Source: Sphingomonas sp. Leaf208
GTDB taxonomy: Bacteria; Pseudomonadota; Alphaproteobacteria; Sphingomonadales; Sphingomonadaceae
NCBI RefSeq assembly: GCF_001421415.1
Contig: NZ_LMKH01000001.1
Span: 760,107 to 824,106 of the forward strand
Length of the DNA: 64,000 bases
Reading direction: 5' to 3'
Part shown: piece after piece, positions 1-64,000 of the stretch
Position numbering within the stretch: position 1 is the stretch's first letter
Layout of the letters: each line of letters starts with the position of its first letter
The notes under the pieces: generated by a model
Database searches by the model: none
Seen by the model: only the letters and a program-made list of their open reading frames with translations
Told to the model about the DNA's origin: nothing
Program-made: the position numbers and the translations under genes

Positions 1-1049
1 TTGATCTCGTCGAGCGTCAGGCGGTGCGTGATCATCGGGTCGATCTCGATCATCCCGTTCATGTACCAGTCGACGATCTTCGGCGTATCGGTCCGCCCGC
101 GCGCGCCGCCGAACGCGGTGCCGCGCCAGTTGCGCCCGGTGACCAGCTGGAACGGCCGCGTCGAGATCTCCTTGCCCGCCTCGGCCACGCCGATCACGAT
201 CGAGGTGCCCCAGCCGCGATGGCACGCCTCCAGCGCCTGCCGCATCACCGTCGTGTTGCCGGTCGCGTCGAAGGTGTAGTCCGCGCCGCCGTCTGTGAGC
301 GCGACGATGTGCTGGACGATGTCGCCCACATCCTTGGGGTTCGCGAAGTGCGTCATGCCGAAGCGACGGCCCCATTCCTCGCGGTCGGGATTGATGTCGA
401 CACCGACGATCATCCCCGCGCCGGCCAGCCGTGCACCCTGGATCACGTTCAACCCGATCCCGCCGAGCCCGAACACGACAACCGTGTCACCCGGCTGCAC
501 CTTCGCCGTATGCACCACCGCGCCGACCCCCGTCGTCACGCCGCAGCCGACGTAGCACGAGGTATCGAATGGCGCGTCCTCGCGGATCTTCGCGACCGCG
601 ATTTCGGGCAGCACGGTGAAGTTCGAGAAGGTCGAGCAGCCCATGTAGTGGAAGATCGGCTGGCCCTTGTAGCTGAACCGCGTCGTCCCGTCGGGCATCA
701 GCCCCTTGCCCTGCGTCGCGCGGATCGCGGTGCACAAATTGGTCTTCTGGCTGAGGCACGACTTACACTGGCGGCATTCGGGCGTGTAGAGCGGGATGAC
801 GTGATCGCCGACCGCGACGCTGGTCACGCCCGCGCCGATCTCGCGCACGATGCCGGCACCCTCATGGCCGAGCACGCTCGGAAACAACCCTTCCGAATCA
901 AGCCCGTCGAGCGTGTACGCGTCGGTATGGCAGATGCCCGTCGCCATGATTTCGACGAGCACTTCGCCGAATTTTGGTCCTTCGAGGTCGAGTTCGACGA
1001 TCTCGAGCGGTTTTTTTGCCTCGAAGGCAACAGCGGCGCGGGTCTTCAT
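1..1049 (-). CDS. frmA: S-(hydroxymethyl)glutathione dehydrogenase (class III alcohol dehydrogenase), 3' end missing
   Basis: Zinc- and NAD-dependent cytosolic enzyme that oxidises S-hydroxymethylglutathione, the glutathione adduct of formaldehyde. The translation opens [20 protein letters not shown]. The catalytic zinc ligand motif ICHTDAY has Cys40, and GHEGAG has His62 and Glu63. A structural-zinc cysteine cluster (ECRQCKSC and a later C) follows, then the Rossmann glycine motif [10 protein letters not shown]. The start ATG at 1049 has an AAGGAG-type site just upstream. About 350 codons are present against a usual length near 370, so only the C-terminus is lost at the window edge. The class III assignment is confident; the physiological role is inferred from the family. 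Confidence 0.93.
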
Positions 1050-1168
1050 GGGTGGGTCTCCTTGATTGCCGCCCTGATGGCCCCCGTGCCCTGCGTCTGC
1101 AACCCATACGCGATGCAACCAATGCCGCGTTGCCGCGCTTGATCCTTTCAAATCAAGGAGATGGCGCG

Positions 1169-1372
1169 ATGAAGGATCCGAAGAAGGGCGACGAGGTCAC
1201 CTGGAAATCGCACGGCGGCGAGGCGCACGGCACGGTCGAGAAGAAGCAGACCACCGATACGAAGATCAAGGGACACACCGTCAAGGCGTCCAAGGAGGAG
1301 CCGCAGTTCATCGTAAGGAGTGACAAGGGCGGCAAGGCAGCGCACAAGGCGGACGCGCTCACCAAGGCGTGA
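1169..1372 (+). CDS. DUF2945 (hypervirulence-associated TUDOR-like) small protein
   Basis: A 67-residue basic protein beginning [20 protein letters not shown]. The motif order GDEVxW, then GxVxKK, then a Lys-rich segment ending [20 protein letters not shown], is that of the DUF2945 family, small single-domain proteins often found near stress genes. AAGGAG at 1155-1160 sits eight bases before the ATG and fixes the start; longer upstream reading in the same frame lacks such a site. It lies just before the SWIB gene in the same direction, so the two may be co-transcribed. Biochemical function is unknown. Confidence 0.85.
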
Positions 1373-1419
1373 CCACGCGCGCAGTGCCCAACGCACGCGC
1401 GCAACAGGAAGGAATGCTT

Positions 1420-1680
1420 ATGGCTACAGCTCCCAAGACCGGCGGCATCCACGCCCCCGTCCAGCCCTCTCCCGAGCTCGGCGAGATCGTCGGCAATGAC
1501 AAGCTGCCGCGCAGCGAAGTGATCAGCAAGGTGTGGGTCTACATCAAGGCCCACAACCTGCAGAACCCCGAGAACAAGCGCGAGATTCTGGCTGACGAGA
1601 AGCTGAAGAAGGTCTTCGGGCGTGACAAGTGCACGATGTTCGAGATGAACAAGTACATCTCGCAGCACGTCAAGGCCTAA
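1420..1680 (+). CDS. SWIB/MDM2 domain protein
   Basis: A protein of 86 residues that is nearly all one SWIB domain. The typical VSKVWVYIKAHNLQNPENKR-like region is present as ISKVWVYIKAHNLQ, followed by ADEKLKKVFG and the C-terminal MFEMNKYISQHV. Bacterial SWIB proteins are short, helical and of uncertain role; in chlamydiae and eukaryotes the fold is chromatin-associated. The start at 1420 is preferred because AGGAAGGA (1406-1413) is seven bases upstream; the ATG at 1414 would leave no spacing. A GC-rich hairpin follows the stop. Confidence 0.88.
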   Translation: MATAPKTGGIHAPVQPSPELGEIVGNDKLPRSEVISKVWVYIKAHNLQNPENKREILADEKLKKVFGRDKCTMFEMNKYISQHVKA

Positions 1681-1702
1681 CCGCCCGCACTGCACGGCAA
1701 GC

Positions 1703-1735
1703 GGCGACGGGGCATCGTAAGCGATACCCGTCGCC
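1703..1735 (+). terminator. Hairpin after the SWIB gene
   Basis: The arms GGCGACGG and CCGTCGCC, plus inner ATCG/CGAT pairs, form a strong stem directly after the SWIB stop codon. The run of T after it is weak (CCTTG), so this is a probable terminator or 3' stabilising hairpin rather than a textbook one. Confidence 0.5.
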
Positions 1736-1864
1736 CCTTGATCGAACCCCGCATAGGGTTCCTAATATCGAGATCATCGTCGTGGCTCGAACGTTACCGC
1801 GCACGACCGGACGCTAGCCCCGCGCTTGATCGTCCCACCCGACCGGCGTATTGCGCCCGCCAAT

Positions 1865-1941
1865 GCCCCCGTAGCTCAGCCGGATAGAGCGACGGTTTCC
1901 TAAACCGTAGGCCGCGTGTTCAAATCTCGCCGGGGGCACCA
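1865..1941 (+). tRNA. tRNA-Arg (CCT)
   Basis: A cloverleaf can be drawn with acceptor stem GCCCCCG/CGGGGGC, a D-arm with GCTC/GAGC, and anticodon stem ACGGT/ACCGT around loop TTCCTAA (anticodon CCT). A T-arm follows with loop TTCAAAT. The CCA is encoded (1939-1941). The T-stem GCGTG/CTCGC has one T-T mismatch. It decodes the AGG codon. Confidence 0.95.
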
Positions 1942-2003
1942 GCTTTTCCGCCACATGCCGCTGCCGTTTTCGGTGGCATCCGGACGCCGGACGGCCGGCA
2001 CTT

Positions 2004-2669
2004 CTATCCGCAGCAGCGTTTGGATTTCTTCCCCGAGCCGCAGGGGCACGGATCGTTTCGGCCGATCTTCGTCGGCGTGGCGACCACCGGTGTGTCTGAT
2101 GATGCACCCGCGTTCTGGGAATGCGCGGCATGGAGTTTCAGGATGGCGGCGACGATCTGCGCTGGGGCGTGCGCGTCGAGAGCGTTGACCTCGACGCTGT
2201 CGAGCGTGGTCTCGTTGGTGACGATCGCGATCAGCGCCATGATCTGCGCCATGGCGTCGGCGGTATCGGGCTCGGTGGCGTCGCCCAAGGCCGTCCAGCT
2301 TTCTGGCCTCAGCGCCACCGCTTCGGCGAAACCGTCGATCCAGGCTTCCCAGAGGACATCGCCATTGCGGTCGTCGGTGTCGAAGATCGGCTGAGGCTTG
2401 CCGCGGATCAGGTCGCGAACGATCTCGGCGTAGCGTGCCGTTACCGCATCGACGAACCACTGGACGTCGGCGGGATCGTCGAACGGCGGGTCGACGCTAT
2501 CGTCCGAACCCCAGATACTCTGGAGCCACTCGCTCTGCGGGATCGTGTCGGGGCCAACCACCAAGCCTGTCAGAAAGCCGTCGAGTTCGGTGAGCAGCAT
2601 CGGCTCCTCGAGCGGAAGATCGGCGAGCGCGCCGTCGAGGCGACGGAAACGGGAGGGAAGGTTTTTCAT
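2004..2669 (-). CDS. UPF0149 (YecA-like) family protein with C-terminal SEC-C zinc motif
   Basis: A 221-residue cytosolic protein. The N-terminal UPF0149 region contains MLLTELDGFLTGLVVGPD and a helical core. The last 20 residues, IGRNDPCPCGSGKKSKRCCG, are a complete SEC-C zinc-binding motif of the kind found at the end of SecA and in several ribosome- or SecA-associated proteins. The start ATG at 2669 (MKNLPSRFRRLD) is chosen because an upstream 54-codon extension is Arg/Pro-poor filler without family features. It is convergent with the tRNA and divergent from the trehalase. Function is unknown beyond probable protein or ribosome binding. Confidence 0.85.
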   Translation of the reverse strand: MKNLPSRFRRLDGALADLPLEEPMLLTELDGFLTGLVVGPDTIPQSEWLQSIWGSDDSVDPPFDDPADVQWFVDAVTARYAEIVRDLIRGKPQPIFDTDDRNGDVLWEAWIDGFAEAVALRPESWTALGDATEPDTADAMAQIMALIAIVTNETTLDSVEVNALDAHAPAQIVAAILKLHAAHSQNAGASSDTPVVATPTKIGRNDPCPCGSGKKSKRCCG

Positions 2670-2850
2670 GGGTTCGGGTCGGCTGCCTTGGAGAATGCAG
2701 TGCGTCATAGCCTGCCGATGATGTGCGCTGCCAGTGACGAGTGGTGCAAAGCCCTGCGCCAACCGGAATGGACGGGGCGCGTGACACTTGCCTCGTGCGG
2801 GCGATCCTTCCATTGCATTCGCGTCGCCCACCGGATCGGGAAATTCGTAC

Positions 2851-4425
2851 GTGATCAGAACCCTTTGCCGTTTCGCCGGGCTGGCCTCGATCGCGACGAT
2901 GGCTCCCGCACAGCAGACTTCGTCTTCGTCGGTTCGATCACCCGCCGACCTCTACGGCGCGCTGTTCGAGGCCGTGCAGCAAGGCCAAGTGTTCGCGGAT
3001 GGGAAGACGTTCGTCGACGCGGTGCCGAAGCGTCCGGCCGAGGCGATCATGGTCGACTATGTGCGGGCTAAACCTGCCGGCCCGGCACTAAAGGCGTTCG
3101 TGCTCGCCAATTTCGTGGTGCCTCGCGAGAATGACCGTGGCTCGGGCGATCTCAGGACGCATGTCCGGACGCTCTGGCCGCAACTCGTGCGCCAGCCGGT
3201 CGCGCCGGTGGCGGGTAGTTCCGCGCTGCCGCTCCCGGCCCCCTATGTCGTGCCGGGCGGGCGCTTCCGCGAGATCTATTACTGGGACAGCTATTTCACG
3301 ATGCTCGGGCTGAAGGTCGATGGTCAGCAGCCGCTGGTAGAGTCGATGCTCGAGGATTTCACCAGCCTGATCGAGCGCTATGGGCATATCCCGAACGGGA
3401 CGCGGACCTATTATCTCAGCCGGTCGCAGCCGCCTTATTATGCGCTGATGCTCGACCTTTCGAGCAACACCGACCCCGTGGTTGCGAAGCGTCGACTGGC
3501 GGCGCTGCGGGTCGAGCACGCGTTCTGGATGAAGGGCACGGGCTGCTTCGACGGCAAGCCTGCCTGCTCACGCGTGGTGCGGATGCCCGACGGGAGCGTG
3601 CTGAACCGCTATTACGACGACCGCGATACGCCGCGTGACGAATCCTATGCCGAGGACGTCGCGACCGCGGCGAAGGCGGCGCCTCGACCCGTTGCCGACA
3701 CGCAGCGCAACCTCCGGGCGGGTGCGGAAAGCGGGTGGGATTTCAGTTCGCGCTGGCTGCGTGATCCGCAGTCGCTCGCGACGGTCCATACCACCGACAT
3801 CGTGCCGGTCGATCTCAACAGTCTTTTATGGGCGATGGAGCGCCGCATCGCCGAGCGCTGCCAAACTGTGGGCGACGCGCCGTGCGCCACCAGTTTCACG
3901 ACGCTCGCGGCGAAGCGTAAGACGGCGATCGACCGCTATCTCTGGCAGGCGACCACCGCGCGCTACGCCGACTGGGACCTGTCGATGCGCAAGCCCACCG
4001 CGAGCATCAACGCAGCCATGCTGCACCCGCTGTTCGTAGGTCTCGCCTCGGCTACGCAGGCGAAAGCCGTGGCCGCGACGGTGCGCAAATCGCTGCTAGC
4101 GGAGGGCGGCTTGCGGACGACGACGCTGAACACCGGGCAGCAATGGGACGAGCCCAATGGCTGGGCGCCGCTGCAATGGGTGGCGATCGCCGGGCTGGCG
4201 CGGAACGGCGAACCGGCGCTTGCGAAGGACATCGCCAAGCGCTGGCTCGGGACGGTTGGCGCGGCCTATGCCGAAACGGGCAAGATGCTGGAGAAATACA
4301 ATATCGAGCAGCGTACGCCGGGTGGTGGCGGCGAATATCCGGTGCAGGACGGCTTCGGGTGGACCAACGGCGTGACCAGCGCGATCCTCGACCGCTATCC
4401 CGACCTGGCGCAGAAGGCGAAGTAA
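2851..4425 (+). CDS. treA: Periplasmic alpha,alpha-trehalase (glycoside hydrolase family 37)
   Basis: Hydrolyses trehalose to two glucose molecules, probably in the periplasm. Both family signatures are present: PGGRFREIYYWDSYFTMLGL near residue 130 and QWDEPNGWAPLQW near residue 430. The C-terminal GGGGEYPVQDGFGWTNGV region is also typical. The GTG start at 2851 gives MIRTLCRFAGLASIATMAPA, a signal peptide ending near AQQ. An ATG at 2788 is possible but would bury that signal behind 21 extra residues. At about 524 residues the length fits the family. No sugar transporter or regulator adjoins it. Confidence 0.93.
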   Translation: MIRTLCRFAGLASIATMAPAQQTSSSSVRSPADLYGALFEAVQQGQVFADGKTFVDAVPKRPAEAIMVDYVRAKPAGPALKAFVLANFVVPRENDRGSGDLRTHVRTLWPQLVRQPVAPVAGSSALPLPAPYVVPGGRFREIYYWDSYFTMLGLKVDGQQPLVESMLEDFTSLIERYGHIPNGTRTYYLSRSQPPYYALMLDLSSNTDPVVAKRRLAALRVEHAFWMKGTGCFDGKPACSRVVRMPDGSVLNRYYDDRDTPRDESYAEDVATAAKAAPRPVADTQRNLRAGAESGWDFSSRWLRDPQSLATVHTTDIVPVDLNSLLWAMERRIAERCQTVGDAPCATSFTTLAAKRKTAIDRYLWQATTARYADWDLSMRKPTASINAAMLHPLFVGLASATQAKAVAATVRKSLLAEGGLRTTTLNTGQQWDEPNGWAPLQWVAIAGLARNGEPALAKDIAKRWLGTVGAAYAETGKMLEKYNIEQRTPGGGGEYPVQDGFGWTNGVTSAILDRYPDLAQKAK

Positions 4426-4494
4426 GGCAGGCGCCAGCGAACGTTCCGGCGGCAATGGTTGCTTACGGCACCCGGCGCCACATATGGACGTGCA

Positions 4495-5379
4495 ATGCTC
4501 GACCCAGCGCCCGCCAGCCAGACCGACGTCGCCGATATGCTCACACCGGATTTCGTCGTCATCGACGTCGAGACGGCATGCTCGCGCGTCAGTAGCATCT
4601 GCCAGGTGGGGATCGTCGGGTTTCGCGACGGCCGCGAGATCTTCGAGTACGAGACGCTGGTCGACCCGCGCGACGAGTTCAACGTGTTCAACACCCGGAT
4701 CCACGGGATCACCGAACAGGACGTCACGGGCAAGCCGTGCTTCGGCGACATCCACGGCATCGTCGACGGTCATTTGTCGGGCCGGACGACGGTGGCGCAT
4801 TCCTATTTCGACAAGGGCGCGCTCGCCGCGGCGTGCCGCATCCATGACCGTCCCCCGATCGAGACGGTCTGGCTCGACAGCGTCCGCGTCGCGCAGCGCG
4901 CCTGGCCCGATCTGGCGAGCCACCGGCTGGGCGGCCTCGCGCAATATCTCGGGATCGCGCACCAGCATCATGACGCGCTGAGCGATGCGCGCGCCGCCGG
5001 CTGGGTAATCGTCAAGGCGATCGACCATACCGGCATCGCGCTCGACGAATGGCTGAAACCACCGCGCAAGCCCGGCCCGGCCCCGCGCCCCGCTCCCACC
5101 GGACCGCTCAGCGGCGAACGCATCGCGATCCTTGGCGAGCCTCGCGATGGGCGGCTTGCCAACGCGATTGCGGCGCTTGGCGGAAGGATCGTATCGGCGG
5201 TCGGCAACACGACGACGATGCTGGTCATCACCGGGCGTGCGCCGTTCAGCTATTCGGTGCGCAACAGCGGCGCGTATCGTCGCGCGGAGCAGTATCGGCG
5301 GCTTGGCGGAACGATCCGTGTGGTATCCGAGGTCGAGCTCGATCTGCCGGCTATCGCGGCCAGCTTTACGGCAGCCTGA
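4495..5379 (+). CDS. DnaQ-like 3'-5' exonuclease with C-terminal BRCT-like domain
   Basis: A 294-residue protein. The N-terminal half is a DEDDh exonuclease: FVVIDVETACS supplies the first Asp-x-Glu, then HSYFDKGALAAAC, and HHDALSDARAAGW supplies the last His and Asp. After a proline-rich linker, residues from about 205 (GERIAILGEPRDGRLANAIA) resemble a BRCT domain (GxxIxxxG...). Such fusions occur in DNA polymerase III epsilon-like repair nucleases. The start at 4495 is uncertain: TTG 4459 and ATG 4537 are in frame and no clear ribosome site decides between them. Confidence 0.82.
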   Translation: MLDPAPASQTDVADMLTPDFVVIDVETACSRVSSICQVGIVGFRDGREIFEYETLVDPRDEFNVFNTRIHGITEQDVTGKPCFGDIHGIVDGHLSGRTTVAHSYFDKGALAAACRIHDRPPIETVWLDSVRVAQRAWPDLASHRLGGLAQYLGIAHQHHDALSDARAAGWVIVKAIDHTGIALDEWLKPPRKPGPAPRPAPTGPLSGERIAILGEPRDGRLANAIAALGGRIVSAVGNTTTMLVITGRAPFSYSVRNSGAYRRAEQYRRLGGTIRVVSEVELDLPAIAASFTAA

Positions 5380-5481
5380 GCAGGCGCGTGCTGCCGGCAA
5401 TGTGAAGGAATAGCGACCGTCCGCCTTGGCAAACGCCGGGTGGGGTGCGACCATCGTACCAAAGCGATAGCGGAGGGCGAT

Positions 5482-7053
5482 ATGCGGTGGGCGACTTGGG
5501 GAATGGCGGTCGGCTTGCTGGCCGCACCGGCGATGGCGCAGCGCGTGCAAGTCACGAGCGGAACGCTCGAAGGCACGCACGTTTCGACCGCCGCAACGCC
5601 GATCGATGCGTATCTCGGCATCCCCTATGCGGCGGCACCGATCGGCCCGTTGCGGTGGCAGCCGCCGCGGCCGGCCGCGCAATGGACGGGTATGCGCAAG
5701 GCAGATCGGTTCGGTGCGCGTTGCATGCAGCAGCCGCTATTCGCCGACATGAAGTTCCGCTCGCCGGGTATCAGCGAGGACTGCCTGACGCTCAACGTCT
5801 GGACGCCGGCGGCCGCAAAACCGGGCGCGCGGCTGCCCGTGTTGTTCTACATCCACGGTGGCGGCGCGATCGCGGGTGACGGGTCGGAACTGCGCTATGA
5901 CGGGGCGGCGATGGCGCAGAAGGGCATGGTCGTCGTGACGATCAACTACCGGCTCGGCGCGTTCGGGTTCCTCGCGACCAGCGCGCTGGCCGCGGAATCG
6001 CCAACGCATTCCGCGGGGAATTACGGTTTGCTGGATCAAGCCGCGGCGCTGGCCTGGGTCCGTCGCAACGCCGCCGCGTTCGGGGGCGATCCCGCGCGGA
6101 TCACGATCGGCGGGGAGAGCGCGGGTTCCATGTCGGTTAGTGTGCTGATGACATCGCCGCTGACCCGCACGCAGTTCGCCGGGGCGATCGGCGAGAGCGG
6201 TGGTGTGCTGCCGCCGACCTTCCGCCCCAAGCCTCTCGCGGTGGCGACGAAGGATGGCGATGCGTTCGCGGTGGCGGCGAGGGCGCCATCGCTCGACGCG
6301 CTTCGGGCGATGCCGGCCGAGGCTTTGCTTGCTGCGCAAGGGACGCAGCGGTTCCGCGCAGACTTCATCGTCGACGGGCAGTTTCTGACGGAGCCGCCGA
6401 TCGACACCTACGTGGCGGGGCGCGCGGCGCGCGTGCCGTTGCTGGTCGGTGCGAACTCGCAGGAGGGAAGCTGGACGAGCATCCTTGCCGGGCAACCACC
6501 GACGGTGGCGAATTACCGCGCAGGCGTCGCGAAGCTCTTTACCGATCCGGATGCGCTGCTCGCCTTGTACCCGGCGAAGTCGGATGCCGACGTGCCCGTC
6601 GCGGCGACCGCGCTGGCAAGCGATGCGTTTCTCGGCGCGTCGACGTGGCAGTGGTTCGACCTGCACCGCCGGACGCGCCAGCCAACCTATTATTATCATT
6701 TCGCGCATCCCCGCCCTGCCGCACTGCCGCCGCTGACCAACCCCGACGTGCCGCCGATCGGGGCGGTGCACAGCGCGGAGATCGAATACGCGCTGGGCAA
6801 CCTCCACACGAACCCGGCCTATGCCTGGACGGCGGACGATCGCCGGATTTCGACAGTGTTCCAGGGGTATTTCGCCGCGTTCATCAAGACCGGCAACCCG
6901 AACGCGGCCGGGTTGCCGAACTGGTCGCCTGCACCGCCCGCGGGGGGCGTCATTCCGCGCCAGATCGTCGACGTACAGACGCGTTCGGAACCGTTCGTCG
7001 AGCAGGCACGCTATGTCGCGGCGACGCCGTTGCTCGAACGGCGAGTGCCCTGA
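5482..7053 (+). CDS. Exported type-B carboxylesterase
   Basis: A serine esterase of the alpha/beta-hydrolase fold. The signal peptide is MRWATWGMAVGLLAAPAMAQ. Next come the conserved YLGIPYAAAPIGPLRWQPP block, the oxyanion HGGG in YIHGGGAIAGD, and the nucleophile elbow GGESAGSMS. The catalytic His sits in the region GAVHSAEIEYALGN. The ATG at 5482 has GGAGGG at 5472-5477, which selects it over an upstream frame extension at 5440. Substrate is unknown; family members cleave carboxylic or feruloyl/acetyl esters. It is convergent with the lactonase gene. Confidence 0.92.
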   Translation: MRWATWGMAVGLLAAPAMAQRVQVTSGTLEGTHVSTAATPIDAYLGIPYAAAPIGPLRWQPPRPAAQWTGMRKADRFGARCMQQPLFADMKFRSPGISEDCLTLNVWTPAAAKPGARLPVLFYIHGGGAIAGDGSELRYDGAAMAQKGMVVVTINYRLGAFGFLATSALAAESPTHSAGNYGLLDQAAALAWVRRNAAAFGGDPARITIGGESAGSMSVSVLMTSPLTRTQFAGAIGESGGVLPPTFRPKPLAVATKDGDAFAVAARAPSLDALRAMPAEALLAAQGTQRFRADFIVDGQFLTEPPIDTYVAGRAARVPLLVGANSQEGSWTSILAGQPPTVANYRAGVAKLFTDPDALLALYPAKSDADVPVAATALASDAFLGASTWQWFDLHRRTRQPTYYYHFAHPRPAALPPLTNPDVPPIGAVHSAEIEYALGNLHTNPAYAWTADDRRISTVFQGYFAAFIKTGNPNAAGLPNWSPAPPAGGVIPRQIVDVQTRSEPFVEQARYVAATPLLERRVP

Positions 7054-7068
7054 ACTAGCGGACGCGTT

Positions 7069-8181
7069 CTAGATCTGGCCGACGAAGACCGCGCCTGGCA
7101 CAGACAGCGTCCGTCCGGTTGCGGTCAGCCGGCCATCGGGTTCGATCCTGAAGATCGCCAACGTGCCTGATCGCTCGTTGCCGACGAGGACACGGCGCTG
7201 CGCTTCGAGAACTAGCAGGAAGCGCGGCCACTTGCCGCCGCTGGGGATATGCTGGAGCAGGCTCGGCACGCCTGACGCGTCGAGCGCGAAGACGGCGACG
7301 CTGTCATGGCCGCGGTTCGAGACGTAGAGCCGCCGCCTGGCCTGGTCGATCGCAATATGCGCGGCCTGCGAGGCGCCCTCGTACCCGTTCGGCAGTGTCG
7401 ACCCCGTGTGGCGGGTCGCGAAACTGCCGTCTGGGCGGGCGTCGAGCATGATGACCGTATTGGACAGTTCGCATACGACGTAGGCGAGTGGACGGCGTGG
7501 ATGATGGACGAGATGGCGCGGCCCAGCTCCCGGCGGCGCTCGCCATGCGGCGATCGGCTCGGCCAGTGCGCGCGCGCGCGGATCGAAGCGATAGGCGAAG
7601 ATCGTGTCCGTCCCCAGGTCGACCGAGTGCAGCCATCGGCGATCCGGACTGAAGCCGACCCAGTGCGCATGCGGGGCCTCCTGTCGGGCCTTGTTCGGGC
7701 CATGCCCCGTGTGGCGGAACACGACCGGTTCGCCTGGCACGCCGGTGCGCGGGTCGAGGCGGTGGAACGCGACGCTGCCGCTTGAATAATTGGCGACCGC
7801 GAGGCAGGCACTGGCGCGGTCGATCGCGACGTAACACGGGTCGGCGCCTGCCGTAGGAGCGATGCCGCGGTGCGACCAGTTGGGCGCATAGGCAGCGATC
7901 TCGCCCGCGGCCTTCTCACGGACGAAGTAATACGCGTCGCCCGGCCCGCCGCCGACGCCGAACGAAGCGTCGTCGATCCCCGATATCGGCGCGCCGACCT
8001 GCCACGTGTCACGATCCGGGTCGAACGAGATCGGATACACGCCCTTGCCGCCTTCGCGCGCGTAGGTTCCGGCGATCAGCCGTACCGCTCGCTTGCCGCG
8101 GCCGGCCGCGACCGCCGGGAAGGCGAGCGTTGCCGCCATCGCGGTCAGGGCCGACCGTCGTGTCATGGTCCAGTCGGTCAT
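7069..8181 (-). CDS. Exported lactonase, YbhE/6-phosphogluconolactonase-like seven-bladed propeller
   Basis: About 370 residues with a twin-arginine signal (MTRRSALTAMAATLAFPAVA). The rest is a beta-propeller of the Lactonase (PF10282) family: repeated GTY, FSPDRRWLHSVDLGTD, PRHLVHHPRRPLAYVVCEL and YVSNRGHDSVAVFALD blades, closing near FRIEPDGRLTATG. Family members hydrolyse sugar lactones. A Tat signal suggests folded export, so it may act on extracytoplasmic gluconolactone-type substrates. The start at 8181 has AAAGGAAC upstream. It lies directly downstream of the beta-helix gene, with 67 bases between them, and may share its transcript. Confidence 0.88.
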   Translation of the reverse strand: MTDWTMTRRSALTAMAATLAFPAVAAGRGKRAVRLIAGTYAREGGKGVYPISFDPDRDTWQVGAPISGIDDASFGVGGGPGDAYYFVREKAAGEIAAYAPNWSHRGIAPTAGADPCYVAIDRASACLAVANYSSGSVAFHRLDPRTGVPGEPVVFRHTGHGPNKARQEAPHAHWVGFSPDRRWLHSVDLGTDTIFAYRFDPRARALAEPIAAWRAPPGAGPRHLVHHPRRPLAYVVCELSNTVIMLDARPDGSFATRHTGSTLPNGYEGASQAAHIAIDQARRRLYVSNRGHDSVAVFALDASGVPSLLQHIPSGGKWPRFLLVLEAQRRVLVGNERSGTLAIFRIEPDGRLTATGRTLSVPGAVFVGQI

Positions 8182-8248
8182 GCCCGTTCCTTTGCAGCTA
8201 TCGGCGCGTGTCATGCTTCAGCGGTGCCACCGAGGCAACGAACGCGGC

Positions 8249-11200
8249 TCAGGTTTCGACCGCGTAGAGCGCGTGGTGCGCCAGGATGAACAGCGTGCGG
8301 CCGTTCGCGCCGCCGAAGATCAGTTGCAGCGGCCGTTCGGGCACGTCGATCCGTCCGGACTCGCGTCCATCCGCGTCGTGGACGAACACCTGGCCGTTCG
8401 CGAGGTAGACGCGGCCGTCCGGGCCGACTGCAACGCTTTCGCCGCCGCGATTGGCGAACGGCTTCAGATCGGTGACACTGCCGCCGGCGCCGAGCAGCCC
8501 GCTATAGGTTTTGGCTTCGGAGCCGTTGCTGACGAACACGCGCTCGCCGAGCTTGGCCTTCACGAAGCCGTAGGTGTCGAGTGCGTCCGAGAAGCGCCAG
8601 CCGAGGTGGTTGGCTGGCCCCTGCTGGACGGTGCGATACGCGGGCAGGACCAGCGAGCCGTCGGGCGAGACATATTCGCGGGGTTTGGGCACGGCCATGT
8701 CGCGCGCGAACATCTCGCCGAGCGTCGTGAACTGGTAGGTCGTCGGATCGATCTGATCCTTGAACTCGCCATTGACCCAGAAATTGCCCGGTAGCGCGAT
8801 GTTCGCATCGCGGTGCGGAGTCACCGGCGTCGGGGGGATCACGGCGATGCTGTCCGGATCGCCGGGCTTGATGCTGTAGACCGTCCCCGCCGCGCCGTCC
8901 GACGACAGCACCATGAGGTTACCCGAGCGATCGACCGCGAGGTTGACCGGATCGACGGGCGCATCGGCGGCGACCGTCAGCCCCTCGCCCGCCGTCCAGC
9001 CATAGATGCGGTGAGTATTATGCTCGACGAAGTAGAGCTTGCCCTTCGCATCCACCGCCGCACCGGCGATCGAGTAGAACCCGTCTTCCAGCTTGCGAAC
9101 GGCCGGGCCAGTGGTCGTCGCGACAAGCGTGGCGCTGCGTTTCACGTCCAGCACCGCGAACTCGCGTTCGCGCACCTCCGCCCCGGAGGTCATGTCCTGG
9201 ATCGCGTTCTCGTACGGGAACTTGCTCGCGCGCAGGTCGGTGCCGCAGCCTTCCGCATCGCAGAACGCCAGCCCGCTTTCCCCGTTCACATGCACGTTGC
9301 GGAAGCGGATATCGTCGGAATTGTAGATCCTCACCGCCGATGGTGCCGGCTGGAGCGACCGCGTCACGCGGTAGGCGTGATAGTTCGCGAACAGGATGTT
9401 GCTCGAATTGCGAACCTCGAGCGACAGCGCGTTGCGGCTTTCTCCCGCCTCTTCCTCGGTCTGCGGTGCGAGGAACTCCCAGTTCTTGACGCCGTCCAGG
9501 ACGATCTCGGCGCGTGCGTGATGCTCGGCGGACATCTCGTATACGTGGCCGGGCGTGCTGGTGTTCGAGACGTGGAGCCCGGCGGCGGCGAAGGTGTTGG
9601 GGGTCCACAAATTGTTGAACGTGCCGCCGCCGCCATCGGTGACCGACAGGCTCGCATATTGCCCGTCCCAGCGCTTGCGCGGATCGGCGTCGCCGGTGTG
9701 GTCGGCGTTGTACGGATCGATCCGACTGCCGTCGGCGCGGCTGGTACCATGGCCGCCGTGGAAGCGGACGTCGTCGACCAGCGAGTCCGCGCCGGCCTTC
9801 CATAGCAACGCGGTCGCGCGTGGGTTGATGCCGCCGGTGGTCAGGCCGATGCCGGAGACGATCGCGGCGCCACCCTTCACGCTTTCGATCAGCCCCTTGA
9901 CGGCACCGATGCCGCGGAACGCCGGCGTGTCGTCGGCGAGCACGATCTGGGTCATGTCCGGGTGCAGGCCGATCAGCACCGTGTCGGGCCGCAGCTTGAG
10001 CGTATCGGAAACGCGGTAAAAGCCGGTGGGGAAATAGACCACGCGGTGCGTATCGATTGCGTGCTGGATCGCCGCTGTATCGTCGGTCGCATCGTCGCCC
10101 TTCGCGCCCGCGCTCCGCACGTCGAACCACTGCGCGACAGGCGGCAGCGCGCGGATCGCCGGCGGTATCCGCTTGGGCATCGCCGGGATCGGCGCGGCAT
10201 CGACGCGCGTCTCGTACTTGCCGGTCGCGCCGAGCCCCGGCAGCGTCAGGCCATAGCTGAACGCCTTTACCCGGTATCGCGCGCCCTGCCCGGCCACGGT
10301 CTTCCCGCTGTCACGGAACCGCGCGAAGATCGGCACCGCGCTGGCAGTGGCGTCCTGGAAGCCGATCTGCGTGTAGACATTGTCCTCGTTGCTGATGACT
10401 ACGGCGGCGTCCGAGACGTTCTCGAACCGCACGTCGCGGCCCCATAGCCAGTCGCCATAGCCACGGTCGATCTCGATCCCGACGGGGACGTTGTGGATAC
10501 TGGTGTTGACGAGCGTCAGCCCCGCCTCATGCTCGCGGATCGCGGCGTCGCGCTGGCCCTCGAACGACGAATCCAACAATGTGTACTGCCATGCGGGTGA
10601 GGTCTTCTCGCTGAGGATGCCGTAGCGCCCGCCGAAGAAGCGCAGGTCCTGCCCGACATTGCCGACTTGATAGATACCGGCTAGCCCGGAGCCGATGTGA
10701 AAGTCGACATGGCTCAGATACGCGTGCTGCGCCAAGTGGAACCGCACTGCGGTCGCCGCCGGATTGCCGTCGCCGATCTCGAAATCGACGTTGCTGAGCG
10801 CGGAATAGAACGTCCCCGAATTGGCGTCGGCGATGGTCGCGTCGAACGGTACGCTGGTCGGCGGTGGCACCGGCACCTTTGGCGGCGCGGCCCGAGTGTC
10901 GGCGCGCGAACCGGTGAAGAACAGCATGTTCGCCACGCCGGTCTGGAAACCGGGGGTCGCCGCGCCGAGCGTGATGACGGGGCGCGTCTTGCCCGTGCCG
11001 AACACGCGCACGCCCGGCCAGACGAAGATCGTCCGCGAGATGCGGTAGCGGCCGGCGGGCAGGAAGACGATGCCCTCGCCCCCTTTAGCGCTTGCCGCGC
11101 TATTGATCGCGGCCTGGATCGCGGCGGTATCGTCTGCTCGGCCGTCACCGCGCGCCCGTACCGTGACCGAACGCGGATCTGCCGGTGCGGTCAAGAACGC

Positions 11201-11284
11201 GGACTTTGAGGGCAAGGCCGAACGGGGGGCCGCGAAGGCTGGAACCGTCGTCCCCAGAAGCGCGATCGCTAGCGTCAGTTTCAC
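8249..11284 (-). CDS. Secreted pectate-lyase-3-like beta-helix protein fused to a gluconolactonase-like beta-propeller
   Basis: A 1011-residue exported protein. GTG at 11284 gives MKLTLAIALLGTTVPAFAAP, a clear signal peptide; the upstream in-frame ATG would hide it. Two pectate_lyase_3 units begin near residues 40 (DGRADDTAAIQAAINS) and 390 (AKGDDATDDTAAIQHAID), as in GH55-type two-domain beta-helices. The last roughly 280 residues form NHL/SMP-30-like blades (GAAVDAKGKLYFVEHNTHRI, NLAVDRSGNLMVLSS, SVAVGPDGRVYLANGQV). Attacking a polysaccharide and sensing or opening its lactone products is an inference. Divergent from gluconokinase and directly upstream of the lactonase. Confidence 0.82.
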   Translation of the reverse strand: MKLTLAIALLGTTVPAFAAPRSALPSKSAFLTAPADPRSVTVRARGDGRADDTAAIQAAINSAASAKGGEGIVFLPAGRYRISRTIFVWPGVRVFGTGKTRPVITLGAATPGFQTGVANMLFFTGSRADTRAAPPKVPVPPPTSVPFDATIADANSGTFYSALSNVDFEIGDGNPAATAVRFHLAQHAYLSHVDFHIGSGLAGIYQVGNVGQDLRFFGGRYGILSEKTSPAWQYTLLDSSFEGQRDAAIREHEAGLTLVNTSIHNVPVGIEIDRGYGDWLWGRDVRFENVSDAAVVISNEDNVYTQIGFQDATASAVPIFARFRDSGKTVAGQGARYRVKAFSYGLTLPGLGATGKYETRVDAAPIPAMPKRIPPAIRALPPVAQWFDVRSAGAKGDDATDDTAAIQHAIDTHRVVYFPTGFYRVSDTLKLRPDTVLIGLHPDMTQIVLADDTPAFRGIGAVKGLIESVKGGAAIVSGIGLTTGGINPRATALLWKAGADSLVDDVRFHGGHGTSRADGSRIDPYNADHTGDADPRKRWDGQYASLSVTDGGGGTFNNLWTPNTFAAAGLHVSNTSTPGHVYEMSAEHHARAEIVLDGVKNWEFLAPQTEEEAGESRNALSLEVRNSSNILFANYHAYRVTRSLQPAPSAVRIYNSDDIRFRNVHVNGESGLAFCDAEGCGTDLRASKFPYENAIQDMTSGAEVREREFAVLDVKRSATLVATTTGPAVRKLEDGFYSIAGAAVDAKGKLYFVEHNTHRIYGWTAGEGLTVAADAPVDPVNLAVDRSGNLMVLSSDGAAGTVYSIKPGDPDSIAVIPPTPVTPHRDANIALPGNFWVNGEFKDQIDPTTYQFTTLGEMFARDMAVPKPREYVSPDGSLVLPAYRTVQQGPANHLGWRFSDALDTYGFVKAKLGERVFVSNGSEAKTYSGLLGAGGSVTDLKPFANRGGESVAVGPDGRVYLANGQVFVHDADGRESGRIDVPERPLQLIFGGANGRTLFILAHHALYAVET

Positions 11285-11418
11285 AGGCTCACCCGAAATT
11301 GGTGTGGGACGCGCCGGACGATGTCCGCCAGTCTGCACCGCAGGTAGAGATGCATGCGACCATAGGCGATCACGACCAAGGTCGTAGTAGCCGATCCCGC
11401 GTGCTCGGACGATAGACG

Positions 11419-12051
11419 GTGACGAACCGACCGCGCGCAGCTTATGGAGAGCCAGTGCCTCCTTCCCCCGAAACGATCCCCAATCCGGCCGACGCGCTAC
11501 CCTATGCCATCATAGTCATGGGCGTCAGCGGCAGCGGCAAGTCTACGCTGGGTGCCGAACTTGCGCGGCGTCTGCGCTGCGAATTCCTCGAAGGGGATGC
11601 CTTCCATAGTGCCGACAGCGTCGCGAAGATGCGGTCGGGCCAGCCGCTCGACGACCAGGATCGCTGGCCTTGGCTCGATAGGATCGCAGCCGGATTGCAC
11701 GATGCGGCCCGGACGGATGGTACTGCGGTTGCAGCGTGTTCGGCGCTGAAGCGGGCCTATCGCGATCGACTAGTCCACGCCGTCGGTATGCCGTTGCTGT
11801 TCGTGTTCCTCGATACGAAGGACAGCGGCGAACTCGCCCGACGGCTGGTCCACCGTGCGGACCATTACATGCCGGCCAGCCTGCTCGCGAGCCAGCTCGA
11901 TACGTTGGAAGCACTCGGCCCCGACGAGCGCGCCGTCACGCTCGATGCGGAAGATGCGCCCGATCGGCTTTGCGCCGAAGCGCTCGGGTGGATCGGACGC
12001 GAGATGTCTGGCGCGTCCAAGATACCGGAAGACGCACGACGAAGGTCGTAA
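11419..12051 (+). CDS. gntK: Gluconokinase
   Basis: Phosphorylates D-gluconate to 6-phosphogluconate with ATP, feeding the Entner-Doudoroff pathway. The P-loop GVSGSGKST is at residues 35-43. It is followed by the gluconokinase signature FLEGDAFHSADSVAKMRSG, PLDDQDRWPWLDRI, and CSALKRAYRDRLR-like CSALKRAYRDRL. Later FVFLDTKDSGELARRL and HYMPASLLASQLDTLE are also typical. The first GTG (11419) is used. GTG 11455, with GGAGAG just upstream, would remove a non-conserved N-terminus and is a fair alternative. It is transcribed away from the beta-helix gene, so 11285-11418 is a divergent promoter region. Confidence 0.92.
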   Translation: MTNRPRAAYGEPVPPSPETIPNPADALPYAIIVMGVSGSGKSTLGAELARRLRCEFLEGDAFHSADSVAKMRSGQPLDDQDRWPWLDRIAAGLHDAARTDGTAVAACSALKRAYRDRLVHAVGMPLLFVFLDTKDSGELARRLVHRADHYMPASLLASQLDTLEALGPDERAVTLDAEDAPDRLCAEALGWIGREMSGASKIPEDARRRS

Positions 12052-12121
12052 TAGCCAAGGCGACCGGCAAGGCCGACACTCGGTGGCAGTACTCGCGCAG
12101 GAGTGCGGTCGAGGGTCGTTG

Positions 12122-13006
12122 ATGTCGCTACGCGTTGCTTTCGCCCTCATGCTGGTAGCAGCGCCCGCCGCTGCGCAACAGGCGCCCGTCGTGGCGCTCT
12201 GGCCGAACGGTGCACCCGGATCGGAAGCGCGGCGGACCGAAGCCGAGACGGTAAAGGACAGCTATGTCAGCAACGTCCACAACCCGACGCTGACGATCCA
12301 CCGCCCCGCCCCGAGCCATGCCAACGGCGCCGCGGTGATCATCGCGCCCGGTGGCGGTCACCGCATGCTGGTGTGGATCAACGAGGGCGAGGGGCCCGCC
12401 AAAGCGCTCAACCGCTACGGCGTCACGACGTTCGTCCTGAAATACCGCCTCGCGCGTGATCCCGGCTCATCGTACGATATCGAGCGCGACGCGGCAGCCG
12501 ATCTGCGGCGCGCTGTCCGGTGGGTCCGCGCGCATGCGATCGACTACACGATCGATCCTGCCCGGATCGGCGTGATGGGCTTTTCGGCAGGCGACGAACT
12601 CGTGTCGCTCGTCGCCGACAACCCTGCGCCGGCGCAGACGCCGACGGACTCGGTCGACCGCGTGAGTGCACGGCCGGACTTCCAGGTGCTCGTCTATCCG
12701 GGGCCGCTCGGCACGCCGGCCAAGGCCGTCGCAAACGCGCCGCCGGCATTCCTCGTTGCGGGGTCGCTCGACCAGTGCTGCGCGACATCGGCCATGACGC
12801 TGTATTCGCAGCTCCGCGCGGCGGGCGTTTCGGCGGAGCTGCACCTTTACGCGGACACCGATCATGCGTTCAATCTCGGCACGCGGTCGGAGCGCATCTC
12901 GATCCAGCATTGGCCGGATCGGTTGGCTGACTGGCTTGCCGACGGAGGCTGGCTCGTCCCTCGCGGATCGGCGAAGATACCCCCAGTTTCTCGAAAGGAA
13001 CCCTGA
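12122..13006 (+). CDS. Exported alpha/beta hydrolase (acetyl-xylan-esterase-like)
   Basis: A 294-residue protein with a signal peptide ending at APAAAQQ. The motif VALWPNGAPGSEARR after the signal, the oxyanion-hole-type IIAPGGGHRML and the nucleophile GFSAG (Ser155) place it in a family of short carbohydrate-ester hydrolases. A candidate acid-base pair follows, with the His in ADTDHAFNL near residue 252. GAGGG lies six bases before the ATG at 12122. The stop overlaps the next start (TGATG at 13004-13008), so it is translationally coupled to the oxidoreductase. Confidence 0.85.
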   Translation: MSLRVAFALMLVAAPAAAQQAPVVALWPNGAPGSEARRTEAETVKDSYVSNVHNPTLTIHRPAPSHANGAAVIIAPGGGHRMLVWINEGEGPAKALNRYGVTTFVLKYRLARDPGSSYDIERDAAADLRRAVRWVRAHAIDYTIDPARIGVMGFSAGDELVSLVADNPAPAQTPTDSVDRVSARPDFQVLVYPGPLGTPAKAVANAPPAFLVAGSLDQCCATSAMTLYSQLRAAGVSAELHLYADTDHAFNLGTRSERISIQHWPDRLADWLADGGWLVPRGSAKIPPVSRKEP

Positions 13007-14103
13007 TGGAATTCGGCAGGCGTGATCTCCTGGTCGCCGCGGCAACGCTGGCCATAACGTCGAGCGGCGTGGCCCGTGCCGCCCCCGATCGCAAGCTCGG
13101 CTATGCGATCGTCGGACTCGGCTATTACGGGTTGCAGACGATCCTGCCGCAGTTCGTCAATTGCGAGCATTCGCGCGTGACTGCGCTGGTCAGCGGAGAC
13201 CGAGCCAAGGCGCTCGCAACCGCAACGAAGTACGGCGTGCCCGAGCGGTCGATCTATACCTACGCCGATTTCGACCGCATCCGCGACAATCCGGACGTCG
13301 ACATCGTCTATGTCTGCCTGCCCAATTCGATGCATGCCGAATACACCATTCGCGCGGCGAAAGCGGGCAAGCACGTCATGTGCGAGAAGCCGATGGCGAT
13401 CTCGATCGCCGAATGCGAGGCGATGATCCGGGCGTCCAAGACCGCGGGCAAGAAGCTGATGATCGGCTATCGCTGCCACTTCGAGCCGTTCAATCTCGAA
13501 GCGATGCGGCTCGCTAAGACGGGCGCGGCGGGCAAGATCCGCTACGTCCGTTCGGAGCATGGTTTCGTCCAGGGCGATCCGAACAAATGGCGGCTCAAGC
13601 GCGCACTGTCCGGTGGCGGATCGCTGATGGACATGGGCATCTACAGCCTGCAAGCGGCGCGCTACATGACCGGCGAGGAGCCGATCGCGGTCACGGCCCG
13701 CGAATCCACCGACCGCCGCGATCCGCGGTTTCGCGAAGTCGAGGACATGATCGAGTGGACGCTCGAATTCCCGTCGGGCGCGATCGCCGGGTGCCAGTCG
13801 ATGTACAGCGCCAACCAGAACCATATCCTGCTGATGGGCGACAAGGGCCGCATCGAGCTGGAGCCGGCGACGCGCTATGACGGTAACAAGATGTGGACTG
13901 GCCGTGATGGTCGCGAGACCGCGATCACCAGCCCCCCGCCCGGCCCTGGCAAGACGCAGTTCGCGGGGCAGCTCGATCATCTGGCCGAATGCATCCTCGA
14001 CGGGCGCGAACCGATCGTCTCGGGCGAAGAGGGCTTGCGCGACATGCGCATCGTCGAGGCGATCTATCGGTCCGTGCGCGAAGGCCGGACGGTGAAGCTG
14101 TGA
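13006..14103 (+). CDS. Gfo/Idh/MocA oxidoreductase, glucose-fructose-oxidoreductase-like, Tat-exported
   Basis: A 365-residue NAD(P)-dependent sugar oxidoreductase. It starts with a twin-arginine-like leader (MEFGRRDLLVAAATLAI, cleavage near ARA). The Rossmann motif is VGLGYYGLQ, the catalytic Lys is in MCEKPMAISI, and the C-terminal domain has GGGSLMDMGIYSLQAARYM followed by TGEEP. The last resembles periplasmic glucose-fructose oxidoreductase, which carries a tightly bound cofactor and makes gluconolactone. The export signal and the neighbouring lactonase and gluconokinase fit such a role, but this is inference. It overlaps its neighbours at both ends by one base (TGATG). Confidence 0.87.
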   Translation: MEFGRRDLLVAAATLAITSSGVARAAPDRKLGYAIVGLGYYGLQTILPQFVNCEHSRVTALVSGDRAKALATATKYGVPERSIYTYADFDRIRDNPDVDIVYVCLPNSMHAEYTIRAAKAGKHVMCEKPMAISIAECEAMIRASKTAGKKLMIGYRCHFEPFNLEAMRLAKTGAAGKIRYVRSEHGFVQGDPNKWRLKRALSGGGSLMDMGIYSLQAARYMTGEEPIAVTARESTDRRDPRFREVEDMIEWTLEFPSGAIAGCQSMYSANQNHILLMGDKGRIELEPATRYDGNKMWTGRDGRETAITSPPPGPGKTQFAGQLDHLAECILDGREPIVSGEEGLRDMRIVEAIYRSVREGRTVKL

Positions 14104-14594
14104 TGCGGCCGTTGCTTGCGGTCGTGCTAGCTATTGGCGCGACCTCCTCCCTGCCCGCACAGACCACCAGCGATCCGACGAGCTTCGCTGCATCGGCCGA
14201 CGTTCGCGCGCGGATCGTTGCGCTCGAGAAGACGATGAAGCCGGGCCAGGGGTTCGCCATGGCGCCGCTGGTGCAGGCGGACGTGACGAGTGCCTCGCTC
14301 GAATATTGGAAGGCGCCGGGCAAGCCTGCGGTGCATCCGGACGAGGCCGAATACGCGACCGTGATGGCGGGATCGGGGACGCTCGTCTCCGGTGGTACGC
14401 TGGTCGCGCCGAAGCTGCGCTTTCCGGGGCTGGTCGAAGGCGACCGGATCGAGGGTGGCACGACGCGGAAGCTTGCGGTCGGCGACGTGTTCCTGATCCC
14501 GGCGGGGACGCCGCACTGGTTCGGCATCGATGGCAAGCTGGTCATGCTCGGGACGAAGATCAGGACATCAGGTCAGCGGAAGCCCAGCCAGTAG
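14103..14594 (+). CDS. Exported cupin-domain protein
   Basis: 163 residues with a signal peptide (MRPLLAVVLAIGATSSLPAQ). A single cupin barrel follows: HPDEAEYATVMAGSGTLVSG is the first cupin motif and LAVGDVFLIPAGTPHWFGI the second, which carries a possible metal His. The start overlaps the previous stop (TGATG), making this the last gene of a coupled trio. Its 3' end overlaps the oppositely oriented DUF979 gene by 22 bases. A role in binding or isomerising a sugar acid is possible but not shown. Confidence 0.82.
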   Translation: MRPLLAVVLAIGATSSLPAQTTSDPTSFAASADVRARIVALEKTMKPGQGFAMAPLVQADVTSASLEYWKAPGKPAVHPDEAEYATVMAGSGTLVSGGTLVAPKLRFPGLVEGDRIEGGTTRKLAVGDVFLIPAGTPHWFGIDGKLVMLGTKIRTSGQRKPSQ

Positions 14595-15523
14595 AGCAAG
14601 CCGATATTGACCGCGAGCAACGGCAGCGCGGTCGGTATCTGCGCGCGGATGACCGCGTTCTTGTCCTTGAGATCGAGCAAGGCGGCGGGGACGAGATTGA
14701 AGTTGGCGGCCATCGGCGTCATCAGCGTGCCGCAGAACCCGCTGAGCATGCCGATCGCTGCGACCACCGCCGGGTCGCCGCCGTAATGGCGGACGAGCAG
14801 CGGGATGCCGATCGCCGCCGCCATCACCGGGAACGCCGCGAACGCGTTGCCCATGACCATCGTGAACAGCGCCATGCCGAGTGTGTAGGCGAGCACTGCG
14901 CCGATCAGGCTGCCCTCCGGGATCGCGTGGCCGGCGAGACCGCCGACGACGTCGCCGACGCCGGCGAGCGCGAATACTGCGCCCAGGCTCGCCAGCATCT
15001 GGGGTAGGACGGCGGCCCAGCCGATTGCGTCCATCAGCCTGACGCCTTCCGCGAGCGGCGTGGCGATACGGGGGCGGAACCATAGGTGCATCGCGACCAG
15101 CGCGATCAGGACGCCGCAGGTTAGCGCGACGAGCGTTGCTTGCTTGGGATCGACGAGGCTGGGGACTGCGCGGAACAGGACCGTTCCGCCGAGTGCTGCG
15201 GCCGGGATGATCAGTGCGGGTAGGAATATCCGGTTGCCGAGCCTTGCGGCTTCGGTGCGACGCTCGTCGAGTGTGGTAGTGGCACGCCCGCCCCGACCCA
15301 TCGCGCCCGAGCCGGCGATTGCGACGAGCGCCAGGACGAGAACGCCGTTGCCGATATCACCCAGCCGCCCGCCGAGCAGGAAGCTGATCGCCAGCACCGC
15401 GTAGAACGCCGCGTTGCCGAAGCGCTTTGGGTTGGCGTTGTCGGTCGCGCTCAGGATCGCGAATGCCGCGAACATCAGGCCGGCGATGCCGTAGATAAAG
15501 CCGGTGCCGATCATGCCGATCAT
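14573..15523 (-). CDS. DUF979 membrane subunit of a probable 5-oxoproline transporter
   Basis: A 316-residue integral membrane protein with about nine hydrophobic segments, for example FIYGIAGLMFAAFAILSA, LVALTCGVLIALVAMHLWF and GMALFTMVMGNAFAAF. The GxGxF...GTLMTPMAANFN region is typical of DUF979. The ATG at 15523 overlaps the DUF969 stop as ATGA, indicating coupled translation of two subunits of one permease. DUF969/DUF979 pairs are annotated as 5-oxoproline (pyroglutamate) transporters in current family naming; no oxoprolinase gene is in this window, so the substrate is not confirmed. Confidence 0.85.
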   Translation of the reverse strand: MIGMIGTGFIYGIAGLMFAAFAILSATDNANPKRFGNAAFYAVLAISFLLGGRLGDIGNGVLVLALVAIAGSGAMGRGGRATTTLDERRTEAARLGNRIFLPALIIPAAALGGTVLFRAVPSLVDPKQATLVALTCGVLIALVAMHLWFRPRIATPLAEGVRLMDAIGWAAVLPQMLASLGAVFALAGVGDVVGGLAGHAIPEGSLIGAVLAYTLGMALFTMVMGNAFAAFPVMAAAIGIPLLVRHYGGDPAVVAAIGMLSGFCGTLMTPMAANFNLVPAALLDLKDKNAVIRAQIPTALPLLAVNIGLLYWLGFR

Positions 15524-16173
15524 CGGCCGCGCGCCAGTCGGCGGTCGAGCAGCCAGAGGCGGAAGCCGTGGATCACGAACGCGGCGATCGCGGTCGGGAT
15601 CGCCCACATAGAGAGGTGGAGCGGCTGGATGACGATGCCGTAGCCTTCGAGGACGCCCTTCATCAGCAGGATGGAGCCGATCGCGATGAAGATATCCTCG
15701 CCGAAGAAGAGCCCGAGATTGTCCGTGGCGGCGGCCATTGCGGGGATGCGGTCGCCGCCTGGCGCAATGCCCTGCGCTTCGGCGGCGGCTTCGGCCATCG
15801 GTGCGACCAGGGGGCGGACGCTTTGTGCGGGGCCGGCGATCGAGGTCAGGCCGAGCGCTGCGGTGAGCTGGCGGAACAGCAGGTAGCCGGTGAGGAAACG
15901 CCCCACGGTGGCGCCCTTGAGCTTGCCGATCGCGAGCCGGGCGCGTTCCTGAAGTCCTTGGCGTTCGAGCATCCCAATCACCGGGAGGACGATGTAGATC
16001 ACCGTGACGTAGCGGTTCTCGTTGAACGCTTTCCCGAACGCGGCGAGGATCGCTAGCGGGGCGAGTCCAGCGGCAAGGCCGGTGACGAGCGCGGAGACGG
16101 CGACGACGAGCAGCGGATTGAACCGGAGCAGGAAGCCCGCGACGATCACCGCGATGCCGCAAAGGACCAGCAT
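15520..16173 (-). CDS. DUF969 membrane subunit of a probable 5-oxoproline transporter
   Basis: 217 residues, strongly hydrophobic at the N-terminus (MLVLCGIAVIVAGFLLRFNP). It has the DUF969 features GKAFNENRYVTVIYIVLPVIG, LERQGLQERA and a conserved AATDNLGLFFGEDIFIAIGS segment. It begins six bases after the stop of the metallo-hydrolase gene and ends overlapping the DUF979 start, so the three genes form one operon. Confidence 0.86.
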   Translation of the reverse strand: MLVLCGIAVIVAGFLLRFNPLLVVAVSALVTGLAAGLAPLAILAAFGKAFNENRYVTVIYIVLPVIGMLERQGLQERARLAIGKLKGATVGRFLTGYLLFRQLTAALGLTSIAGPAQSVRPLVAPMAEAAAEAQGIAPGGDRIPAMAAATDNLGLFFGEDIFIAIGSILLMKGVLEGYGIVIQPLHLSMWAIPTAIAAFVIHGFRLWLLDRRLARGR

Positions 16174-16179
16174 CGCCGC

Positions 16180-17109
16180 TCAGCGCGCCTGCTTGGCGAG
16201 ATCGGTGTCGAACGCGGTCTTGGCCTTCGCGACGATCTTAGGGAGCAACGTCGGATCGACGAACACGGTCGTGTCGCCGGCTTGGCGACGTTTGCCCTTG
16301 GCGATCACGTCGGCGAGTTCGGGGTGCGATGGCAGAAGGATGTCGGCGTGCAACGTGCCGAGCATCGCGATGCTGCGGCGGTAGTCGGCGACGATGCCGG
16401 GATACGCGCGGTTGCCGATCAGGCGGTTGCCTGCGACGCTGACGCTGCACGGGAAGACGACGTCGAGCGGGCGCGGCTTGGCGGGGATTCGCATCGTCCA
16501 GGTCGTGCAGCCGGGCGTGTGTCCCGGCGTGGCGCGTGCGGTCAGCGTGACATTGCCGAGCGTGACCTTGTCCCCATCGTGGACGCCGCGATCGACATGG
16601 ACGGGCGGGAAACGGATGACGCCGTAGCTGGTCTCGCCGGGTGGCACGCCGGTTTCGAGCGCGCGGACGTCGCGGGCGCCAGCAACTACGCGAGCGCCGG
16701 TTGCGCGCTTGAGCGCGGCTACACCTGCCGCGTGATCGAAGTGCGCGTGCGTGACGAGGATCAGCTTTACGTCGCGGGGGCGGACTCCGGCGTTGGCGAT
16801 GTTGCGTTCGATCATGCCGGCATTCTCTGCGAGCGTACCGTCGATCAGGATCGCGCCGGCGCTGGTCTTGATGAGGTAGGCGGCGATACCTTCGCTGCCG
16901 ACATAGGTAATTGGGCCGGCGATCGGGAACGGCGCCTGCGGGCGCGTCCACGTGGGAGGATCGGCCGCGCCGAGAAGCAGCGGTGCGCTGGTAGCGATTG
17001 CTAGGACGCCGACCCATGACCTAACGCGGGAGCCGAGCGATCCTCCCCCGCTAGGGGGAGGTGGCAGGCGTAGCCTGACGGAGGGGGCGGTAAGTGGTAA
17101 CCTCTGCAT
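16180..17109 (-). CDS. Exported MBL-fold metallo-hydrolase (subclass B3 beta-lactamase-like), repeat-derived N-terminus
   Basis: The zinc-binding motif VTHAHFDHAAG, later GHTPGCTT and a final SHPEL histidine identify a metallo-beta-lactamase fold of the B3-like type. The segment SWVGVLAIATSAPLLLGAADP is a signal-peptide core. No ATG, GTG or TTG lies between that core and a hairpin repeat. The only in-frame ATG (17109) therefore places about 25 residues from the repeat (RLPPPPSGGGSLGS) before the signal. B3-like exported hydrolases include beta-lactamases but also lactonases, so antibiotic resistance is not implied. It is first gene of the DUF969/DUF979 operon. Confidence 0.8.
   Translation of the reverse strand: MQRLPLTAPSVRLRLPPPPSGGGSLGSRVRSWVGVLAIATSAPLLLGAADPPTWTRPQAPFPIAGPITYVGSEGIAAYLIKTSAGAILIDGTLAENAGMIERNIANAGVRPRDVKLILVTHAHFDHAAGVAALKRATGARVVAGARDVRALETGVPPGETSYGVIRFPPVHVDRGVHDGDKVTLGNVTLTARATPGHTPGCTTWTMRIPAKPRPLDVVFPCSVSVAGNRLIGNRAYPGIVADYRRSIAMLGTLHADILLPSHPELADVIAKGKRRQAGDTTVFVDPTLLPKIVAKAKTAFDTDLAKQAR
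17040..17092 (+). repeat. REP-like hairpin repeat, unit A
   Basis: The palindrome CCTCCCCCGCTAGGGGGAGG is followed by GTGGCAGGC, a short loop, GCCTGACGGAGGGGG. It pairs as an inverted copy with unit B at 17112-17167 (about 85% alike on opposite strands). It overlaps the start of the metallo-hydrolase gene. Confidence 0.85.
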
Positions 17110-17111
17110 CT

Positions 17112-17167
17112 TATCCTCCCCCTCCGTCTGGCAAGTGCCAGCCACCTCCCCCTTGCGGGGGAGGATT
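17112..17167 (-). repeat. REP-like hairpin repeat, unit B (inverted relative to unit A)
   Basis: Read on the minus strand it begins CCTCCCCCGCAAGGGGGAGG, then GTGGCTGGC and GCCAGACGGAGGGGG, matching unit A. It starts 12 bases after the guaA stop and so could also act as a 3' hairpin for guaA. Paired, inverted REP units of this form are common between genes in sphingomonads. Confidence 0.85.
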
Positions 17168-17179
17168 ACATGCTTCGAC

Positions 17180-18736
17180 TTATTCCCACTCGATCGTGCC
17201 GGGCGGCTTCGAGGTGTAGTCGTAGGTCACCCGGTTGATGCCCTTGACCTCGTTGATAATCCGGGTCGCAACGCGCGGGAGGAAGTCGCCGGGGAACTGG
17301 AACGCCTGAGCGGTCATGCCGTCGGTCGAGGTGACCGCGCGCAACGCCAGCACGTTGTCGTAGGTGCGGCCGTCGCCCATCACGCCGACGCTGCGGACCG
17401 GGAGCAGCACCGCGAACGCCTGCCAGATCGTGTCGTAGAGCCCCGCCGCGCGGATCTCCTCGAGGTAGATCGCATCCGCCTTGCGCAGGATGTCGCAGCG
17501 TTCCTTGGTGACTTCGCCCGGGATGCGGATCGCGAGGCCCGGTCCGGGGAACGGGTGACGGCCGACGAAGATCTCGGGAAGGCCGAGTTCGCGCCCCAAC
17601 ACGCGGACCTCGTCCTTGAACAGCTCGCGCAACGGCTCGACCAGCTTCATGTTCATGCGCTCGGGAAGGCCGCCGACATTGTGGTGGCTCTTGATCGTCA
17701 CCGACGGACCGCCGGTGAAGCTGACGCTCTCGATCACGTCCGGGTACAGCGTGCCCTGCGCGAGGAACTCCGCACCGCCGAGCTTCTTCGCCTCGGTATC
17801 GAACACGTCGATGAACGTCTTGCCGATAAACTTGCGCTTCAACTCGGGGTCCGTGATCCCGGCGAGACCGCTGAGGAACAGCTCCTCGACGTTCACGTGG
17901 ATCAGCGGGATGTTGTAGGCGCCGCGGAACAGGCTGACGACCTGCTCACTCTCGCCCGCGCGCATCAGGCCGTGGTCGACATAGACGCAGGTAAGCTGCT
18001 CGCCGATCGCCTCGTGGATCAACACCGCGGCCACCGCCGAGTCGACGCCGCCCGACAGGCCGCAGATGACGCGGCCCTTGCCGACCTGCGCGCGGATTTC
18101 GGCGATCTTGGTCTCGCGGAACTCGGCCATCGTCCAGTCGCCGCTGAGCCCGCAGACGTGGCGCGCGAAATTGGCGATGAGCTTGCCGCCATCGGGGGTG
18201 TGGACGACCTCGGGGTGGAACTGGACGCCGTAGAAGCGCCGCGCTTCGTCGGCGACGATCGCATAGGGCGCGCCGGTCGAGGTCGCGACGGGGGTGAAGC
18301 CGGGCGGGATCGCGTCGACCTTGTCGCCGTGGCTCATCCAGACCTGGTGGCGCTCGCCCTCGGCCCAGAGACCGTCGAACAGCGCGCAGTTGGACTTGAC
18401 CTCAATGAAGGCGCTGCCGAACTCGCCGCCATCGCCCGAGACGATCACGTTGCCGCCGAGCTGCGCGGACATGACCTGCTGGCCGTAGCAGATGCCGAGG
18501 ATCGGGATGCCCGCCTCGAAGAAGCGCTGCGGCACGCGCGGCGAGTTCTCGGTGGTGACTGACGCGGGGCCGCCAGAGAGGATGATGCCCTTGGGCTGCA
18601 TCCGGTCGAACGCGGCCTCGGCGGACTGGAAGGGGGCGATCTCGCTGTAGACGCCAGCCTCGCGCACGCGGCGGGCGATCAGCTGGGTTACCTGGCTGCC
18701 GAAATCGACGATGAGAATGCTGTCTGGGTGCTCCAT
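17180..18736 (-). CDS. guaA: GMP synthase (glutamine-hydrolysing)
   Basis: Converts XMP, ATP and glutamine to GMP in purine synthesis. The 518 residues match the family length. The class I amidotransferase domain has LSGGPASV and the nucleophile Cys83 in GICYGQQV, with the His-Glu pair in [11 protein letters not shown]. The ATP pyrophosphatase domain has the PP-loop LSGGVDSAV near residue 230 and YVDHGLMR. The C-terminal dimerisation domain ends GTIEWE. It is a stand-alone gene after the ribosomal alpha operon, flanked on both sides by hairpin repeats. Confidence 0.97.
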
Positions 18737-18813
18737 GTCGGGCGCATAGCCGGATGGGACCCGTAACGAAAGAGGCCGCGCCCATTGCTGGACGCGGCCC
18801 TTACGGTTTCCAT

Positions 18814-18891
18814 GTTCTCCTGCGAACGCAGGAGGCCAGGGTAACGGACGATTTCGCTTGTGATCCTGGGCTTCTGCGTTCGCAGGAGAAC
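18814..18891. repeat. Long inverted repeat between rplQ and guaA
   Basis: The arms are 18814-18840 and 18865-18891, each containing its own palindrome (CCTGCGAACGCAGG and TCTGCGTTCGCAG). About 25 of 27 positions pair. The right arm lies five bases after the rplQ stop, so it may end or stabilise the alpha-operon transcript. The element looks like a dispersed sphingomonad repeat (arms rich in CTCCTGCG). Confidence 0.8.
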
Positions 18892-18895
18892 AGTC

Positions 18896-19318
18896 TTACG
18901 CTGCGTCGTCGTACTCAGCGTCCGACATCACCGGACCCGAATCCTGGCCCTTCGCCGAGACGTCGCGGTCGACGAACTCGATGACGGCCATCGGCGAGGC
19001 GTCCGACATGCGGATACCGGCCTTGATGACGCGGGTGTAGCCGCCGTTGCGATCCGCATAACGGGTCGCGAGCGTGTCGAACAACTTGATCAGCTGCGCA
19101 TCGTCGAGCAGCTTGCCGTGCGCGAGACGACGGTTGGACAGGCCACCCTTCTTGGCGAGCGTGATCAGCTTCTCAACGTAAGGACGCAGTTCCTTCGCCT
19201 TGGCGACGGTGGTGGTGATCTGCTCGTGCTTGATGAGCGCAGCGCTCATGTTGCGGAACAGAGCAAGACGGTGGGCCGAGGTCCGCTGAAGCTTACGGCC
19301 GCCTACGCGATGGCGCAT
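18896..19318 (-). CDS. rplQ: 50S ribosomal protein L17
   Basis: 140 residues beginning [20 protein letters not shown], the invariant L17 N-terminus. It includes [20 protein letters not shown] and ends in an acidic tail (SDAEYDDAA) seen in alphaproteobacterial L17. It is the last gene of the rpsM-rpsK-rpoA-rplQ run. It is separated from rpoA by an unusually long 251-base spacer with two palindromes. Confidence 0.98.
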
Positions 19319-19498
19319 GTTTAATACCTTTTCGTTCGTTCAGGGGCCGTATGAGGTACCCGGGAGCAGGTCGCCGTTTAGGCCGCGACCGATCGCCTTT
19401 CCGTTCAAAAGTTAGGATAAGGTTGCGCCTGGACGCTTCCTTTGCCCTTCCCTTCGTCTCCAGCCGGATGGCGACCCGGCAAAGCCGTGTCGTCGAAC

Positions 19499-19518
19499 GG
19501 GTCGGTCTAGACCGACCC
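19499..19518. repeat. Perfect 20-bp palindrome in the rpoA-rplQ spacer
   Basis: GGGTCGGTCTAGACCGACCC is a perfect palindrome. It lies in the middle of the spacer between rpoA and rplQ. It could be an RNA processing stem, an attenuator or a protein site; no T-run follows. Confidence 0.75.
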
Positions 19519-19539
19519 GCCTGCCGGGCTGTTTGGTCT

Positions 19540-19562
19540 CCGGTGCAGCAGCGCTGCACCGG
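19540..19562. repeat. Perfect hairpin directly after rpoA
   Basis: The arms CCGGTGCAGC and GCTGCACCGG are separated by three bases. The stem starts seven bases after the rpoA stop codon on the minus strand. It lacks a following T-run, so factor-independent termination is doubtful. Confidence 0.75.
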
Positions 19563-19569
19563 TGCCAAA

Positions 19570-20640
19570 TCAGCCCATTATCTCTTGCTCGAGCTTCTTG
19601 GCCATCTCTTCGATGTTCTCAGGTGGCCAGCCGGGGATTTCCATACCCAGGCGAAGACCCATCGACGACAGCACTTCCTTAATTTCGTTCAAGGACTTGC
19701 GGCCGAAGTTAGGCGTACGCAGCATCTCGGCTTCGGTCTTGCCGACCAGATCGCCGATATAGATGATGTTGTCGTTCTTGAGGCAGTTCGCCGAACGCAC
19801 CGACAGTTCCAGCTCGTCGACCTTCTTGAGAAGGTAACGGTTGATCTGCTGGGTGTCGCCTGCGGGCTCAGCACCACCGGCAGCGGGAGCTGCCTGGCCG
19901 ATCGGGGCCGATGAACGCGTCACCGACGAATCGTCGAAGTGGACGAACAGCGCGAGCTGGTCCTGGAGGATGCGACCGGCATAGCCGACTGCGTCTTCCG
20001 GGGTGATCGTGCCGTCGGTTTCGATCGTCAGCGTCAGCTTGTCGTAATCCAGGTCCTGACCGACGCGGGTCGGGTCGACCTTGTACGAAACCTGACGTAC
20101 CGGCGAATACAGCGCATCGACCGGGATCAGACCGATCGGCGCATCGGCCGGGCGGTTTGCGGTCGCGGGCACGTAACCCTTACCGATGTCGGCGGTCAGC
20201 TCCATGTTGAGCGTCGCACCCTCATCGAGGTGGCAGATCACGAGATCCTTGTTCATGATCTCGATGTCGCCCGAGACGGCGATGTCGCCGGCCTTGACTT
20301 CACCCGGACCCGTTGCCGAAAGCTGGAGGCGCTTGGGCCCCTCGCCCTGCATGCGAATCGCGATCTGCTTCACGTTGAGGACGATGTCGGTCACGTCCTC
20401 GCGGACGCCGGCCAGAGACGAGAACTCATGCAGCACGTTCTCGATCTTGATCGAGGTGACGGCCGCACCCTGCAGCGACGAGAGCAACACGCGACGCAGC
20501 GCGTTGCCGAGCGTCAGGCCGAAGCCACGCTCGAGCGGCTCGGCGATGAAGGTCGCCTTGCGCTTGGTGTCGCCACCGGCCTTTTTCTCCAGGCCGCTGG
20601 GCTTCTTGAGTTCCTGCCAGTTCTTTGCGTTGACAGACAC
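19570..20640 (-). CDS. rpoA: DNA-directed RNA polymerase subunit alpha
   Basis: 356 residues. The N-terminal assembly domain has [20 protein letters not shown] and [16 protein letters not shown]. After a Gly/Ala/Pro linker, the C-terminal domain has [20 protein letters not shown] and the helix-hairpin-helix end [20 protein letters not shown], which contacts UP elements and activators. The start is GTG at 20640 ([14 protein letters not shown]), with GGGGAA just upstream. The length is slightly above average for the family but normal for sphingomonads. Confidence 0.98.
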
Positions 20641-20755
20641 ATGCTTCCCCTAATTTGGGGGCCGACGGAAAGGACTTCCGCCGGCCATTAAAATGCATCC
20701 GCGACGCACGTTCGACCTGATCAGGGACGACCGCGCGCGGACAACGTCGGAGAAA

Positions 20756-21145
20756 TCAGACGCGACGACGCTTCGAAGGGCGCACGCCGTTGTGCGGGAT
20801 CGAGGTCACATCGCGGATCGACGTGATCTGGAAACCGACTGCCTGAAGCGCGCGCAGTGCCGATTCGCGACCCGAGCCGGGGCCCTTGACCTCGACTTCG
20901 ATCGTGCGGACGCCGTGCTCGGCGGCCTTCTTGCCGGCGTCTTCCGCTGCGACCTGGGCCGCGTACGGAGTCGACTTGCGCGAGCCCTTGAAGCCCATTG
21001 CGCCGGCCGACGACCACGAGATCGCGTTACCCTGGGCATCGGTGATCGTGATCATGGTGTTGTTGAAGCTGGCATTCACGTGAGCGACGCCAGAGGTGAT
21101 GTTCTTGCGCTCGCGCCGCTTAATGCGCTGAGGTTCGCGTGCCAT
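20756..21145 (-). CDS. rpsK: 30S ribosomal protein S11
   Basis: 129 residues, beginning [20 protein letters not shown]. It contains the conserved [17 protein letters not shown] core and the end [14 protein letters not shown]. It lies between rpsM and rpoA in the standard alpha-operon order. The ATG at 21145 is the conserved start; the 24-codon upstream extension is intergenic. Confidence 0.98.
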
Positions 21146-21229
21146 GGTGTATTTCCTGACCTGTATCTGCGTGACGCCGGGCGGCCCGTTGGGATCAGCG
21201 CCGGCGGAGTAATCCATTGAAAAAGTGGA

Positions 21230-21598
21230 TTACTTCTTCTTGCCGGCGATCGGCTTGGCCTTGCCCTTGCGGGTGCGCGCATTGGTATGCGTGCGCTGGC
21301 CGCGGACCGGGAGGCCCTTGCGATGACGCAGGCCGCGATAGCAGGCGAGATCCATCAGGCGCTTGATGTTCATCGAGGTCTGGCGGCGCAGATCGCCCTC
21401 GACGGTGTGATCGGCGTCGATCGTCTCGCGGATGTGCAGGACTTCCTGGTCGGTCAGGTCCTGGACGCGGGCGGTATCGGCGATGCCGAGCTTCGCGACG
21501 ATTTCCTTGGCCTTGGTCGAACCGATGCCGTGAATATAGGTCAGCGCGATCACCACGCGCTTGTTGGTCGGGATATTAACACCCGCGATACGTGCCAT
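21230..21598 (-). CDS. rpsM: 30S ribosomal protein S13
   Basis: 122 residues starting [20 protein letters not shown], with the helix-hairpin-helix [18 protein letters not shown] and the basic tail [21 protein letters not shown]13 contacts tRNA and S19 in the small subunit head. It is the most upstream gene of this run in the window; no other ribosomal gene precedes it. Confidence 0.98.
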
Positions 21599-21752
21599 GA
21601 ACTTGGTTCTCCTGCTCCACGAGGTCCGGCATGGCTGCACAGACCCCATCTCTTAGCGATGAACCGAAACGCACGATAGCGACGAACGCAAACAAGCGCC
21701 GCCGGAACCGTCGTGTCGGGGAGAGTTCAACTAGGCCCGGGCGAACGCAGTG

Positions 21753-21998
21753 TCAAGCGAGCGGTTCCACGGCGGACGGTGCATCCTGTCGCAGATTGAG
21801 CCAGCGACGGAACGAGACGACCGTCCAGATCAGCTCGACCACCCCGAACGGCCACGCACCCTGGAGGAAGCCGTAGATCGAGCCGAGCACACAGCCGAAT
21901 GCGAAACCGAGCGTCCACCAGTGCGACCCGGCTTCCTTGGCGTAGCATAGCAGGGTGAACGATACCGCGGCTAGGCCGAATAGGGAAAGTGCGTCCAT
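21753..21998 (-). CDS. Small inner-membrane protein of unknown function
   Basis: 81 residues starting MDALSLFGLAAVSFTLLCYA, with three hydrophobic segments (the second near WWTLGFAFGCVLGSIYGFL, the third near FGVVELIWTVVSFRRWL). The arrangement resembles small SemiSWEET- or CBU_0592-like membrane proteins, but I cannot assign a family. The start at 21998 is chosen because it opens directly into the first membrane segment. Confidence 0.65.
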   Translation of the reverse strand: MDALSLFGLAAVSFTLLCYAKEAGSHWWTLGFAFGCVLGSIYGFLQGAWPFGVVELIWTVVSFRRWLNLRQDAPSAVEPLA

Positions 21999-22106
21999 TT
22001 GCGACGCTGTGCCCCCATTAAGAAAAAAGCGCCATGCCCTCACCCGCTATTCACCACGGGAAGTAGAGCGGCGCCACGCTATAGCGATCGAATTGACGCA
22101 TTTACG

Positions 22107-22139
22107 AAAAAGGCCTCCGCCAACCGGCAGAGGCCTTTT
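22107..22139 (-). terminator. Intrinsic terminator after the small TM protein gene at 22159
   Basis: The arms AAAAGGCCTC and GAGGCCTTTT flank a 12-base loop. On the minus strand the stem is followed by TTTTT, so it ends the 22476-22159 transcript. The A-run on the other side would allow it to work in both directions. Confidence 0.85.
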
Positions 22140-22158
22140 CCATTACGCGAGGCGCGAT

Positions 22159-22476
22159 TTACTTCTCGCCATTGTCCTTCACGCCGATCGTCGGAACGTC
22201 GACGGTTTCCGTCTCGGTCTTGACCTTCGGGACTTCGACCTTGGTCTTCGATGTTCCGACGACGACTTCCTTCGAGTCCATGTCGACCTTGGGCAATGCC
22301 CCGCCCTTGACCGAGACCTCGGGAAGCGCACCACTCTTGGTGACGTTGGCGCTCCAGAAGCCGGTGGCGAACAGCAGGCCGACGATCACGACGATGACGA
22401 GCAAGACGATGGCGATCGTGGTACCCGGGCCGCGGCGTTTCACGACTACGGTATCGGTGGTGCGGTAATCTGACAT
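22159..22476 (-). CDS. Single-pass membrane protein of unknown function
   Basis: 105 residues. The short cytoplasmic N-terminus (MSDYRTTDTVVVKRRGPGTT) leads into one membrane helix (IAIVLLVIVVIVGLLFATGF). The tail is rich in Val/Lys/Thr and carries alternating KVEVPKVKTETETVDVP-type strands. The start ATG at 22476 has GGGAGA seven bases upstream. A strong terminator follows. No family is recognised. Confidence 0.75.
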   Translation of the reverse strand: MSDYRTTDTVVVKRRGPGTTIAIVLLVIVVIVGLLFATGFWSANVTKSGALPEVSVKGGALPKVDMDSKEVVVGTSKTKVEVPKVKTETETVDVPTIGVKDNGEK

Positions 22477-22722
22477 TATACTCTCCCTGTTACTGTCCGG
22501 AAAACACCCGGAAGAACAGGTTGTTCCGTCGGCGCAACGGTAGGAGCGAAAGCCCGCATTTGCTCGACGAAACCACCTTGAGCATCTTGCGCGCGCCAGG
22601 CGTTTACGGCCGAACAGCATTCCGATGTGGCCGCGCGTAAATTTCACCCAGGCCAAGGTCACAATCGCAACCATGCGTTCCGACGGTGAATGTCCGAAAT
22701 GGGAAGGAAAGCGGACGCGCTG

Positions 22723-22992
22723 CTACTCTTTCAGGTAGCGAACCTTCGCGCCGCCCGGCACGACAGATGCGACACGGGAAGCTAGGTTTTCTCCCTCGGC
22801 GTTCAGTCGGGCGATGGCGCTCGAAGTCTCGGTATCTGCAAGCACCGCCTCGCCCATTCTCTCGTTCCACGAGAGCAAGTCTGCTAGGAGTTCAGGGGGA
22901 AGACTCACGGGCATCTCAGGACCGCGCAGTTCATTCTCGGCCCCGAGAGGGCGATCACCGGCGAGGTCGCAGCTCAAGACCAAGTACATCAT
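22723..22992 (-). CDS. Small hypothetical protein
   Basis: 89 residues beginning MMYLVLSCDLAGDRPLGAEN. The composition is balanced and a helical stretch (LPPELLADLLSWNERMGEAV) supports a real product. There is no recognisable domain and only a weak ribosome site (GAGTGCGAC). It is flanked by non-coding sequence on both sides. Confidence 0.5.
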   Translation of the reverse strand: MMYLVLSCDLAGDRPLGAENELRGPEMPVSLPPELLADLLSWNERMGEAVLADTETSSAIARLNAEGENLASRVASVVPGGAKVRYLKE

Positions 22993-23109
22993 GTCGCACT
23001 CTTACGGCTTGATGGACCGCTTGGCCACGACCGGCTTTGGGCGGAAGCGGTCGTTCCGTGGTGGTTCCAAGACCTTTACTATGACCACCGAGCAAAATTC
23101 GTAAGCCGT

Positions 23110-24915
23110 TCACTTACGCCCGAAGAGCTTCTCGATATCCGAATGCGCGAGCTTCACCCAGGTGGGGCGGCCGTGGTTGCATTGGCCGGAGTGGGGGGTG
23201 ACTTCCATTTCGCGGAGGAGCGCGTTCATTTCTGGGACCGACAGGATGCGGCCGGCGCGGACGGAGCCGTGGCAGGCCATCGTACCGGCTACCGCGTCGA
23301 GGCGCTCCTTCAGGGAGAGGGCTTCGTCGAACGCGGCGAGTTCGTCGGCTAGGTCGGTGACTAGGCCCTTTGGGTCGCTTTGGCCGAGCAAAGCTGGGGT
23401 GGCGCGGACCAGCATCGCGTGGGGGCCGAAGCGTTCCAGGTCCAGGCCGAATTCCGACAGCTCTTCGGCGCGGGATTCGAGGCGGTCGCAGGCGGATTCG
23501 TCGAGTTCTACGACTTCGGGGATCAGCAGGGCTTGGCTCGCGATGGTGCCGCCGATCAGAGCAGCGCGCATGCGTTCGAGGACGAGGCGTTCGTGGGCGG
23601 CGTGCTGGTCGACCAGGACGAGGCCATCTTCTGCTTCGGCGACTATGTAGGTCTTGGCGACCTGGCCTCTTGCTACGCCCATGGGGAAGGCCGCGGTTTG
23701 TGGTGGAGGTGCCCAGGCGGGTTCGGCTCTTGCCTGCGGGGGCGCAGCGAAGAAGGTCGGACGGGCTTCGTTGACGGTGCTGTAGCTGCGGCTTTCCAGC
23801 GGGAGCCTTTGGGGCGTGCCCTCACCTTCCCATCCGCTTTGCGGACGGGACCCTTCCTCTCCCCCGGGGGGAGAGGAGATGTTTTCCGGTTGCCACATCG
23901 AGAGGGCGGATTCGCTGGCGCGTTGGCTGCGGTGGCCGGCGGCGTCAAGGGCTCGGCGTAGGCCAGAGACTATGAGGCCTCTGACCATCGCGGGGTCGCG
24001 GAAGCGGACTTCGGTCTTGGCGGGGTGGACGTTGACGTCGACCTGGTCGGTAGGGATGTCGAGGAACAGCGCCACCACCGCGTGGCGGTCGCGCGGGAGC
24101 ATCTCGGCATAGGCGCCGCGGATCGCGCCCATCAGCAGGCGGTCCTTTACCGGGCGGCCGTTGACGAAGAGATACTGGTGGTCGGCTATGCCGCGATTGT
24201 ACGTCGGCAGGCTGGCGACGCCGCCGAGCACCAGGCCTTCGCGTTCGAGGTCGATCGCGACCGAATTGTCGGCGAGTGCGCGGTCGGTGAGCGTGGCCAC
24301 CCTGCCCGGCCGGTCCTCGACTTGCGTCGCGGATAGCGCGCGGCGGCCGTCATGCTCCAGCGTGAAGCCGATGTCGGGGCGTGCCATTGCGAGCCGGCGG
24401 ACGACGTCGAGACAGGCGGCATATTCGGCTCGGGGGGAGCGGAGGAACTTGCGGCGCGCGGGGACGCGGGCGAACAGGTCCTCGACTACGACGCGGGTGC
24501 CGGGCGGGAGCGCGGCGGGGCCTTCGCGCTCGACCTTGCCATTGTCGACGGTGCGCGCCCAGCCTTCGGCGCCGCGGATCCGGCTTTCGATCGTCAGCCG
24601 TGCGACGCTCGCGATCGAGGGCAACGCCTCGCCGCGAAAACCGAGCGTCACGACCGATTCGATATACTCGTCGGGCAGCTTGGAGGTCGCGTGGCGTTCG
24701 AGCGCCAAGGCCATGTCCGCGGGGGTCATGCCGCAGCCGTCATCGGCGACTTCGATCCGCGACGTGCCGCCCTCAACGAGGAGAATCGCGATGCGTCCTG
24801 CCCCTGCGTCGATGGCGTTTTCGACTAACTCCTTCAACGCGCTGGCGGGTCTTTCCACCACTTCACCGGCGGCGATGCGATTGACCAGATGCTCGGGGAG
24901 ACGCCGTATTGACAT
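23110..24915 (-). CDS. mutL: DNA mismatch repair protein MutL, with endonuclease motif
   Basis: 601 residues. The N-terminal GHKL ATPase has ENAIDAG, VADDGCGMTPADM and GFRGEALPSIASV. The C-terminal dimerisation domain has DQHAAHERLVLE near residue 440, which fits the DQHA(x)2E(x)4E nicking motif of MutL proteins from bacteria lacking MutH. It also has ACHGSVRAG and a C-x-HGRPT motif (QCNHGRPTW). The linker between the halves contains residues encoded by a hairpin repeat (SSPPGGEEGSRPQSG). Nearly the full family length is present, so it is likely functional. Confidence 0.96.
   Translation of the reverse strand: MSIRRLPEHLVNRIAAGEVVERPASALKELVENAIDAGAGRIAILLVEGGTSRIEVADDGCGMTPADMALALERHATSKLPDEYIESVVTLGFRGEALPSIASVARLTIESRIRGAEGWARTVDNGKVEREGPAALPPGTRVVVEDLFARVPARRKFLRSPRAEYAACLDVVRRLAMARPDIGFTLEHDGRRALSATQVEDRPGRVATLTDRALADNSVAIDLEREGLVLGGVASLPTYNRGIADHQYLFVNGRPVKDRLLMGAIRGAYAEMLPRDRHAVVALFLDIPTDQVDVNVHPAKTEVRFRDPAMVRGLIVSGLRRALDAAGHRSQRASESALSMWQPENISSPPGGEEGSRPQSGWEGEGTPQRLPLESRSYSTVNEARPTFFAAPPQARAEPAWAPPPQTAAFPMGVARGQVAKTYIVAEAEDGLVLVDQHAAHERLVLERMRAALIGGTIASQALLIPEVVELDESACDRLESRAEELSEFGLDLERFGPHAMLVRATPALLGQSDPKGLVTDLADELAAFDEALSLKERLDAVAGTMACHGSVRAGRILSVPEMNALLREMEVTPHSGQCNHGRPTWVKLAHSDIEKLFGRK
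23819..23879 (-). repeat. Hairpin repeat inside the mutL linker
   Basis: Two stems are adjacent: CATCCGC-ttt-GCGGACG and CTCTCCCCC-GGGGGGAGAG. The surrounding CCCTCACCTTCC...GGGACCCTTCC spacing is that of dispersed sphingomonad repeats. The reading frame of mutL runs through it, giving SSPPGGEEGSRPQSGWEGEG. Confidence 0.75.
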
Positions 24916-25066
24916 GGGTTTGCGTCTAGACCAAGCGACGGCATCCCGCGACCCGCAAACGCCATTTAAACAGGCACCCGGTGCTCGACATCACCGGCGG
25001 GTCACGCGAGATGATGTGTGCGATGTGCCGCCCGTCCGGCGGCCAGGATTACGGGACCCTGATTGA

Positions 25067-26110
<1,044 letters not shown>

Positions 26111-26216
26111 GGGTTTGTTTTTGCTTTAAGACACGCGGACACGAAATCGCGTCGTCCGAGTCGCGGGGGTAGGTCCCCCTGCGCTTTGGCGGCGCCCGAG
26201 ACAGGGGGACAGGCGC

Positions 26217-27089
26217 ATGGCGCCAGCCCGCGACCGGCGCACGGGGTTTTCCCGGCGTCGGCAATATGGTGTGTTCATGGGCTATGTGCTCGCCGTCGCT
26301 GGTGCGGTGGTGGGCCTGGTGCTGCTCGTCGCGTCGACCTTCAATCCGCCGGCGTTTTCGGCGCTGCGGATGGGCGTGGCGGGGGTGACGACGCCGGTTT
26401 CGACGGGGCTTGCGACAGTCGGATCGTCGATCTCGGGCATTCCCGATGCGATCGGCAACTATTTCTTCGTGAAGCAGGAGAACGTCGCGTTGCGGGCCGA
26501 TCGCGAGCGGACACGGGCGCTGCTGATGCGCGCGCGGACGATCGCGTATGACAATCGCCGGTTGCGCAGCCTGCTCGCAATCCGCGAACGCTCGACCGCG
26601 CCCGTCGTGACCGCGCGGCTGGTTAGTTCGAGCGCGTCGAGTGGGCGGCGCTACGCGTTGCTCAATGCGGGTCGTTGGAACGGCGTATTGCCCGGCATGC
26701 CGGTGCGTGGCCCCGACGGTCTGATCGGTCGCGTCGTCGAGACTGGCCCCAACGCGGCGCGCATCCTGTTGCTCAGCGACGGGGACAGCATCGTGCCCGT
26801 CCGCCGCACGCGCGACGGGATGCCCGCGATCGCGGCAGGACGCGGCGACGGGATGATCGACATCCGCTCGGTCAACGCCACCAACGTGCGCTTCAATGCG
26901 GGCGACCTGTTCGTGACGACGGGCACCGGCGGGATCTACGCACCCGGCGTGCCTGTTGCGCGCGTGACCAAGGCGGGCTCGGACTCGGTGATGGCGCGCG
27001 CGTTCGCCGATCCCGACACGCTCGACTTCGCGCTGGTCGAGCGGATGTTCATGCCGGTCCCGCCCCCTCGCCCGGTGACCGAGCAATGA
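26217..27089 (+). CDS. mreC: Cell shape-determining protein MreC
   Basis: 290 residues with a basic cytoplasmic tail (RDRRTGFSRRRQYG), one membrane helix (VLAVAGAVVGLVLLVAS), a coiled coil near residues 85-120 (ENVALRADRERTRALL) and a periplasmic beta domain (PVVTARLVSSSASSGRRYAL, VVETGPNAARILLLSD). It bridges MreB/MreD to the penicillin-binding protein. Its stop overlaps the mreD start as ATGA. Confidence 0.95.
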   Translation: MAPARDRRTGFSRRRQYGVFMGYVLAVAGAVVGLVLLVASTFNPPAFSALRMGVAGVTTPVSTGLATVGSSISGIPDAIGNYFFVKQENVALRADRERTRALLMRARTIAYDNRRLRSLLAIRERSTAPVVTARLVSSSASSGRRYALLNAGRWNGVLPGMPVRGPDGLIGRVVETGPNAARILLLSDGDSIVPVRRTRDGMPAIAAGRGDGMIDIRSVNATNVRFNAGDLFVTTGTGGIYAPGVPVARVTKAGSDSVMARAFADPDTLDFALVERMFMPVPPPRPVTEQ

Positions 27090-27616
27090 GTCGCGCCCGC
27101 GTCGTCGATAGCGTCGACTACAAGCCGTTCGAGACCAAGATCCCGGCTGGCCGGTCGCGCGTGATCCCCTGGGCGACCGTCATGGCGGGATCGCTGATCA
27201 CGATCATCCCGGTGGTCGCGACGATTCCCCTCCTCCCCCCGTTCGGGTTCGTCATGCTGCTCGCGTGGCGGTTGCTCGCGCGGTTCGCGTTCAAGCCCTG
27301 GGCCGCCGCGCCGCTCGGTTTGTTCGACGACCTCGTCAGTGGCCAGCCGCTTGGCAGCGCCGTGCTGATGTGGTCGCTCGCGTTCGTCGCGATCGACATG
27401 ATCGAACAACGCTTAGCCTTCCGCGACTATTGGCAGGACTGGCTGATCGCCGGCGGGCTGATCGCCGCGTGCATCCTGGTCGGGCGCTTCATCGCGGTGC
27501 CGGTCGGGGCGCATGTCGACACCATCCTGATCGCGCAGATCGCGGTGACGATCCTGATGTTCCCGCTGGCGGCCCGCATCGTCGCGGCGATCCAGAACAA
27601 ACGGGGCGCCGAGTGA
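27086..27616 (+). CDS. mreD: Rod shape-determining membrane protein MreD
   Basis: 176 residues with about five membrane segments (VMAGSLITIIPVVATIPLL, WLIAGGLIAACILVGRFI, TILIAQIAVTILMFPLAARI). Sequence conservation in MreD is low, so identity rests mainly on position and topology. It overlaps mreC by ATGA and mrdA by GTGA, which is consistent with coupled translation. Confidence 0.92.
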   Translation: MSRARVVDSVDYKPFETKIPAGRSRVIPWATVMAGSLITIIPVVATIPLLPPFGFVMLLAWRLLARFAFKPWAAAPLGLFDDLVSGQPLGSAVLMWSLAFVAIDMIEQRLAFRDYWQDWLIAGGLIAACILVGRFIAVPVGAHVDTILIAQIAVTILMFPLAARIVAAIQNKRGAE

Positions 27617-29685
27617 GGAATACCCCGCGGATCGTCACCGAGATGTCGCAGGCGTACAGCTTCTCGCGCCGCGCGTGGATGCTGGGCGCGGCGCAAGGCA
27701 GCGTCGGGCTGCTGCTTGCGGGGCGTATGGCGTGGCTGTCGATCGCGCAGAACGAGCGCTACACGCAAATGTCGGAGAGCAACCGCGTCAACATGACGTT
27801 GTTGCCGCCGCGCCGCGGCTGGATCGTCGACCGCCACGGCGTGCCGATCGCCAACAACCGCACCGATTTCCGCGTCGACATCATTCCCGACCGCCTGCGC
27901 GACAAGGAGCGCGTGCTGCCGCTGCTCGGTCGCATCCTCCAGCTGCCGCCCGAGGAAGTCGAGCGGATCGCGATCGACCTGGAACACGCCGCCGGGTTCC
28001 AGCCCGTCCAGGTCGCGGAGAATCTCGACTGGGAGCGGTTCGCCGCGGTAAGCGTGCGGTTGCCCGAACTGCCCGGCGTCGCGCCCACGCGGGGGTTCGC
28101 GCGGAGCTATCCAGCAGGCGCGGCGGTCGCGCACCTGACCGGCTATGTCGGCGTCCCCAACGCGGAGCAGTACAAGAAGACGCACGACCCGCTGCTCGTC
28201 ACCCCCGGCTTCAAGCTCGGCAAGGACGGGCTCGAGAAGATGCTCGAGGCCGAACTCCGCGGCGTCGCCGGTGCCAAGCGCGTCGAGGTGACCGCGCGCG
28301 GCAAGCTGGTCGCCGAACTCGCGACCAAGCCCGACGTCCCCGGCAAGACCGCACGGCTGACGATCGACGTGGGGCTTCAGGAATACGCGGCAAGGCGCCT
28401 CGGCACGAACTCCGGTTCGGTCGTCGTGCTCGACACCCGCACCGGCGAGATGCTCGCGATGGTGTCGATGCCGGCCTATGATCCGAACAGCTTTTCGGAC
28501 GGGATCAGCCATCTCGAATGGCAGATGCTGAGCGACGACGATCACGTGCCGCTGATGAACAAGGTCACGCAGGGGCTGTATCCGCCGGGTTCGACGGTCA
28601 AGCCGATGAATGGCCTCGCGCTGATGAATGCGGGCGTCGATCCATCGACGCGCGTCAATTGCTCGGGGGCGATGCGGCTCGGGACCAGCGTGTTCCACTG
28701 CCACAAGAAAAGCGGCCACGGTCCGCTCGATCTCAAGAACGCGATCATGCAGAGCTGCGACATCTATTTCTATGAGATGGCGCGGCGGGTCGGCTACAAC
28801 GCGATCGCGCCGATCGCGCGGACGCTGGGGATGGGCCAGAAGTTCGACCTGCCCTTCTCGACGCAGCGTTACGGCACGGTCCCCGATCCGGCGTGGAAGC
28901 TGAAGAAGTACAAGCACGACTGGACCGTCGCGGATTCACTCAACGCGTCGATCGGCCAGGGCTATGTGCTGGCGAACCCGTTGCAACTCGCGGTGATGGC
29001 GGCGCGGCTCGCGTCGGGGCGCGCATTGCAGCCGAGTATCCTCGCTGCCCAAGTCCACCGCGACTCCCCTGCCCTCGCGATCGACTCCGAGCATCTCGCG
29101 CGCGTCCGCGATGCGATGTTCGGCGTGATCAACCAGGGCGGTACCGGCGGCGCGGCGAAACTGCTGATCCCCGGTGTCGCGATCGCGGGCAAGACCGGCA
29201 CCGCGCAGGTCCGCCGCATCACGATGGCGGAGCGGCGCTCGGGCGTGCTCAAGAACGGGCAGCTGCCGTTCAAGATGCGCGACCACGCGCTGTTCATCGG
29301 CTTCGCGCCCGCCGATAATCCTCGTTACGCGCTCGCGGTGGTGCTCGAGCATAACGGCCACACCGTGCGCAATCTCGACACGCCGATGATCGGCCGCGAC
29401 ATCATGACCTACATGCTCGACCGCGAGCGCGCGTTGAAGTCGCTTGCAGAGGTCGAACCGACCTGGGGTGGCGACATCCGCACGCGCATGGCGGCGACCG
29501 CGGAGACGTACCGCAAGGCGCAGTCCGCACCGCCTGCTGCGATCGCCACCAAGACCGACGCAATCGTGCCCAGCGACGCCCCCGCAGTCGAGAACGCGAC
29601 CGACATGGCCAACGCCACGCAGGAAGCGCTGACGGCACCGGGCGCCACCGTGGCAGAGGACGATTCGCGGGACCGCCAGCAATGA
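27613..29685 (+). CDS. mrdA: Penicillin-binding protein 2 (peptidoglycan transpeptidase)
   Basis: A 690-residue class B PBP for lateral wall synthesis. It has one N-terminal anchor (MLGAAQGSVGLLLAGRMAWL) and the pedestal motif RRGWIVDRHGVPIANN. The catalytic SxxK is PPGSTVKP near residue 325, the second motif is SCD in MQSCDIYFYE, and the third is KTGTA near residue 525. The GTG at 27613 overlaps the mreD stop. ATG 27643 is a possible shorter start. The Ala/Thr-rich tail after residue 610 is disordered. Confidence 0.96.
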   Translation: MRNTPRIVTEMSQAYSFSRRAWMLGAAQGSVGLLLAGRMAWLSIAQNERYTQMSESNRVNMTLLPPRRGWIVDRHGVPIANNRTDFRVDIIPDRLRDKERVLPLLGRILQLPPEEVERIAIDLEHAAGFQPVQVAENLDWERFAAVSVRLPELPGVAPTRGFARSYPAGAAVAHLTGYVGVPNAEQYKKTHDPLLVTPGFKLGKDGLEKMLEAELRGVAGAKRVEVTARGKLVAELATKPDVPGKTARLTIDVGLQEYAARRLGTNSGSVVVLDTRTGEMLAMVSMPAYDPNSFSDGISHLEWQMLSDDDHVPLMNKVTQGLYPPGSTVKPMNGLALMNAGVDPSTRVNCSGAMRLGTSVFHCHKKSGHGPLDLKNAIMQSCDIYFYEMARRVGYNAIAPIARTLGMGQKFDLPFSTQRYGTVPDPAWKLKKYKHDWTVADSLNASIGQGYVLANPLQLAVMAARLASGRALQPSILAAQVHRDSPALAIDSEHLARVRDAMFGVINQGGTGGAAKLLIPGVAIAGKTGTAQVRRITMAERRSGVLKNGQLPFKMRDHALFIGFAPADNPRYALAVVLEHNGHTVRNLDTPMIGRDIMTYMLDRERALKSLAEVEPTWGGDIRTRMAATAETYRKAQSAPPAAIATKTDAIVPSDAPAVENATDMANATQEALTAPGATVAEDDSRDRQQ

Positions 29686-29698
29686 TCACATCCAAGCC

Positions 29699-30811
29699 AT
29701 GCCCATGAACCGTATCGTCCCCGAACCGCTCGCCAAGCTGCCGTGGCGCGTCCTCCTGCTGGTGGTCGCGATCGGCTGTTTTGGCCAGGTCGTGCTGTAT
29801 TCCGCGGCCGGCGGCTCGCTCAAGCCCTGGGCGCTGTCGCAGGGCATCCGCTTCTTCGTCCTGCTCGCCGGTGCGATCGCCTTGTCCTACGTCCCCGAGC
29901 GGACGTGGAAGGCGGGCTCGCTGCCGGCCTATGCGCTGATCGTCGTGTCGCTGGTCGCGGTCGAGATTCTCGGCAAGGTCTCGGGCGGGTCGCAGCGCTG
30001 GCTCGACCTAGGCTTCATCCGCCTGCAACCGTCCGAATTCATGAAGCCGGCGATCGTGCTCGCCTGCGCCAAATTCTACGACATGCTCCCGCCCGGCGAG
30101 ACGCGACGGTTCAGCGCGGTCTGGCCCGCGGCGCTACTGATCGGCGTCCCCGCCGCGATCGTCATGAAGCAGCCCGATCTCGGCACCGCGCTGATGATCT
30201 GCGCGGGCGGCGCGACGGTGATGTTCCTCGCGGGGATCCCGCTGCGCCTGTTCGTCGGTGGCGCGATCACCGCCGCAGTGGCCATCCCGCTCGCGATCAA
30301 CTTCGCGCTGCACGATTACCAGCGCAACCGCATCCTGATCTTCCTGGATCCAGAGAGCGACCCGCTCGGCACCGGCTATCACATCAGCCAGTCGAAGATC
30401 GCGATCGGTTCGGGCGGGATCTGGGGCAAGGGCTTCCTCCAGGGCACGCAGAGCCATCTCGACTACCTTCCCGAGGGCCATACCGACTTCGTCTTCGCGA
30501 CGATGGCGGAGGAATGGGGCCTGGTCGGCGGCTGCCTGCTGATCCTCGCCTTCCTGCTGGTGATCCGCTGGGGCATCGAGGTCGGCCAGCGCGCACAGAC
30601 CCGCTTCGGCCGGCTGACCGCCGCCGGGCTGTCGACGACGATATTTTTCTACGTCGCGATCAACCTGATGATGGTGATGGGCCTCGCCCCCGTCGTCGGC
30701 ATCCCGCTGCCGCTGGTGAGCTTCGGAAGCTCGGCGCAGATGACCGTGCTGCTGTGCCTCGGCATCCTGATGTCGATCGACCGCCAGAACCGCAAGACGG
30801 TCGGCTGGTGA
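29699..30811 (+). CDS. rodA: Peptidoglycan glycosyltransferase RodA (SEDS family)
   Basis: 370 residues, about ten membrane segments. It has SEDS hallmarks: GGSQRWLDLGFIRLQPSEFM, KQPDLGTALMI, RILIFLDPESDPLGTGYH, GSGGIWGKGFLQGTQSHLDY, LPEGHTDFVFATMAEEWG and PLPLVSFGSSAQMT. It polymerises lipid II with PBP2. It is the last gene of the operon; the next feature is the tRNA-Lys promoter region. Confidence 0.97.
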   Translation: MPMNRIVPEPLAKLPWRVLLLVVAIGCFGQVVLYSAAGGSLKPWALSQGIRFFVLLAGAIALSYVPERTWKAGSLPAYALIVVSLVAVEILGKVSGGSQRWLDLGFIRLQPSEFMKPAIVLACAKFYDMLPPGETRRFSAVWPAALLIGVPAAIVMKQPDLGTALMICAGGATVMFLAGIPLRLFVGGAITAAVAIPLAINFALHDYQRNRILIFLDPESDPLGTGYHISQSKIAIGSGGIWGKGFLQGTQSHLDYLPEGHTDFVFATMAEEWGLVGGCLLILAFLLVIRWGIEVGQRAQTRFGRLTAAGLSTTIFFYVAINLMMVMGLAPVVGIPLPLVSFGSSAQMTVLLCLGILMSIDRQNRKTVGW

Positions 30812-30883
30812 CCCGAAAACCCGCTTAATTCGCGAAAAAGCGGCCTGATCGAGCAAAACGGACTCGGATCGACGAAAAGGGGG

Positions 30884-30911
30884 TTGCGGCCCCCGATGAG
30901 TCTGCTAACAG
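30884..30911 (+). promoter_or_regulatory. Probable promoter of tRNA-Lys
   Basis: TTGCGG (30884-30889) and TAACAG (30906-30911) are 16 bases apart. GCTAACAG fits the alphaproteobacterial -10 form GCTANA. It lies about 57 bases before the mature tRNA. Confidence 0.45.
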
Positions 30912-30967
30912 CGCGCCTCCAGCAGCGGGGCGCCACACCAGGGCGCCACTCAAAACCGCCCCGGAAT

Positions 30968-31043
<76 letters not shown>

Positions 31044-31308
31044 TCCACCACCATGAAAATAAACGATTTTCCCGGTGGCGGAGCTTTGTTCTCCCGACAT
31101 GTTCCGACACGGTCTTCCGACAAATATCGGTACAAACCACAGCAGATTGCTGCACGATGCGGAGCTTGGGCACGCACAAGACAGCCGAGGAAGTTCATGC
31201 CGGCCTAATCGCGTTGATGATGGCTGCCTGGGCTAGACGCAGGCTGTAGCTTGATAAGGGGGTATGGACGCGGTCAACTAGAACCACCCTAACTTCGCCC
31301 GCCGAGTG

Positions 31309-31818
31309 CTAGCCCAGAAGCTTGTCCAGGTCGTCCCAGCCGGTCGAGAAGTCCAACGTTTGAATGAACGTGACCGGGTGCATCCATTGCACGTTGCAAT
31401 CGTCACAAACGTCCGGAACATGCCTACGCGGCCCGGTACGCTTCGCCTTAGAAACTTCCGCGGTCACAACGCAGCGAACTGTATGGCCGAGAGCGGCGGC
31501 AATGAGGAATGGGTCCTGCCCGATCGTGATCAGGTCGGACTCGTTGAGCAGGCTCCCGTAGCGAGCGAGGACAGCCTGCACCTTCTGAGGATCGCTCGTT
31601 TCGTTTAGCAGTAAAGCTTTTCTGGAGCTTGCGTCCTTCATCCAAGTCGCTAGCTCATCCTTGCCGGTTTCTACTTCAGCGTAGATTTCAGCCGGCATCT
31701 TGAGCGCGTTCAAACCGCCGTGATAGCGAAGCCAACTCCAGAACTCCGGCACCCGTTTCATACCGTACCAAGTCCGGTGAGCGGATATTAGCGCGTTGGC
31801 GTCCAGCAGGTAGAGCAT
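31309..31818 (-). CDS. PIN-like ribonuclease toxin (DUF4411)
   Basis: 169 residues opening MLYLLDANALISAHRTWYGM, the DxN start of a PIN domain. A middle acidic residue lies in EIYAEVETGKDEL, and the later KLLG end and FLIAAALGH segment are as in DUF4411 proteins. The ATG at 31818 overlaps the stop of the HTH-peptidase gene (TGATG), so the pair is translated together. DUF4411 proteins are predicted RNA-cleaving toxins; cleavage here is not shown. Located between the attachment site and integrase, as an accessory pair. Confidence 0.8.
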   Translation of the reverse strand: MLYLLDANALISAHRTWYGMKRVPEFWSWLRYHGGLNALKMPAEIYAEVETGKDELATWMKDASSRKALLLNETSDPQKVQAVLARYGSLLNESDLITIGQDPFLIAAALGHTVRCVVTAEVSKAKRTGPRRHVPDVCDDCNVQWMHPVTFIQTLDFSTGWDDLDKLLG

Positions 31819-33020
31819 CAGGCGGCAACTCGCCTAGTCTCGGCGAGCAACGGATAGACGTTCATTGGATTGACCCCCAACATCTTGGCGGCACGAGTCG
31901 GCGTCAGGGAGCCGTCTGCCATTCCTTGGCGAGCGACTGCGAGGAGCGCGGCGCCTAAACGATGACGTCGAACGATGTACCAACTTGGGCCGCCGTCAGT
32001 GGTACGGTTCCGTTCCTTGTCCCGATCCTTCTTGGCCAACCACTCCGCTTGAAAGGCGTCCCTGAGGCCTTCCCATACGACCAGAGTTATCCGACCGGCG
32101 CGGTACAGTTGGTACGCTATCATCGCACGGCTAACCTTTGCTCGGTCGGCAAGGGCGTTAATGTGCCGTAAGTCGGCCACCCCACCCTCCAAGGGGAGAT
32201 CCCTGATTTCGGAGATAGAGATCAGTGTTGCCGCGGCAGTGTCGTTACACAGCTGCTCCACAGCGCCTTGCGGCGGTCCGCCGCTCACACCGCTTTCGCC
32301 GAGCAAAAGATGGGCTAACTCATGGAGCAACGTAAACGACCAGGCAGACTTTGCGTCTTGATCATTAACGACAACAAACGGCGCCAAAGCATCAGCAATC
32401 GCAAAGCCGCGAAACACGCTCACATCGATCGCCGTGGACCAATGCCCACAGTCGCCTGCCAAAAGTACGAACACTCCGCGCGCTTCGACTAAAGCCCTCA
32501 GATAGCTAAAAGCTTCTTCCGCCGAGCTACGAGCACGATAAGCTTCGCGATCAAACCCGATCGCGTCTATGAGAGCGTCAGATAGGCGCCCTGCGTTACG
32601 CGTCGAGACCTCTGCGCCAACGAGTTGAACCGGCGTAACATCGTCGTCATCTTCAAGAGCTTCTCGAACAAGCGCTTGCCGGGCCTTCACATCGCGCAAA
32701 AGGGTCTCAAGCAGCGCATTGGATGGATCGCTTCGGTCAGGAAGCGTCCGGAAGTCCTGACCGACGTTCACTCGGGCAGGAACCTCCGCCATGTAGAACG
32801 TCAGCAGGGGCCGATGATATTGCTGCGCCATCCTCTTGAGCAGTGTTGGGGAAGGAACCTCGTCCCCTGCTTCAAACTCGGCGAGCCGATCGGCTCCGGT
32901 CAATCCGCGAGCAGGACCTAGGGCGATCTTGCGGGCAGCGGCGTCCAGGCCGAGACCAGCAGTCTCGCGCGCCCATTTCAGGATCTCGGGATTAAGCCCA
33001 GCCACGGTACATGCATGCAC
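31818..33020 (-). CDS. XRE-type HTH protein with ImmA/IrrE metallopeptidase domain
   Basis: 400 residues. The N-terminal HTH is LNPEILKWARETAGLGLDAA. An ImmA/IrrE zinc-peptidase motif follows, HELAH at about 233-237 (FTLLHELAHLLLGE), then downstream Glu/Asp residues. A C-terminal region near LGVNPMNVYPLLAETRRVAA may be a second DNA-binding helix pair. Fusions like this act as antitoxins or transcription factors cut or cutting under stress. GTG 33020 is used; GTG 33005 (MAGLNPEIL) also fits the usual family start. Confidence 0.83.
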   Translation of the reverse strand: MHACTVAGLNPEILKWARETAGLGLDAAARKIALGPARGLTGADRLAEFEAGDEVPSPTLLKRMAQQYHRPLLTFYMAEVPARVNVGQDFRTLPDRSDPSNALLETLLRDVKARQALVREALEDDDDVTPVQLVGAEVSTRNAGRLSDALIDAIGFDREAYRARSSAEEAFSYLRALVEARGVFVLLAGDCGHWSTAIDVSVFRGFAIADALAPFVVVNDQDAKSAWSFTLLHELAHLLLGESGVSGGPPQGAVEQLCNDTAAATLISISEIRDLPLEGGVADLRHINALADRAKVSRAMIAYQLYRAGRITLVVWEGLRDAFQAEWLAKKDRDKERNRTTDGGPSWYIVRRHRLGAALLAVARQGMADGSLTPTRAAKMLGVNPMNVYPLLAETRRVAA

Positions 33021-33126
33021 CCGAACGGGCTAACATGTCATTGCGAAAATCGATGCTACCTAACGAGAACCGACGTCAGTTAGCTTATAGCCTGCCTTCG
33101 GGTGGTGAAGTTACGGCAAGAACGGC

Positions 33127-34380
33127 TTAAACGTCGGCTAGCTCTCTCACATGAGCCCGGCGAACTGTCGCTATCCTCCGCGCTTTGTCGGCATTAGCCT
33201 TGTTGTATATGCGAGTGACCGCAAGCGTCTTATGACCGGAAACGGCCCGCACATCGTCTTCACCAGCGTCACCAATCTCGGTGATCCCACCGTGCCGGAA
33301 CCCGGTGAAAGTCATATCCTTGGGTAGACCGGCCTCCACGCAGATTTTGCGATGGACCGACGACATGCGCCGCTCCCGATACTTCTTCCCGCTGCGCTCC
33401 TCGAGCACGATCACCTCGGCGTCGGCGGCAACCACCGCGCGCGATCTGGCCAGCTCTTCCTCCAGTTCGGGATAGAGCGACACCGTCTCCGGTTTGCCGT
33501 CCTCGCCGATCACAACGATCGACAGTGGTAAGGTCACCGGGTTGCCGGTCTTTGACTGAACCAGGCTAATTTCCTGGCTCGGTCGATACCCTGCCCATTC
33601 GATGCCGCGGTGTTCCCTGCCGTCCGGATCCTCGAACCCGAACGCATCCCATACGCGCTGACAGCATTCGAAGCATAACGCGGCGGCGGTCGCCATCGAC
33701 TGGAAGCCCAACTTACGTGCGGTTTCGCGGTAGAGGTTGTACTCGGCTCGGCTAGTCTCGCGGTTGCCCTTGGCGGCCGTACTGGAGAGCCCCATGCCTT
33801 TGAACGGGTTCTCCTTTACGCCGGTCACCCGATGATGACGAGCCGCCCAGGTCCAAACGAGCCGGCAGACCTGCATGGCATACGACGCCTGTCGATCGCC
33901 CTTCTCCTTGAGCTTCTGGTACAGCTTGTCCGCGACGGTCGCGTTGACCTTTGACGCCATGCGCTTACCGAGCGGCGGCTGACCGGCTTTCGGTTCGAAC
34001 GCCACCAGCATGTCCATCAGCGCCTTGTAGTCCTTTCGCGTCTTCGCCTTGTTCTTGGTGAAGCGCTCCTGCTCACGGTACCACTGGAACAGCCAGGCGA
34101 CGCTACCCTCGGCGATACGCCCCTGCCCCATCTCGCCGGTCCGCCATTCGCGCAGTGCCGCGTTCAGAGCTGCGCCCTTCGCATGAACCTGCGCTAGGTC
34201 AGTGCCGAGCGCTGTCGAGATCACCGGGCATGCTTGGCCATGACGCACGGCAGGTGCCAGCTTGCCGGTCTTTGGATCTTTCGTCGGCCGCGCCCAGGCC
34301 GGGAGCTCGAAATAGTAGCCGGTCTTGTCGCCAGCGAGCTTCATCGGCCGTACGTATGCCGGCAGTCGCGCGATCGCCAT
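33127..34380 (-). CDS. int: Tyrosine site-specific integrase
   Basis: 417 residues. A core-binding region spans about 90-190. The catalytic domain shows Arg242 (ECCQRVWDAF), Lys277 (VQSKTGNP), Arg362 (TGFRHGG, where the usual first His is Thr), His383 (SGHKTLAVT) and the nucleophile Tyr392 (RIYNK). The ATG at 34380 is preferred over the 46-codon Arg-rich extension upstream. The upstream HTH gene overlaps it by one base (TGATG), so the two are coupled. It points toward tRNA-Lys, the presumed integration site. Confidence 0.93.
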   Translation of the reverse strand: MAIARLPAYVRPMKLAGDKTGYYFELPAWARPTKDPKTGKLAPAVRHGQACPVISTALGTDLAQVHAKGAALNAALREWRTGEMGQGRIAEGSVAWLFQWYREQERFTKNKAKTRKDYKALMDMLVAFEPKAGQPPLGKRMASKVNATVADKLYQKLKEKGDRQASYAMQVCRLVWTWAARHHRVTGVKENPFKGMGLSSTAAKGNRETSRAEYNLYRETARKLGFQSMATAAALCFECCQRVWDAFGFEDPDGREHRGIEWAGYRPSQEISLVQSKTGNPVTLPLSIVVIGEDGKPETVSLYPELEEELARSRAVVAADAEVIVLEERSGKKYRERRMSSVHRKICVEAGLPKDMTFTGFRHGGITEIGDAGEDDVRAVSGHKTLAVTRIYNKANADKARRIATVRRAHVRELADV

Positions 34381-34616
34381 CAGTCGAACTCGATCGCGCC
34401 ATCGTCGGCCGCGCCGGCGAACAAGCTCTGCACGGCAGCGTCGAGCGACGAACGGGCTGCGATCGCCGCGCCACGAGGTCCGCGCATACAGAAACGAACG
34501 GTGCCGCGACGCTCCCATTCGCGCAGCTGGGCATCAGCTACGCCGGTGTAGGCGAGCGCCATCTCCCGAGTCATCGCAACCGGCCAGTCGGGCAGTCGTT
34601 CCAATGCAAGGCCCAT
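34380..34616 (-). CDS. Small HTH protein, possible excisionase or directionality factor
   Basis: 78 residues beginning MGLALERLPDWPVAMTREMA. It contains a winged-helix-like MALAYTGVADAQLREWERRG segment with a following basic RGPRGAAI. This order resembles short excisionase-type proteins. It is directly upstream of, and overlaps, the integrase. The HTH is visible; the excisionase role is inferred from position. Confidence 0.65.
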   Translation of the reverse strand: MGLALERLPDWPVAMTREMALAYTGVADAQLREWERRGTVRFCMRGPRGAAIAARSSLDAAVQSLFAGAADDGAIEFD

Positions 34617-34714
34617 CAGCGGAGGCTCCCGGATGTTAACGTGGGATAGGACGTTCGATCGGCCCCTGCCCGCGCCGTTCGCGCGTTGTTACCGTTCCAG
34701 CACAGGAGCGGACC

Positions 34715-34894
34715 ATGAGCGACAGCGAACCCAACTCCGACGAAGGCGCGAGCCCCGCCGAGGATATCAAGAAGCAGAACCCGACTGGCACGACCACCGG
34801 CGATCAAACCGGAGAGTCCGGCGATGATCACAAGGTCGAGGATCTGGCCAAGGCGGGCCGCGACGACATGGATACCGACGACGAAGCCGAATAG
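34715..34894 (+). CDS. Small acidic disordered protein
   Basis: 59 residues: it starts MSDSEPNSDEGASPAEDIKK and ends DDMDTDDEAE. It is rich in Asp, Glu, Gly and Thr and has no hydrophobic core. AGGAG (34704-34708) lies six bases before the ATG. It is divergent from the HTH-integrase pair and followed in tandem by a similar small gene. Function is unknown. Confidence 0.65.
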   Translation: MSDSEPNSDEGASPAEDIKKQNPTGTTTGDQTGESGDDHKVEDLAKAGRDDMDTDDEAE

Positions 34895-34930
34895 CCGGCT
34901 AACCAAAACCCAACTGTAAAGGAGCAGACC

Positions 34931-35119
34931 ATGACCGACGGCAAGCAGACCGACCCGAGCAAAGCTGACTTCAAGGATACGGCCCGGAAGAGTGCGGAAG
35001 CTGGCATCGCGGACGAAAGCGCTGCGTACGAGCAGGCGATCGGAGGCGACGACGACACGGTCGCCGAGGGTAAATGGAAGTCGACCGACGACGGTAGCGG
35101 CACGAGCGAAACCGACTGA
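34931..35119 (+). CDS. Small acidic disordered protein
   Basis: 62 residues beginning MTDGKQTDPSKADFKDTARK and ending DDGSGTSETD. AAAGGAG lies seven bases before the ATG. Its low-complexity, charged composition matches the upstream neighbour. Such prophage proteins have no known role. Confidence 0.65.
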   Translation: MTDGKQTDPSKADFKDTARKSAEAGIADESAAYEQAIGGDDDTVAEGKWKSTDDGSGTSETD

Positions 35120-35294
35120 ACTACCAGTGATTGGCATGCTCTGCTGGTCTAAAGGCCGCAGAGCGTGACCGTCCCTTGCAACAGTACAATTCCACCGTGT
35201 GACAACCGCTCCGCCTCCGTCTTGCGGCAAATCAATTCCAATTCTTGAGTGCGCCGGTAAAGGAAGCAGCAGAACGGAATGAAGGGGGAACACG

Positions 35295-35561
35295 GTGGGC
35301 ATTCCATGGAATGAACTGGCGACGCTCATTCGGATCAAGGGTCGAACGAACGAGGCCGAGGCTGACCGTGAGATCCTTTTTGAAGGACCGCTATATCGGG
35401 TGATCGAGAAGGTCGCTGGAACACCGGTGGAAGCCCGGCGCGGTTTCTCGGTATCCTTGCCCGATCGCAAAGTAAGACCGCACACGTTTGATGGGCATGC
35501 CCTCCTTGCACTGATTGCCGATCTCAAACGTCCACGAACTCGGGACGACAAATCCGGCTGA
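35295..35561 (+). CDS. Small hypothetical prophage protein
   Basis: 88 residues from a GTG start with AAGGGGGAA nine bases upstream. The text runs MGIPWNELATLIRIKGRTNE, and is helical with mixed charge. It is a plausible globular product of unknown function. Convergent with the Cys-rich gene at 35608. Confidence 0.6.
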   Translation: MGIPWNELATLIRIKGRTNEAEADREILFEGPLYRVIEKVAGTPVEARRGFSVSLPDRKVRPHTFDGHALLALIADLKRPRTRDDKSG

Positions 35562-35607
35562 TAACGGCGTTGATCGACCGCAGCCTGACGTTGCAATCGC
35601 TGCGGTA

Positions 35608-35904
35608 TCATGCGGCGATCCGTCGGAATGGCATAACGTTGGCGTCGATCTCGCCGCCCTGCCCTACTCGCTCCCCACCATCTGGCCCACCACGCGGGCC
35701 CGCCCACCGCCCGCAGCCGCGAGAAGCCAAAGTCTCAGGGAAATAGCTCCCCTGTATCCCCGCCTGCCGAACCACGATGGGCGGGGCGATCGTGCAGGTG
35801 CCGATCTCGGGATCGGCACCTGCCGCGCGGCGGAAGCCGGTGGCAAGCGGCGGTTGCTCGTTCGACCACCAGGCGCAGCTGGCGCAGGTCCGCTCGCAAG
35901 TCAT
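35608..35904 (-). CDS. Cys-rich small protein of a phage zinc-ribbon-like type
   Basis: 98 residues starting MTCERTCASCAWWSNEQPPL. It has C-x2-C (CASC), TCTIAPPIV, FPETLASRGCGRW and a Gly-rich tail. The Cys spacing with an aromatic W pair and a final CGRW is typical of short phage proteins with the pattern CxxCxxW...C...PP...W. The ATG overlaps the stop of the upstream gene as ATGA (35901-35904), which strongly supports translation. It fills what would otherwise be a gap. Confidence 0.7.
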   Translation of the reverse strand: MTCERTCASCAWWSNEQPPLATGFRRAAGADPEIGTCTIAPPIVVRQAGIQGSYFPETLASRGCGRWAGPRGGPDGGERVGQGGEIDANVMPFRRIAA

Positions 35905-37160
35905 GCCGCCATCTCGCGATGACGTGCGTCCGCCGCGGCATTGAGCGAACCAATGCCAACAACACGGCGAGCATCGATCAGCGCGGACGCGCACCAGTCG
36001 GGATCTGGTGAGCTACCTTCGAGAGCGGTCTGGACGATAAGCGCGAGCTTGGCGATCACTCCAGAGGCCGATCCCGCCGGCGTGGCGGCAATGTCGCCCT
36101 CTAGTGCGGTTGCAATAGAGCACTGCTCGCTAGCCAGTTCCTCACTCAACTGGGCCTCGGTCGCACGATTGACCTTGAGCAGGGCGAGGTTCCGGTCTGC
36201 CAGCCACGAGGCATGGGGATCGGCGGGGGTGGGGGCATTTGCGAGGTGCCTGATATCGGCCACGATGCCGCGGGCGTGATCGCCGAAAAGCACGTCTTCG
36301 AAGCACTCTGCTCGGCCAGCCGCAAAGTCCAGTTTGAGGCTCAGTGCCGCCAGATTGGGGGCACGAACTTTCTCAATTAGATAGTCCATCGCCTCACAAC
36401 ACGCGTCGACCTTCTCGTCCGCTTGGGGATCGTCCGGCAGCATGACATTGCACAGGTGATCAGCTGCTATATACGCGCCCATGGCGGCATCCCATGACGT
36501 CCCCTGTTCGACGTCGACATTCTCACGTTGGGCGGCGGCCGAAAACGCACCGACGATCATAGCGCCGACCGGCCGCGCGAACGGAAAGCCCAGCCCAGGC
36601 GGTGAGTAGGATGATGCCCGGCGCGAGAGGCGCTCGATGGCCGCGATCAGTGGAGATAGCACTGTCAGGTCACTACCCAGGCCGGTGGCGACGCGATTAA
36701 GGGCATACGACGAGTCTTCGGGTCGAAAGCGCAGTGGCCCGAAGGAATGGCTGTCGGAAATCTCGAGATTGAGTAGCCAAGCTTTGAAGAGGATGTCCTG
36801 CAAGCCGTGAGCAGGCACGGCCGACAGATTGCCAAGCGCCTCCATCAACGCCGCGCAGAGACCGTCACTCAATCCATCGTCGCGGTCCGTCTCGAACGCG
36901 ACGGCGGCCCGGCCCCATTTGAGGAACGCCGTGTACATGCCTGGCGACAGGACGGGCTTCGCCTCGGCGATCGTCGAGGATGCCCATTCTCCGATCGAGA
37001 GCTCGTCCAGCGTTGCTTCGGGGACTTCGGCCGGCAGTTTCGCCAAGGCGGTATCCACTGCGATCGCAGCATCGCCGGCGATGAAAGCTATCCGGACAGT
37101 AGGCTTGCCCATGACAGGTGCAGGCGGGTTGTACGACTGATAAAGCGAATGCGTTGCCAT
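35901..37160 (-). CDS. Hypothetical prophage protein, 419 residues
   Basis: The protein is mostly helical, rich in Ala and acidic residues, starting MATHSLYQSYNPPAPVMGKP. No domain is recognised. The ATG at 37160 has GAGG five bases upstream; GTG 37166 is less well spaced. It is driven by a promoter overlapped by the palindrome at 37179-37194, so it is likely under lysogeny control. It is translationally coupled to the Cys-rich gene that follows. Confidence 0.72.
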   Translation of the reverse strand: MATHSLYQSYNPPAPVMGKPTVRIAFIAGDAAIAVDTALAKLPAEVPEATLDELSIGEWASSTIAEAKPVLSPGMYTAFLKWGRAAVAFETDRDDGLSDGLCAALMEALGNLSAVPAHGLQDILFKAWLLNLEISDSHSFGPLRFRPEDSSYALNRVATGLGSDLTVLSPLIAAIERLSRRASSYSPPGLGFPFARPVGAMIVGAFSAAAQRENVDVEQGTSWDAAMGAYIAADHLCNVMLPDDPQADEKVDACCEAMDYLIEKVRAPNLAALSLKLDFAAGRAECFEDVLFGDHARGIVADIRHLANAPTPADPHASWLADRNLALLKVNRATEAQLSEELASEQCSIATALEGDIAATPAGSASGVIAKLALIVQTALEGSSPDPDWCASALIDARRVVGIGSLNAAADARHREMAA

Positions 37161-37178
37161 AACCACCTCGGTAGACTA

Positions 37179-37194
37179 AGAACAACCTTGTTCT
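37179..37194 (-). promoter_or_regulatory. Palindromic operator 1
   Basis: AGAACAACCTTGTTCT: arms AGAACAA and TTGTTCT, perfect, two-base centre. It covers the -10 of the promoter for the 37160 gene. It matches operator 2 at 13 of 16 positions. Confidence 0.7.
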
Positions 37195-37218
37195 ACCTAT
37201 TCCGTCAACTCCGCGCAA
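37190..37218 (-). promoter_or_regulatory. Promoter for the 37160 gene
   Basis: On the minus strand TTGCGC (37218-37213) and TAGAAC (37195-37190) are 17 bases apart. The -35 region sits in a block that is repeated in front of the 38019 gene. Confidence 0.5.
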
Positions 37219-37227
37219 GGGAAAAGA

Positions 37228-37917
37228 TCAATCATGTTCTCTACGCCTGATGGCTGCTTCAATGTCGACTCGTGGACCGTGGTCTCGGGGGTATACTCCA
37301 AATTCCGCCTTGTATTCCTCATCGTCTGCAGCGCGTTCCGCGTCGTCCCAATCTAAATACGCCGTTCTAAGACCGGCGAAGTCACCCGAATAGTGAGCGA
37401 TGCTATCAAGAACGATGGTAAGGTTTATAAGTGCCAAACGCCGCCACTCCAGTCGCTTACTGTCGGTAAGTTGGCGTGCCATCTCCGGCGCAGAAGTGTA
37501 GAAGAATGTGTCATCAGTAGGATCTTCTTCCGCGTCAGTTAGACTCGACAACGATTTTGGATCGCAAAATAAAAATACATCGAATCCACCGTTATCATCT
37601 TTTACCAGGGTAGTAAGCTCAGGGTGAGCATTAATCGCGAGTGATGTAGCGGTTCTAATATTATACCAATTTTTCTTGAGAAGCTTCGCTGCTCGCTCTG
37701 GCGTTACTCCGATTTGGAGAAGCTCAAACCCTAGGCAAAGCTTCAGTACCGCGCCAAAGTCATAGGATGCGGCCTTACCTTTCCCCGTGTTGGTTCCCCC
37801 AGGCCAGCCATTGCGCTGAAAATGTTTGATGCGACCTTGCAATGCAACTCGATTTTGAGGCGCCACGTCGTGCATCTCAGCTAGCAGGTCTTCGAGACCG
37901 CGATATGTCAGCCGCAC
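37228..37917 (-). CDS. Hypothetical regulator-like protein, candidate prophage repressor
   Basis: 229 residues. The N-terminal half (YRGLEDLLAEMHDVAPQNRV, then IKHFQRNGWPGG, later FGAVLKLCLGFELLQIGVTP) has the look of a MerR-type winged helix with a dimer helix. The C-terminal half is acidic and unassigned. GTG 37917 has GGAGGG seven bases upstream. The gene is clearly richer in A+T than its neighbours, suggesting recent exchange. It lies between two operators and diverges from the AlpA-like gene, so it could be the repressor; this is inference. Confidence 0.7.
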   Translation of the reverse strand: MRLTYRGLEDLLAEMHDVAPQNRVALQGRIKHFQRNGWPGGTNTGKGKAASYDFGAVLKLCLGFELLQIGVTPERAAKLLKKNWYNIRTATSLAINAHPELTTLVKDDNGGFDVFLFCDPKSLSSLTDAEEDPTDDTFFYTSAPEMARQLTDSKRLEWRRLALINLTIVLDSIAHYSGDFAGLRTAYLDWDDAERAADDEEYKAEFGVYPRDHGPRVDIEAAIRRREHD

Positions 37918-37956
37918 GCGTACCCTCCGTTAAAAGAAGGCCTTTGATCTTCCCCC

Positions 37957-37985
37957 TTGCACGGAGTCAACGGAAACCATATAAA
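37957..37985 (+). promoter_or_regulatory. Sigma-70 promoter for the AlpA-like gene
   Basis: TTGCAC (37957-37962) and TATAAA (37980-37985) are exactly 17 bases apart. The start of transcription would fall near 37992, inside operator 2. Confidence 0.75.
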
Positions 37986-37990
37986 GGAGA

Positions 37991-38006
37991 AGAACAGTCT
38001 TATTCT
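37991..38006 (+). promoter_or_regulatory. Palindromic operator 2
   Basis: AGAACAGTCTTATTCT: an imperfect version of operator 1, five of seven arm pairs. It spans the predicted transcription start and abuts the ribosome site GCAGGAG. A bound repressor would block both. Confidence 0.65.
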
Positions 38007-38018
38007 GCAGGAGCGCAT

Positions 38019-38216
38019 ATGTTATCGTCCGATCTACTTGTGGGGGCTAAGGCGGCTGCTACCTTCACTGGGCTGACCGAGAGAGCGATCTATCACCTTG
38101 TAGAGACCGAGCGATTGCCGGTAATTCGGAAAGGTAGAAGCCTTTTTTTTCTTCGCAGTTCGCTCGAGCGAGCCTTCTCGGAGGTGACCACGAACTCCCC
38201 CACGAAGTTAAGATGA
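38019..38216 (+). CDS. AlpA/excisionase-like HTH regulator
   Basis: 65 residues starting MLSSDLLVGAKAAATFTGLT. The winged helix GLTERAIYHLVETERLPVIR and the wing KGRSLFFLRSSLERAF are those of the MerR-like HTH_17 family. GCAGGAG lies five bases before the ATG. It diverges from the candidate repressor and is the first rightward gene, the position usually held by Cro- or Cox-like regulators or excisionases. Confidence 0.78.
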   Translation: MLSSDLLVGAKAAATFTGLTERAIYHLVETERLPVIRKGRSLFFLRSSLERAFSEVTTNSPTKLR

Positions 38217-38464
38217 TGGGGTTTATCACTCGGGGAACGGCTATCGCGCCGCCGAGCGATGGGGCACCCCCTTCGGAGGGCGGCGCTCTCTTGCCCTTCC
38301 CCACCGAACAGAGAACCCGGCTGCGCAGAATCGTGCAGGAAGAATGCTTCCAACATCGGCGTGGCTTGCCAATCTCTCCCGGTTCAGCCGCTATGCGCGC
38401 CGCGCCTGGCGCGACGGATGCCCCGGTCATCGCGCTCCCCAAGATGCCTGCGGTGATCCCACCC

Positions 38465-38698
38465 TCAGTCATTGTCTGCCACCGTCCCCCGAATAACATC
38501 GACAAAATCGCCCATAATGGCCGCGGGCATCCCGGACAGACTGACGGAGTTGAGTGCGGTGAGGCGATCCAAGAAATCATGAATAATGTCGTTCGGTACG
38601 CCAACGTCCCGCATCGCATCGACTATCGCCGCCAGCATGTTTGCCAGCGCCATTACGGTGACATGAGTCTCGGCACGCGCTTTCTTGTCCTTCGCCAT
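38465..38698 (-). CDS. Small hypothetical prophage protein
   Basis: 77 residues starting MAKDKKARAETHVTVMALAN, largely helical (LAAIVDAMRDVGVPNDIIHD). It is preferred over the overlapping plus-strand frame 38213-38719 because its composition is protein-like while that frame is rich in Pro and Arg. The ribosome site is weak, so this is tentative. Positions 38217-38464 hold no supported gene. Confidence 0.45.
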   Translation of the reverse strand: MAKDKKARAETHVTVMALANMLAAIVDAMRDVGVPNDIIHDFLDRLTALNSVSLSGMPAAIMGDFVDVIRGTVADND

Positions 38699-38715
38699 GC
38701 AGAGGCAATTGCCGC

Positions 38716-39186
38716 ATGAACGCACCGTACATCCACGGACGCCGTCGTACGTTCTCCGCGTCAGCCGCGGTCGATACGCAGAACGTCGTAATCACTTCGA
38801 TCAAGACGGACGACGGCGCAACCTGGGGCGACATGGGTCGCGTGCTGGGCAAGTCGGAAGATCGGGCGGCGGCGTATGCCAACACCGCATCGCCGATCGA
38901 TCTGCCGACATTCCTCGCTGGTTGCCATGAGTGGGGCGGCAGGTTCGCGGACCCGCTGCTGGCGCTAGTCGGCGGTCGCTGGGCGGATGCCGGTTCGGTA
39001 TGCTCGGGCGACGACCCTGCGTCAGTTACCCTCGCTACGTTGCTGCCGTCGATCATTCGCGCCGAACTGGACGGTGAAACGACAGTCGAAGAAGTGGCAC
39101 CGCATGAGGCCCTGATTCGCCGTGCACACGCGATCACCTGCCAGTGGCTCGAGATGATCGCAGCTTCCAAAGGCGGCGCGAAGTGA
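38716..39186 (+). CDS. Hypothetical phage protein upstream of the primase
   Basis: 156 residues starting MNAPYIHGRRRTFSASAAVD. It contains VLGKSEDRAAAYANTAS, reminiscent of an antirepressor or replication-associated regulator, but no domain is secure. Its stop overlaps the primase start as GTGA, so it is part of the replication operon. Confidence 0.65.
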   Translation: MNAPYIHGRRRTFSASAAVDTQNVVITSIKTDDGATWGDMGRVLGKSEDRAAAYANTASPIDLPTFLAGCHEWGGRFADPLLALVGGRWADAGSVCSGDDPASVTLATLLPSIIRAELDGETTVEEVAPHEALIRRAHAITCQWLEMIAASKGGAK

Positions 39187-40178
39187 GCCGCAATACGGCT
39201 CGGGCAGAACGCGATGCCGCCTTTCGCCAAGCGGTGGACGAGGCCAAGCAGCGCTACAACATCAGCGACGTCGTCGCCCGCACCCGCAAGGTCGTCCGCG
39301 CTGGCAAGAACGAGAAGCGTGCCCTGTGCGCCTTCCATCACGAGCGCACGCCATCGATGCAGTTGAACGATGCCAAGGGCACGTATCACTGCTTCGGCTG
39401 CGGTGCGTTCGGCGACATCGTCAAGTACGTGATGACGACCGAGAACATCGGCTTTCTCGAAGCGATGAAGTGGCTGGGTGCCGCCAGCCTGCCCGGTGTG
39501 GATCCGGCGCAGCGCGCTAGGGCGGCAGCCGAGGACGAAGATGATCGGCAACGTGCCATCGATCGCGCGCAGTCAGTCTGGGACAAAGCGATCCCCGCCC
39601 CCGGCACGCCTGCTGAGGTCTATCTGCGCAGCCGCGGCATCATCATGCCGGCTCCTCATACGATCCGGTTCTCGAAGACGCCCGCCTGGTACGACGATGA
39701 TACGGGTCAGTGTGGTCCCGACCTGCCCGCCCTTGTCGGTGCGGTGGTCGATGGTGACGATCAGCTTATTGGCCTGCAGCGGATCTTTCTCGCCGACGGT
39801 GGCAAACATAAGGCGCGCATGGAGAAGCCCAAGCGGAGCCTTGGTCGGATCAAGGGCGGCGCGCTCCGGTTCAACTCTGACGCTTACAGTGTCGGTGACG
39901 AACTGATCGTGACGGAGGGGCCTGAGGACGGGCTGAGCCTAGCGCAGGAACTGGGTGCCGAAGTCTGGGTCACGCTTGGCACCGCGATGATGCCGTACAT
40001 CGAATACCCCCGTCGGATCGTCTCGATCGTGATCGCCGGCCAGAACGATGCTGCCGGTCGCGCCGCGGTCGAGAAGGTCGAGGAAGAGCTGATCGAGCAA
40101 GGTTACTCGACGCGGATCATGTGGCCTGCCGACGGCTTCAAGGATTGGAACGATCAACTCCGGGGTATCCGGGCATGA
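39183..40178 (+). CDS. DnaG-type primase with CHC2 zinc finger and Toprim domain
   Basis: 331 residues. The zinc finger uses Cys49, His52, Cys70 and Cys73 (CAFHHERTPSM then YHCFGCGAFGDI). The Toprim core has VTEGPEDGLSLAQEL near residue 245 and the later acidic IAGQNDAAG, in place of the usual DxDxAG. It makes RNA primers for phage replication. GTG 39183 overlaps the previous stop; the DnaB start overlaps this stop (ATGA). Confidence 0.92.
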   Translation: MSRNTARAERDAAFRQAVDEAKQRYNISDVVARTRKVVRAGKNEKRALCAFHHERTPSMQLNDAKGTYHCFGCGAFGDIVKYVMTTENIGFLEAMKWLGAASLPGVDPAQRARAAAEDEDDRQRAIDRAQSVWDKAIPAPGTPAEVYLRSRGIIMPAPHTIRFSKTPAWYDDDTGQCGPDLPALVGAVVDGDDQLIGLQRIFLADGGKHKARMEKPKRSLGRIKGGALRFNSDAYSVGDELIVTEGPEDGLSLAQELGAEVWVTLGTAMMPYIEYPRRIVSIVIAGQNDAAGRAAVEKVEEELIEQGYSTRIMWPADGFKDWNDQLRGIRA

Positions 40179-41599
40179 GCGGCGCGTTCGAAGAGCAGTT
40201 CGCGACTGCCGAGACCGCCAGCCCACTTCACAACGTCGAGGCAGAGATCGGCTTTCTCGGTGACCTGCTGGCGAACAACCGGCTGATCGATGAGGTCGCC
40301 GATCGCTGCCGCCCGGCCGACTTCTCGGTCTCGCTGTACGGTCGCATCTACGGCAAGATGATTGAGCAGTCCGCGTCGGGCGCGGTCGACGTGGTGACGC
40401 TGGCGCCTCACTTCGCTGAGGATGAGGAATGGCCGCGCGCATATTCGGTGCTGGCCGCAGCCAACCTCAACGCAGGGCCCAAGGCACGGACCAGGGCGTA
40501 CTTCGACCAGATCACTATGCTGTCGAGCCGCCGGCGGATGGTTGCAGGCCTGAAAGATGTTGTCGCCTCAGCGCGCGACCTGTCAGTGACGCGAGAGGAA
40601 CTGGTTGCGAACGCAGATGAAGCAGTCGCCGAGTTGGCGGAGCAGGTCGTCACCGCGCAGGGATCCGTTGGTCAGTATGCCGACGCGGTCATTAACAGCT
40701 TCGGCAAACCGATCATTGGCGTCCGCTGCGGGACCATCAACTCGCTCGACAACGCCATCGGCGTGTTGCGCCCGTCGAACCTAGTCGTCGTCGGTGGCCG
40801 TCCCGGTATGGGCAAGACCTCTCTGGTCACATCATACTCAATCGGTGCGGCTGGCATGGGACACGGGGTCCTTATTTTCTCGCTCGAGATGAGCGCCGAC
40901 GAGCTCACCCGCCGCATGCTCGCTGACATGACGTTCTCGCCACGCGGCGGCGTACCGTACGAACACGTTCGCGATGGGACGGTTCGCTCGCATGAAATAG
41001 GCGCCGTCATCGCAGCCAAAGAACGGTTCGACGAACTGCCGATCGAGATCAACGAAACCTCGGGCCTGACGCTCGCCAAGCTGATCCGCCAGGCGCGCAG
41101 CCACAAGCGCCGCCTCGCCGCCCAAAGCGAGAAGCTCGAGTTGGTCGTCGTCGATTACCTTCAACTGATGGCGCACAGCCGCAAGGGCATGTCGCCGTAC
41201 GAGCATGCCAGCGAGGTCAGCGTCGGGCTCAAGCAGTTCGCCAAGTCCGAGGGTCTTGTGGTGATGGCGGTGGCGCAGCTCAGCCGCGACGTCGAGAAGC
41301 GTCCGGACAAGCGCCCAATGCCGTCCGACCTCCGCGACAGCGGACAGATCGAGCAGGACGCTGACGTGATCCTCTTCGTCTACCGCGAGGAGGAATACCT
41401 GAAGAAGCAGGAGCCGGACGACCAGTTCGGCGCCAAGTACGAGGCGTGGCGGACCGACATGGAAGCCGTGCGCAACAAGGTCGAGTTCCTCGTCCCCAAG
41501 CGCCGCAGCGGCCCGTCGGGGAAGGCTCTCGGCTGGTTCTTCGGCGCAAACTCAGCCGTCCGAGGCAGCGATTTCTACAGTTCGAGGGAAGGTGCATAA
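40175..41599 (+). CDS. dnaB: Replicative DNA helicase, DnaB-like
   Basis: 474 residues. The N-terminal primase-interaction domain opens PLHNVEAEIGFLGDLLANNR. The RecA-like motor has Walker A GGRPGMGKTS at 207-216, FSLEMSADELTRRML, and the Walker B-like VVVDYLQLM near 321, followed by SQLSRDVEKRPDKRP. It is a phage-borne copy in a coupled primase-helicase-initiator operon. Confidence 0.95.
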   Translation: MSGAFEEQFATAETASPLHNVEAEIGFLGDLLANNRLIDEVADRCRPADFSVSLYGRIYGKMIEQSASGAVDVVTLAPHFAEDEEWPRAYSVLAAANLNAGPKARTRAYFDQITMLSSRRRMVAGLKDVVASARDLSVTREELVANADEAVAELAEQVVTAQGSVGQYADAVINSFGKPIIGVRCGTINSLDNAIGVLRPSNLVVVGGRPGMGKTSLVTSYSIGAAGMGHGVLIFSLEMSADELTRRMLADMTFSPRGGVPYEHVRDGTVRSHEIGAVIAAKERFDELPIEINETSGLTLAKLIRQARSHKRRLAAQSEKLELVVVDYLQLMAHSRKGMSPYEHASEVSVGLKQFAKSEGLVVMAVAQLSRDVEKRPDKRPMPSDLRDSGQIEQDADVILFVYREEEYLKKQEPDDQFGAKYEAWRTDMEAVRNKVEFLVPKRRSGPSGKALGWFFGANSAVRGSDFYSSREGA

Positions 41600-42480
41600 T
41601 GGCGCGTATTAGATCGATCCATCCCGGCCTCTGGACCGACGAGACCTATGTCTCGCTGTCGCCCTTCGCGCGGCTCATGTTCCTCGGCATCTGGAACGAA
41701 TGCGACGACATGGGCTCATTCGAGTGGTCGCCGATTAAGCTGAAGATGCGGCTGCTGCCGGCGGACAGCGTCGATGCTGTCGCGCTGCTGGATGAACTGG
41801 CCGAGGCGCGCTGCATCATGTCGTACGAGGCTAGCGGCAAGCGCTACGGCGCGGTGCGCAACTTCTGCCAGTACCAGCGCCCCAAGAAGCCTACTTCGAC
41901 ATATCCGCAGACGGAAGCGGTTCGGAACTGGGTGAACATCAAGGCCCGTTCAACACGCGACGGTGGTGAACTGGACACCGCTTCAACTAAGCCCAGTGGG
42001 GAACTTACCCCCCCTTCAACCAAAGCCAGTGGGGAACCGAAGGCCCGTAAAGGGGGTGCCAGTGGGGAAGCGGTGGGGAACCAGTTACCCACCAGTGGGG
42101 AAAAGTCTCGCCAGAGGAAGGAGGGAGGAGATAGTTCAGTAGATAAATCTACTGACGCTGTCGCGTCGCCGATCGATCCGAAAAAAGCTTTGTTCGACGC
42201 TGGTGTCGCACTGCTGGGCGTAGCGGGTCTGTCGGCCAAGTCGGCTAGAGCCCTAATCGCCAAGTGGTTCAACACTCACGGCGAGGAGGCGACGAACGCA
42301 GCGTTGCTCAGCGCTGCCGGGCGCGCTGAGCCCGTCTCGTGGATCGAGGCACGGTTGCGAATGAAGGTTGCGGCGCAGGACGAGGCCCGGGAGGCCAGTC
42401 GGTCAACCGCAGAACGCTACCGTCGAATGGCCATACCGGGTCCGCCAGCCGACCAGCGCAAGCTGGAGGAGCACGCGTGA
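41599..42480 (+). CDS. Phage replication initiator-like protein carrying internal iterons
   Basis: 293 residues. The N-terminal domain (MARIRSIHPGLWTDETYVSL, RLMFLGIWNECDDMGSFEWS) is that of phage replication or replisome-organiser proteins with a winged helix. Residues about 130-170 are a linker in which the triplet Ser-Gly-Glu recurs every 11 residues because of DNA repeats. The C-terminal domain (ALIAKWFNTHGEEATNAALL) is helical, as in helicase-loader or primosome partners. TAATG overlap with dnaB. Confidence 0.82.
   Translation: MARIRSIHPGLWTDETYVSLSPFARLMFLGIWNECDDMGSFEWSPIKLKMRLLPADSVDAVALLDELAEARCIMSYEASGKRYGAVRNFCQYQRPKKPTSTYPQTEAVRNWVNIKARSTRDGGELDTASTKPSGELTPPSTKASGEPKARKGGASGEAVGNQLPTSGEKSRQRKEGGDSSVDKSTDAVASPIDPKKALFDAGVALLGVAGLSAKSARALIAKWFNTHGEEATNAALLSAAGRAEPVSWIEARLRMKVAAQDEAREASRSTAERYRRMAIPGPPADQRKLEEHA
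41993..42102 (+). repeat. Four direct iterons, CCAGTGGGGAA, at 33-bp spacing
   Basis: Identical 11-base copies start at 41993, 42026, 42059 and 42092, each exactly 33 bases apart. A partial copy GTGGGGAA is at 42073-42080. The repeated codons AGT GGG GAA are not the GC-rich codons this genome prefers, so the DNA rather than the peptide is conserved. Candidate binding sites of the initiator and thus the phage origin. Confidence 0.8.
42137..42154. repeat. Palindrome beside the iterons
   Basis: CAGTAGATAAATCTACTG: 8-bp perfect arms around AA. It lies 35 bases after the last iteron in an A+T-rich stretch (42129-42155) and could be the unwinding or primosome-loading part of the origin. Confidence 0.7.
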
Positions 42481-42500
42481 CCTTGGCCGCTAAATCGTGT

Positions 42501-42668
42501 TCAGGGGTTGTCGCCGGAGGTTCGGCGTTCGCCGTGCCCGCTGGGGCCGGACTCCGGGATATCTCCTCGGGCCCAGCGTCCCAGCATTTTCAGATAATCA
42601 GCTTGGTCGGAGGGAGAGCGGTTGATCGGATGCTCGCCGCTGTTCGAGCTGTTGCTGTCCGTTGGCAT
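42501..42668 (-). CDS. Small hydrophilic prophage protein
   Basis: 55 residues starting MPTDSNSSNSGEHPINRSPS. GGGGGAG lies seven bases before the ATG. It is Ser/Asn/Gly-rich and probably disordered. It is downstream of the other minus-strand small gene at 42762, in an opposite orientation to the replication and late operons. Confidence 0.5.
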   Translation of the reverse strand: MPTDSNSSNSGEHPINRSPSDQADYLKMLGRWARGDIPESGPSGHGERRTSGDNP

Positions 42669-42689
42669 GCGCTGCTCCCCCAAATTCGT

Positions 42690-42722
42690 GATCGAAATCG
42701 CTCTTTTGACTTAATTTCGATC
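42690..42722. promoter_or_regulatory. Inverted repeat in the A+T-rich region between two small genes
   Basis: GATCGAAAT (42690-42698) and ATTTCGATC (42714-42722) are perfect 9-bp arms, 15 bases apart. The A+T-rich patch 42670-42760 probably contains the promoter for the 42668 gene; the repeat may be its operator. Confidence 0.4.
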
Positions 42723-42761
42723 TACTTTTTCAATCCTTACAATTACTTAAAGACTGGAAGA

Positions 42762-43103
42762 TCAGTCCTCTGGACCGCTCCGCGACGTGTCGAGATCGAT
42801 ATCCTCGCCGGGGTTGCCACCACCGGCCCCCGATCCGCTACCGTGCACTTCACCGGTTTTGTTGTCGATGTAGGCGCGCTTGCCAGCTTCCGGCGGGATG
42901 TCGCGACCGTCGGCAGGCTCGTCGGCTCCTGCGTTGTGAGCACCATCACGGTTCTGCAGGTGGCGTTCCGCCGCATGGTCCGCGCTGTCGTATTCGTCGC
43001 CGGAGTAGCCCTTGCCTTTGCCGAAGCCGTCAGCGGTTCGATCGGCATCGCCCGACTTGATGCTGACGTTGTCGACGGGCTCGGGCACGTTCTTGTCGGT
43101 CAT
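42762..43103 (-). CDS. Acidic, disordered prophage protein
   Basis: 113 residues starting MTDKNVPEPVDNVSIKSGDA and ending DLDTSRSGPED. It is rich in Asp, Gly and Asn with no hydrophobic core. GGAGATCATC precedes the ATG at 43103. It resembles the two acidic proteins at 34715-35119 in composition. Function is unknown. Confidence 0.68.
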   Translation of the reverse strand: MTDKNVPEPVDNVSIKSGDADRTADGFGKGKGYSGDEYDSADHAAERHLQNRDGAHNAGADEPADGRDIPPEAGKRAYIDNKTGEVHGSGSGAGGGNPGEDIDLDTSRSGPED

Positions 43104-43207
43104 GATGATCTCCGTGGTTTGGAACCCGTCAACGCACGACGAGCCGGAAATCGGCAGGCGAGCGGTGCGCCCCCGCGACATTCTCGAACAAAGGCAGGAC
43201 TGAACTC

Positions 43208-43750
43208 ATGAGCCGGGGAAATGACTGGTGCATTCTTCGAACCGGAGCGTCTCGTACGCTGCCGCTGGTCGCCTCGCTTCAGGCGGCCGGCTTCGACGTA
43301 TGGAGTCCGGTGCAAACGCTGACCCGGCGCCATGGCCCTGCCCGGGGTCGCGTTGAGTACGCAGCTCCGATCATGCCGACGTTTGTCTTCGCCCGTGCCG
43401 ACCGCCGGAATGAGCTTGCGCAGATCGCCGCACAGCCGTTCTCGGAACATCCGAGTTTCTCAGTCTTCCGCTACCTCGGCGCGATCCCGACGATCGCCGA
43501 CGCAGAGATCGCTGAAGCAAGGCGCGTCGAGGAGCGCGGCCAGCGCGCTGCTCGCATGGGTCAGCGGAAGGCGTTCACGATCGGTCAGCCCGTCACGGTT
43601 ACGGAGGGCCCCGGCGCCGGTTTGTCAGGCGAGGTTGTAAAGGACGGCGACGGCAAGTTCGTGCTGGTTGCGTTCGCCGGCATCAATATGAAGATTGGGT
43701 CTTGGCTGCTTGGAACGGATACGGTACAAGATACGCCTATTGCCGCATAA
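43208..43750 (+). CDS. Phage-encoded NusG-like protein
   Basis: 180 residues. The N-terminal NGN domain starts WCILRTGASRTLPLVASLQA, then RVEYAAPIMPTFVFARADRR, the standard pattern of LxPGYVFVR. A KOW motif follows: FTIGQPVTVTEGPGAGLSGE with VAFAGINMKIGSWLL. NusG paralogs such as RfaH modify RNA polymerase elongation. Lying before the packaging genes, it could work as an antiterminator of the late operon; this is inference from position. Confidence 0.85.
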   Translation: MSRGNDWCILRTGASRTLPLVASLQAAGFDVWSPVQTLTRRHGPARGRVEYAAPIMPTFVFARADRRNELAQIAAQPFSEHPSFSVFRYLGAIPTIADAEIAEARRVEERGQRAARMGQRKAFTIGQPVTVTEGPGAGLSGEVVKDGDGKFVLVAFAGINMKIGSWLLGTDTVQDTPIAA

Positions 43751-43838
43751 GCGGACCGCGATGATCGCAGTGGCATGCCACCGTCATCCCCTAAGCAGGA
43801 GTAGCGCTCCGAGCGATTGTCCTACGGTATGGAAGCGT

Positions 43839-44003
43839 TCATTGGTCGTTCGCTGAATATCGGCGCGTATTCTCGATTGTTGGCTCACCGAAGATCGATG
43901 CCTTGATACGACGTGAGCACATGCTTGCGGCTCCGATCCCAACCGAGGCAACCGCGGACGTGCCCCACACGTACTTCGCTGCGATGAGTAGCATAGCGAT
44001 CAT
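43839..44003 (-). CDS. Small membrane protein
   Basis: 54 residues starting MIAMLLIAAKYVWGTSAVAS, one hydrophobic helix with a short basic tail (CSRRIKASIFGEP). GGGGGAG lies six bases before the ATG. Too short to classify. It lies in the minus-strand cargo patch before the packaging genes. Confidence 0.45.
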   Translation of the reverse strand: MIAMLLIAAKYVWGTSAVASVGIGAASMCSRRIKASIFGEPTIENTRRYSANDQ

Positions 44004-44131
44004 AACCGACTCCCCCTGCTGCACTGCAACAATGGTGGAGACCTTCGCGAATACTAATCTTGTTCGGTGGAATGCCCGAAATACGGGCCACTTTGGTTCC
44101 AATCGCTGCAATCTTTGCAACGGAGGTTAAC

Positions 44132-44311
44132 ATGGCAGCGCCGCAATCGAGGCTCACCACCGCTGACCACGTCGAGGCGATTGGCATGCGCGTTTTGCGT
44201 ATTGCCGAGGACATGGCCTCAGGGTCACGTAATCAGGGGCACAGCGAGCGCCTGATCGAGCAGGCTGAGCAGGCAGCGATTGACCTTCGGGCTGCCGTGC
44301 GAGGGAGGTGA
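44132..44311 (+). CDS. Small helical prophage protein
   Basis: 59 residues: MAAPQSRLTTADHVEAIGMR, then RIAEDMASGSRNQ and IEQAEQAAIDLRAAVRG. CGGAGG is five to six bases before the ATG. The composition suggests a short coiled coil. No function known. Confidence 0.6.
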   Translation: MAAPQSRLTTADHVEAIGMRVLRIAEDMASGSRNQGHSERLIEQAEQAAIDLRAAVRGR

Positions 44312-44401
44312 CCCTACCGCCCGTCTACACCGCAGCTGCGGCGTGACGGGCTATCGGATCAGACTTTTATACGTCCGCCAGTATGGCGGTTAAGCGGCAC
44401 A

Positions 44402-44659
44402 TCAGTCGTGGCAACGGATGTGGTGGCGCAGCTTGTAGTCATTGCAATGCCAGGGATACGCGCTTTGCGGCAGGTTACGCCGTACGCGGGTGTTGTGGTT
44501 GCCATACCGGCCGCTCTGACCGTGCGCATTGCGGTAGGCGCCGCGATCGCGCTGGTTGTATTCACCGGACCGATCATAGTGGCGTTGCGCATCCGCAACC
44601 GACGGGACGGTAACACTAGCGGCCATCATTGCCAGGGCGGCTAAACCTGTGAGCTTCAT
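44402..44659 (-). CDS. Small exported protein, candidate lysogenic conversion gene
   Basis: 85 residues. The signal peptide is MKLTGLAALAMMAASVTVPSVADA. The mature part is rich in Arg, Tyr, His and Asn (QRHYDRSGEYNQRDRGAYRN) and ends with two Cys (HCNDYKLRHHIRCHD) that could form one disulfide. GGAG lies eight bases before the ATG. Expression by the lysogen would put a phage product in the periplasm. Confidence 0.65.
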   Translation of the reverse strand: MKLTGLAALAMMAASVTVPSVADAQRHYDRSGEYNQRDRGAYRNAHGQSGRYGNHNTRVRRNLPQSAYPWHCNDYKLRHHIRCHD

Positions 44660-44822
44660 CGTACCAACTCCGGCCCGGTGATCGGGCGAAGACGCAACTA
44701 CGACGGCGAAACAAGCCTTTTGCTGAACCAACCTGTAGGCCTTCGTACATCTTGATGCACTTGGCTGACCGGGCAGGCTCAGAAGGCAGCGATTGACCTG
44801 CGCGCAACGGACGGGAACGCTG

Positions 44823-45170
44823 ATGGGTAAGCTCCGATCTCTTCCTAACCGCCTTGGCACGCTACCCTCTCGCTTAACGACGTTCCAAAGCGGGGATCAG
44901 GGAAGGCGCGAGGCTGCACCGTGGCGCGCATGGTACAACACCTCAGCCTGGCGGCGCCTTCGCTGGGAAGTTCTTACTCGTGACTTGTTCACCTGCCAGT
45001 GGCCTGGGTGCGGTCGCGTCGAGTCCGACACGTCACAGCTAGTAGCTGACCACCGCGAGCCACATCGCGGTGACGTAGGTAGCTTCTGGGACAAGGCCAA
45101 CCTTCAGACGCTCTGCAAGCCCTGCCACGACGGCCCGAAGGCGAAGGTTGAGGCGCGCTACGGCATCTGA
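44823..45170 (+). CDS. HNH endonuclease
   Basis: 115 residues. The core is CQWPGCGRVESDTSQLVADHREPHRGD, then FWDKANLQTLCKPCHD; both zinc Cys pairs and the HNH His/Asn/His are present. HNH proteins sit next to terminase in many HK97-type phages and help cut DNA at packaging. Located directly before the terminase genes, which fits. Confidence 0.88.
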   Translation: MGKLRSLPNRLGTLPSRLTTFQSGDQGRREAAPWRAWYNTSAWRRLRWEVLTRDLFTCQWPGCGRVESDTSQLVADHREPHRGDVGSFWDKANLQTLCKPCHDGPKAKVEARYGI

Positions 45171-45290
45171 CCCAGGGGGGGTGGACCGAAAACCACCCAT
45201 CCCCTGCTGCCCTATACCGCATCCGTCGCACGCGCGGATAATTTTCCTCTCAGCATTCGGGCTGCGAACTTCCGCCGGAGGGCGACCCTG

Positions 45291-45845
45291 ATGGCGACCC
45301 GCAAAACTTCTTCGGACTGGGACCGGATCGAGCTCGAATACTTATCCGGTGAAGTATCGATCCGCGAAATTGCTGATCGGCACGAGATTTCGGACACGGC
45401 TATTCGCAAGCGCGCCAAGGCCGAAGGCTGGGTTCGCGCGGTTAGCAGGGCGAAAACTGCGCGAACTTGCGAACTTTCGCCCCGCGAACCGCGCGCGCCG
45501 CACGAACCCGCACCTGAAGCCTCAGTGATCGCCGAGCGTGGGCGTGGCCTCGTCGCGCGGATGCTCGACGAGCTTGACGCCACCACGACGCATCTCGGCG
45601 AGCTTGAAGAGATGATCGAAGAGATCACGGCGGACGATCGTGGAGCGGCGCGACGTGACGGCATGATGGCGGCCATCAGTCTGACCGGTCGCGCGAAAAC
45701 GCTGAAGGAACTCGCGACCGCGTTCAAGACGATCAACGAAGCCTCCGCGCCGCAGGGCAAGAAAGCTGCCCAGCAGGAGAAGGCTGACCAGATCGCCAAC
45801 CGCTTCCGCGGTGTCGGGCCACCGACGTTGAAGGCGGTCAAGTAG
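45291..45845 (+). CDS. Terminase small subunit
   Basis: 184 residues. The N-terminal HTH (LEYLSGEVSIREIADRHEIS, DTAIRKRAKAEGWV) would bind the packaging start. A helical oligomerisation region follows (LDELDATTTHLGELEEMIEE). GGAGGG lies about eight bases before the ATG. It directly precedes the large subunit with one base between them. Confidence 0.85.
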   Translation: MATRKTSSDWDRIELEYLSGEVSIREIADRHEISDTAIRKRAKAEGWVRAVSRAKTARTCELSPREPRAPHEPAPEASVIAERGRGLVARMLDELDATTTHLGELEEMIEEITADDRGAARRDGMMAAISLTGRAKTLKELATAFKTINEASAPQGKKAAQQEKADQIANRFRGVGPPTLKAVK

Positions 45846-45846
45846 C

Positions 45847-47535
45847 TTGCCGACCTGGTCAACATCCTGCCCCGACTGGAAGGAGCGCATTCGGGGGCGC
45901 CGCTCGCTGATCCCATTCGACCCGCTGTTCCCCGAGGTGGCAGAAGCCAAGATGGCGCTGTTCACGTCACTGCGGCTGATGGACGTCACCGGCCAGCCGA
46001 CGATCGGCGAGTCCTGTGACAAATGGCTGCTCGATTTCGTCGCGACGGTGTTCGGCGCGTACGATCCCGACCTCGGCGAGCAGATGATCAAAGAGTTCCT
46101 GCTGCTCGTCAGCAAGAAGAACACGAAGTCGACGATTGCCGCGGGCATCATGGTCACCGAGCTAGCGCTCGGCTGGCGGCACGAAGACGAGAACCTGATC
46201 CTCGCGCCGACGAAGGAGGTCGCCGACAACAGCTTCAAGCCGGCGGCAGCAATGATCCGCGCCGACGAAGAGCTAAACGACCTCCTGCACATTCAGGATC
46301 ACATCAAACTGATCACGCAGCGGTCGACGAAGGCGACCATGAAGGTGGTCGCTGCGGACAGCGCTACCGTGTCGGGCAAGAAAGCCAGCCGCGTACTTAT
46401 CGACGAGCTCTGGCTCTTTGGTAAAGTCGCAACGGCAGACTCAATGTTCCAGGAAGCGACCGGCGGGCAGGCGTCACGGCCGGAAGGCTACACGCTGTTC
46501 CTGACCACGCAGTCTGACCAGCCACCTCAGGGCGTGTTCAAGAGCGAGCTCAAGGAATACCGCGGCATTCGAGACGGCACGGTCAACGCGCCGACCAAGC
46601 TGCCAGTGCTTTACGAGTTTCCGCCCGAGATGATCGCGGCGGAAGAGCATATCGACCCGGCGAATTTCTACATCACCAACCCGAACCTTGGCCGGTCCGT
46701 CAGCCAGCCGTGGCTGCAGAACAAGTTCGAAGAAGCGCAGCGCGCCGAAATGTCGGAACGGCAGGTTTTCTACGCGAAGCACCTCAATGTTGAGATGGGC
46801 GTCGGCCTGCTGCACGATGCATGGGCCGGCGCGCTCTACTGGTTGAAGGCTACCGCGTCGCCGTTGGTCTGGGACGGCACGCTCGATCACTTCCTTGTGA
46901 TCGTCGAGGTCGCAGTCGGCGGCATCGATGGCGGCGGGCTCGACGATCTGCTCGGGCTGACCCTAATCGGCCGGCACAGGGTCACGAAGCAGTGGCTGAC
47001 ATGGTCGCATGCGTGGGGACAGCTGGACGTTTGGGAGCGCCGCAAGGATATCGTGAGCGCGCTCGACGGCTTCGTTGCCGAGGGCACGCTCACCAAGTGC
47101 GACAACCCGACGCAGGATCTGATCGAACTCGCCGACATACTGGAACGGGTTAAGGATGCCGGGCTGTTCCCCGAGGAATATGCCATTGGCCTGGACCCTG
47201 CCGGGATCGCGGCGATTGTCGATGAGCTCTCCGGACGCGGCTTCACCGAGAAGCAAATGCTGGCGATCAGCCAGGGCTTCCGGCTTTCGGGCGCGGTTTG
47301 GGGTGCTGAGCGAAAGCTGAAAGACGGCACCATGATTCACGCCGAGCAATCGTTGATGACCTGGTGCGTGGGCAACGCAAAGGCCGAGCAGCGCGGCAAC
47401 GCGGTCATCATCACCAAGCAGATCGCGGGCAAGGCCAAGATCGATCCTCTCATCGCGCTGTTCAACGCGGTCATGCTCATGGCTCGTAACCCTGAAGCGG
47501 CTGCGTCCTTCGACATCTCGTCAATGATCGCCTGA
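45847..47535 (+). CDS. Terminase large subunit (HK97 type)
   Basis: 562 residues from a TTG start. The ATPase has a degenerate Walker A in LLVSKKNTKSTIAAGI and Walker B RVLIDELWLFG. The C-terminal nuclease has GIDGGGLDDLLGLTLIGR and the later IGLDPAGIAAIVDEL acidic residues. The length fits TerL. It drives DNA into the prohead and cuts it. Confidence 0.92.
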   Translation: MPTWSTSCPDWKERIRGRRSLIPFDPLFPEVAEAKMALFTSLRLMDVTGQPTIGESCDKWLLDFVATVFGAYDPDLGEQMIKEFLLLVSKKNTKSTIAAGIMVTELALGWRHEDENLILAPTKEVADNSFKPAAAMIRADEELNDLLHIQDHIKLITQRSTKATMKVVAADSATVSGKKASRVLIDELWLFGKVATADSMFQEATGGQASRPEGYTLFLTTQSDQPPQGVFKSELKEYRGIRDGTVNAPTKLPVLYEFPPEMIAAEEHIDPANFYITNPNLGRSVSQPWLQNKFEEAQRAEMSERQVFYAKHLNVEMGVGLLHDAWAGALYWLKATASPLVWDGTLDHFLVIVEVAVGGIDGGGLDDLLGLTLIGRHRVTKQWLTWSHAWGQLDVWERRKDIVSALDGFVAEGTLTKCDNPTQDLIELADILERVKDAGLFPEEYAIGLDPAGIAAIVDELSGRGFTEKQMLAISQGFRLSGAVWGAERKLKDGTMIHAEQSLMTWCVGNAKAEQRGNAVIITKQIAGKAKIDPLIALFNAVMLMARNPEAAASFDISSMIA

Positions 47536-47548
47536 TCCGGAGTATCTT

Positions 47549-49480
47549 ATGGACGTAATGCATAAGGCCTCCGCGCGTGCGGCAGGCGCAAACCCCCTAA
47601 CCTTCGTCATGAGCGATGCCACGGTCGATCGCTACGGCGACATCGTCGAACCGAAAGGCTGGGTTCTGGAGGCGTTTCGCCAGAACCCCAAGGCGCTGTT
47701 CAATCACAACTCGGACATGCCGATCGGCGAATGGGAAAACGTGCGCGTCGAGGCCGGCGCGCTGGTCGGCGACCTGAAGTTTGGGCCGGTCGGCGCGTGC
47801 CCGACGACCGACAAGATGCGAGCCTTCGTCGAGGCTGGCATGATGCGCGCCGTATCGGTCGGCTTCCGCGGCCTGAAGGCCGACCCGATCCCGGGTGGCG
47901 GCATTCGCTACACGAAAAGCGAGCTGGTCGAATGCTCCCTTGTGAGCATCCCAGCCAACCCGAACGCGCTCCAGAAGGCAGCGCAACTCAACCTTTCGCG
48001 CGAAGCAAAGCAGCTGATCTTTGGCGAGTCTGCCGACGAGATCAGCAGCGTGACGCGCGGCGTAACCGGCGAGCCCGCCTTGAACCTGACCCTTTCGAGG
48101 AACACCAACATGACGACCCTTTCCCAGCGCATCGAGTCCGCGCAGAACGAACTGACTCAGGCGCGCACCAACCTCGAGACTGCAGTCGAAACCGGCGGCG
48201 ACATCGACGCGCTCACGACGGAGATCGAGACCAAGGACGCATCGCTCGTCTCGCTCAAGCGCGCAGAAGCAGCACTCGCTGGCGGCAATGGCAATGCGCT
48301 CACCATCGTCACCCCGCCCGCGGGGACCGTGACGATCGAACAGCGGAGCGTCGATCATCGCCGCCCCTTTGCCGTCCCGGCAAAGAAGATCGCGCCTGTC
48401 GACCACATCTTCCGTGCGATGACCGTCGGCCTGCTCACGCACGCGCTCGGCGGCACCGCCGTCGACATGATGAAGTCGCGCTACGGCGACGACGTCGCCA
48501 CCAAGGCGGTGATGGACGTGCTGATGCGATCGACCACCGTGCCGGCCGACACCGTCACGCCGGCTTGGGCGGGCGCGCTCGTCGAGACCGCGATCGGCGA
48601 GTTCTTCGACCTCCTGCTCCCTACGTCGGTTTACCCGCGGTTGTCGGCGATCGGCGGGCGGTTCGGCTTCGGACGCGCCGGGAAGGTAAGCCTTCCGTCG
48701 CGGTCGGCTACGCCCACGATCGCAGGCTCTTTCGTTGGTGAAGGCGCTCCGATCCCGGTCCGTCAGGCCGGCTTCGTCAGCACCACGATCACGCCGAAGA
48801 AGATGGCAGTGATCACCACCATGACCCGCGAGATCACGGAGCACTCGACGCCCCAGATCGAGCAGATCCTGCGCGACGCGATCCAAGAAGACACCTCGAT
48901 CGCGCTCGACGTCGTGCTGCTCGACGCCAACCCGGCGACCACGGTGCGTCCAGGCGGCATTCGCAACGGTGCAACGACCGCTGCGGGAACGGCTGGCGGC
49001 AACATGGCGGCGCTGGTCGCCGACGTGAAGGGCATGCTCTCCGACCTGACCACGAACACGTTGGGCAACCTGCGCAATCCGGTCTGGCTGATGAACCCGG
49101 CGCAGTCGATCAGCGCTGGTCTGATTCAGGACGGGACGGGGCAGTTCCCGTTCAAGGCGGAACTCGCGAACGGCAACTTCATGGGCTACCCGGCGATCAT
49201 CTCGTCGACCGTCCCTGTGGGCGTCCTCGTGCTCGTCGACGCCGCTGACTTCATGTCGGCAACCGGCGATGTCCCGCGCTTCGACGTCAGCAGCCAGACG
49301 GTCCTGCACATGGAGGATACCGCACCCGCGCAGATCGCTTCGGCGGGTGCCGTCCCGACGGGCGGTTCGGTCCGCTCCATGTTCCAGACCGACAGTCTGG
49401 CGCTTCGCATGATCATGGATGTCTCGTGGGCGATGCGCCGCGCCGGCACCGTGATCGTGCGCACCGCGGTCACCTGGTAA
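47549..49480 (+). CDS. Prohead protease-major capsid protein fusion (HK97 type)
   Basis: 643 residues. Residues 1-165 are a U35/S78 prohead protease with the catalytic His53 (FNHNSDMPIG) and Ser103 (RAVSVGFRG). Residues about 188-245 form the coiled-coil scaffold region (LSQRIESAQNELTQARTNLE). The rest is the HK97 capsid fold (GSFVGEGAPIPV, ITEHSTPQIEQILRDAIQED, PVWLMNPAQSIS). In most phages the two are separate genes. An in-frame ATG at residue 188 with its own ribosome site suggests that capsid can also be made alone. Confidence 0.93.
   Translation: MDVMHKASARAAGANPLTFVMSDATVDRYGDIVEPKGWVLEAFRQNPKALFNHNSDMPIGEWENVRVEAGALVGDLKFGPVGACPTTDKMRAFVEAGMMRAVSVGFRGLKADPIPGGGIRYTKSELVECSLVSIPANPNALQKAAQLNLSREAKQLIFGESADEISSVTRGVTGEPALNLTLSRNTNMTTLSQRIESAQNELTQARTNLETAVETGGDIDALTTEIETKDASLVSLKRAEAALAGGNGNALTIVTPPAGTVTIEQRSVDHRRPFAVPAKKIAPVDHIFRAMTVGLLTHALGGTAVDMMKSRYGDDVATKAVMDVLMRSTTVPADTVTPAWAGALVETAIGEFFDLLLPTSVYPRLSAIGGRFGFGRAGKVSLPSRSATPTIAGSFVGEGAPIPVRQAGFVSTTITPKKMAVITTMTREITEHSTPQIEQILRDAIQEDTSIALDVVLLDANPATTVRPGGIRNGATTAAGTAGGNMAALVADVKGMLSDLTTNTLGNLRNPVWLMNPAQSISAGLIQDGTGQFPFKAELANGNFMGYPAIISSTVPVGVLVLVDAADFMSATGDVPRFDVSSQTVLHMEDTAPAQIASAGAVPTGGSVRSMFQTDSLALRMIMDVSWAMRRAGTVIVRTAVTW
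48097..48112 (+). promoter_or_regulatory. Internal ribosome binding site and start for capsid only
   Basis: GAGGAA (48097-48102) lies seven bases before ATG 48110, in frame with the fusion. The new N-terminus would be MTTLSQRIESAQ, the natural beginning of a scaffold-fused capsid protein. Confidence 0.6.
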
Positions 49481-49535
49481 AACCCACCGGCCGGGTACCC
49501 CACCCGGCCGGTCCCTCTTGAAGAAGGACGAGCAG

Positions 49536-49808
49536 ATGCCGACCACCGCAGAATTGCTTGAGCAGTCCCGCAAGGACCTCGAAGCGCAGAACAAAGCCGC
49601 GATGGAACGGATGGACAACGTCCAGCCGACGCCAACGCAGTTCGAAGTGGACTCCGCCAAGATCAGCACGCCGACGCTCGACGAGCTCGACAGCAAGGAA
49701 GATCACGGCGCCCCCGAAGAGCGCTCGCTCGAAGGCGGTAACGCTGCCGAGTACCGCACCCGCGCGAGCCGCGCGGGCCGCGGGGCAAAGTCGACCTCGG
49801 CGGAATAA
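49536..49808 (+). CDS. Small helical late protein of unknown function
   Basis: 90 residues starting MPTTAELLEQSRKDLEAQNK, ending in a basic Gly/Arg tail. GAAGGA lies seven bases before the ATG; a TTG at 49518 is in frame but poorly placed. Between capsid and portal it may be a head decoration or assembly factor; this is a guess from position. Confidence 0.65.
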   Translation: MPTTAELLEQSRKDLEAQNKAAMERMDNVQPTPTQFEVDSAKISTPTLDELDSKEDHGAPEERSLEGGNAAEYRTRASRAGRGAKSTSAE

Positions 49809-49811
49809 TAC

Positions 49812-51191
49812 GTGGCTGGGTCCCTCTCCATGGTGAAGTCGTTCTTCGGCTTCGGCGACACGACGACGAAGTCGGCAGAGGGACCCTCCCAGGTTATTTC
49901 CATCGGTGGTGGGCGCGCAGCGGATGCGCCGGTCAACTGGTGGCAGATGGGCATGGACATCTCGCGGGAAGGTCGCTCGTCGATGGTCGAGGCATGTGTC
50001 TCGGCGTACGCGCAGACCACCGCGATGTGCCCCGGCAACCACTGGCGCTCTAGTCCCGAGAAGGGCCGCGAGCGCGTGACCACGTCCGCGCTGACGCGGA
50101 TCCTGCGCTATCCAAACGACTATCAGTCGATCTCGGATTTTCTGCTGAACGCGGTGCGTTTCCTGCTGGATGACGGCAACGCCTATGCGCTCGTCGTCCG
50201 CAATAACCGGTTCGAGCCGATTGAATTGCATCTGATGAGCTCGGCAATGTCAGGGCCGCAGATCGCATATGACGGCAGCATTTTCTATCACATGGGCGGC
50301 AACCCAATCGTCGATGCTCGCTACGGGACGCAGATTGTCGTTCCGGCCCGCGACGTGCTTCACCTCAAGTTACATACCCCTCGCCACCCGTTGGTCGGCG
50401 AAACGCCAATGGCAGCAGCGGCTCTGCAACTCGCAGCCGGCAACGCAGCGCTGACGAGCCAAATTACGTTCTTTCTGAATCAGTCGCGCCCCTCGTTCGT
50501 GCTGACGACCGACCAAAAGCTTACGCCCGAACAAGTCCAGCAGCTTCGAACGCTTTGGGACGATCAGTCCAAGGGCATGAACACCGGCGGCACGCCGATC
50601 CTCACCGCTGGCCTTGGCCCCAAGCCAATCGGCTCGTCGGCGAAAGACGCCGAACTTGCAGCCATCCTCAAGCTTTCCGATCAGGCGATTGCGCATGTCT
50701 TTCGCGTTCCCCTCCAGGTTCTCGGGACCGGCGACACACCTTTTGCCTCCACTGAGGCCCTAATGCATTCGTGGCGCGCTGGCGGGCTCGGCTTCATCCT
50801 TAATCACATCGAAGAAGCGATAGGCTTGCTCTTTCGCCTCTCCGGGCAGCCCGAAGAATATGTTGAGTTCGACACTAGCGCGCTGCTTCGCTCTGCGTTT
50901 GCGCAGCGGGTTGAAGGTTGGGCCACTGGCGTGAAGGCGGGAATCTTTGACCGTAATGTAGCACGCGCCGATTTCGAGCTGGCGCCGGTTGCAGGCGGGG
51001 AAGAGCCATGGGTCCAACAGCAGGACATCCCGCTTAGCGTCGCTGCCCAGATGGCGAAGAGCCCGCCCCCTGCACCAGCGCCCACAGCCCCGGCAGAGAC
51101 GACCAACGAGGAGCCGGAAATGAGTAGCGACGAGGTATCCGCGTCAATCATGGCTTCCGTGCAGCGCCACTGGCCGGTGGAGGCGGCATGA
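49812..51191 (+). CDS. Portal protein
   Basis: 459 residues from GTG 49812. It has portal features: SMVEACVSAYAQTTAMCPGN, RILRYPNDYQSISDFLLNAV, GNAYALVVRNNR, LHLKLHTPRHPLVGETPMAA and VFRVPLQVLGTG. It forms the dodecameric vertex through which DNA passes. The next gene starts within its stop (ATGA). Confidence 0.92.
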   Translation: MAGSLSMVKSFFGFGDTTTKSAEGPSQVISIGGGRAADAPVNWWQMGMDISREGRSSMVEACVSAYAQTTAMCPGNHWRSSPEKGRERVTTSALTRILRYPNDYQSISDFLLNAVRFLLDDGNAYALVVRNNRFEPIELHLMSSAMSGPQIAYDGSIFYHMGGNPIVDARYGTQIVVPARDVLHLKLHTPRHPLVGETPMAAAALQLAAGNAALTSQITFFLNQSRPSFVLTTDQKLTPEQVQQLRTLWDDQSKGMNTGGTPILTAGLGPKPIGSSAKDAELAAILKLSDQAIAHVFRVPLQVLGTGDTPFASTEALMHSWRAGGLGFILNHIEEAIGLLFRLSGQPEEYVEFDTSALLRSAFAQRVEGWATGVKAGIFDRNVARADFELAPVAGGEEPWVQQQDIPLSVAAQMAKSPPPAPAPTAPAETTNEEPEMSSDEVSASIMASVQRHWPVEAA

Positions 51192-52120
51192 TCGAACGTG
51201 ATCTCACCGCAATCATGGCCGGTGTTACACCGGTCCTGCGCGACCACTTTCACGGCTTGGCAACGCGACTGCTGCGCGAGGCGGAACAGGCGGAAACGCT
51301 CCGGGCGTCCGAGCATCGAGCTATAATGGCCGAGCATCGCGCCTGGATTGTCGAGGAGCGCGCCGCGCTCGCAGACCTCACCCGGCAAGTGAATGAGCGC
51401 CTCGCAACCGTTCGAGACGGAGTCGACGGCCAGAATGGCACTGACGGAACGCATGGACGCGATGGTGTCGACGGGAAAGATGGCGCAGACGGCGCGCCCG
51501 GCACAAATGGCAACGACGGACGTGACGGTGTTGATGGTCGCGACGGGGAAGCCAAGGACGGGATTGACGGTCAGAACGGTGTCGATGGCGCACCCGGACG
51601 CGATGGCATTGATGGTGCAAACGGCAATGACGGCGCACCCGGCCGCGATGGCGCAGACGGGAAACACGGTACCGATGGCGTTGACGGCGCTCCAGGCCGC
51701 GATGGCGTTGATGGAAAAGACGGCACGAACGGTACCGATGGTGCTCCCGGCATCGACGGAAAAGACGGCGCGAACGGCGTTGACGGCAGAGATGCCTACG
51801 CCGGTGAAGCCCGCGGACTTTATGACGAGACCGGGCTCTATCGTGCGCTCGACGTCGTCAGTTTCAATGGTTCCGAGTGGCGGGCCAAGACAGACAACCC
51901 CGGTGCGCTGCCAGGCGACGGCTGGATGTTGTCGGCGCAACGCGGCAAGCGCGGTGACCGCGGCGAGCAGGGGCCGATCGGTAAGGCCGGTGCTCCCGGC
52001 CCGGCTATCATCGCCGGCAAGGCGGATGGCTCGTCGATGCAACTCACGCTCGCGCGAGACGACGGCGAAGCCGTTACCGTAGATCTGTACGACCTCGCTG
52101 ACGCGATTCGGAGCGTCTGA
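51188..52120 (+). CDS. Collagen-like repeat protein in the head-tail region
   Basis: 310 residues. A helical head (residues 1-75) is followed by about 45 Gly-x-y triplets (DGVDGQNGTDGTHGRDGVDG-type, Asp and Asn rich). There is one loss of triplet register at GRDGEAKDGIDG near residue 120. After it comes YRALDVVSFNGSEWRAKTDN, a short aromatic domain like carbohydrate-binding modules, and a second short collagen stretch (GKRGDRGEQGPIG). Coupled by ATGA to the portal and TGATG to the next gene. It may form a trimeric fibre on the head or neck. Confidence 0.78.
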   Translation: MIERDLTAIMAGVTPVLRDHFHGLATRLLREAEQAETLRASEHRAIMAEHRAWIVEERAALADLTRQVNERLATVRDGVDGQNGTDGTHGRDGVDGKDGADGAPGTNGNDGRDGVDGRDGEAKDGIDGQNGVDGAPGRDGIDGANGNDGAPGRDGADGKHGTDGVDGAPGRDGVDGKDGTNGTDGAPGIDGKDGANGVDGRDAYAGEARGLYDETGLYRALDVVSFNGSEWRAKTDNPGALPGDGWMLSAQRGKRGDRGEQGPIGKAGAPGPAIIAGKADGSSMQLTLARDDGEAVTVDLYDLADAIRSV

Positions 52121-52683
52121 TGATCACGATTATTGAGCCCCCCAAGCCAGTCGTCACGTGGGAGGACATGGCACCGCAGCTGGCGCTTGAAGCCGATGAT
52201 ATACGAAAGCCGCTGGTCGAGGCCTACGTCGCTGCGGCAACCTCTCACATCGATGGTCCGACCGGATGGCTGCAGCGTTGTATCGGCGTCCAAACGTTAG
52301 AGATCAGGTTCGAGGCGGCTCGCAGCCGATGCGTTGCACTCCCCTGCCCCCCGGTCATTGATATCGTCAGCCTATCCTATCTCGATCTTGACGGCGTGCT
52401 GCAGGAGGCTTCGGTCGACGGCGTTGAATTGGTCGATGGCACGCTGCACCCGATCACTGGCGCCTGGTCGTGGGAAACCGCATCGGCCCGTCGCGACGCC
52501 GTTCGGGTTCGCTATCGTGCCGGTTACGAAACCGTGCCGCCATCGATCAAGGTCGCGATCATGATGATGGCGACGGACCTGTTCCGTAACCGTGGCACGG
52601 TCGCTGTCGGGTTGTCCGCGACGTCCGTTCCAATGTCGACGACGGTAGAGGCGCTGTTAGGCCCCTTCCAGGTGTTTCGATGA
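52120..52683 (+). CDS. Head-tail connector (gp6-like)
   Basis: 187 residues. LVEAYVAAATSHIDGPTGWL followed by LPCPPVIDIVSLSYLDLDGV and RVRYRAGYETVPPSIKVAIM is the pattern of HK97 gp6-like connectors that sit below the portal. Overlaps its neighbours at both ends. Confidence 0.85.
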   Translation: MITIIEPPKPVVTWEDMAPQLALEADDIRKPLVEAYVAAATSHIDGPTGWLQRCIGVQTLEIRFEAARSRCVALPCPPVIDIVSLSYLDLDGVLQEASVDGVELVDGTLHPITGAWSWETASARRDAVRVRYRAGYETVPPSIKVAIMMMATDLFRNRGTVAVGLSATSVPMSTTVEALLGPFQVFR

Positions 52684-53027
52684 TCGTCGACCCGGGTTCT
52701 CTCAATCGCCGGCTACGGATCGAGAAGCCGGTTGCGGACACGGAGTTTGACGGCGCGGGGTCCGGATCGTGGGAGCTCGTGGCAGATGTCTGGGCGAGCG
52801 TTCAGGACGTGTTGCCAAGCCGGGCTGAGAACCTTGCCGATGGAATGAACGTCTCGGCTCGACCCGCTCGTGTCAGGATGCACCACCGTACCGGCATCAC
52901 TGCCGCCATGCGGTTCGTCGAAGGCGAGCGCATCATGCAAATCATTTCAGGTCCCGCCGAACTTGGATTTCGCGAGGGGCTTGAGTTCATGGTCGAGGAG
53001 TACAGTGCGGCCGGCAACGGCGCCTGA
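52680..53027 (+). CDS. Head closure protein (gp7/SPP1 gp16-like)
   Basis: 115 residues. It starts MIVDPGSLNRRLRIEKPVAD and has the LNxRVxIExP pattern and the WASVQDVLPSRAENL strand typical of phage head-tail joining proteins. It begins within the connector stop (ATGA). Confidence 0.82.
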   Translation: MIVDPGSLNRRLRIEKPVADTEFDGAGSGSWELVADVWASVQDVLPSRAENLADGMNVSARPARVRMHHRTGITAAMRFVEGERIMQIISGPAELGFREGLEFMVEEYSAAGNGA

Positions 53028-53575
53028 TGCCTATTCTGAAAGGGCGCGAGGGTATGCAGCGCCGTCGGAACGAGGTCCCTGACAAGATCAGGAAGATTTT
53101 GCGCGGTGCCGCCCGCGCGGGTGCGACGGTGATCGCTGACGATGCGAAGCAACGGGTCGCATCCGATGCGGTTCGCGAAGGCGTCATCATCGGGCGATCA
53201 AAGGAAGTCGACGAACGGATAACGGTCAAGATCGCCGTCAAAGAAGGCTGGGCTCGCTCGCTCGGTACATGGCTGGAGTACGGCACCAGCGCCCACTTCA
53301 TCAGCGTCGACCCGAACTTCGCCGAAGGCCGGACCGCTGCCCGGGTCAACAAGCTCGACACGGACGCTGCGAAGGAAGGCCGGTCTGGCCCCGGCGCAAC
53401 GCTCGTCATCAACGGCAAGCCGGTCGGCGCGACTGTGTTTCACCCTGGCACAAGCGCCGAGCCCTGGTTGCGGACGGCGCGCGACGTGAAGGCGCGAGAC
53501 GCCATTCAAACGGCGCAGGAATACATCACCACCCGCGTGAAGCGCTCCACGCCTACCACCGACGGGGAAGTCTGA
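53027..53575 (+). CDS. HK97 gp10-like neck/tail completion protein
   Basis: 182 residues. Helical RKILRGAARAGATVIADDAK is followed by WARSLGTWLEYGTSAHFISV, the latter being the typical E-x-GT-x-x-x-x gp10 motif, and TVFHPGTSAEPWLRTARD. Positioned in the standard order gp6-gp7-gp10. Confidence 0.85.
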   Translation: MPILKGREGMQRRRNEVPDKIRKILRGAARAGATVIADDAKQRVASDAVREGVIIGRSKEVDERITVKIAVKEGWARSLGTWLEYGTSAHFISVDPNFAEGRTAARVNKLDTDAAKEGRSGPGATLVINGKPVGATVFHPGTSAEPWLRTARDVKARDAIQTAQEYITTRVKRSTPTTDGEV

Positions 53576-53982
53576 TGGACGGTGCAGGGATCATGGGCGA
53601 CGTGCTGCGCAAGAACGTAGCCCTGACCGCCGTCATTCGCCCTGAGGCGATCAAGGGCGGACGTCTCGCCGATGACGAGGGGTTGCCCGTTCTGCTCGTC
53701 CGATCGCTCAGCATCGTCGACCGGCAATCGCTGGCGCTGGAAGCCATGGTCCGAACGACGGAGCGGATCTCGGTCACCGTGCGCGCGGCCAGTTACCGCG
53801 ACCGCAAGACGATCATGGGGCTGCTGCGCTCTGCCGGCCGCGCCGGGCTCGTGATCGCCGCGCTGGACGATGCGCGCGACATATCCGTGCTGACCGCCGG
53901 CGCAGGCCCCGAACTGAACGGCCCCGGCAACAGCTTCGAACGCAACCAAGATTTCTACGTCTCGTACGACGCACCAGCCTGA
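53575..53982 (+). CDS. Tail completion protein (DUF3168-like)
   Basis: 135 residues. DVLRKNVALTAVIRPEAIKG and RISVTVRAASYRDRKTIMGL fit the position and fold of DUF3168 tail terminators; similarity is weak. Overlaps gp10 by TGATG. Confidence 0.7.
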   Translation: MDGAGIMGDVLRKNVALTAVIRPEAIKGGRLADDEGLPVLLVRSLSIVDRQSLALEAMVRTTERISVTVRAASYRDRKTIMGLLRSAGRAGLVIAALDDARDISVLTAGAGPELNGPGNSFERNQDFYVSYDAPA

Positions 53983-53994
53983 AGGAGAACGATC

Positions 53995-54204
53995 ATGGCA
54001 GCCAAGAACGACAAGAAGACCCTCTATGCGACGCGCGACTTCAAGGATGCGGGCACGACCCGTTTCTTCGAGCGCGGCACCGAGATCAGCGACGCGGAAG
54101 ATGGCGTGATCGCCAACTACGTCGCCGCAGGCCTCGTCTCGCACGAGAAGCCAGTGCCACCCGCTGAAGCCGAGAAGGCCGCGCTCGACGCCGTCCTCGG
54201 TTAA
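53995..54204 (+). CDS. Small hypothetical tail-region protein
   Basis: 69 residues starting MAAKNDKKTLYATRDFKDAG, with a mixed alpha/beta composition. GAAGGAG lies seven bases before the ATG. No function known. Confidence 0.65.
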   Translation: MAAKNDKKTLYATRDFKDAGTTRFFERGTEISDAEDGVIANYVAAGLVSHEKPVPPAEAEKAALDAVLG

Positions 54205-54272
54205 TCTTCTTTCCTGCCCGCGACAGGACTGACCCGCCGGCACCGCCGGCTCGCTGACTGGAGAATACCATC

Positions 54273-54725
54273 ATGAGTTCCACGACTGCGGCGGGTTCGA
54301 AACTCGCCATTTCCGCGGGCGTCCCCTCTGCCCAGACTGCCACCGCCTACAAGGCGCTGACCTACACCACGGTCGGCGGCGTTGAATCGATCGGCGGCTT
54401 CGGCGCGTCGACCGAAGTCGTCACGTTCACGCCGCTCGATGGCCCTGTTGAGAAGTATAAGGGCCCGACCAACTACGGCCAGCTGAGCCCGACCATGAAG
54501 GTCGACGACGCTGACGCCGGGCAGGCATTGATCCAGGTCGCCTCGCTGCCGACGAGCCTCGACCTCTATGCTGTCCGTATCACCAAGCCAGACGGCACGC
54601 TTCGATACTTCCAGGCACGCGTCTTCGGCTTCCCCGAGACGATCGGTGCCGCGAACTCGATCATTACCGCCGCACCGGCGATCGAGATCAACACCGTCGT
54701 CATCAAGGACGTGGCGGCAGCCTGA
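54273..54725 (+). CDS. Major tail tube protein
   Basis: 150 residues. Thr/Gly/Val-rich beta-structure with KALTYTTVGGVESIGGFGAS, FTPLDGPVEKYKGP and FPETIGAANSIITAAPAIEI is typical of siphovirus tube proteins. It precedes the tail chaperone as in lambda gpV-gpG. TGGAGAATACC precedes the ATG. Confidence 0.85.
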   Translation: MSSTTAAGSKLAISAGVPSAQTATAYKALTYTTVGGVESIGGFGASTEVVTFTPLDGPVEKYKGPTNYGQLSPTMKVDDADAGQALIQVASLPTSLDLYAVRITKPDGTLRYFQARVFGFPETIGAANSIITAAPAIEINTVVIKDVAAA

Positions 54726-54835
54726 CTCAAGGTTACGGCGCCCGCGACGCCGGCTTCTCTACGCATCAACCTGCTCTCGCTGTCGCGGGTGCGGAGCAGG
54801 TTGATGCACCCATCATACCCGCGAGGTAATACACC

Positions 54836-55255
54836 ATGGACATTCTCACGCAGGCAATCGCCGACACCGCCCCGCTGCATCTCAAGGATGCCAATGGCGT
54901 TCTCATGTATAGCGGCGAGGGTGCCGATCGTCGGCCGGTTCGCGTCATTCTGCATAGCCCCGGCAGCGAGGCTTATGCCCAGATCGAAACCAAGCAGACG
55001 CAGCGCGTCCTCAAGCGCCTCGACGACAACGATGGCAAGCGCACAGCGATGAGCGCGGAAGAGCGCCTCGCCCAGACGGCCGAAGACCTCGCTGATGCTA
55101 CCGTCGAGTTCGAGAACCTGACGCTCGCCGACAAGACCGGTCGCGCCCTCGCTCTCGCAGTGTACGGCAACCGTAGCCTTGGCTTCATCGCCAACCAGGT
55201 GAGCAAGGCGCTGGCTGACTGGGGAAACTTCAAGGGCGCGCCAGCAACGCCCTAA
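54836..55255 (+). CDS. Tail assembly chaperone, short form (gpG-like)
   Basis: 139 residues in the zero frame. MDILTQAIADTAPLHLKDAN is followed by a helical C-terminus ending ALADWGNFKGAPATP. It binds the tape measure while the tail is built. Near its end GGGAAAC allows a -1 shift that produces a longer form with the 55228-55686 segment. Confidence 0.85.
   Translation: MDILTQAIADTAPLHLKDANGVLMYSGEGADRRPVRVILHSPGSEAYAQIETKQTQRVLKRLDDNDGKRTAMSAEERLAQTAEDLADATVEFENLTLADKTGRALALAVYGNRSLGFIANQVSKALADWGNFKGAPATP
55222..55228 (+). promoter_or_regulatory. Programmed -1 frameshift site GGGAAAC
   Basis: The heptamer G GGA AAC lies in the zero frame of the gpG-like gene exactly as the X XXY YYZ rule demands. 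A -1 slip leads into the open frame up to 55686. Lambda uses GGGAAAG in the same gene. Confidence 0.85.
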
Positions 55256-55686
55256 TCCTCTACGCGAAGCGACTGGCGTGGCTGAACGCCACGCCGCGCC
55301 CGCCGGCAGGGACGCCGCGAGCCGCTGCGTTCAATCTGGCAACAGCCCCGTCACGGCTCGACACGCTCAAGCGTGACCGCATTCCGGTGCAGATGCCGCC
55401 ACTTCCCCTGCCGCATCTGATCGAGCGATGGACCGAGATCGGCATGACCGGATCGAACGGCATGTCAGCCACGCCGCTTAGCTGGACTGAGATCGCCGCG
55501 TGGCAGGCGAACACCTGCATCCGGCTGTCGCCATGGGAAGCCCGGATCATTCGGGCGTTGTCGCTAGCCTATGTCGGTCAGAGCCGAGACAGCGAAGAGG
55601 AAACCTGCCCGTCCCCGTGGCGCGGTGCGGTGACCGAAGCGGAAAAGGCGGCCGAGGTCGCGATCCTGGACTCCGTACTCGGCTGA
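55228..55686 (+). CDS. Tail assembly chaperone, -1 frame extension (gpT-like part of gpGT)
   Basis: After the shift, 152 residues follow, LQGRASNALILYAKRLAWLN onward, and end at 55686. The frame is open from 55219 and has no ATG, GTG or TTG before GTG 55387, so it can hardly be translated alone. The second half (LSWTEIAAWQANTCIRLSPW, EARIIRALSLAYVGQS) resembles gpT-type segments that bind the tail tube protein. The fused product would be about 283 residues. Confidence 0.8.
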   Translation, partial: LQGRASNALILYAKRLAWLNATPRPPAGTPRAAAFNLATAPSRLDTLKRDRIPVQMPPLPLPHLIERWTEIGMTGSNGMSATPLSWTEIAAWQANTCIRLSPWEARIIRALSLAYVGQSRDSEEETCPSPWRGAVTEAEKAAEVAILDSVLG

Positions 55687-55733
55687 CCCGTCGGCCAATC
55701 CCGCAATCTGAAAACCGGTGGAAAGGACGCATC

Positions 55734-58700
55734 ATGGACGAAGATGACGGCATGCTTTCCGCCGGTTTCGCGATCGACACACAGGGTGCGTTCAGCGAGC
55801 TCCAGCGGTTCTATCAGTTCTTTGATAGCGGCACGATCAAGGTGCTCGACGAGATGCGCAAGGTCGAGGTCGCTACTGGCGGCATGATGAAACTAGGTGG
55901 GGCGACCCGCGAGGTAGCGGCGTTTAGTGCTGCGGCGAAAGGTGAACTAACCTCCGTCCGACAGACGGCCGAAACGATCGTTTCGAGCGTCGGAGGGCTC
56001 TCTGCCGCCATCAGCGTCACCGGTGCAGCGGCCAGTCGTGAGGCCCGTGCGCTTGCCCGTGAGAAGACGCTAACCGCGACCGCGGGCGAAGCTTTGATCC
56101 GGACGCTTGAGCGTGAAGCGATGGCGCTGGGTAAAACCAAGGAAGAGATGCGTGCGGCCAAGATCGAGGCCATCGCGCTCTCAGCGAACCAGCAAGGCAA
56201 CACCGACCTCGCCGATCGCCTGCTCGCTGCTGCCCGCCAGCGTAAGTTTGCAGCAGACTCGGTCGCCGAGGCCGAAGAAGAGGCCGGCCGCAAGGTAGCG
56301 GCGTCGGCAGCGCAGCAGGAACAGGCTCTGCGATCGGCTGCATTTGCACATGATCAGTTCGAAGCAGCCGCGCGGCGTGGAGTCTCGGCGATGCGCGAGC
56401 AGGACGCGGCAGCCGAACGCGATGCCGCGTCGCTTGCGCAGTTGCGCGCGATGGTCGACCCGGCTGCTACCGCTCAGGAACGGCTGAACCGCGAGATCGC
56501 CGAGGCGCGTCGGGTTATGACCGCCGCCGGTGCGTCGGCAGCAGAGCTTGGCTTGGCCGAGAAGATGCTCGGCGACCGTGCGGAGTCTGCTGCCCAGCGG
56601 CACGACATGATGGCGGGTTCTGCGCGCAAGAGCGGGTTTGCCTTGCAGACGGTTGCCCTCCAGCTGCCGGACATCACGCAGGGGCTGCTCACCGGGCAGA
56701 AGCCGATGACGGTCTTCATTCAGCAGGGCTTTCAGATTGTCCAGGTCGGTATGATGGCAGAAGGTGGTCTGCGCGGGTTCGGCAAAGAGCTTGGCGCTTT
56801 GGCACTCCGCTTTTCGCTGCTGTTGATCGGTCTGGCCGCTGCCGGCGCTGGCTTTGCGCTGTTCAACCGGTGGATCAACGAAGGCGTCAAGAACGAGCAG
56901 CTGACCAGCGGGCTCGGCAAGATCACCGGCGGTGCCGACGCCACGAAGCAGGAGCTCTTCAAGCTTAAGGACGCGACGATCACCTGGGCGGACACGTCGT
57001 CAGCGCTCTTCACTGTGGTCGGCAAGGACGTCGCTGCGGTCTTCGTCGGCGACATGAAGACGATGGGCAAGGACGTGAAGAGCGTCCTCGACGATCTGAC
57101 CTCCTATGGCCGGCAGGCGCTCGCGGGTCTGTATGCCGGCGTCGCGGGCATGAAGGCATACCTTGGGGAGGTCGAGAAGGGCGGCGTGCTCGGCATCGGC
57201 AAGATGCTGATCGGTCAGGGCGATCCGAAACTGATCGAGAAGACCTTTGGCGCGCAATACGACATCGCGGACAAGTATCTGACGAAGCTGGGCGGCCGTG
57301 TGCGGACCGAAGCGATCAAGAACGCTCGGGAGCGCAACGCCAAGACGATCGGCTTCAATAACGAGCCGAAGCCTAAGACCGATCAGCATGCGGCGTCGCT
57401 GGCGCGGGATGCCGAAGCGACTGAAGCGCAGATCCGCAACCTCTACAAATTGGCGGAGGCCTATGGCGTATCTGGTGCCGCGGCATTGATCGCCGAGGCG
57501 CGCGTCAAGGCGGAGAGTGCAGCGATCCGCAAGCGGGCCGATATTGAGGCGTCGGTCGATCGGCAGGTTCGATTGTCGATCGCTCAACGTGTCTCGGACT
57601 CCGAGAAGGGTTCGGCGACGATGCGCGATCAGGCGCGCATCCAGACGATGGTCAACGGCGAGGTTGCCGCTGGTAACGTCTCGGCATCGCACGCGAATGA
57701 GTTGATGCAGCAGCGCTTAGCTGAGCTACCACTGCTCTTCGCCCTCGAAGCGGCACAGCAGCGTGGACTGAAGACCGAGGTCGAAAAGGCCACGAAGGCG
57801 CTCGACGATCAGCGCAGCGCGCAGGCCGATCTCGATGCGTCCGCGATGGGTGCGCGGTTTGTCGCGGCGGACAGCGCAGCCAATGATCGGCTGGCCGATC
57901 TGCGCGAAGAGCTTTCGCTTATCGGTGCGACCGACGCTGCCCGTACTGCAGCACTTGCGACAACGCGTGCCACCCGCGAGGCGGAGGTCATGTTCCCCGG
58001 CGCCCTGGCAAACCAGCGGGACTATATCGCCAAGCAGGTCGAGATCTCCGGGCTCGAATTGCAATCGAAGCTTCGCGCTGACGCTCTCAACGACAGTCTG
58101 AGCTACCAGGGCGACCTGCTCGACCAGATCGCGACGAACGTTTCTAACGCTGCGCAGGGGATGGCTGATGCGTTCGGCGAGGTAGGCCGCGCGATCGGCG
58201 ATACCGTTTCGATCTACGCCTCCTTCGCGGCGCAGCAGGAACGCGTCGGCGCCGCGCACAAGCAGCAGCTGATCATCCTGAACCAGAACACGAACGCCGA
58301 GCAGCGTGACGCGTCCATCAAACGCGAAAACGGGCTCTTCGCGACAAAGAACGCGACCGCGCAGGTCGGGCTGTACGGCGACATGACGCACGCGGCGAAG
58401 GGGTTCTTTAAGGAAGGCTCGGACGGTTACAAGGCAATGGCGACCGCTGAGAAGGTGTTCCGCGCCGTCGAGTTCGCCATGTCGATCCGCTCGATCGCGC
58501 AGGATGCCATCGAGACGATCACGTCGATCACGAACAGCGGCGCGCGTGCAGCAGCTGCGGGTGCGGAAGGCGTCGCCAACCAATCGAAGCTGCCCTTCCC
58601 GGCGAACCTCGCAGCCATGGCCGCCACGGCTGCGGCGCTGGTTGGTGCCGGCATCGCGGTCGCTGGCGGCTTTGGCGGCGGCAAGAACACGCTGCCGAAG

Positions 58701-60551
58701 GCCAATGACGGCACCGGAACCGTGCTCGGTGATACCGAGGCCAAGTCGGAAAGCATCAAGCGCGCGATCGACGACCTAAAGAATGTCGATACGCTCATGC
58801 TGACCTCGTCGCGCGAAATGGCTGGGTTGCTGCGTTCGATCGATAGCCAGATTGGCGGCGTCGCGTCGCTGATCGTGCGCGCCGGTGACGTCAACGCGTC
58901 GGGCGGTGTCAGCGAGGGCTTCAAGACGAACGCTGTCGGCTCCGTGTTGAAGGCGATCGTCCCCGTGTTCGGCGGTGCGCTCGCCTCGCTGTTCGGCACC
59001 AAGACGAAGGTCGTCGGCAGTGGCCTATCGGGTGGGCCGCAGTCGCTCGACTCGATCCTGAACGGGGGCTTCGATGCGTCCTACTATTCGGATGTTCAGA
59101 AAAAGAAGAAGCTGTTCGGCATCACGACCAGCACGAAGTATGCTACCCAGTATACGGGCGCCGATGCAGGCCTCGAAAATCAGTTCACGCTGATCCTCAA
59201 GAACTTCAACGGCGCCATTGCGGCAGCCGCTGGCCCGCTCGGCGAGTCCACCGCCGAGATCCAGCGCCGGTTGAGCGGCTTCATCGTCGACATCGGTAAG
59301 ATCGACCTTCAAGGCCTCACCGGCGACGAGATCCAAGAGAAGCTATCGGCCGTGTTCGGTGCGGCAGCCGATAAGATGGCGCTAGCAGCCTTCCCCGGCT
59401 TCGAGCGGTTCCAGAAGGTCGGCGAGGGTGCTTTCGAGACGCTGGTCCGTGTCGCTTCGACCGTCGAGGCCGTCAGTGCATCGCTCGATCTGCTGGGCGG
59501 TTCGGCGCGGGGCCTTGGGATCGACGCCAAGCTTGGCCTGGCGGATCAGTTCGACAGCGTCAGCGACTTCAACAGCGCGGCTGATGCATACTTTCAGACA
59601 TTCTACAGCAAGGAAGAGCAGGCTGCGGCGAAGACCGCCCAGTTCGCCAAGGTGTTCGATAGCCTCGGGATGGCGATACCTGAAACGCTCGCTGGCTTCC
59701 GTCAGCTCGTCGACGCGCAGAACCTCACCACGTCGGCCGGCCAGTCGACCTATGCCACGCTCCTGCAACTCGCGCCCGCATTCGCCGATCTCAAGTCGGC
59801 GATGGACGGTGCCAAGAGCGCGGCCGACATCCTCGCCGAGCGGCAGGATCTTGAACGCAAGATGCTTGAGCTCAACGGCGACACCGCCGCGATCCGCGCG
59901 CTCGATCTCGCCAAGGTCGATGTCAGTAACCGCATGCTTCAGCAGCAGGTCTGGGCGATTCAGGACGCCCAGGCAGCAGCGAGCGCAGCCAAGCAGCTGA
60001 GCTACGCATGGTCGAGCGTTGGCGACAGCATCGATGCAGAGATCAAGCGCATCCGCGGCCTGTCCGACGGCGCGGGCGGCACGACGTTCGCTACGGCGAT
60101 GGGCGAGTTCAACGCGGCGACGAATGCGGCGCGCGGCGGTGATCAGGACGCAGCCAAGCTGCTGCCGGGTCTCAGTCAAGCGCTGCTGAAGCTGGCCGGC
60201 GACAACGCTACCAGTCGGCAGGAACTCGACCGGGTCCAGTCGCAGACCGCGGCCAGCCTCGAACAGACCAGCGCCGTGATCGCTGCGATTGCCAAGGGCA
60301 ACCTGCTGACAAGCGCAGGAACGGTAGCCGCGGCAGCGGTCGCGGCAAGCGCGGTCGCACCGGCGCCGACGGTCGCGAACGATGCCCGAGATCCTATTGC
60401 TCAACTCCGTGACGAGATCGCCCAGATGCGCGCTGACAATAATGCCGGGCATTCCGCCACGGCCGGGAACACGGCACGCATGGCGAAGAAGCTCGACGAT
60501 GTCACGTCGCAGAGCGGCGGTGATGCTATCGCGATCGTGGCCGCAGCATGA
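55734..60551 (+). CDS. Tail tape measure protein
   Basis: 1605 residues, largely helical and Ala/Glu/Lys rich. GGAAAGGA precedes the ATG at 55734. Long coiled stretches run over 100-300 and 600-900. A hydrophobic segment (LRFSLLLIGLAAAGAGFALF) lies near residue 360 and another (LAAMAATAAALVGAGIAVAG) near residue 965; they could cross the host membrane on DNA entry. By the usual rule of about 0.15 nm per residue the tail would be near 240 nm. Its stop overlaps the next start (ATGA). Confidence 0.93.
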   Translation: MDEDDGMLSAGFAIDTQGAFSELQRFYQFFDSGTIKVLDEMRKVEVATGGMMKLGGATREVAAFSAAAKGELTSVRQTAETIVSSVGGLSAAISVTGAAASREARALAREKTLTATAGEALIRTLEREAMALGKTKEEMRAAKIEAIALSANQQGNTDLADRLLAAARQRKFAADSVAEAEEEAGRKVAASAAQQEQALRSAAFAHDQFEAAARRGVSAMREQDAAAERDAASLAQLRAMVDPAATAQERLNREIAEARRVMTAAGASAAELGLAEKMLGDRAESAAQRHDMMAGSARKSGFALQTVALQLPDITQGLLTGQKPMTVFIQQGFQIVQVGMMAEGGLRGFGKELGALALRFSLLLIGLAAAGAGFALFNRWINEGVKNEQLTSGLGKITGGADATKQELFKLKDATITWADTSSALFTVVGKDVAAVFVGDMKTMGKDVKSVLDDLTSYGRQALAGLYAGVAGMKAYLGEVEKGGVLGIGKMLIGQGDPKLIEKTFGAQYDIADKYLTKLGGRVRTEAIKNARERNAKTIGFNNEPKPKTDQHAASLARDAEATEAQIRNLYKLAEAYGVSGAAALIAEARVKAESAAIRKRADIEASVDRQVRLSIAQRVSDSEKGSATMRDQARIQTMVNGEVAAGNVSASHANELMQQRLAELPLLFALEAAQQRGLKTEVEKATKALDDQRSAQADLDASAMGARFVAADSAANDRLADLREELSLIGATDAARTAALATTRATREAEVMFPGALANQRDYIAKQVEISGLELQSKLRADALNDSLSYQGDLLDQIATNVSNAAQGMADAFGEVGRAIGDTVSIYASFAAQQERVGAAHKQQLIILNQNTNAEQRDASIKRENGLFATKNATAQVGLYGDMTHAAKGFFKEGSDGYKAMATAEKVFRAVEFAMSIRSIAQDAIETITSITNSGARAAAAGAEGVANQSKLPFPANLAAMAATAAALVGAGIAVAGGFGGGKNTLPKANDGTGTVLGDTEAKSESIKRAIDDLKNVDTLMLTSSREMAGLLRSIDSQIGGVASLIVRAGDVNASGGVSEGFKTNAVGSVLKAIVPVFGGALASLFGTKTKVVGSGLSGGPQSLDSILNGGFDASYYSDVQKKKKLFGITTSTKYATQYTGADAGLENQFTLILKNFNGAIAAAAGPLGESTAEIQRRLSGFIVDIGKIDLQGLTGDEIQEKLSAVFGAAADKMALAAFPGFERFQKVGEGAFETLVRVASTVEAVSASLDLLGGSARGLGIDAKLGLADQFDSVSDFNSAADAYFQTFYSKEEQAAAKTAQFAKVFDSLGMAIPETLAGFRQLVDAQNLTTSAGQSTYATLLQLAPAFADLKSAMDGAKSAADILAERQDLERKMLELNGDTAAIRALDLAKVDVSNRMLQQQVWAIQDAQAAASAAKQLSYAWSSVGDSIDAEIKRIRGLSDGAGGTTFATAMGEFNAATNAARGGDQDAAKLLPGLSQALLKLAGDNATSRQELDRVQSQTAASLEQTSAVIAAIAKGNLLTSAGTVAAAAVAASAVAPAPTVANDARDPIAQLRDEIAQMRADNNAGHSATAGNTARMAKKLDDVTSQSGGDAIAIVAAA

Positions 60552-63500
60552 GGGTCGTTCTCGACAACGGCACGTTGTTCGACCTCGGCGAGACCGAGGC
60601 AACGCCGTCGATCGGCATCACCGACTTTAGCCGACGCGTCACCGATGACTTCGGCGTCACGACGGTCGTCGAGCGCGGCTTCTCGCGCCGGTTGTCGGTG
60701 AAGCTGGCGCTGCCGTTCGACGGCGTCAGTGCGTTGCAGCAGCGGCTCGCCGATCTGCGCGCGACGTCGGCACTCTGGGTGGCAAGCGATCGGCTCGATT
60801 GGCTGTCGGTGCGCGGGTTCTACAAGGACTTCGATCTCGACCACGCCGTTCCGCCGGTCAGCTATTGCACGCTGACGGTCGAGGGGCTTGCCGAGACGAC
60901 TACGGCTCCCGACGACGGCAGCGATCCGGCGCCGATCGGCGCGACCTCGACGCTGCGACTGATTCAGCCGGTGACGATCGACGGTGCGGCGCTGGCGAAC
61001 AGCAGTGTTACCGAAGACGATTATCCCGAGTGGGCGGCCAGCGCGACGTACGCCACCGGTACCCGCGTCGTTAAAGCGGCGACGCATCGCGTCTACGAGA
61101 GTGCGGCGAACGCGAACGTCGGGAACGATCCGGCAGGCGTGTCGGGCAAGTGGCTCGATGTCGGCCCGACGAATCGCTGGGCGATGTTCGACCAGGCGCT
61201 CGGCTCGGTTACGAGCGCGGCCGACACGATCACGGTAGCGCTCGACGTCACCGGCGCCGATGCAGTCGCGCTGCTCGACGTCACCGGTGCCGCGGTTCGC
61301 GTCCAGGCGGACGGCTACGATCGCACCACGGATGTAGCGGCCGGCGCCATAACCTTTCTCGATCTCCCGCTGGTCACCGGCCGGGTGACGGTCACGATCG
61401 CCGGGACCGTTCAGGTGTCCGTCGGTACGCTGTTGATCGGCCGGTTGCGCAGCCTGGGGATCACCGAAGCGTCGCCAACGGCGGGTATCACCGACTTCAG
61501 CCGCAAGGTGGTCGACGACTTCGGTGACGTGACCGTTGTGCAGCGTGCGTGGTCGAAGCGGATGGCTGCCAAGGCGCTTATCCGCACCGATGCGGTCGAC
61601 GTTGTTGCCAACCGCCTTGCCGCAGTTCGCGCGCGGCCATCGCTGTGGATCGGTCGAGCCGGTCTCGACAGCCTCACGGTGTACGGGTTCTTCAAGGACT
61701 TCTCGATCGAGGTCGGCGTCAATGTCAGCAAGCTGTCGCTGACCATTGAGGGACTGAGCAAGGCGGCCCCCGTCGTGCCGTTCTCATCGGGCGGGTCGGT
61801 CGCATGGCCTGACGTCACAGACCCGACCGGCACCAAGCCGACGGACAACGCGGACGTCACCAGCGACAACACGTCCAAGGATACGAACGCGGTTGGCGGT
61901 AAGCCCGCAACCGATCTGCTCAAGTCGCTCGACGAGCTCGAAAAGGTAACGATCCCGGCGGTCAACGCCGCGGTCGCGCAGGCCGACGCCCGGATCACGG
62001 CAGCAGCCGGGGAGGCCGCAGCAGCGGTCGCCGAGGCCAATGCGCAGATTGTCGCGGCCAATGGCCGGGTGACGGCTGCGCAGGCTACGCTTGATCAGGC
62101 CGTGACGGATCTGAACGCGGAGATCTCGCGCGCGCAGGGCAAAGACGAGCAGCTGTCGCAGCGCATCGATGCGCTGATCGTCGAAGGTAACGGCTACGAC
62201 GACACGAACGTGCGCGCCCTTATCGAGCAGGCGGAGACGGTGCGGGCCGACGGAGACCGTGCGCTGGCCGAACGGATCGACCGGGTCGTCACGTCATATC
62301 AGGATCTCGACACCGCCACGAATGCTCGGATCACCGATACCGCGCAGGCGCTTGCGAGCGCAGACGAGGCCATCGCCCGACGCGCAACCGAGATCGAGTC
62401 CCGTGCAAGTACCTCGGGCGGCAACCTCGTGCCGAATAGCAGCCTCAGCACGCTGGACGGCTGGCTGCTCACATACAACTCAGGGCTAGCGTCCGAAGTC
62501 GGTTTGAACGGGGCCGGCGTGCCGTTCATGATCGGCGGCGTCGAGAACAACCTTGTGCTGCATCGTACTGCAGCCGGCGCGGGATTGTGCAGCGAAGCCC
62601 AAAGCAGCCCCTTCGCCGTTCGGCCCGGGTCGAGCCTACAGTTCTACGTGTTCACCGCGTCGCATCGCTGCCGTGCGTGGGTCTCTGTTTTCTTCCTCAA
62701 TTCAGAGAATGCAACGATTGGTTACGGTGGCGAAAATCCCGGTGCCCGCATCAACGCCGGCGGCCAAGACCTCAACCAGTGGGACCAGACAGGGCTGAAG
62801 GAGACCGTCGTTCCCGACGGTGCGGTTCGAGCCACGATCGTCTTGCGATCGTACGACGTCGAGGTTGACGGCTATGCGTGGTTCTCCCGTCCGTTCGTTA
62901 CTGAGGTCCGCCCGGGCACGACTACCTGGGCACCGTACAGCGCGGGCAACGATCGCGGCATCCTGTCGGCGACGCGTGCCCTCGTCAGTTCGGTCGCGAC
63001 AACGCTGGCCGATGCCGATCAGGCGATCGGACGGCGGATGGACAGTGTCACTGCTGACTACCAGGGCCGTGATTCCGCAACGAACACGCGGATCACCGAT
63101 ACGGCGACCGCTTTGGCGAACGCCGACGAAGCCATTGGGCAGCGTATCAGCGAAGTGCAGAGCGGCTTCACGTCTGGCGGCGGCAACCTGCTGAGCAACA
63201 CCGACTTCGTCACTTCGGACGGGTGGAGCGAAAGCTTCAACGTCTCGCCCCGCCCGAGTTACCTGATCAACGCTGCCGGCGCTCCGTATCATCCTGTTGG
63301 CGAGAGCGTACTTTCGATCGTTCAGGGCGAGCCCACCGGTGGTGATGCTTATTACGCCGACTGGGTTTCTCCCGTCGTCGCTGTCGTGCCCGGCTCCTTC
63401 ATCCAGTTCTCGGCGATGTGCGCTTCTCATCGCGCCGACACGCAAATCTTTCTTGGCTGGATCGGCACAGACGGTGTGATTTTCGCCTTTGCCCCCGGCA

Positions 63501-64000
63501 ACCTCAATAGTTCGACAGAGAAACTTGCGAACGATCCGACGCTTTATAAGCGCTCTGGTTTGGTAGCCGTTCAGGCGCCTGCGAACGCCGTCGCGGCTTT
63601 AATGCTGATGCGAAAGGGGGACACCTACGACGGGCAGGGTAACAGCTACGCCTGGTTCTGGCGGCCGTACATTGGGGGAGCTCGTCAGGGGCAGAACGGA
63701 TGGAACGACTGGTCACCGGGTAGCGGTCGGGCGGTCCAGATTGCCACCGATGCGCGCGTATCGACGAGCATCACCACCCTTGCCAATGCCGACCAGGCGC
63801 TGGGGCAGCGGATCGACAGCGTCACCGCCGACTATCAAGGGCGCGATGCGAACACGAACGCCCGCGTCGACCAGGTGGCAACGTCGTCGGCAAATGCCAA
63901 CCAAGCGGTGGCGGATCTCTCGACTACCGTCTCGACGCGGTTCGACGGCGTCAACCTGACGCTCAGCGGATACGACCAGCGCATCACCAGCCTTTCCAAC
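60548..64000 (+). CDS. Modular tail-tip/fibre protein, 3' end outside the window
   Basis: At least 1151 residues, open to the window edge. Two copies of a distal-tail-like domain occur near residues 20-120 (GITDFSRRVTDDFG, LSVRGFYKDF, LTVEGLAE) and 310-405 (GITDFSRKVVDDFG, LTVYGFFKDF, LTIEGLSK). After a coiled coil, three copies of a 45-residue coil (RIDRVVTSYQDLD, RMDSVTADYQGRD, RIDSVTADYQGRD at residues 576, 830 and 1088) alternate with two beta domains starting GGNLVPNSSLSTLDGW and GGGNLLSNTDFVTSDGW. These look like carbohydrate-binding jelly rolls for host recognition. Confidence 0.82.
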   Translation, partial: MRVVLDNGTLFDLGETEATPSIGITDFSRRVTDDFGVTTVVERGFSRRLSVKLALPFDGVSALQQRLADLRATSALWVASDRLDWLSVRGFYKDFDLDHAVPPVSYCTLTVEGLAETTTAPDDGSDPAPIGATSTLRLIQPVTIDGAALANSSVTEDDYPEWAASATYATGTRVVKAATHRVYESAANANVGNDPAGVSGKWLDVGPTNRWAMFDQALGSVTSAADTITVALDVTGADAVALLDVTGAAVRVQADGYDRTTDVAAGAITFLDLPLVTGRVTVTIAGTVQVSVGTLLIGRLRSLGITEASPTAGITDFSRKVVDDFGDVTVVQRAWSKRMAAKALIRTDAVDVVANRLAAVRARPSLWIGRAGLDSLTVYGFFKDFSIEVGVNVSKLSLTIEGLSKAAPVVPFSSGGSVAWPDVTDPTGTKPTDNADVTSDNTSKDTNAVGGKPATDLLKSLDELEKVTIPAVNAAVAQADARITAAAGEAAAAVAEANAQIVAANGRVTAAQATLDQAVTDLNAEISRAQGKDEQLSQRIDALIVEGNGYDDTNVRALIEQAETVRADGDRALAERIDRVVTSYQDLDTATNARITDTAQALASADEAIARRATEIESRASTSGGNLVPNSSLSTLDGWLLTYNSGLASEVGLNGAGVPFMIGGVENNLVLHRTAAGAGLCSEAQSSPFAVRPGSSLQFYVFTASHRCRAWVSVFFLNSENATIGYGGENPGARINAGGQDLNQWDQTGLKETVVPDGAVRATIVLRSYDVEVDGYAWFSRPFVTEVRPGTTTWAPYSAGNDRGILSATRALVSSVATTLADADQAIGRRMDSVTADYQGRDSATNTRITDTATALANADEAIGQRISEVQSGFTSGGGNLLSNTDFVTSDGWSESFNVSPRPSYLINAAGAPYHPVGESVLSIVQGEPTGGDAYYADWVSPVVAVVPGSFIQFSAMCASHRADTQIFLGWIGTDGVIFAFAPGNLNSSTEKLANDPTLYKRSGLVAVQAPANAVAALMLMRKGDTYDGQGNSYAWFWRPYIGGARQGQNGWNDWSPGSGRAVQIATDARVSTSITTLANADQALGQRIDSVTADYQGRDANTNARVDQVATSSANANQAVADLSTTVSTRFDGVNLTLSGYDQRITSLSN

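Follow-up and report, generated by a model that had tools for sequence, protein, structure and literature searches.

A small gene in a prophage of Sphingomonas sp. Leaf208 lies between two similar promoter regions that face opposite ways, and the locus raises the question of which protein reads the repeated sites and whether the arrangement is a lysogeny switch. The preliminary description had proposed an immunity switch whose repressor, an A+T-rich 229-residue protein, is not CI-like. The window (the whole stretch of 64,000 nucleotides analyzed) contains an element of roughly 40 kb, a prophage encoding a large terminase and tail proteins of its own, which places it outside the definition of a PICI (satellite). 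The gene encoding the 229-residue protein is indeed A+T-rich (49.6% vs 35.8% for the window). At E values up to 0.1, the host genome holds 25 HTH_3 and 4 S24 matches, none of which falls within the prophage portion of the host genome searched. The features needed for the following analysis are:

33127..34518, minus strand: prophage tyrosine integrase (phrog_1, E 5.5e-21; Phage_integrase, E 4.3e-6, 27.0 bits vs 27.1)
35901..37160, minus strand: 419-residue protein (counted from the GTG at 37166, 421 codons), encoded first downstream of the leftward promoter
37179..37194, minus strand: OL2, best operator-like palindrome, overlapping the leftward -10 (12/12 consensus positions, 7/8 dyad pairs)
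37200..37231, minus strand: left 32-nt block, core of the leftward promoter, which serves the 421-codon gene (-35 TTGCGC at 37218-37213; -10 TAGAAC at 37195-37190)
37225..37240, minus strand: OL1, operator-like site upstream of the leftward -35, at the 3' end of the 229-residue gene (11/12 consensus positions)
37228..37917, minus strand: 229-residue MerR/CvkR-like protein, proposed immunity repressor (predicted fold; alpA-divergent relatives; operator co-variation with the N-terminal domain)
37935..37950, plus strand: OR1, weak operator-like site upstream of the alpA-type promoter's -35 (9/12 consensus positions; placed like the upstream copy of the relatives)
37944..37975, plus strand: right 32-nt block, core of the alpA-type promoter (-35 TTGCAC at 37957-37962; -10 TATAAA at 37980-37985, just outside)
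37991..38006, plus strand: OR2, operator-like palindrome past the -10 (11/12 consensus positions)
38019..38216, plus strand: 65-residue AlpA/excisionase-type HTH_17 protein (AlpA65), encoded at the head of the early rightward operon
38716..41599, plus strand: early genes following the alpA-type gene, for a phrog_16695 protein, a primase and a DnaB-like helicase

AlpA65 matched HTH_17 with an E value of 8.7e-6 and 26.4 bits, against a cut-off of 27, and its excisionase-type matches in PHROGs were weaker. The product of the 421-codon gene had no match in Pfam or PHROGs, and its only relatives among viral contigs belong to the same prophage. Beside the integrase, a small gene (34380-34616) matched the transcriptional regulator phrog_25900 (1.2e-27) and is possibly an excisionase-type regulator. 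At the left end of the prophage, beside a tRNA-Lys, a PIN-type DUF4411 gene overlaps a gene with HTH and Peptidase_M78 (IrrE-like) domains (31309-33020); this pair may be toxin-antitoxin-like or may act as an anti-repressor, and the HTH-IrrE protein (31818-33020) is a further DNA-binding candidate of the prophage. The DNA searched showed no right attachment site, and Rfam returned only the tRNA between 30500 and 46000.

The duplicated 23-base block containing the -35, reported as alike at about 18 of 23 positions, proved to be real and longer than described. Sequence comparison within the window aligned 19/23 positions, and the block extends to a 32-nt inverted repeat with 27/32 identical positions. 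With the variable positions written as N, the 32-nt pattern occurs twice in the window for 0.00 expected, and a search of the whole 4.7-Mb genome allowing up to 3 mismatches recovered the same number of matches, both in the switch. Each copy of the block is flanked by two operator-like sites of the AGAACA-N4-TGTTCT type, one of the four sites being weak. The paired 16-bp palindromes OL2 and OR2 are 13/16 identical on the plus strand, as originally written; because the two modules face opposite ways, this identity falls to 12/16 when each palindrome is read in the direction of its own transcript. The additional sites are a third copy, OL1, and a weak fourth, OR1, the latter 17 bases from the start of the 229-residue gene. 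Searching for AGAACANNNNTGTTCT with up to 2 mismatches gave 5 matches in the 64 kb (0.71 expected; at least 5 in 0/100 shuffles): three are OL1, OL2 and OR2, and the remaining two (39442 and 62544) are within reading frames. The second of these, AGAACAACCTTGTGCT at 62544-62559, is one mismatch from OL2 and lies inside a tail-region reading frame, so that it is probably a chance occurrence. Taken alone, the alpA-side intergenic region of the window does not contain a significant two-copy repeat (equalled in 28/300 dinucleotide shuffles).

The same layout is observed at both promoters, with one site before the -35 and the second on or just past the -10; the palindrome sits just past the -10 at the 38019 gene and overlaps the -10 at the 37160 gene, close to the placement first noted. 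OL1 and OL2 are 46 bp apart, and OR1 and OR2 56 bp. We make no claim on helical phasing from this 10-bp difference, since the spacing in relatives ranges from 45 to 66. The promoters themselves were overrated in the preliminary description, which had called TTGCAC-17-TATAAA near perfect: this sequence agrees with the E. coli consensus at 3/6 positions of the -35 and 5/6 of the -10. The left promoter reads TTGCGC-17-TAGAAC from the letters, and a consensus scan of 37100-38100 returned neither a promoter nor a terminator. An automatic choice of promoters scores 17-bp spacers higher (17 bp in 12/28 intergenic regions) and was therefore kept out of the evidence.

The 229-residue protein had been described as a repressor of unrecognised type, and no match was obtained for it in Pfam or PHROGs at E values up to 1, nor in NCBIfam; neither HTH_3 nor S24 was detected in it. 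Its relatives gave scattered weak matches to the family databases. MerR_1 of Pfam was found in 5/28 family members at E values up to 0.1 (best 4.9e-5), the protein of the window itself having no Pfam MerR match. Counting the host each time, matches to the 229-residue protein were found in 36/397 genomes of the family of the host, in 16/296 genomes of an order-level draw and in 3/289 of a class-level draw. Searches to an E value of 1 gave no relative in phage records and a single one, with an E value of 0.06, in plasmid records.

An AlphaFold2 model built on 27 sequences reached a mean pLDDT of 79.8 and a pTM of 0.81. The best solved structure for this model was CvkR (Foldseek E 0.026, probability 0.99), with a structural alignment of 140 residues at Z 10.9, 3.3 A and about 10% identity. 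About 20 other MerR-family chains aligned over residues 1-90 (about 70 aligned residues) with Z scores of 4.6-7.2; according to the note of the alignment tool, values under 8 can reflect a common arrangement. Foldseek gave no match below an E value of 0.001 among solved structures or viral models. In the sequence-profile search of the PDB, CvkR appeared with an E value of 0.38 using the first alignment and was absent using the second. The CRISPR-associated chains found by this search (E 0.012-0.02; 0.2-0.33 with the second alignment) aligned only over the later helices, and we discarded them as chance matches. On the predicted model, the N-terminal part of the protein is a MerR-type winged helix-turn-helix, and the type of the repressor can be named at the level of predicted fold: MerR-like, with CvkR as the closest structure.

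We then considered the genes beside the relatives of this protein. A homolog of AlpA65 was found next to the relative at 17/36 loci of a first search and at 14/31 loci of a second one, 4 of these 14 repeating loci of the first search. The total is 27 distinct relatives whose gene diverges from one of the alpA type. Together with the window, they provide 28 intergenic regions of 101-144 bp. The integrase gene is directly downstream of the repressor-family gene, or overlaps it, in 25 of the 27 relatives, the exceptions being L052 (at a contig end) and L090, where it was not found. The window differs from these relatives in that the 421-codon gene sits between the repressor gene and the integrase. 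The nearest relative, L033 (48%), faces a Phage_AlpA-family gene, not one of the HTH_17 type.

Relatives without an AlpA65 match nearby include L055, L056 and L063, as well as a Sphingorhabdus-type group of eight (L037, L040, L044-L046, L051, L053 and L054). In four members of this group (L044, L045, L046 and L053), the gene is upstream of an apparent thymidylate synthase gene, identified by eye, and the group is possibly a fixed chromosomal branch of the family. Six viral contigs of 9.9-17.8 kb (L094-L099) carry elements with int, a repressor relative and alpA, with a terminase-like match in addition in L095 and L096; they resemble satellites or mini-prophages. The plasmid relative, on pMNOD03 of Methylobacterium nodulans (L169:3643-4591), is divergent (E 0.06) and faces a small gene, beyond which are genes for a primase of the P4 type and the small subunit of a phage terminase, so that pMNOD03 looks like a phage-plasmid. 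The two-site pattern is not clear at that locus.

The operators of the relatives carry the main evidence on which protein reads them. In 19 of the 28 intergenic regions, the two-copy repeat around the alpA promoter was significant at p<0.05 (14 of them at p<0.01; 300 dinucleotide shuffles), and the nine that missed this threshold include that of the window; the operator letters vary from locus to locus. Over the 28 loci, operator similarity was correlated with how alike the 229-type proteins are over their first 82 residues (Spearman 0.34, 0/2000 permutations), compared with 0.20 for the remainder of the protein (given without a permutation test), and not with AlpA similarity (0.03, 690/2000). 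The N-terminal signal stayed at 0.34 (0/2000) when AlpA was held constant, while the partial correlation for AlpA with the 229-type protein held constant was -0.03 (1334/2000). The result was robust to dropping the window (0.35) or five close relatives (0.30), as well as to restricting the set to the 20 loci whose repeat score was at least 8 (0.35; 0/1000 in each case). Three control segments gave 0.02 (365/1000), 0.12 (47/1000) and 0.09 (86/1000); the second is borderline and suggests some shared ancestry, the operator signal being much stronger. Since the operator letters follow its DNA-binding domain, the 229-type protein, and not AlpA, appears to read the sites. The same block plus palindrome had been expected in related prophages, and this expectation holds for the layout: the two-site arrangement is common, and the letters are not conserved but follow the repressor. 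A full second module was not found in relatives of the same repressor family in the 7-16 kb searched, where extra operator copies were limited to weak single-site matches (L095 3710-3727, E 0.067; L035 11798-11810). Support for the left module comes from the window and from prophages with unrelated repressors.

These prophages, which have early genes like those of the window, were found through the 38716 protein (19/397 genomes) and the 421-codon gene (11/397), the host being counted in both, and the switch region was read in 5 of 12 loci (L115, L138, L139, L140 and L141). In L115, from the same genus, the phrog_16695 protein, primase and DnaB-like helicase are 78%, 82% and 80% identical to those of the window, and a homolog of the 421-codon gene occupies the same slot (31%, 2.6e-40). 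Its repressor slot encodes an XRE/HTH_3 protein and its alpA slot a weakly HTH_3-like protein. The repressors of L138 and L139 match HTH_3 above the cut-off, that of L141 matches HTH_3 below it and that of L140 matches S24 below it. The gene at the 421 position has a detectable homolog in L115 and, more weakly, in L138 and L139, with none detected at that position in L140 and L141. In all five prophages, the stretch upstream of the repressor recurs between the repressor and the 421-position gene; with regions chosen by hand and first-order resampling, recurrence was seen in 0/200 resampled pairs for L115, L138, L141 and the window, 2/200 for L139 and 1/200 for L140. Read from these five prophages and the window, the sequences suggest that the OL/OR logic is kept while the repressor and the operator letters change together. 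A leader of about 110 nt before the 421-position gene is alike in four of them (L115:6205-6316, L138:7390-7506, L139:4836-4950 and L141:7963-8081) and seems absent from the window; the L138 leader had no Rfam match of note.

The sites might instead be bound by the AlpA-type protein as an autoactivator, in the manner of Gram-negative PICIs, the 229-residue protein acting elsewhere. In E. coli PICIs, AlpA activates its own promoter, as stated in the available portions of PMC6092414 and PMC11773190, and in Pf4 the excisionase and the repressor both bind the shared intergenic region (PMC7379572, from the part available). We nevertheless regard an AlpA reader as unlikely: the operators track the DNA-binding domain of the 229-type protein and not AlpA, and the nearest relative keeps a 229-type protein while its partner is of the Phage_AlpA family. 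Classical MerR proteins bind between the -35 and the -10, and MerR-activated promoters have spacers of 19-20 bp. The predicted MerR-like fold would suit such an activator, distorting the promoter spacer, and another factor could still occupy the conserved core that separates the sites. The repeated sites are, however, outside the spacer, which is 17 bp in the window, not 19-20 bp. Furthermore, of the 20 relatives scoring at least 8 for the repeat, 17 have an upstream copy that ends between 2 bases after and 6 bases before the start of the TTG hexamer (read by eye, taking the nearest TTG where there were several; exceptions L035, L060 and L095). A classical MerR activator is thus quite improbable here.

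That the left module is a recent, fortuitous duplicate of the right promoter and plays no part in regulation would agree with the missing second module in same-family relatives. We give this very little weight, because the likeness is confined to the promoter core and the operators, none of the other three sites forms as good a dyad as OL2, and in the five prophages whose repressors are of other types, operators of their own, unlike those of the window, recur ahead of the gene at the same position. Prophage switches are often tied to SOS, and the prophage has a further candidate for DNA binding in its HTH-IrrE protein, so a host regulator such as LexA, or that prophage protein, might be the reader. 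GTTCN7GTTC is the alphaproteobacterial LexA-type pattern; it occurs in the prophage at 40598 (minus) and 43837 (plus), distant from the switch. The patterns GTTCN7GTTC, CTGTN8ACAG and GAACN4GTTC are all absent from 37100-38100, and a host factor would not explain sites that differ among related elements and track the 229-type protein, which makes this reading scarcely credible.

Overall, we consider it likely that the locus is a sphingomonad prophage immunity switch of lambda-like OL-repressor-OR order, in which a CvkR/MerR-like repressor and AlpA stand in place of the CI/Cro pair. By position, the repressor gene lies between two putative operator regions at divergent early promoters. The switch with a non-CI-like repressor that was first proposed is supported by the shared slot, the repeated operators of the five prophages and the co-variation, with binding by the 229-residue protein as its candidate basis. 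The repressor, probably a dimer, would bind the AGAACA-N4-TGTTCT-type sites in two pairs that bracket the two promoters. Occupancy of OR1 and OR2 would block the promoter of the alpA-type gene and of the replication genes behind it, and occupancy of OL1 and OL2 would block that of the 421-codon gene; immunity is the presumed outcome. Autoregulation is likely because of the short distance between OR1 and the start of the repressor gene, and the repressor may limit its own synthesis through this site. If repression failed, AlpA would be made and, as an excisionase or an activator, would promote excision and early gene expression. As we found no S24-type domain in the repressor, we infer that induction more likely occurs via a ligand or a partner protein.

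We lean slightly towards a broader reading, in which the family represents CvkR-like MerR master repressors of AlpA-type prophages and small sphingomonad islands, with a member on a Methylobacterium plasmid carrying phage genes. Each element would have one operator specificity, allowing separate control of each element in one cell, and the family would be the counterpart of the unclear master repressor of Gram-negative PICIs. In the window, it would have replaced CI/Cro and, through duplication of its promoter and operators, brought the leftward promoter of the 421-codon gene under its control. Such control of lysogeny outside the CI/XRE type offers a testable protein family, and the 28 pairs of repressor and intergenic region with different operator letters constitute a natural set for decoding how this winged helix reads DNA. 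In the open-access literature searched, we found no description of the repressor family, of its pairing with AlpA or of its proposed place in the switch of a prophage.

A lambda-type immunity region has the order OL-cI-OR. As in L115 and L138-L141, the window resembles it in that the repressor gene is placed between two operator regions, one controlling an early operon that runs rightward and the other a gene that runs leftward, and differs in having a MerR-like repressor instead of an XRE/CI-like one and an AlpA-type protein at the Cro position. The pf4r-xisF4 pair of Pf4 is similar in its divergent repressor and AlpA-like excisionase genes, its shared control region and the repression of the excisionase gene; Pf4 is a filamentous phage, Pf4r resembles the P2 C repressor and not MerR, and the available part of the source describes no second operator module (PMC7379572). 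The int-repressor genes of the relatives facing alpA and replication-type genes are comparable to the int-rpr genes facing xis-pri in PICIs, according to the available text of PMC6092414, PMC10111431 and PMC11773190, and an AlpA-type protein is present in the window switch and its relatives as in AlpA-type Gram-negative PICIs, although the element of the window is a prophage of about 40 kb and not an island. The accessible part of PMC6092414 calls the global repressor of Gram-negative PICIs unclear and gives 'alpA or merR' as their regulators in the legend of its Fig. 1; our results bear on the question of whether a master repressor exists in the AlpA-type islands of Gram-negative bacteria. 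CvkR (Alr3614, PDB 7xn2) is described, in the part of PMC9938897 available, as a MerR-type repressor of type V-K CRISPR-associated transposons that represses at two promoters of its element. The 229-residue protein appears similar to CvkR in predicted fold over the DNA-binding and C-terminal parts (the Z of 10.9 given above), and in both cases palindromes of about 15-16 nt are placed at two promoters of the mobile element concerned (PMC9938897, same part). It differs in the low sequence identity, the element, the partner genes and the operator letters: the CvkR motif AnnACATnATGTnnT is absent from the window, and the neighbourhood is a prophage, not a CAST. Both lambda-style immunity regions and mobile-element repressors of the MerR type have precedents.
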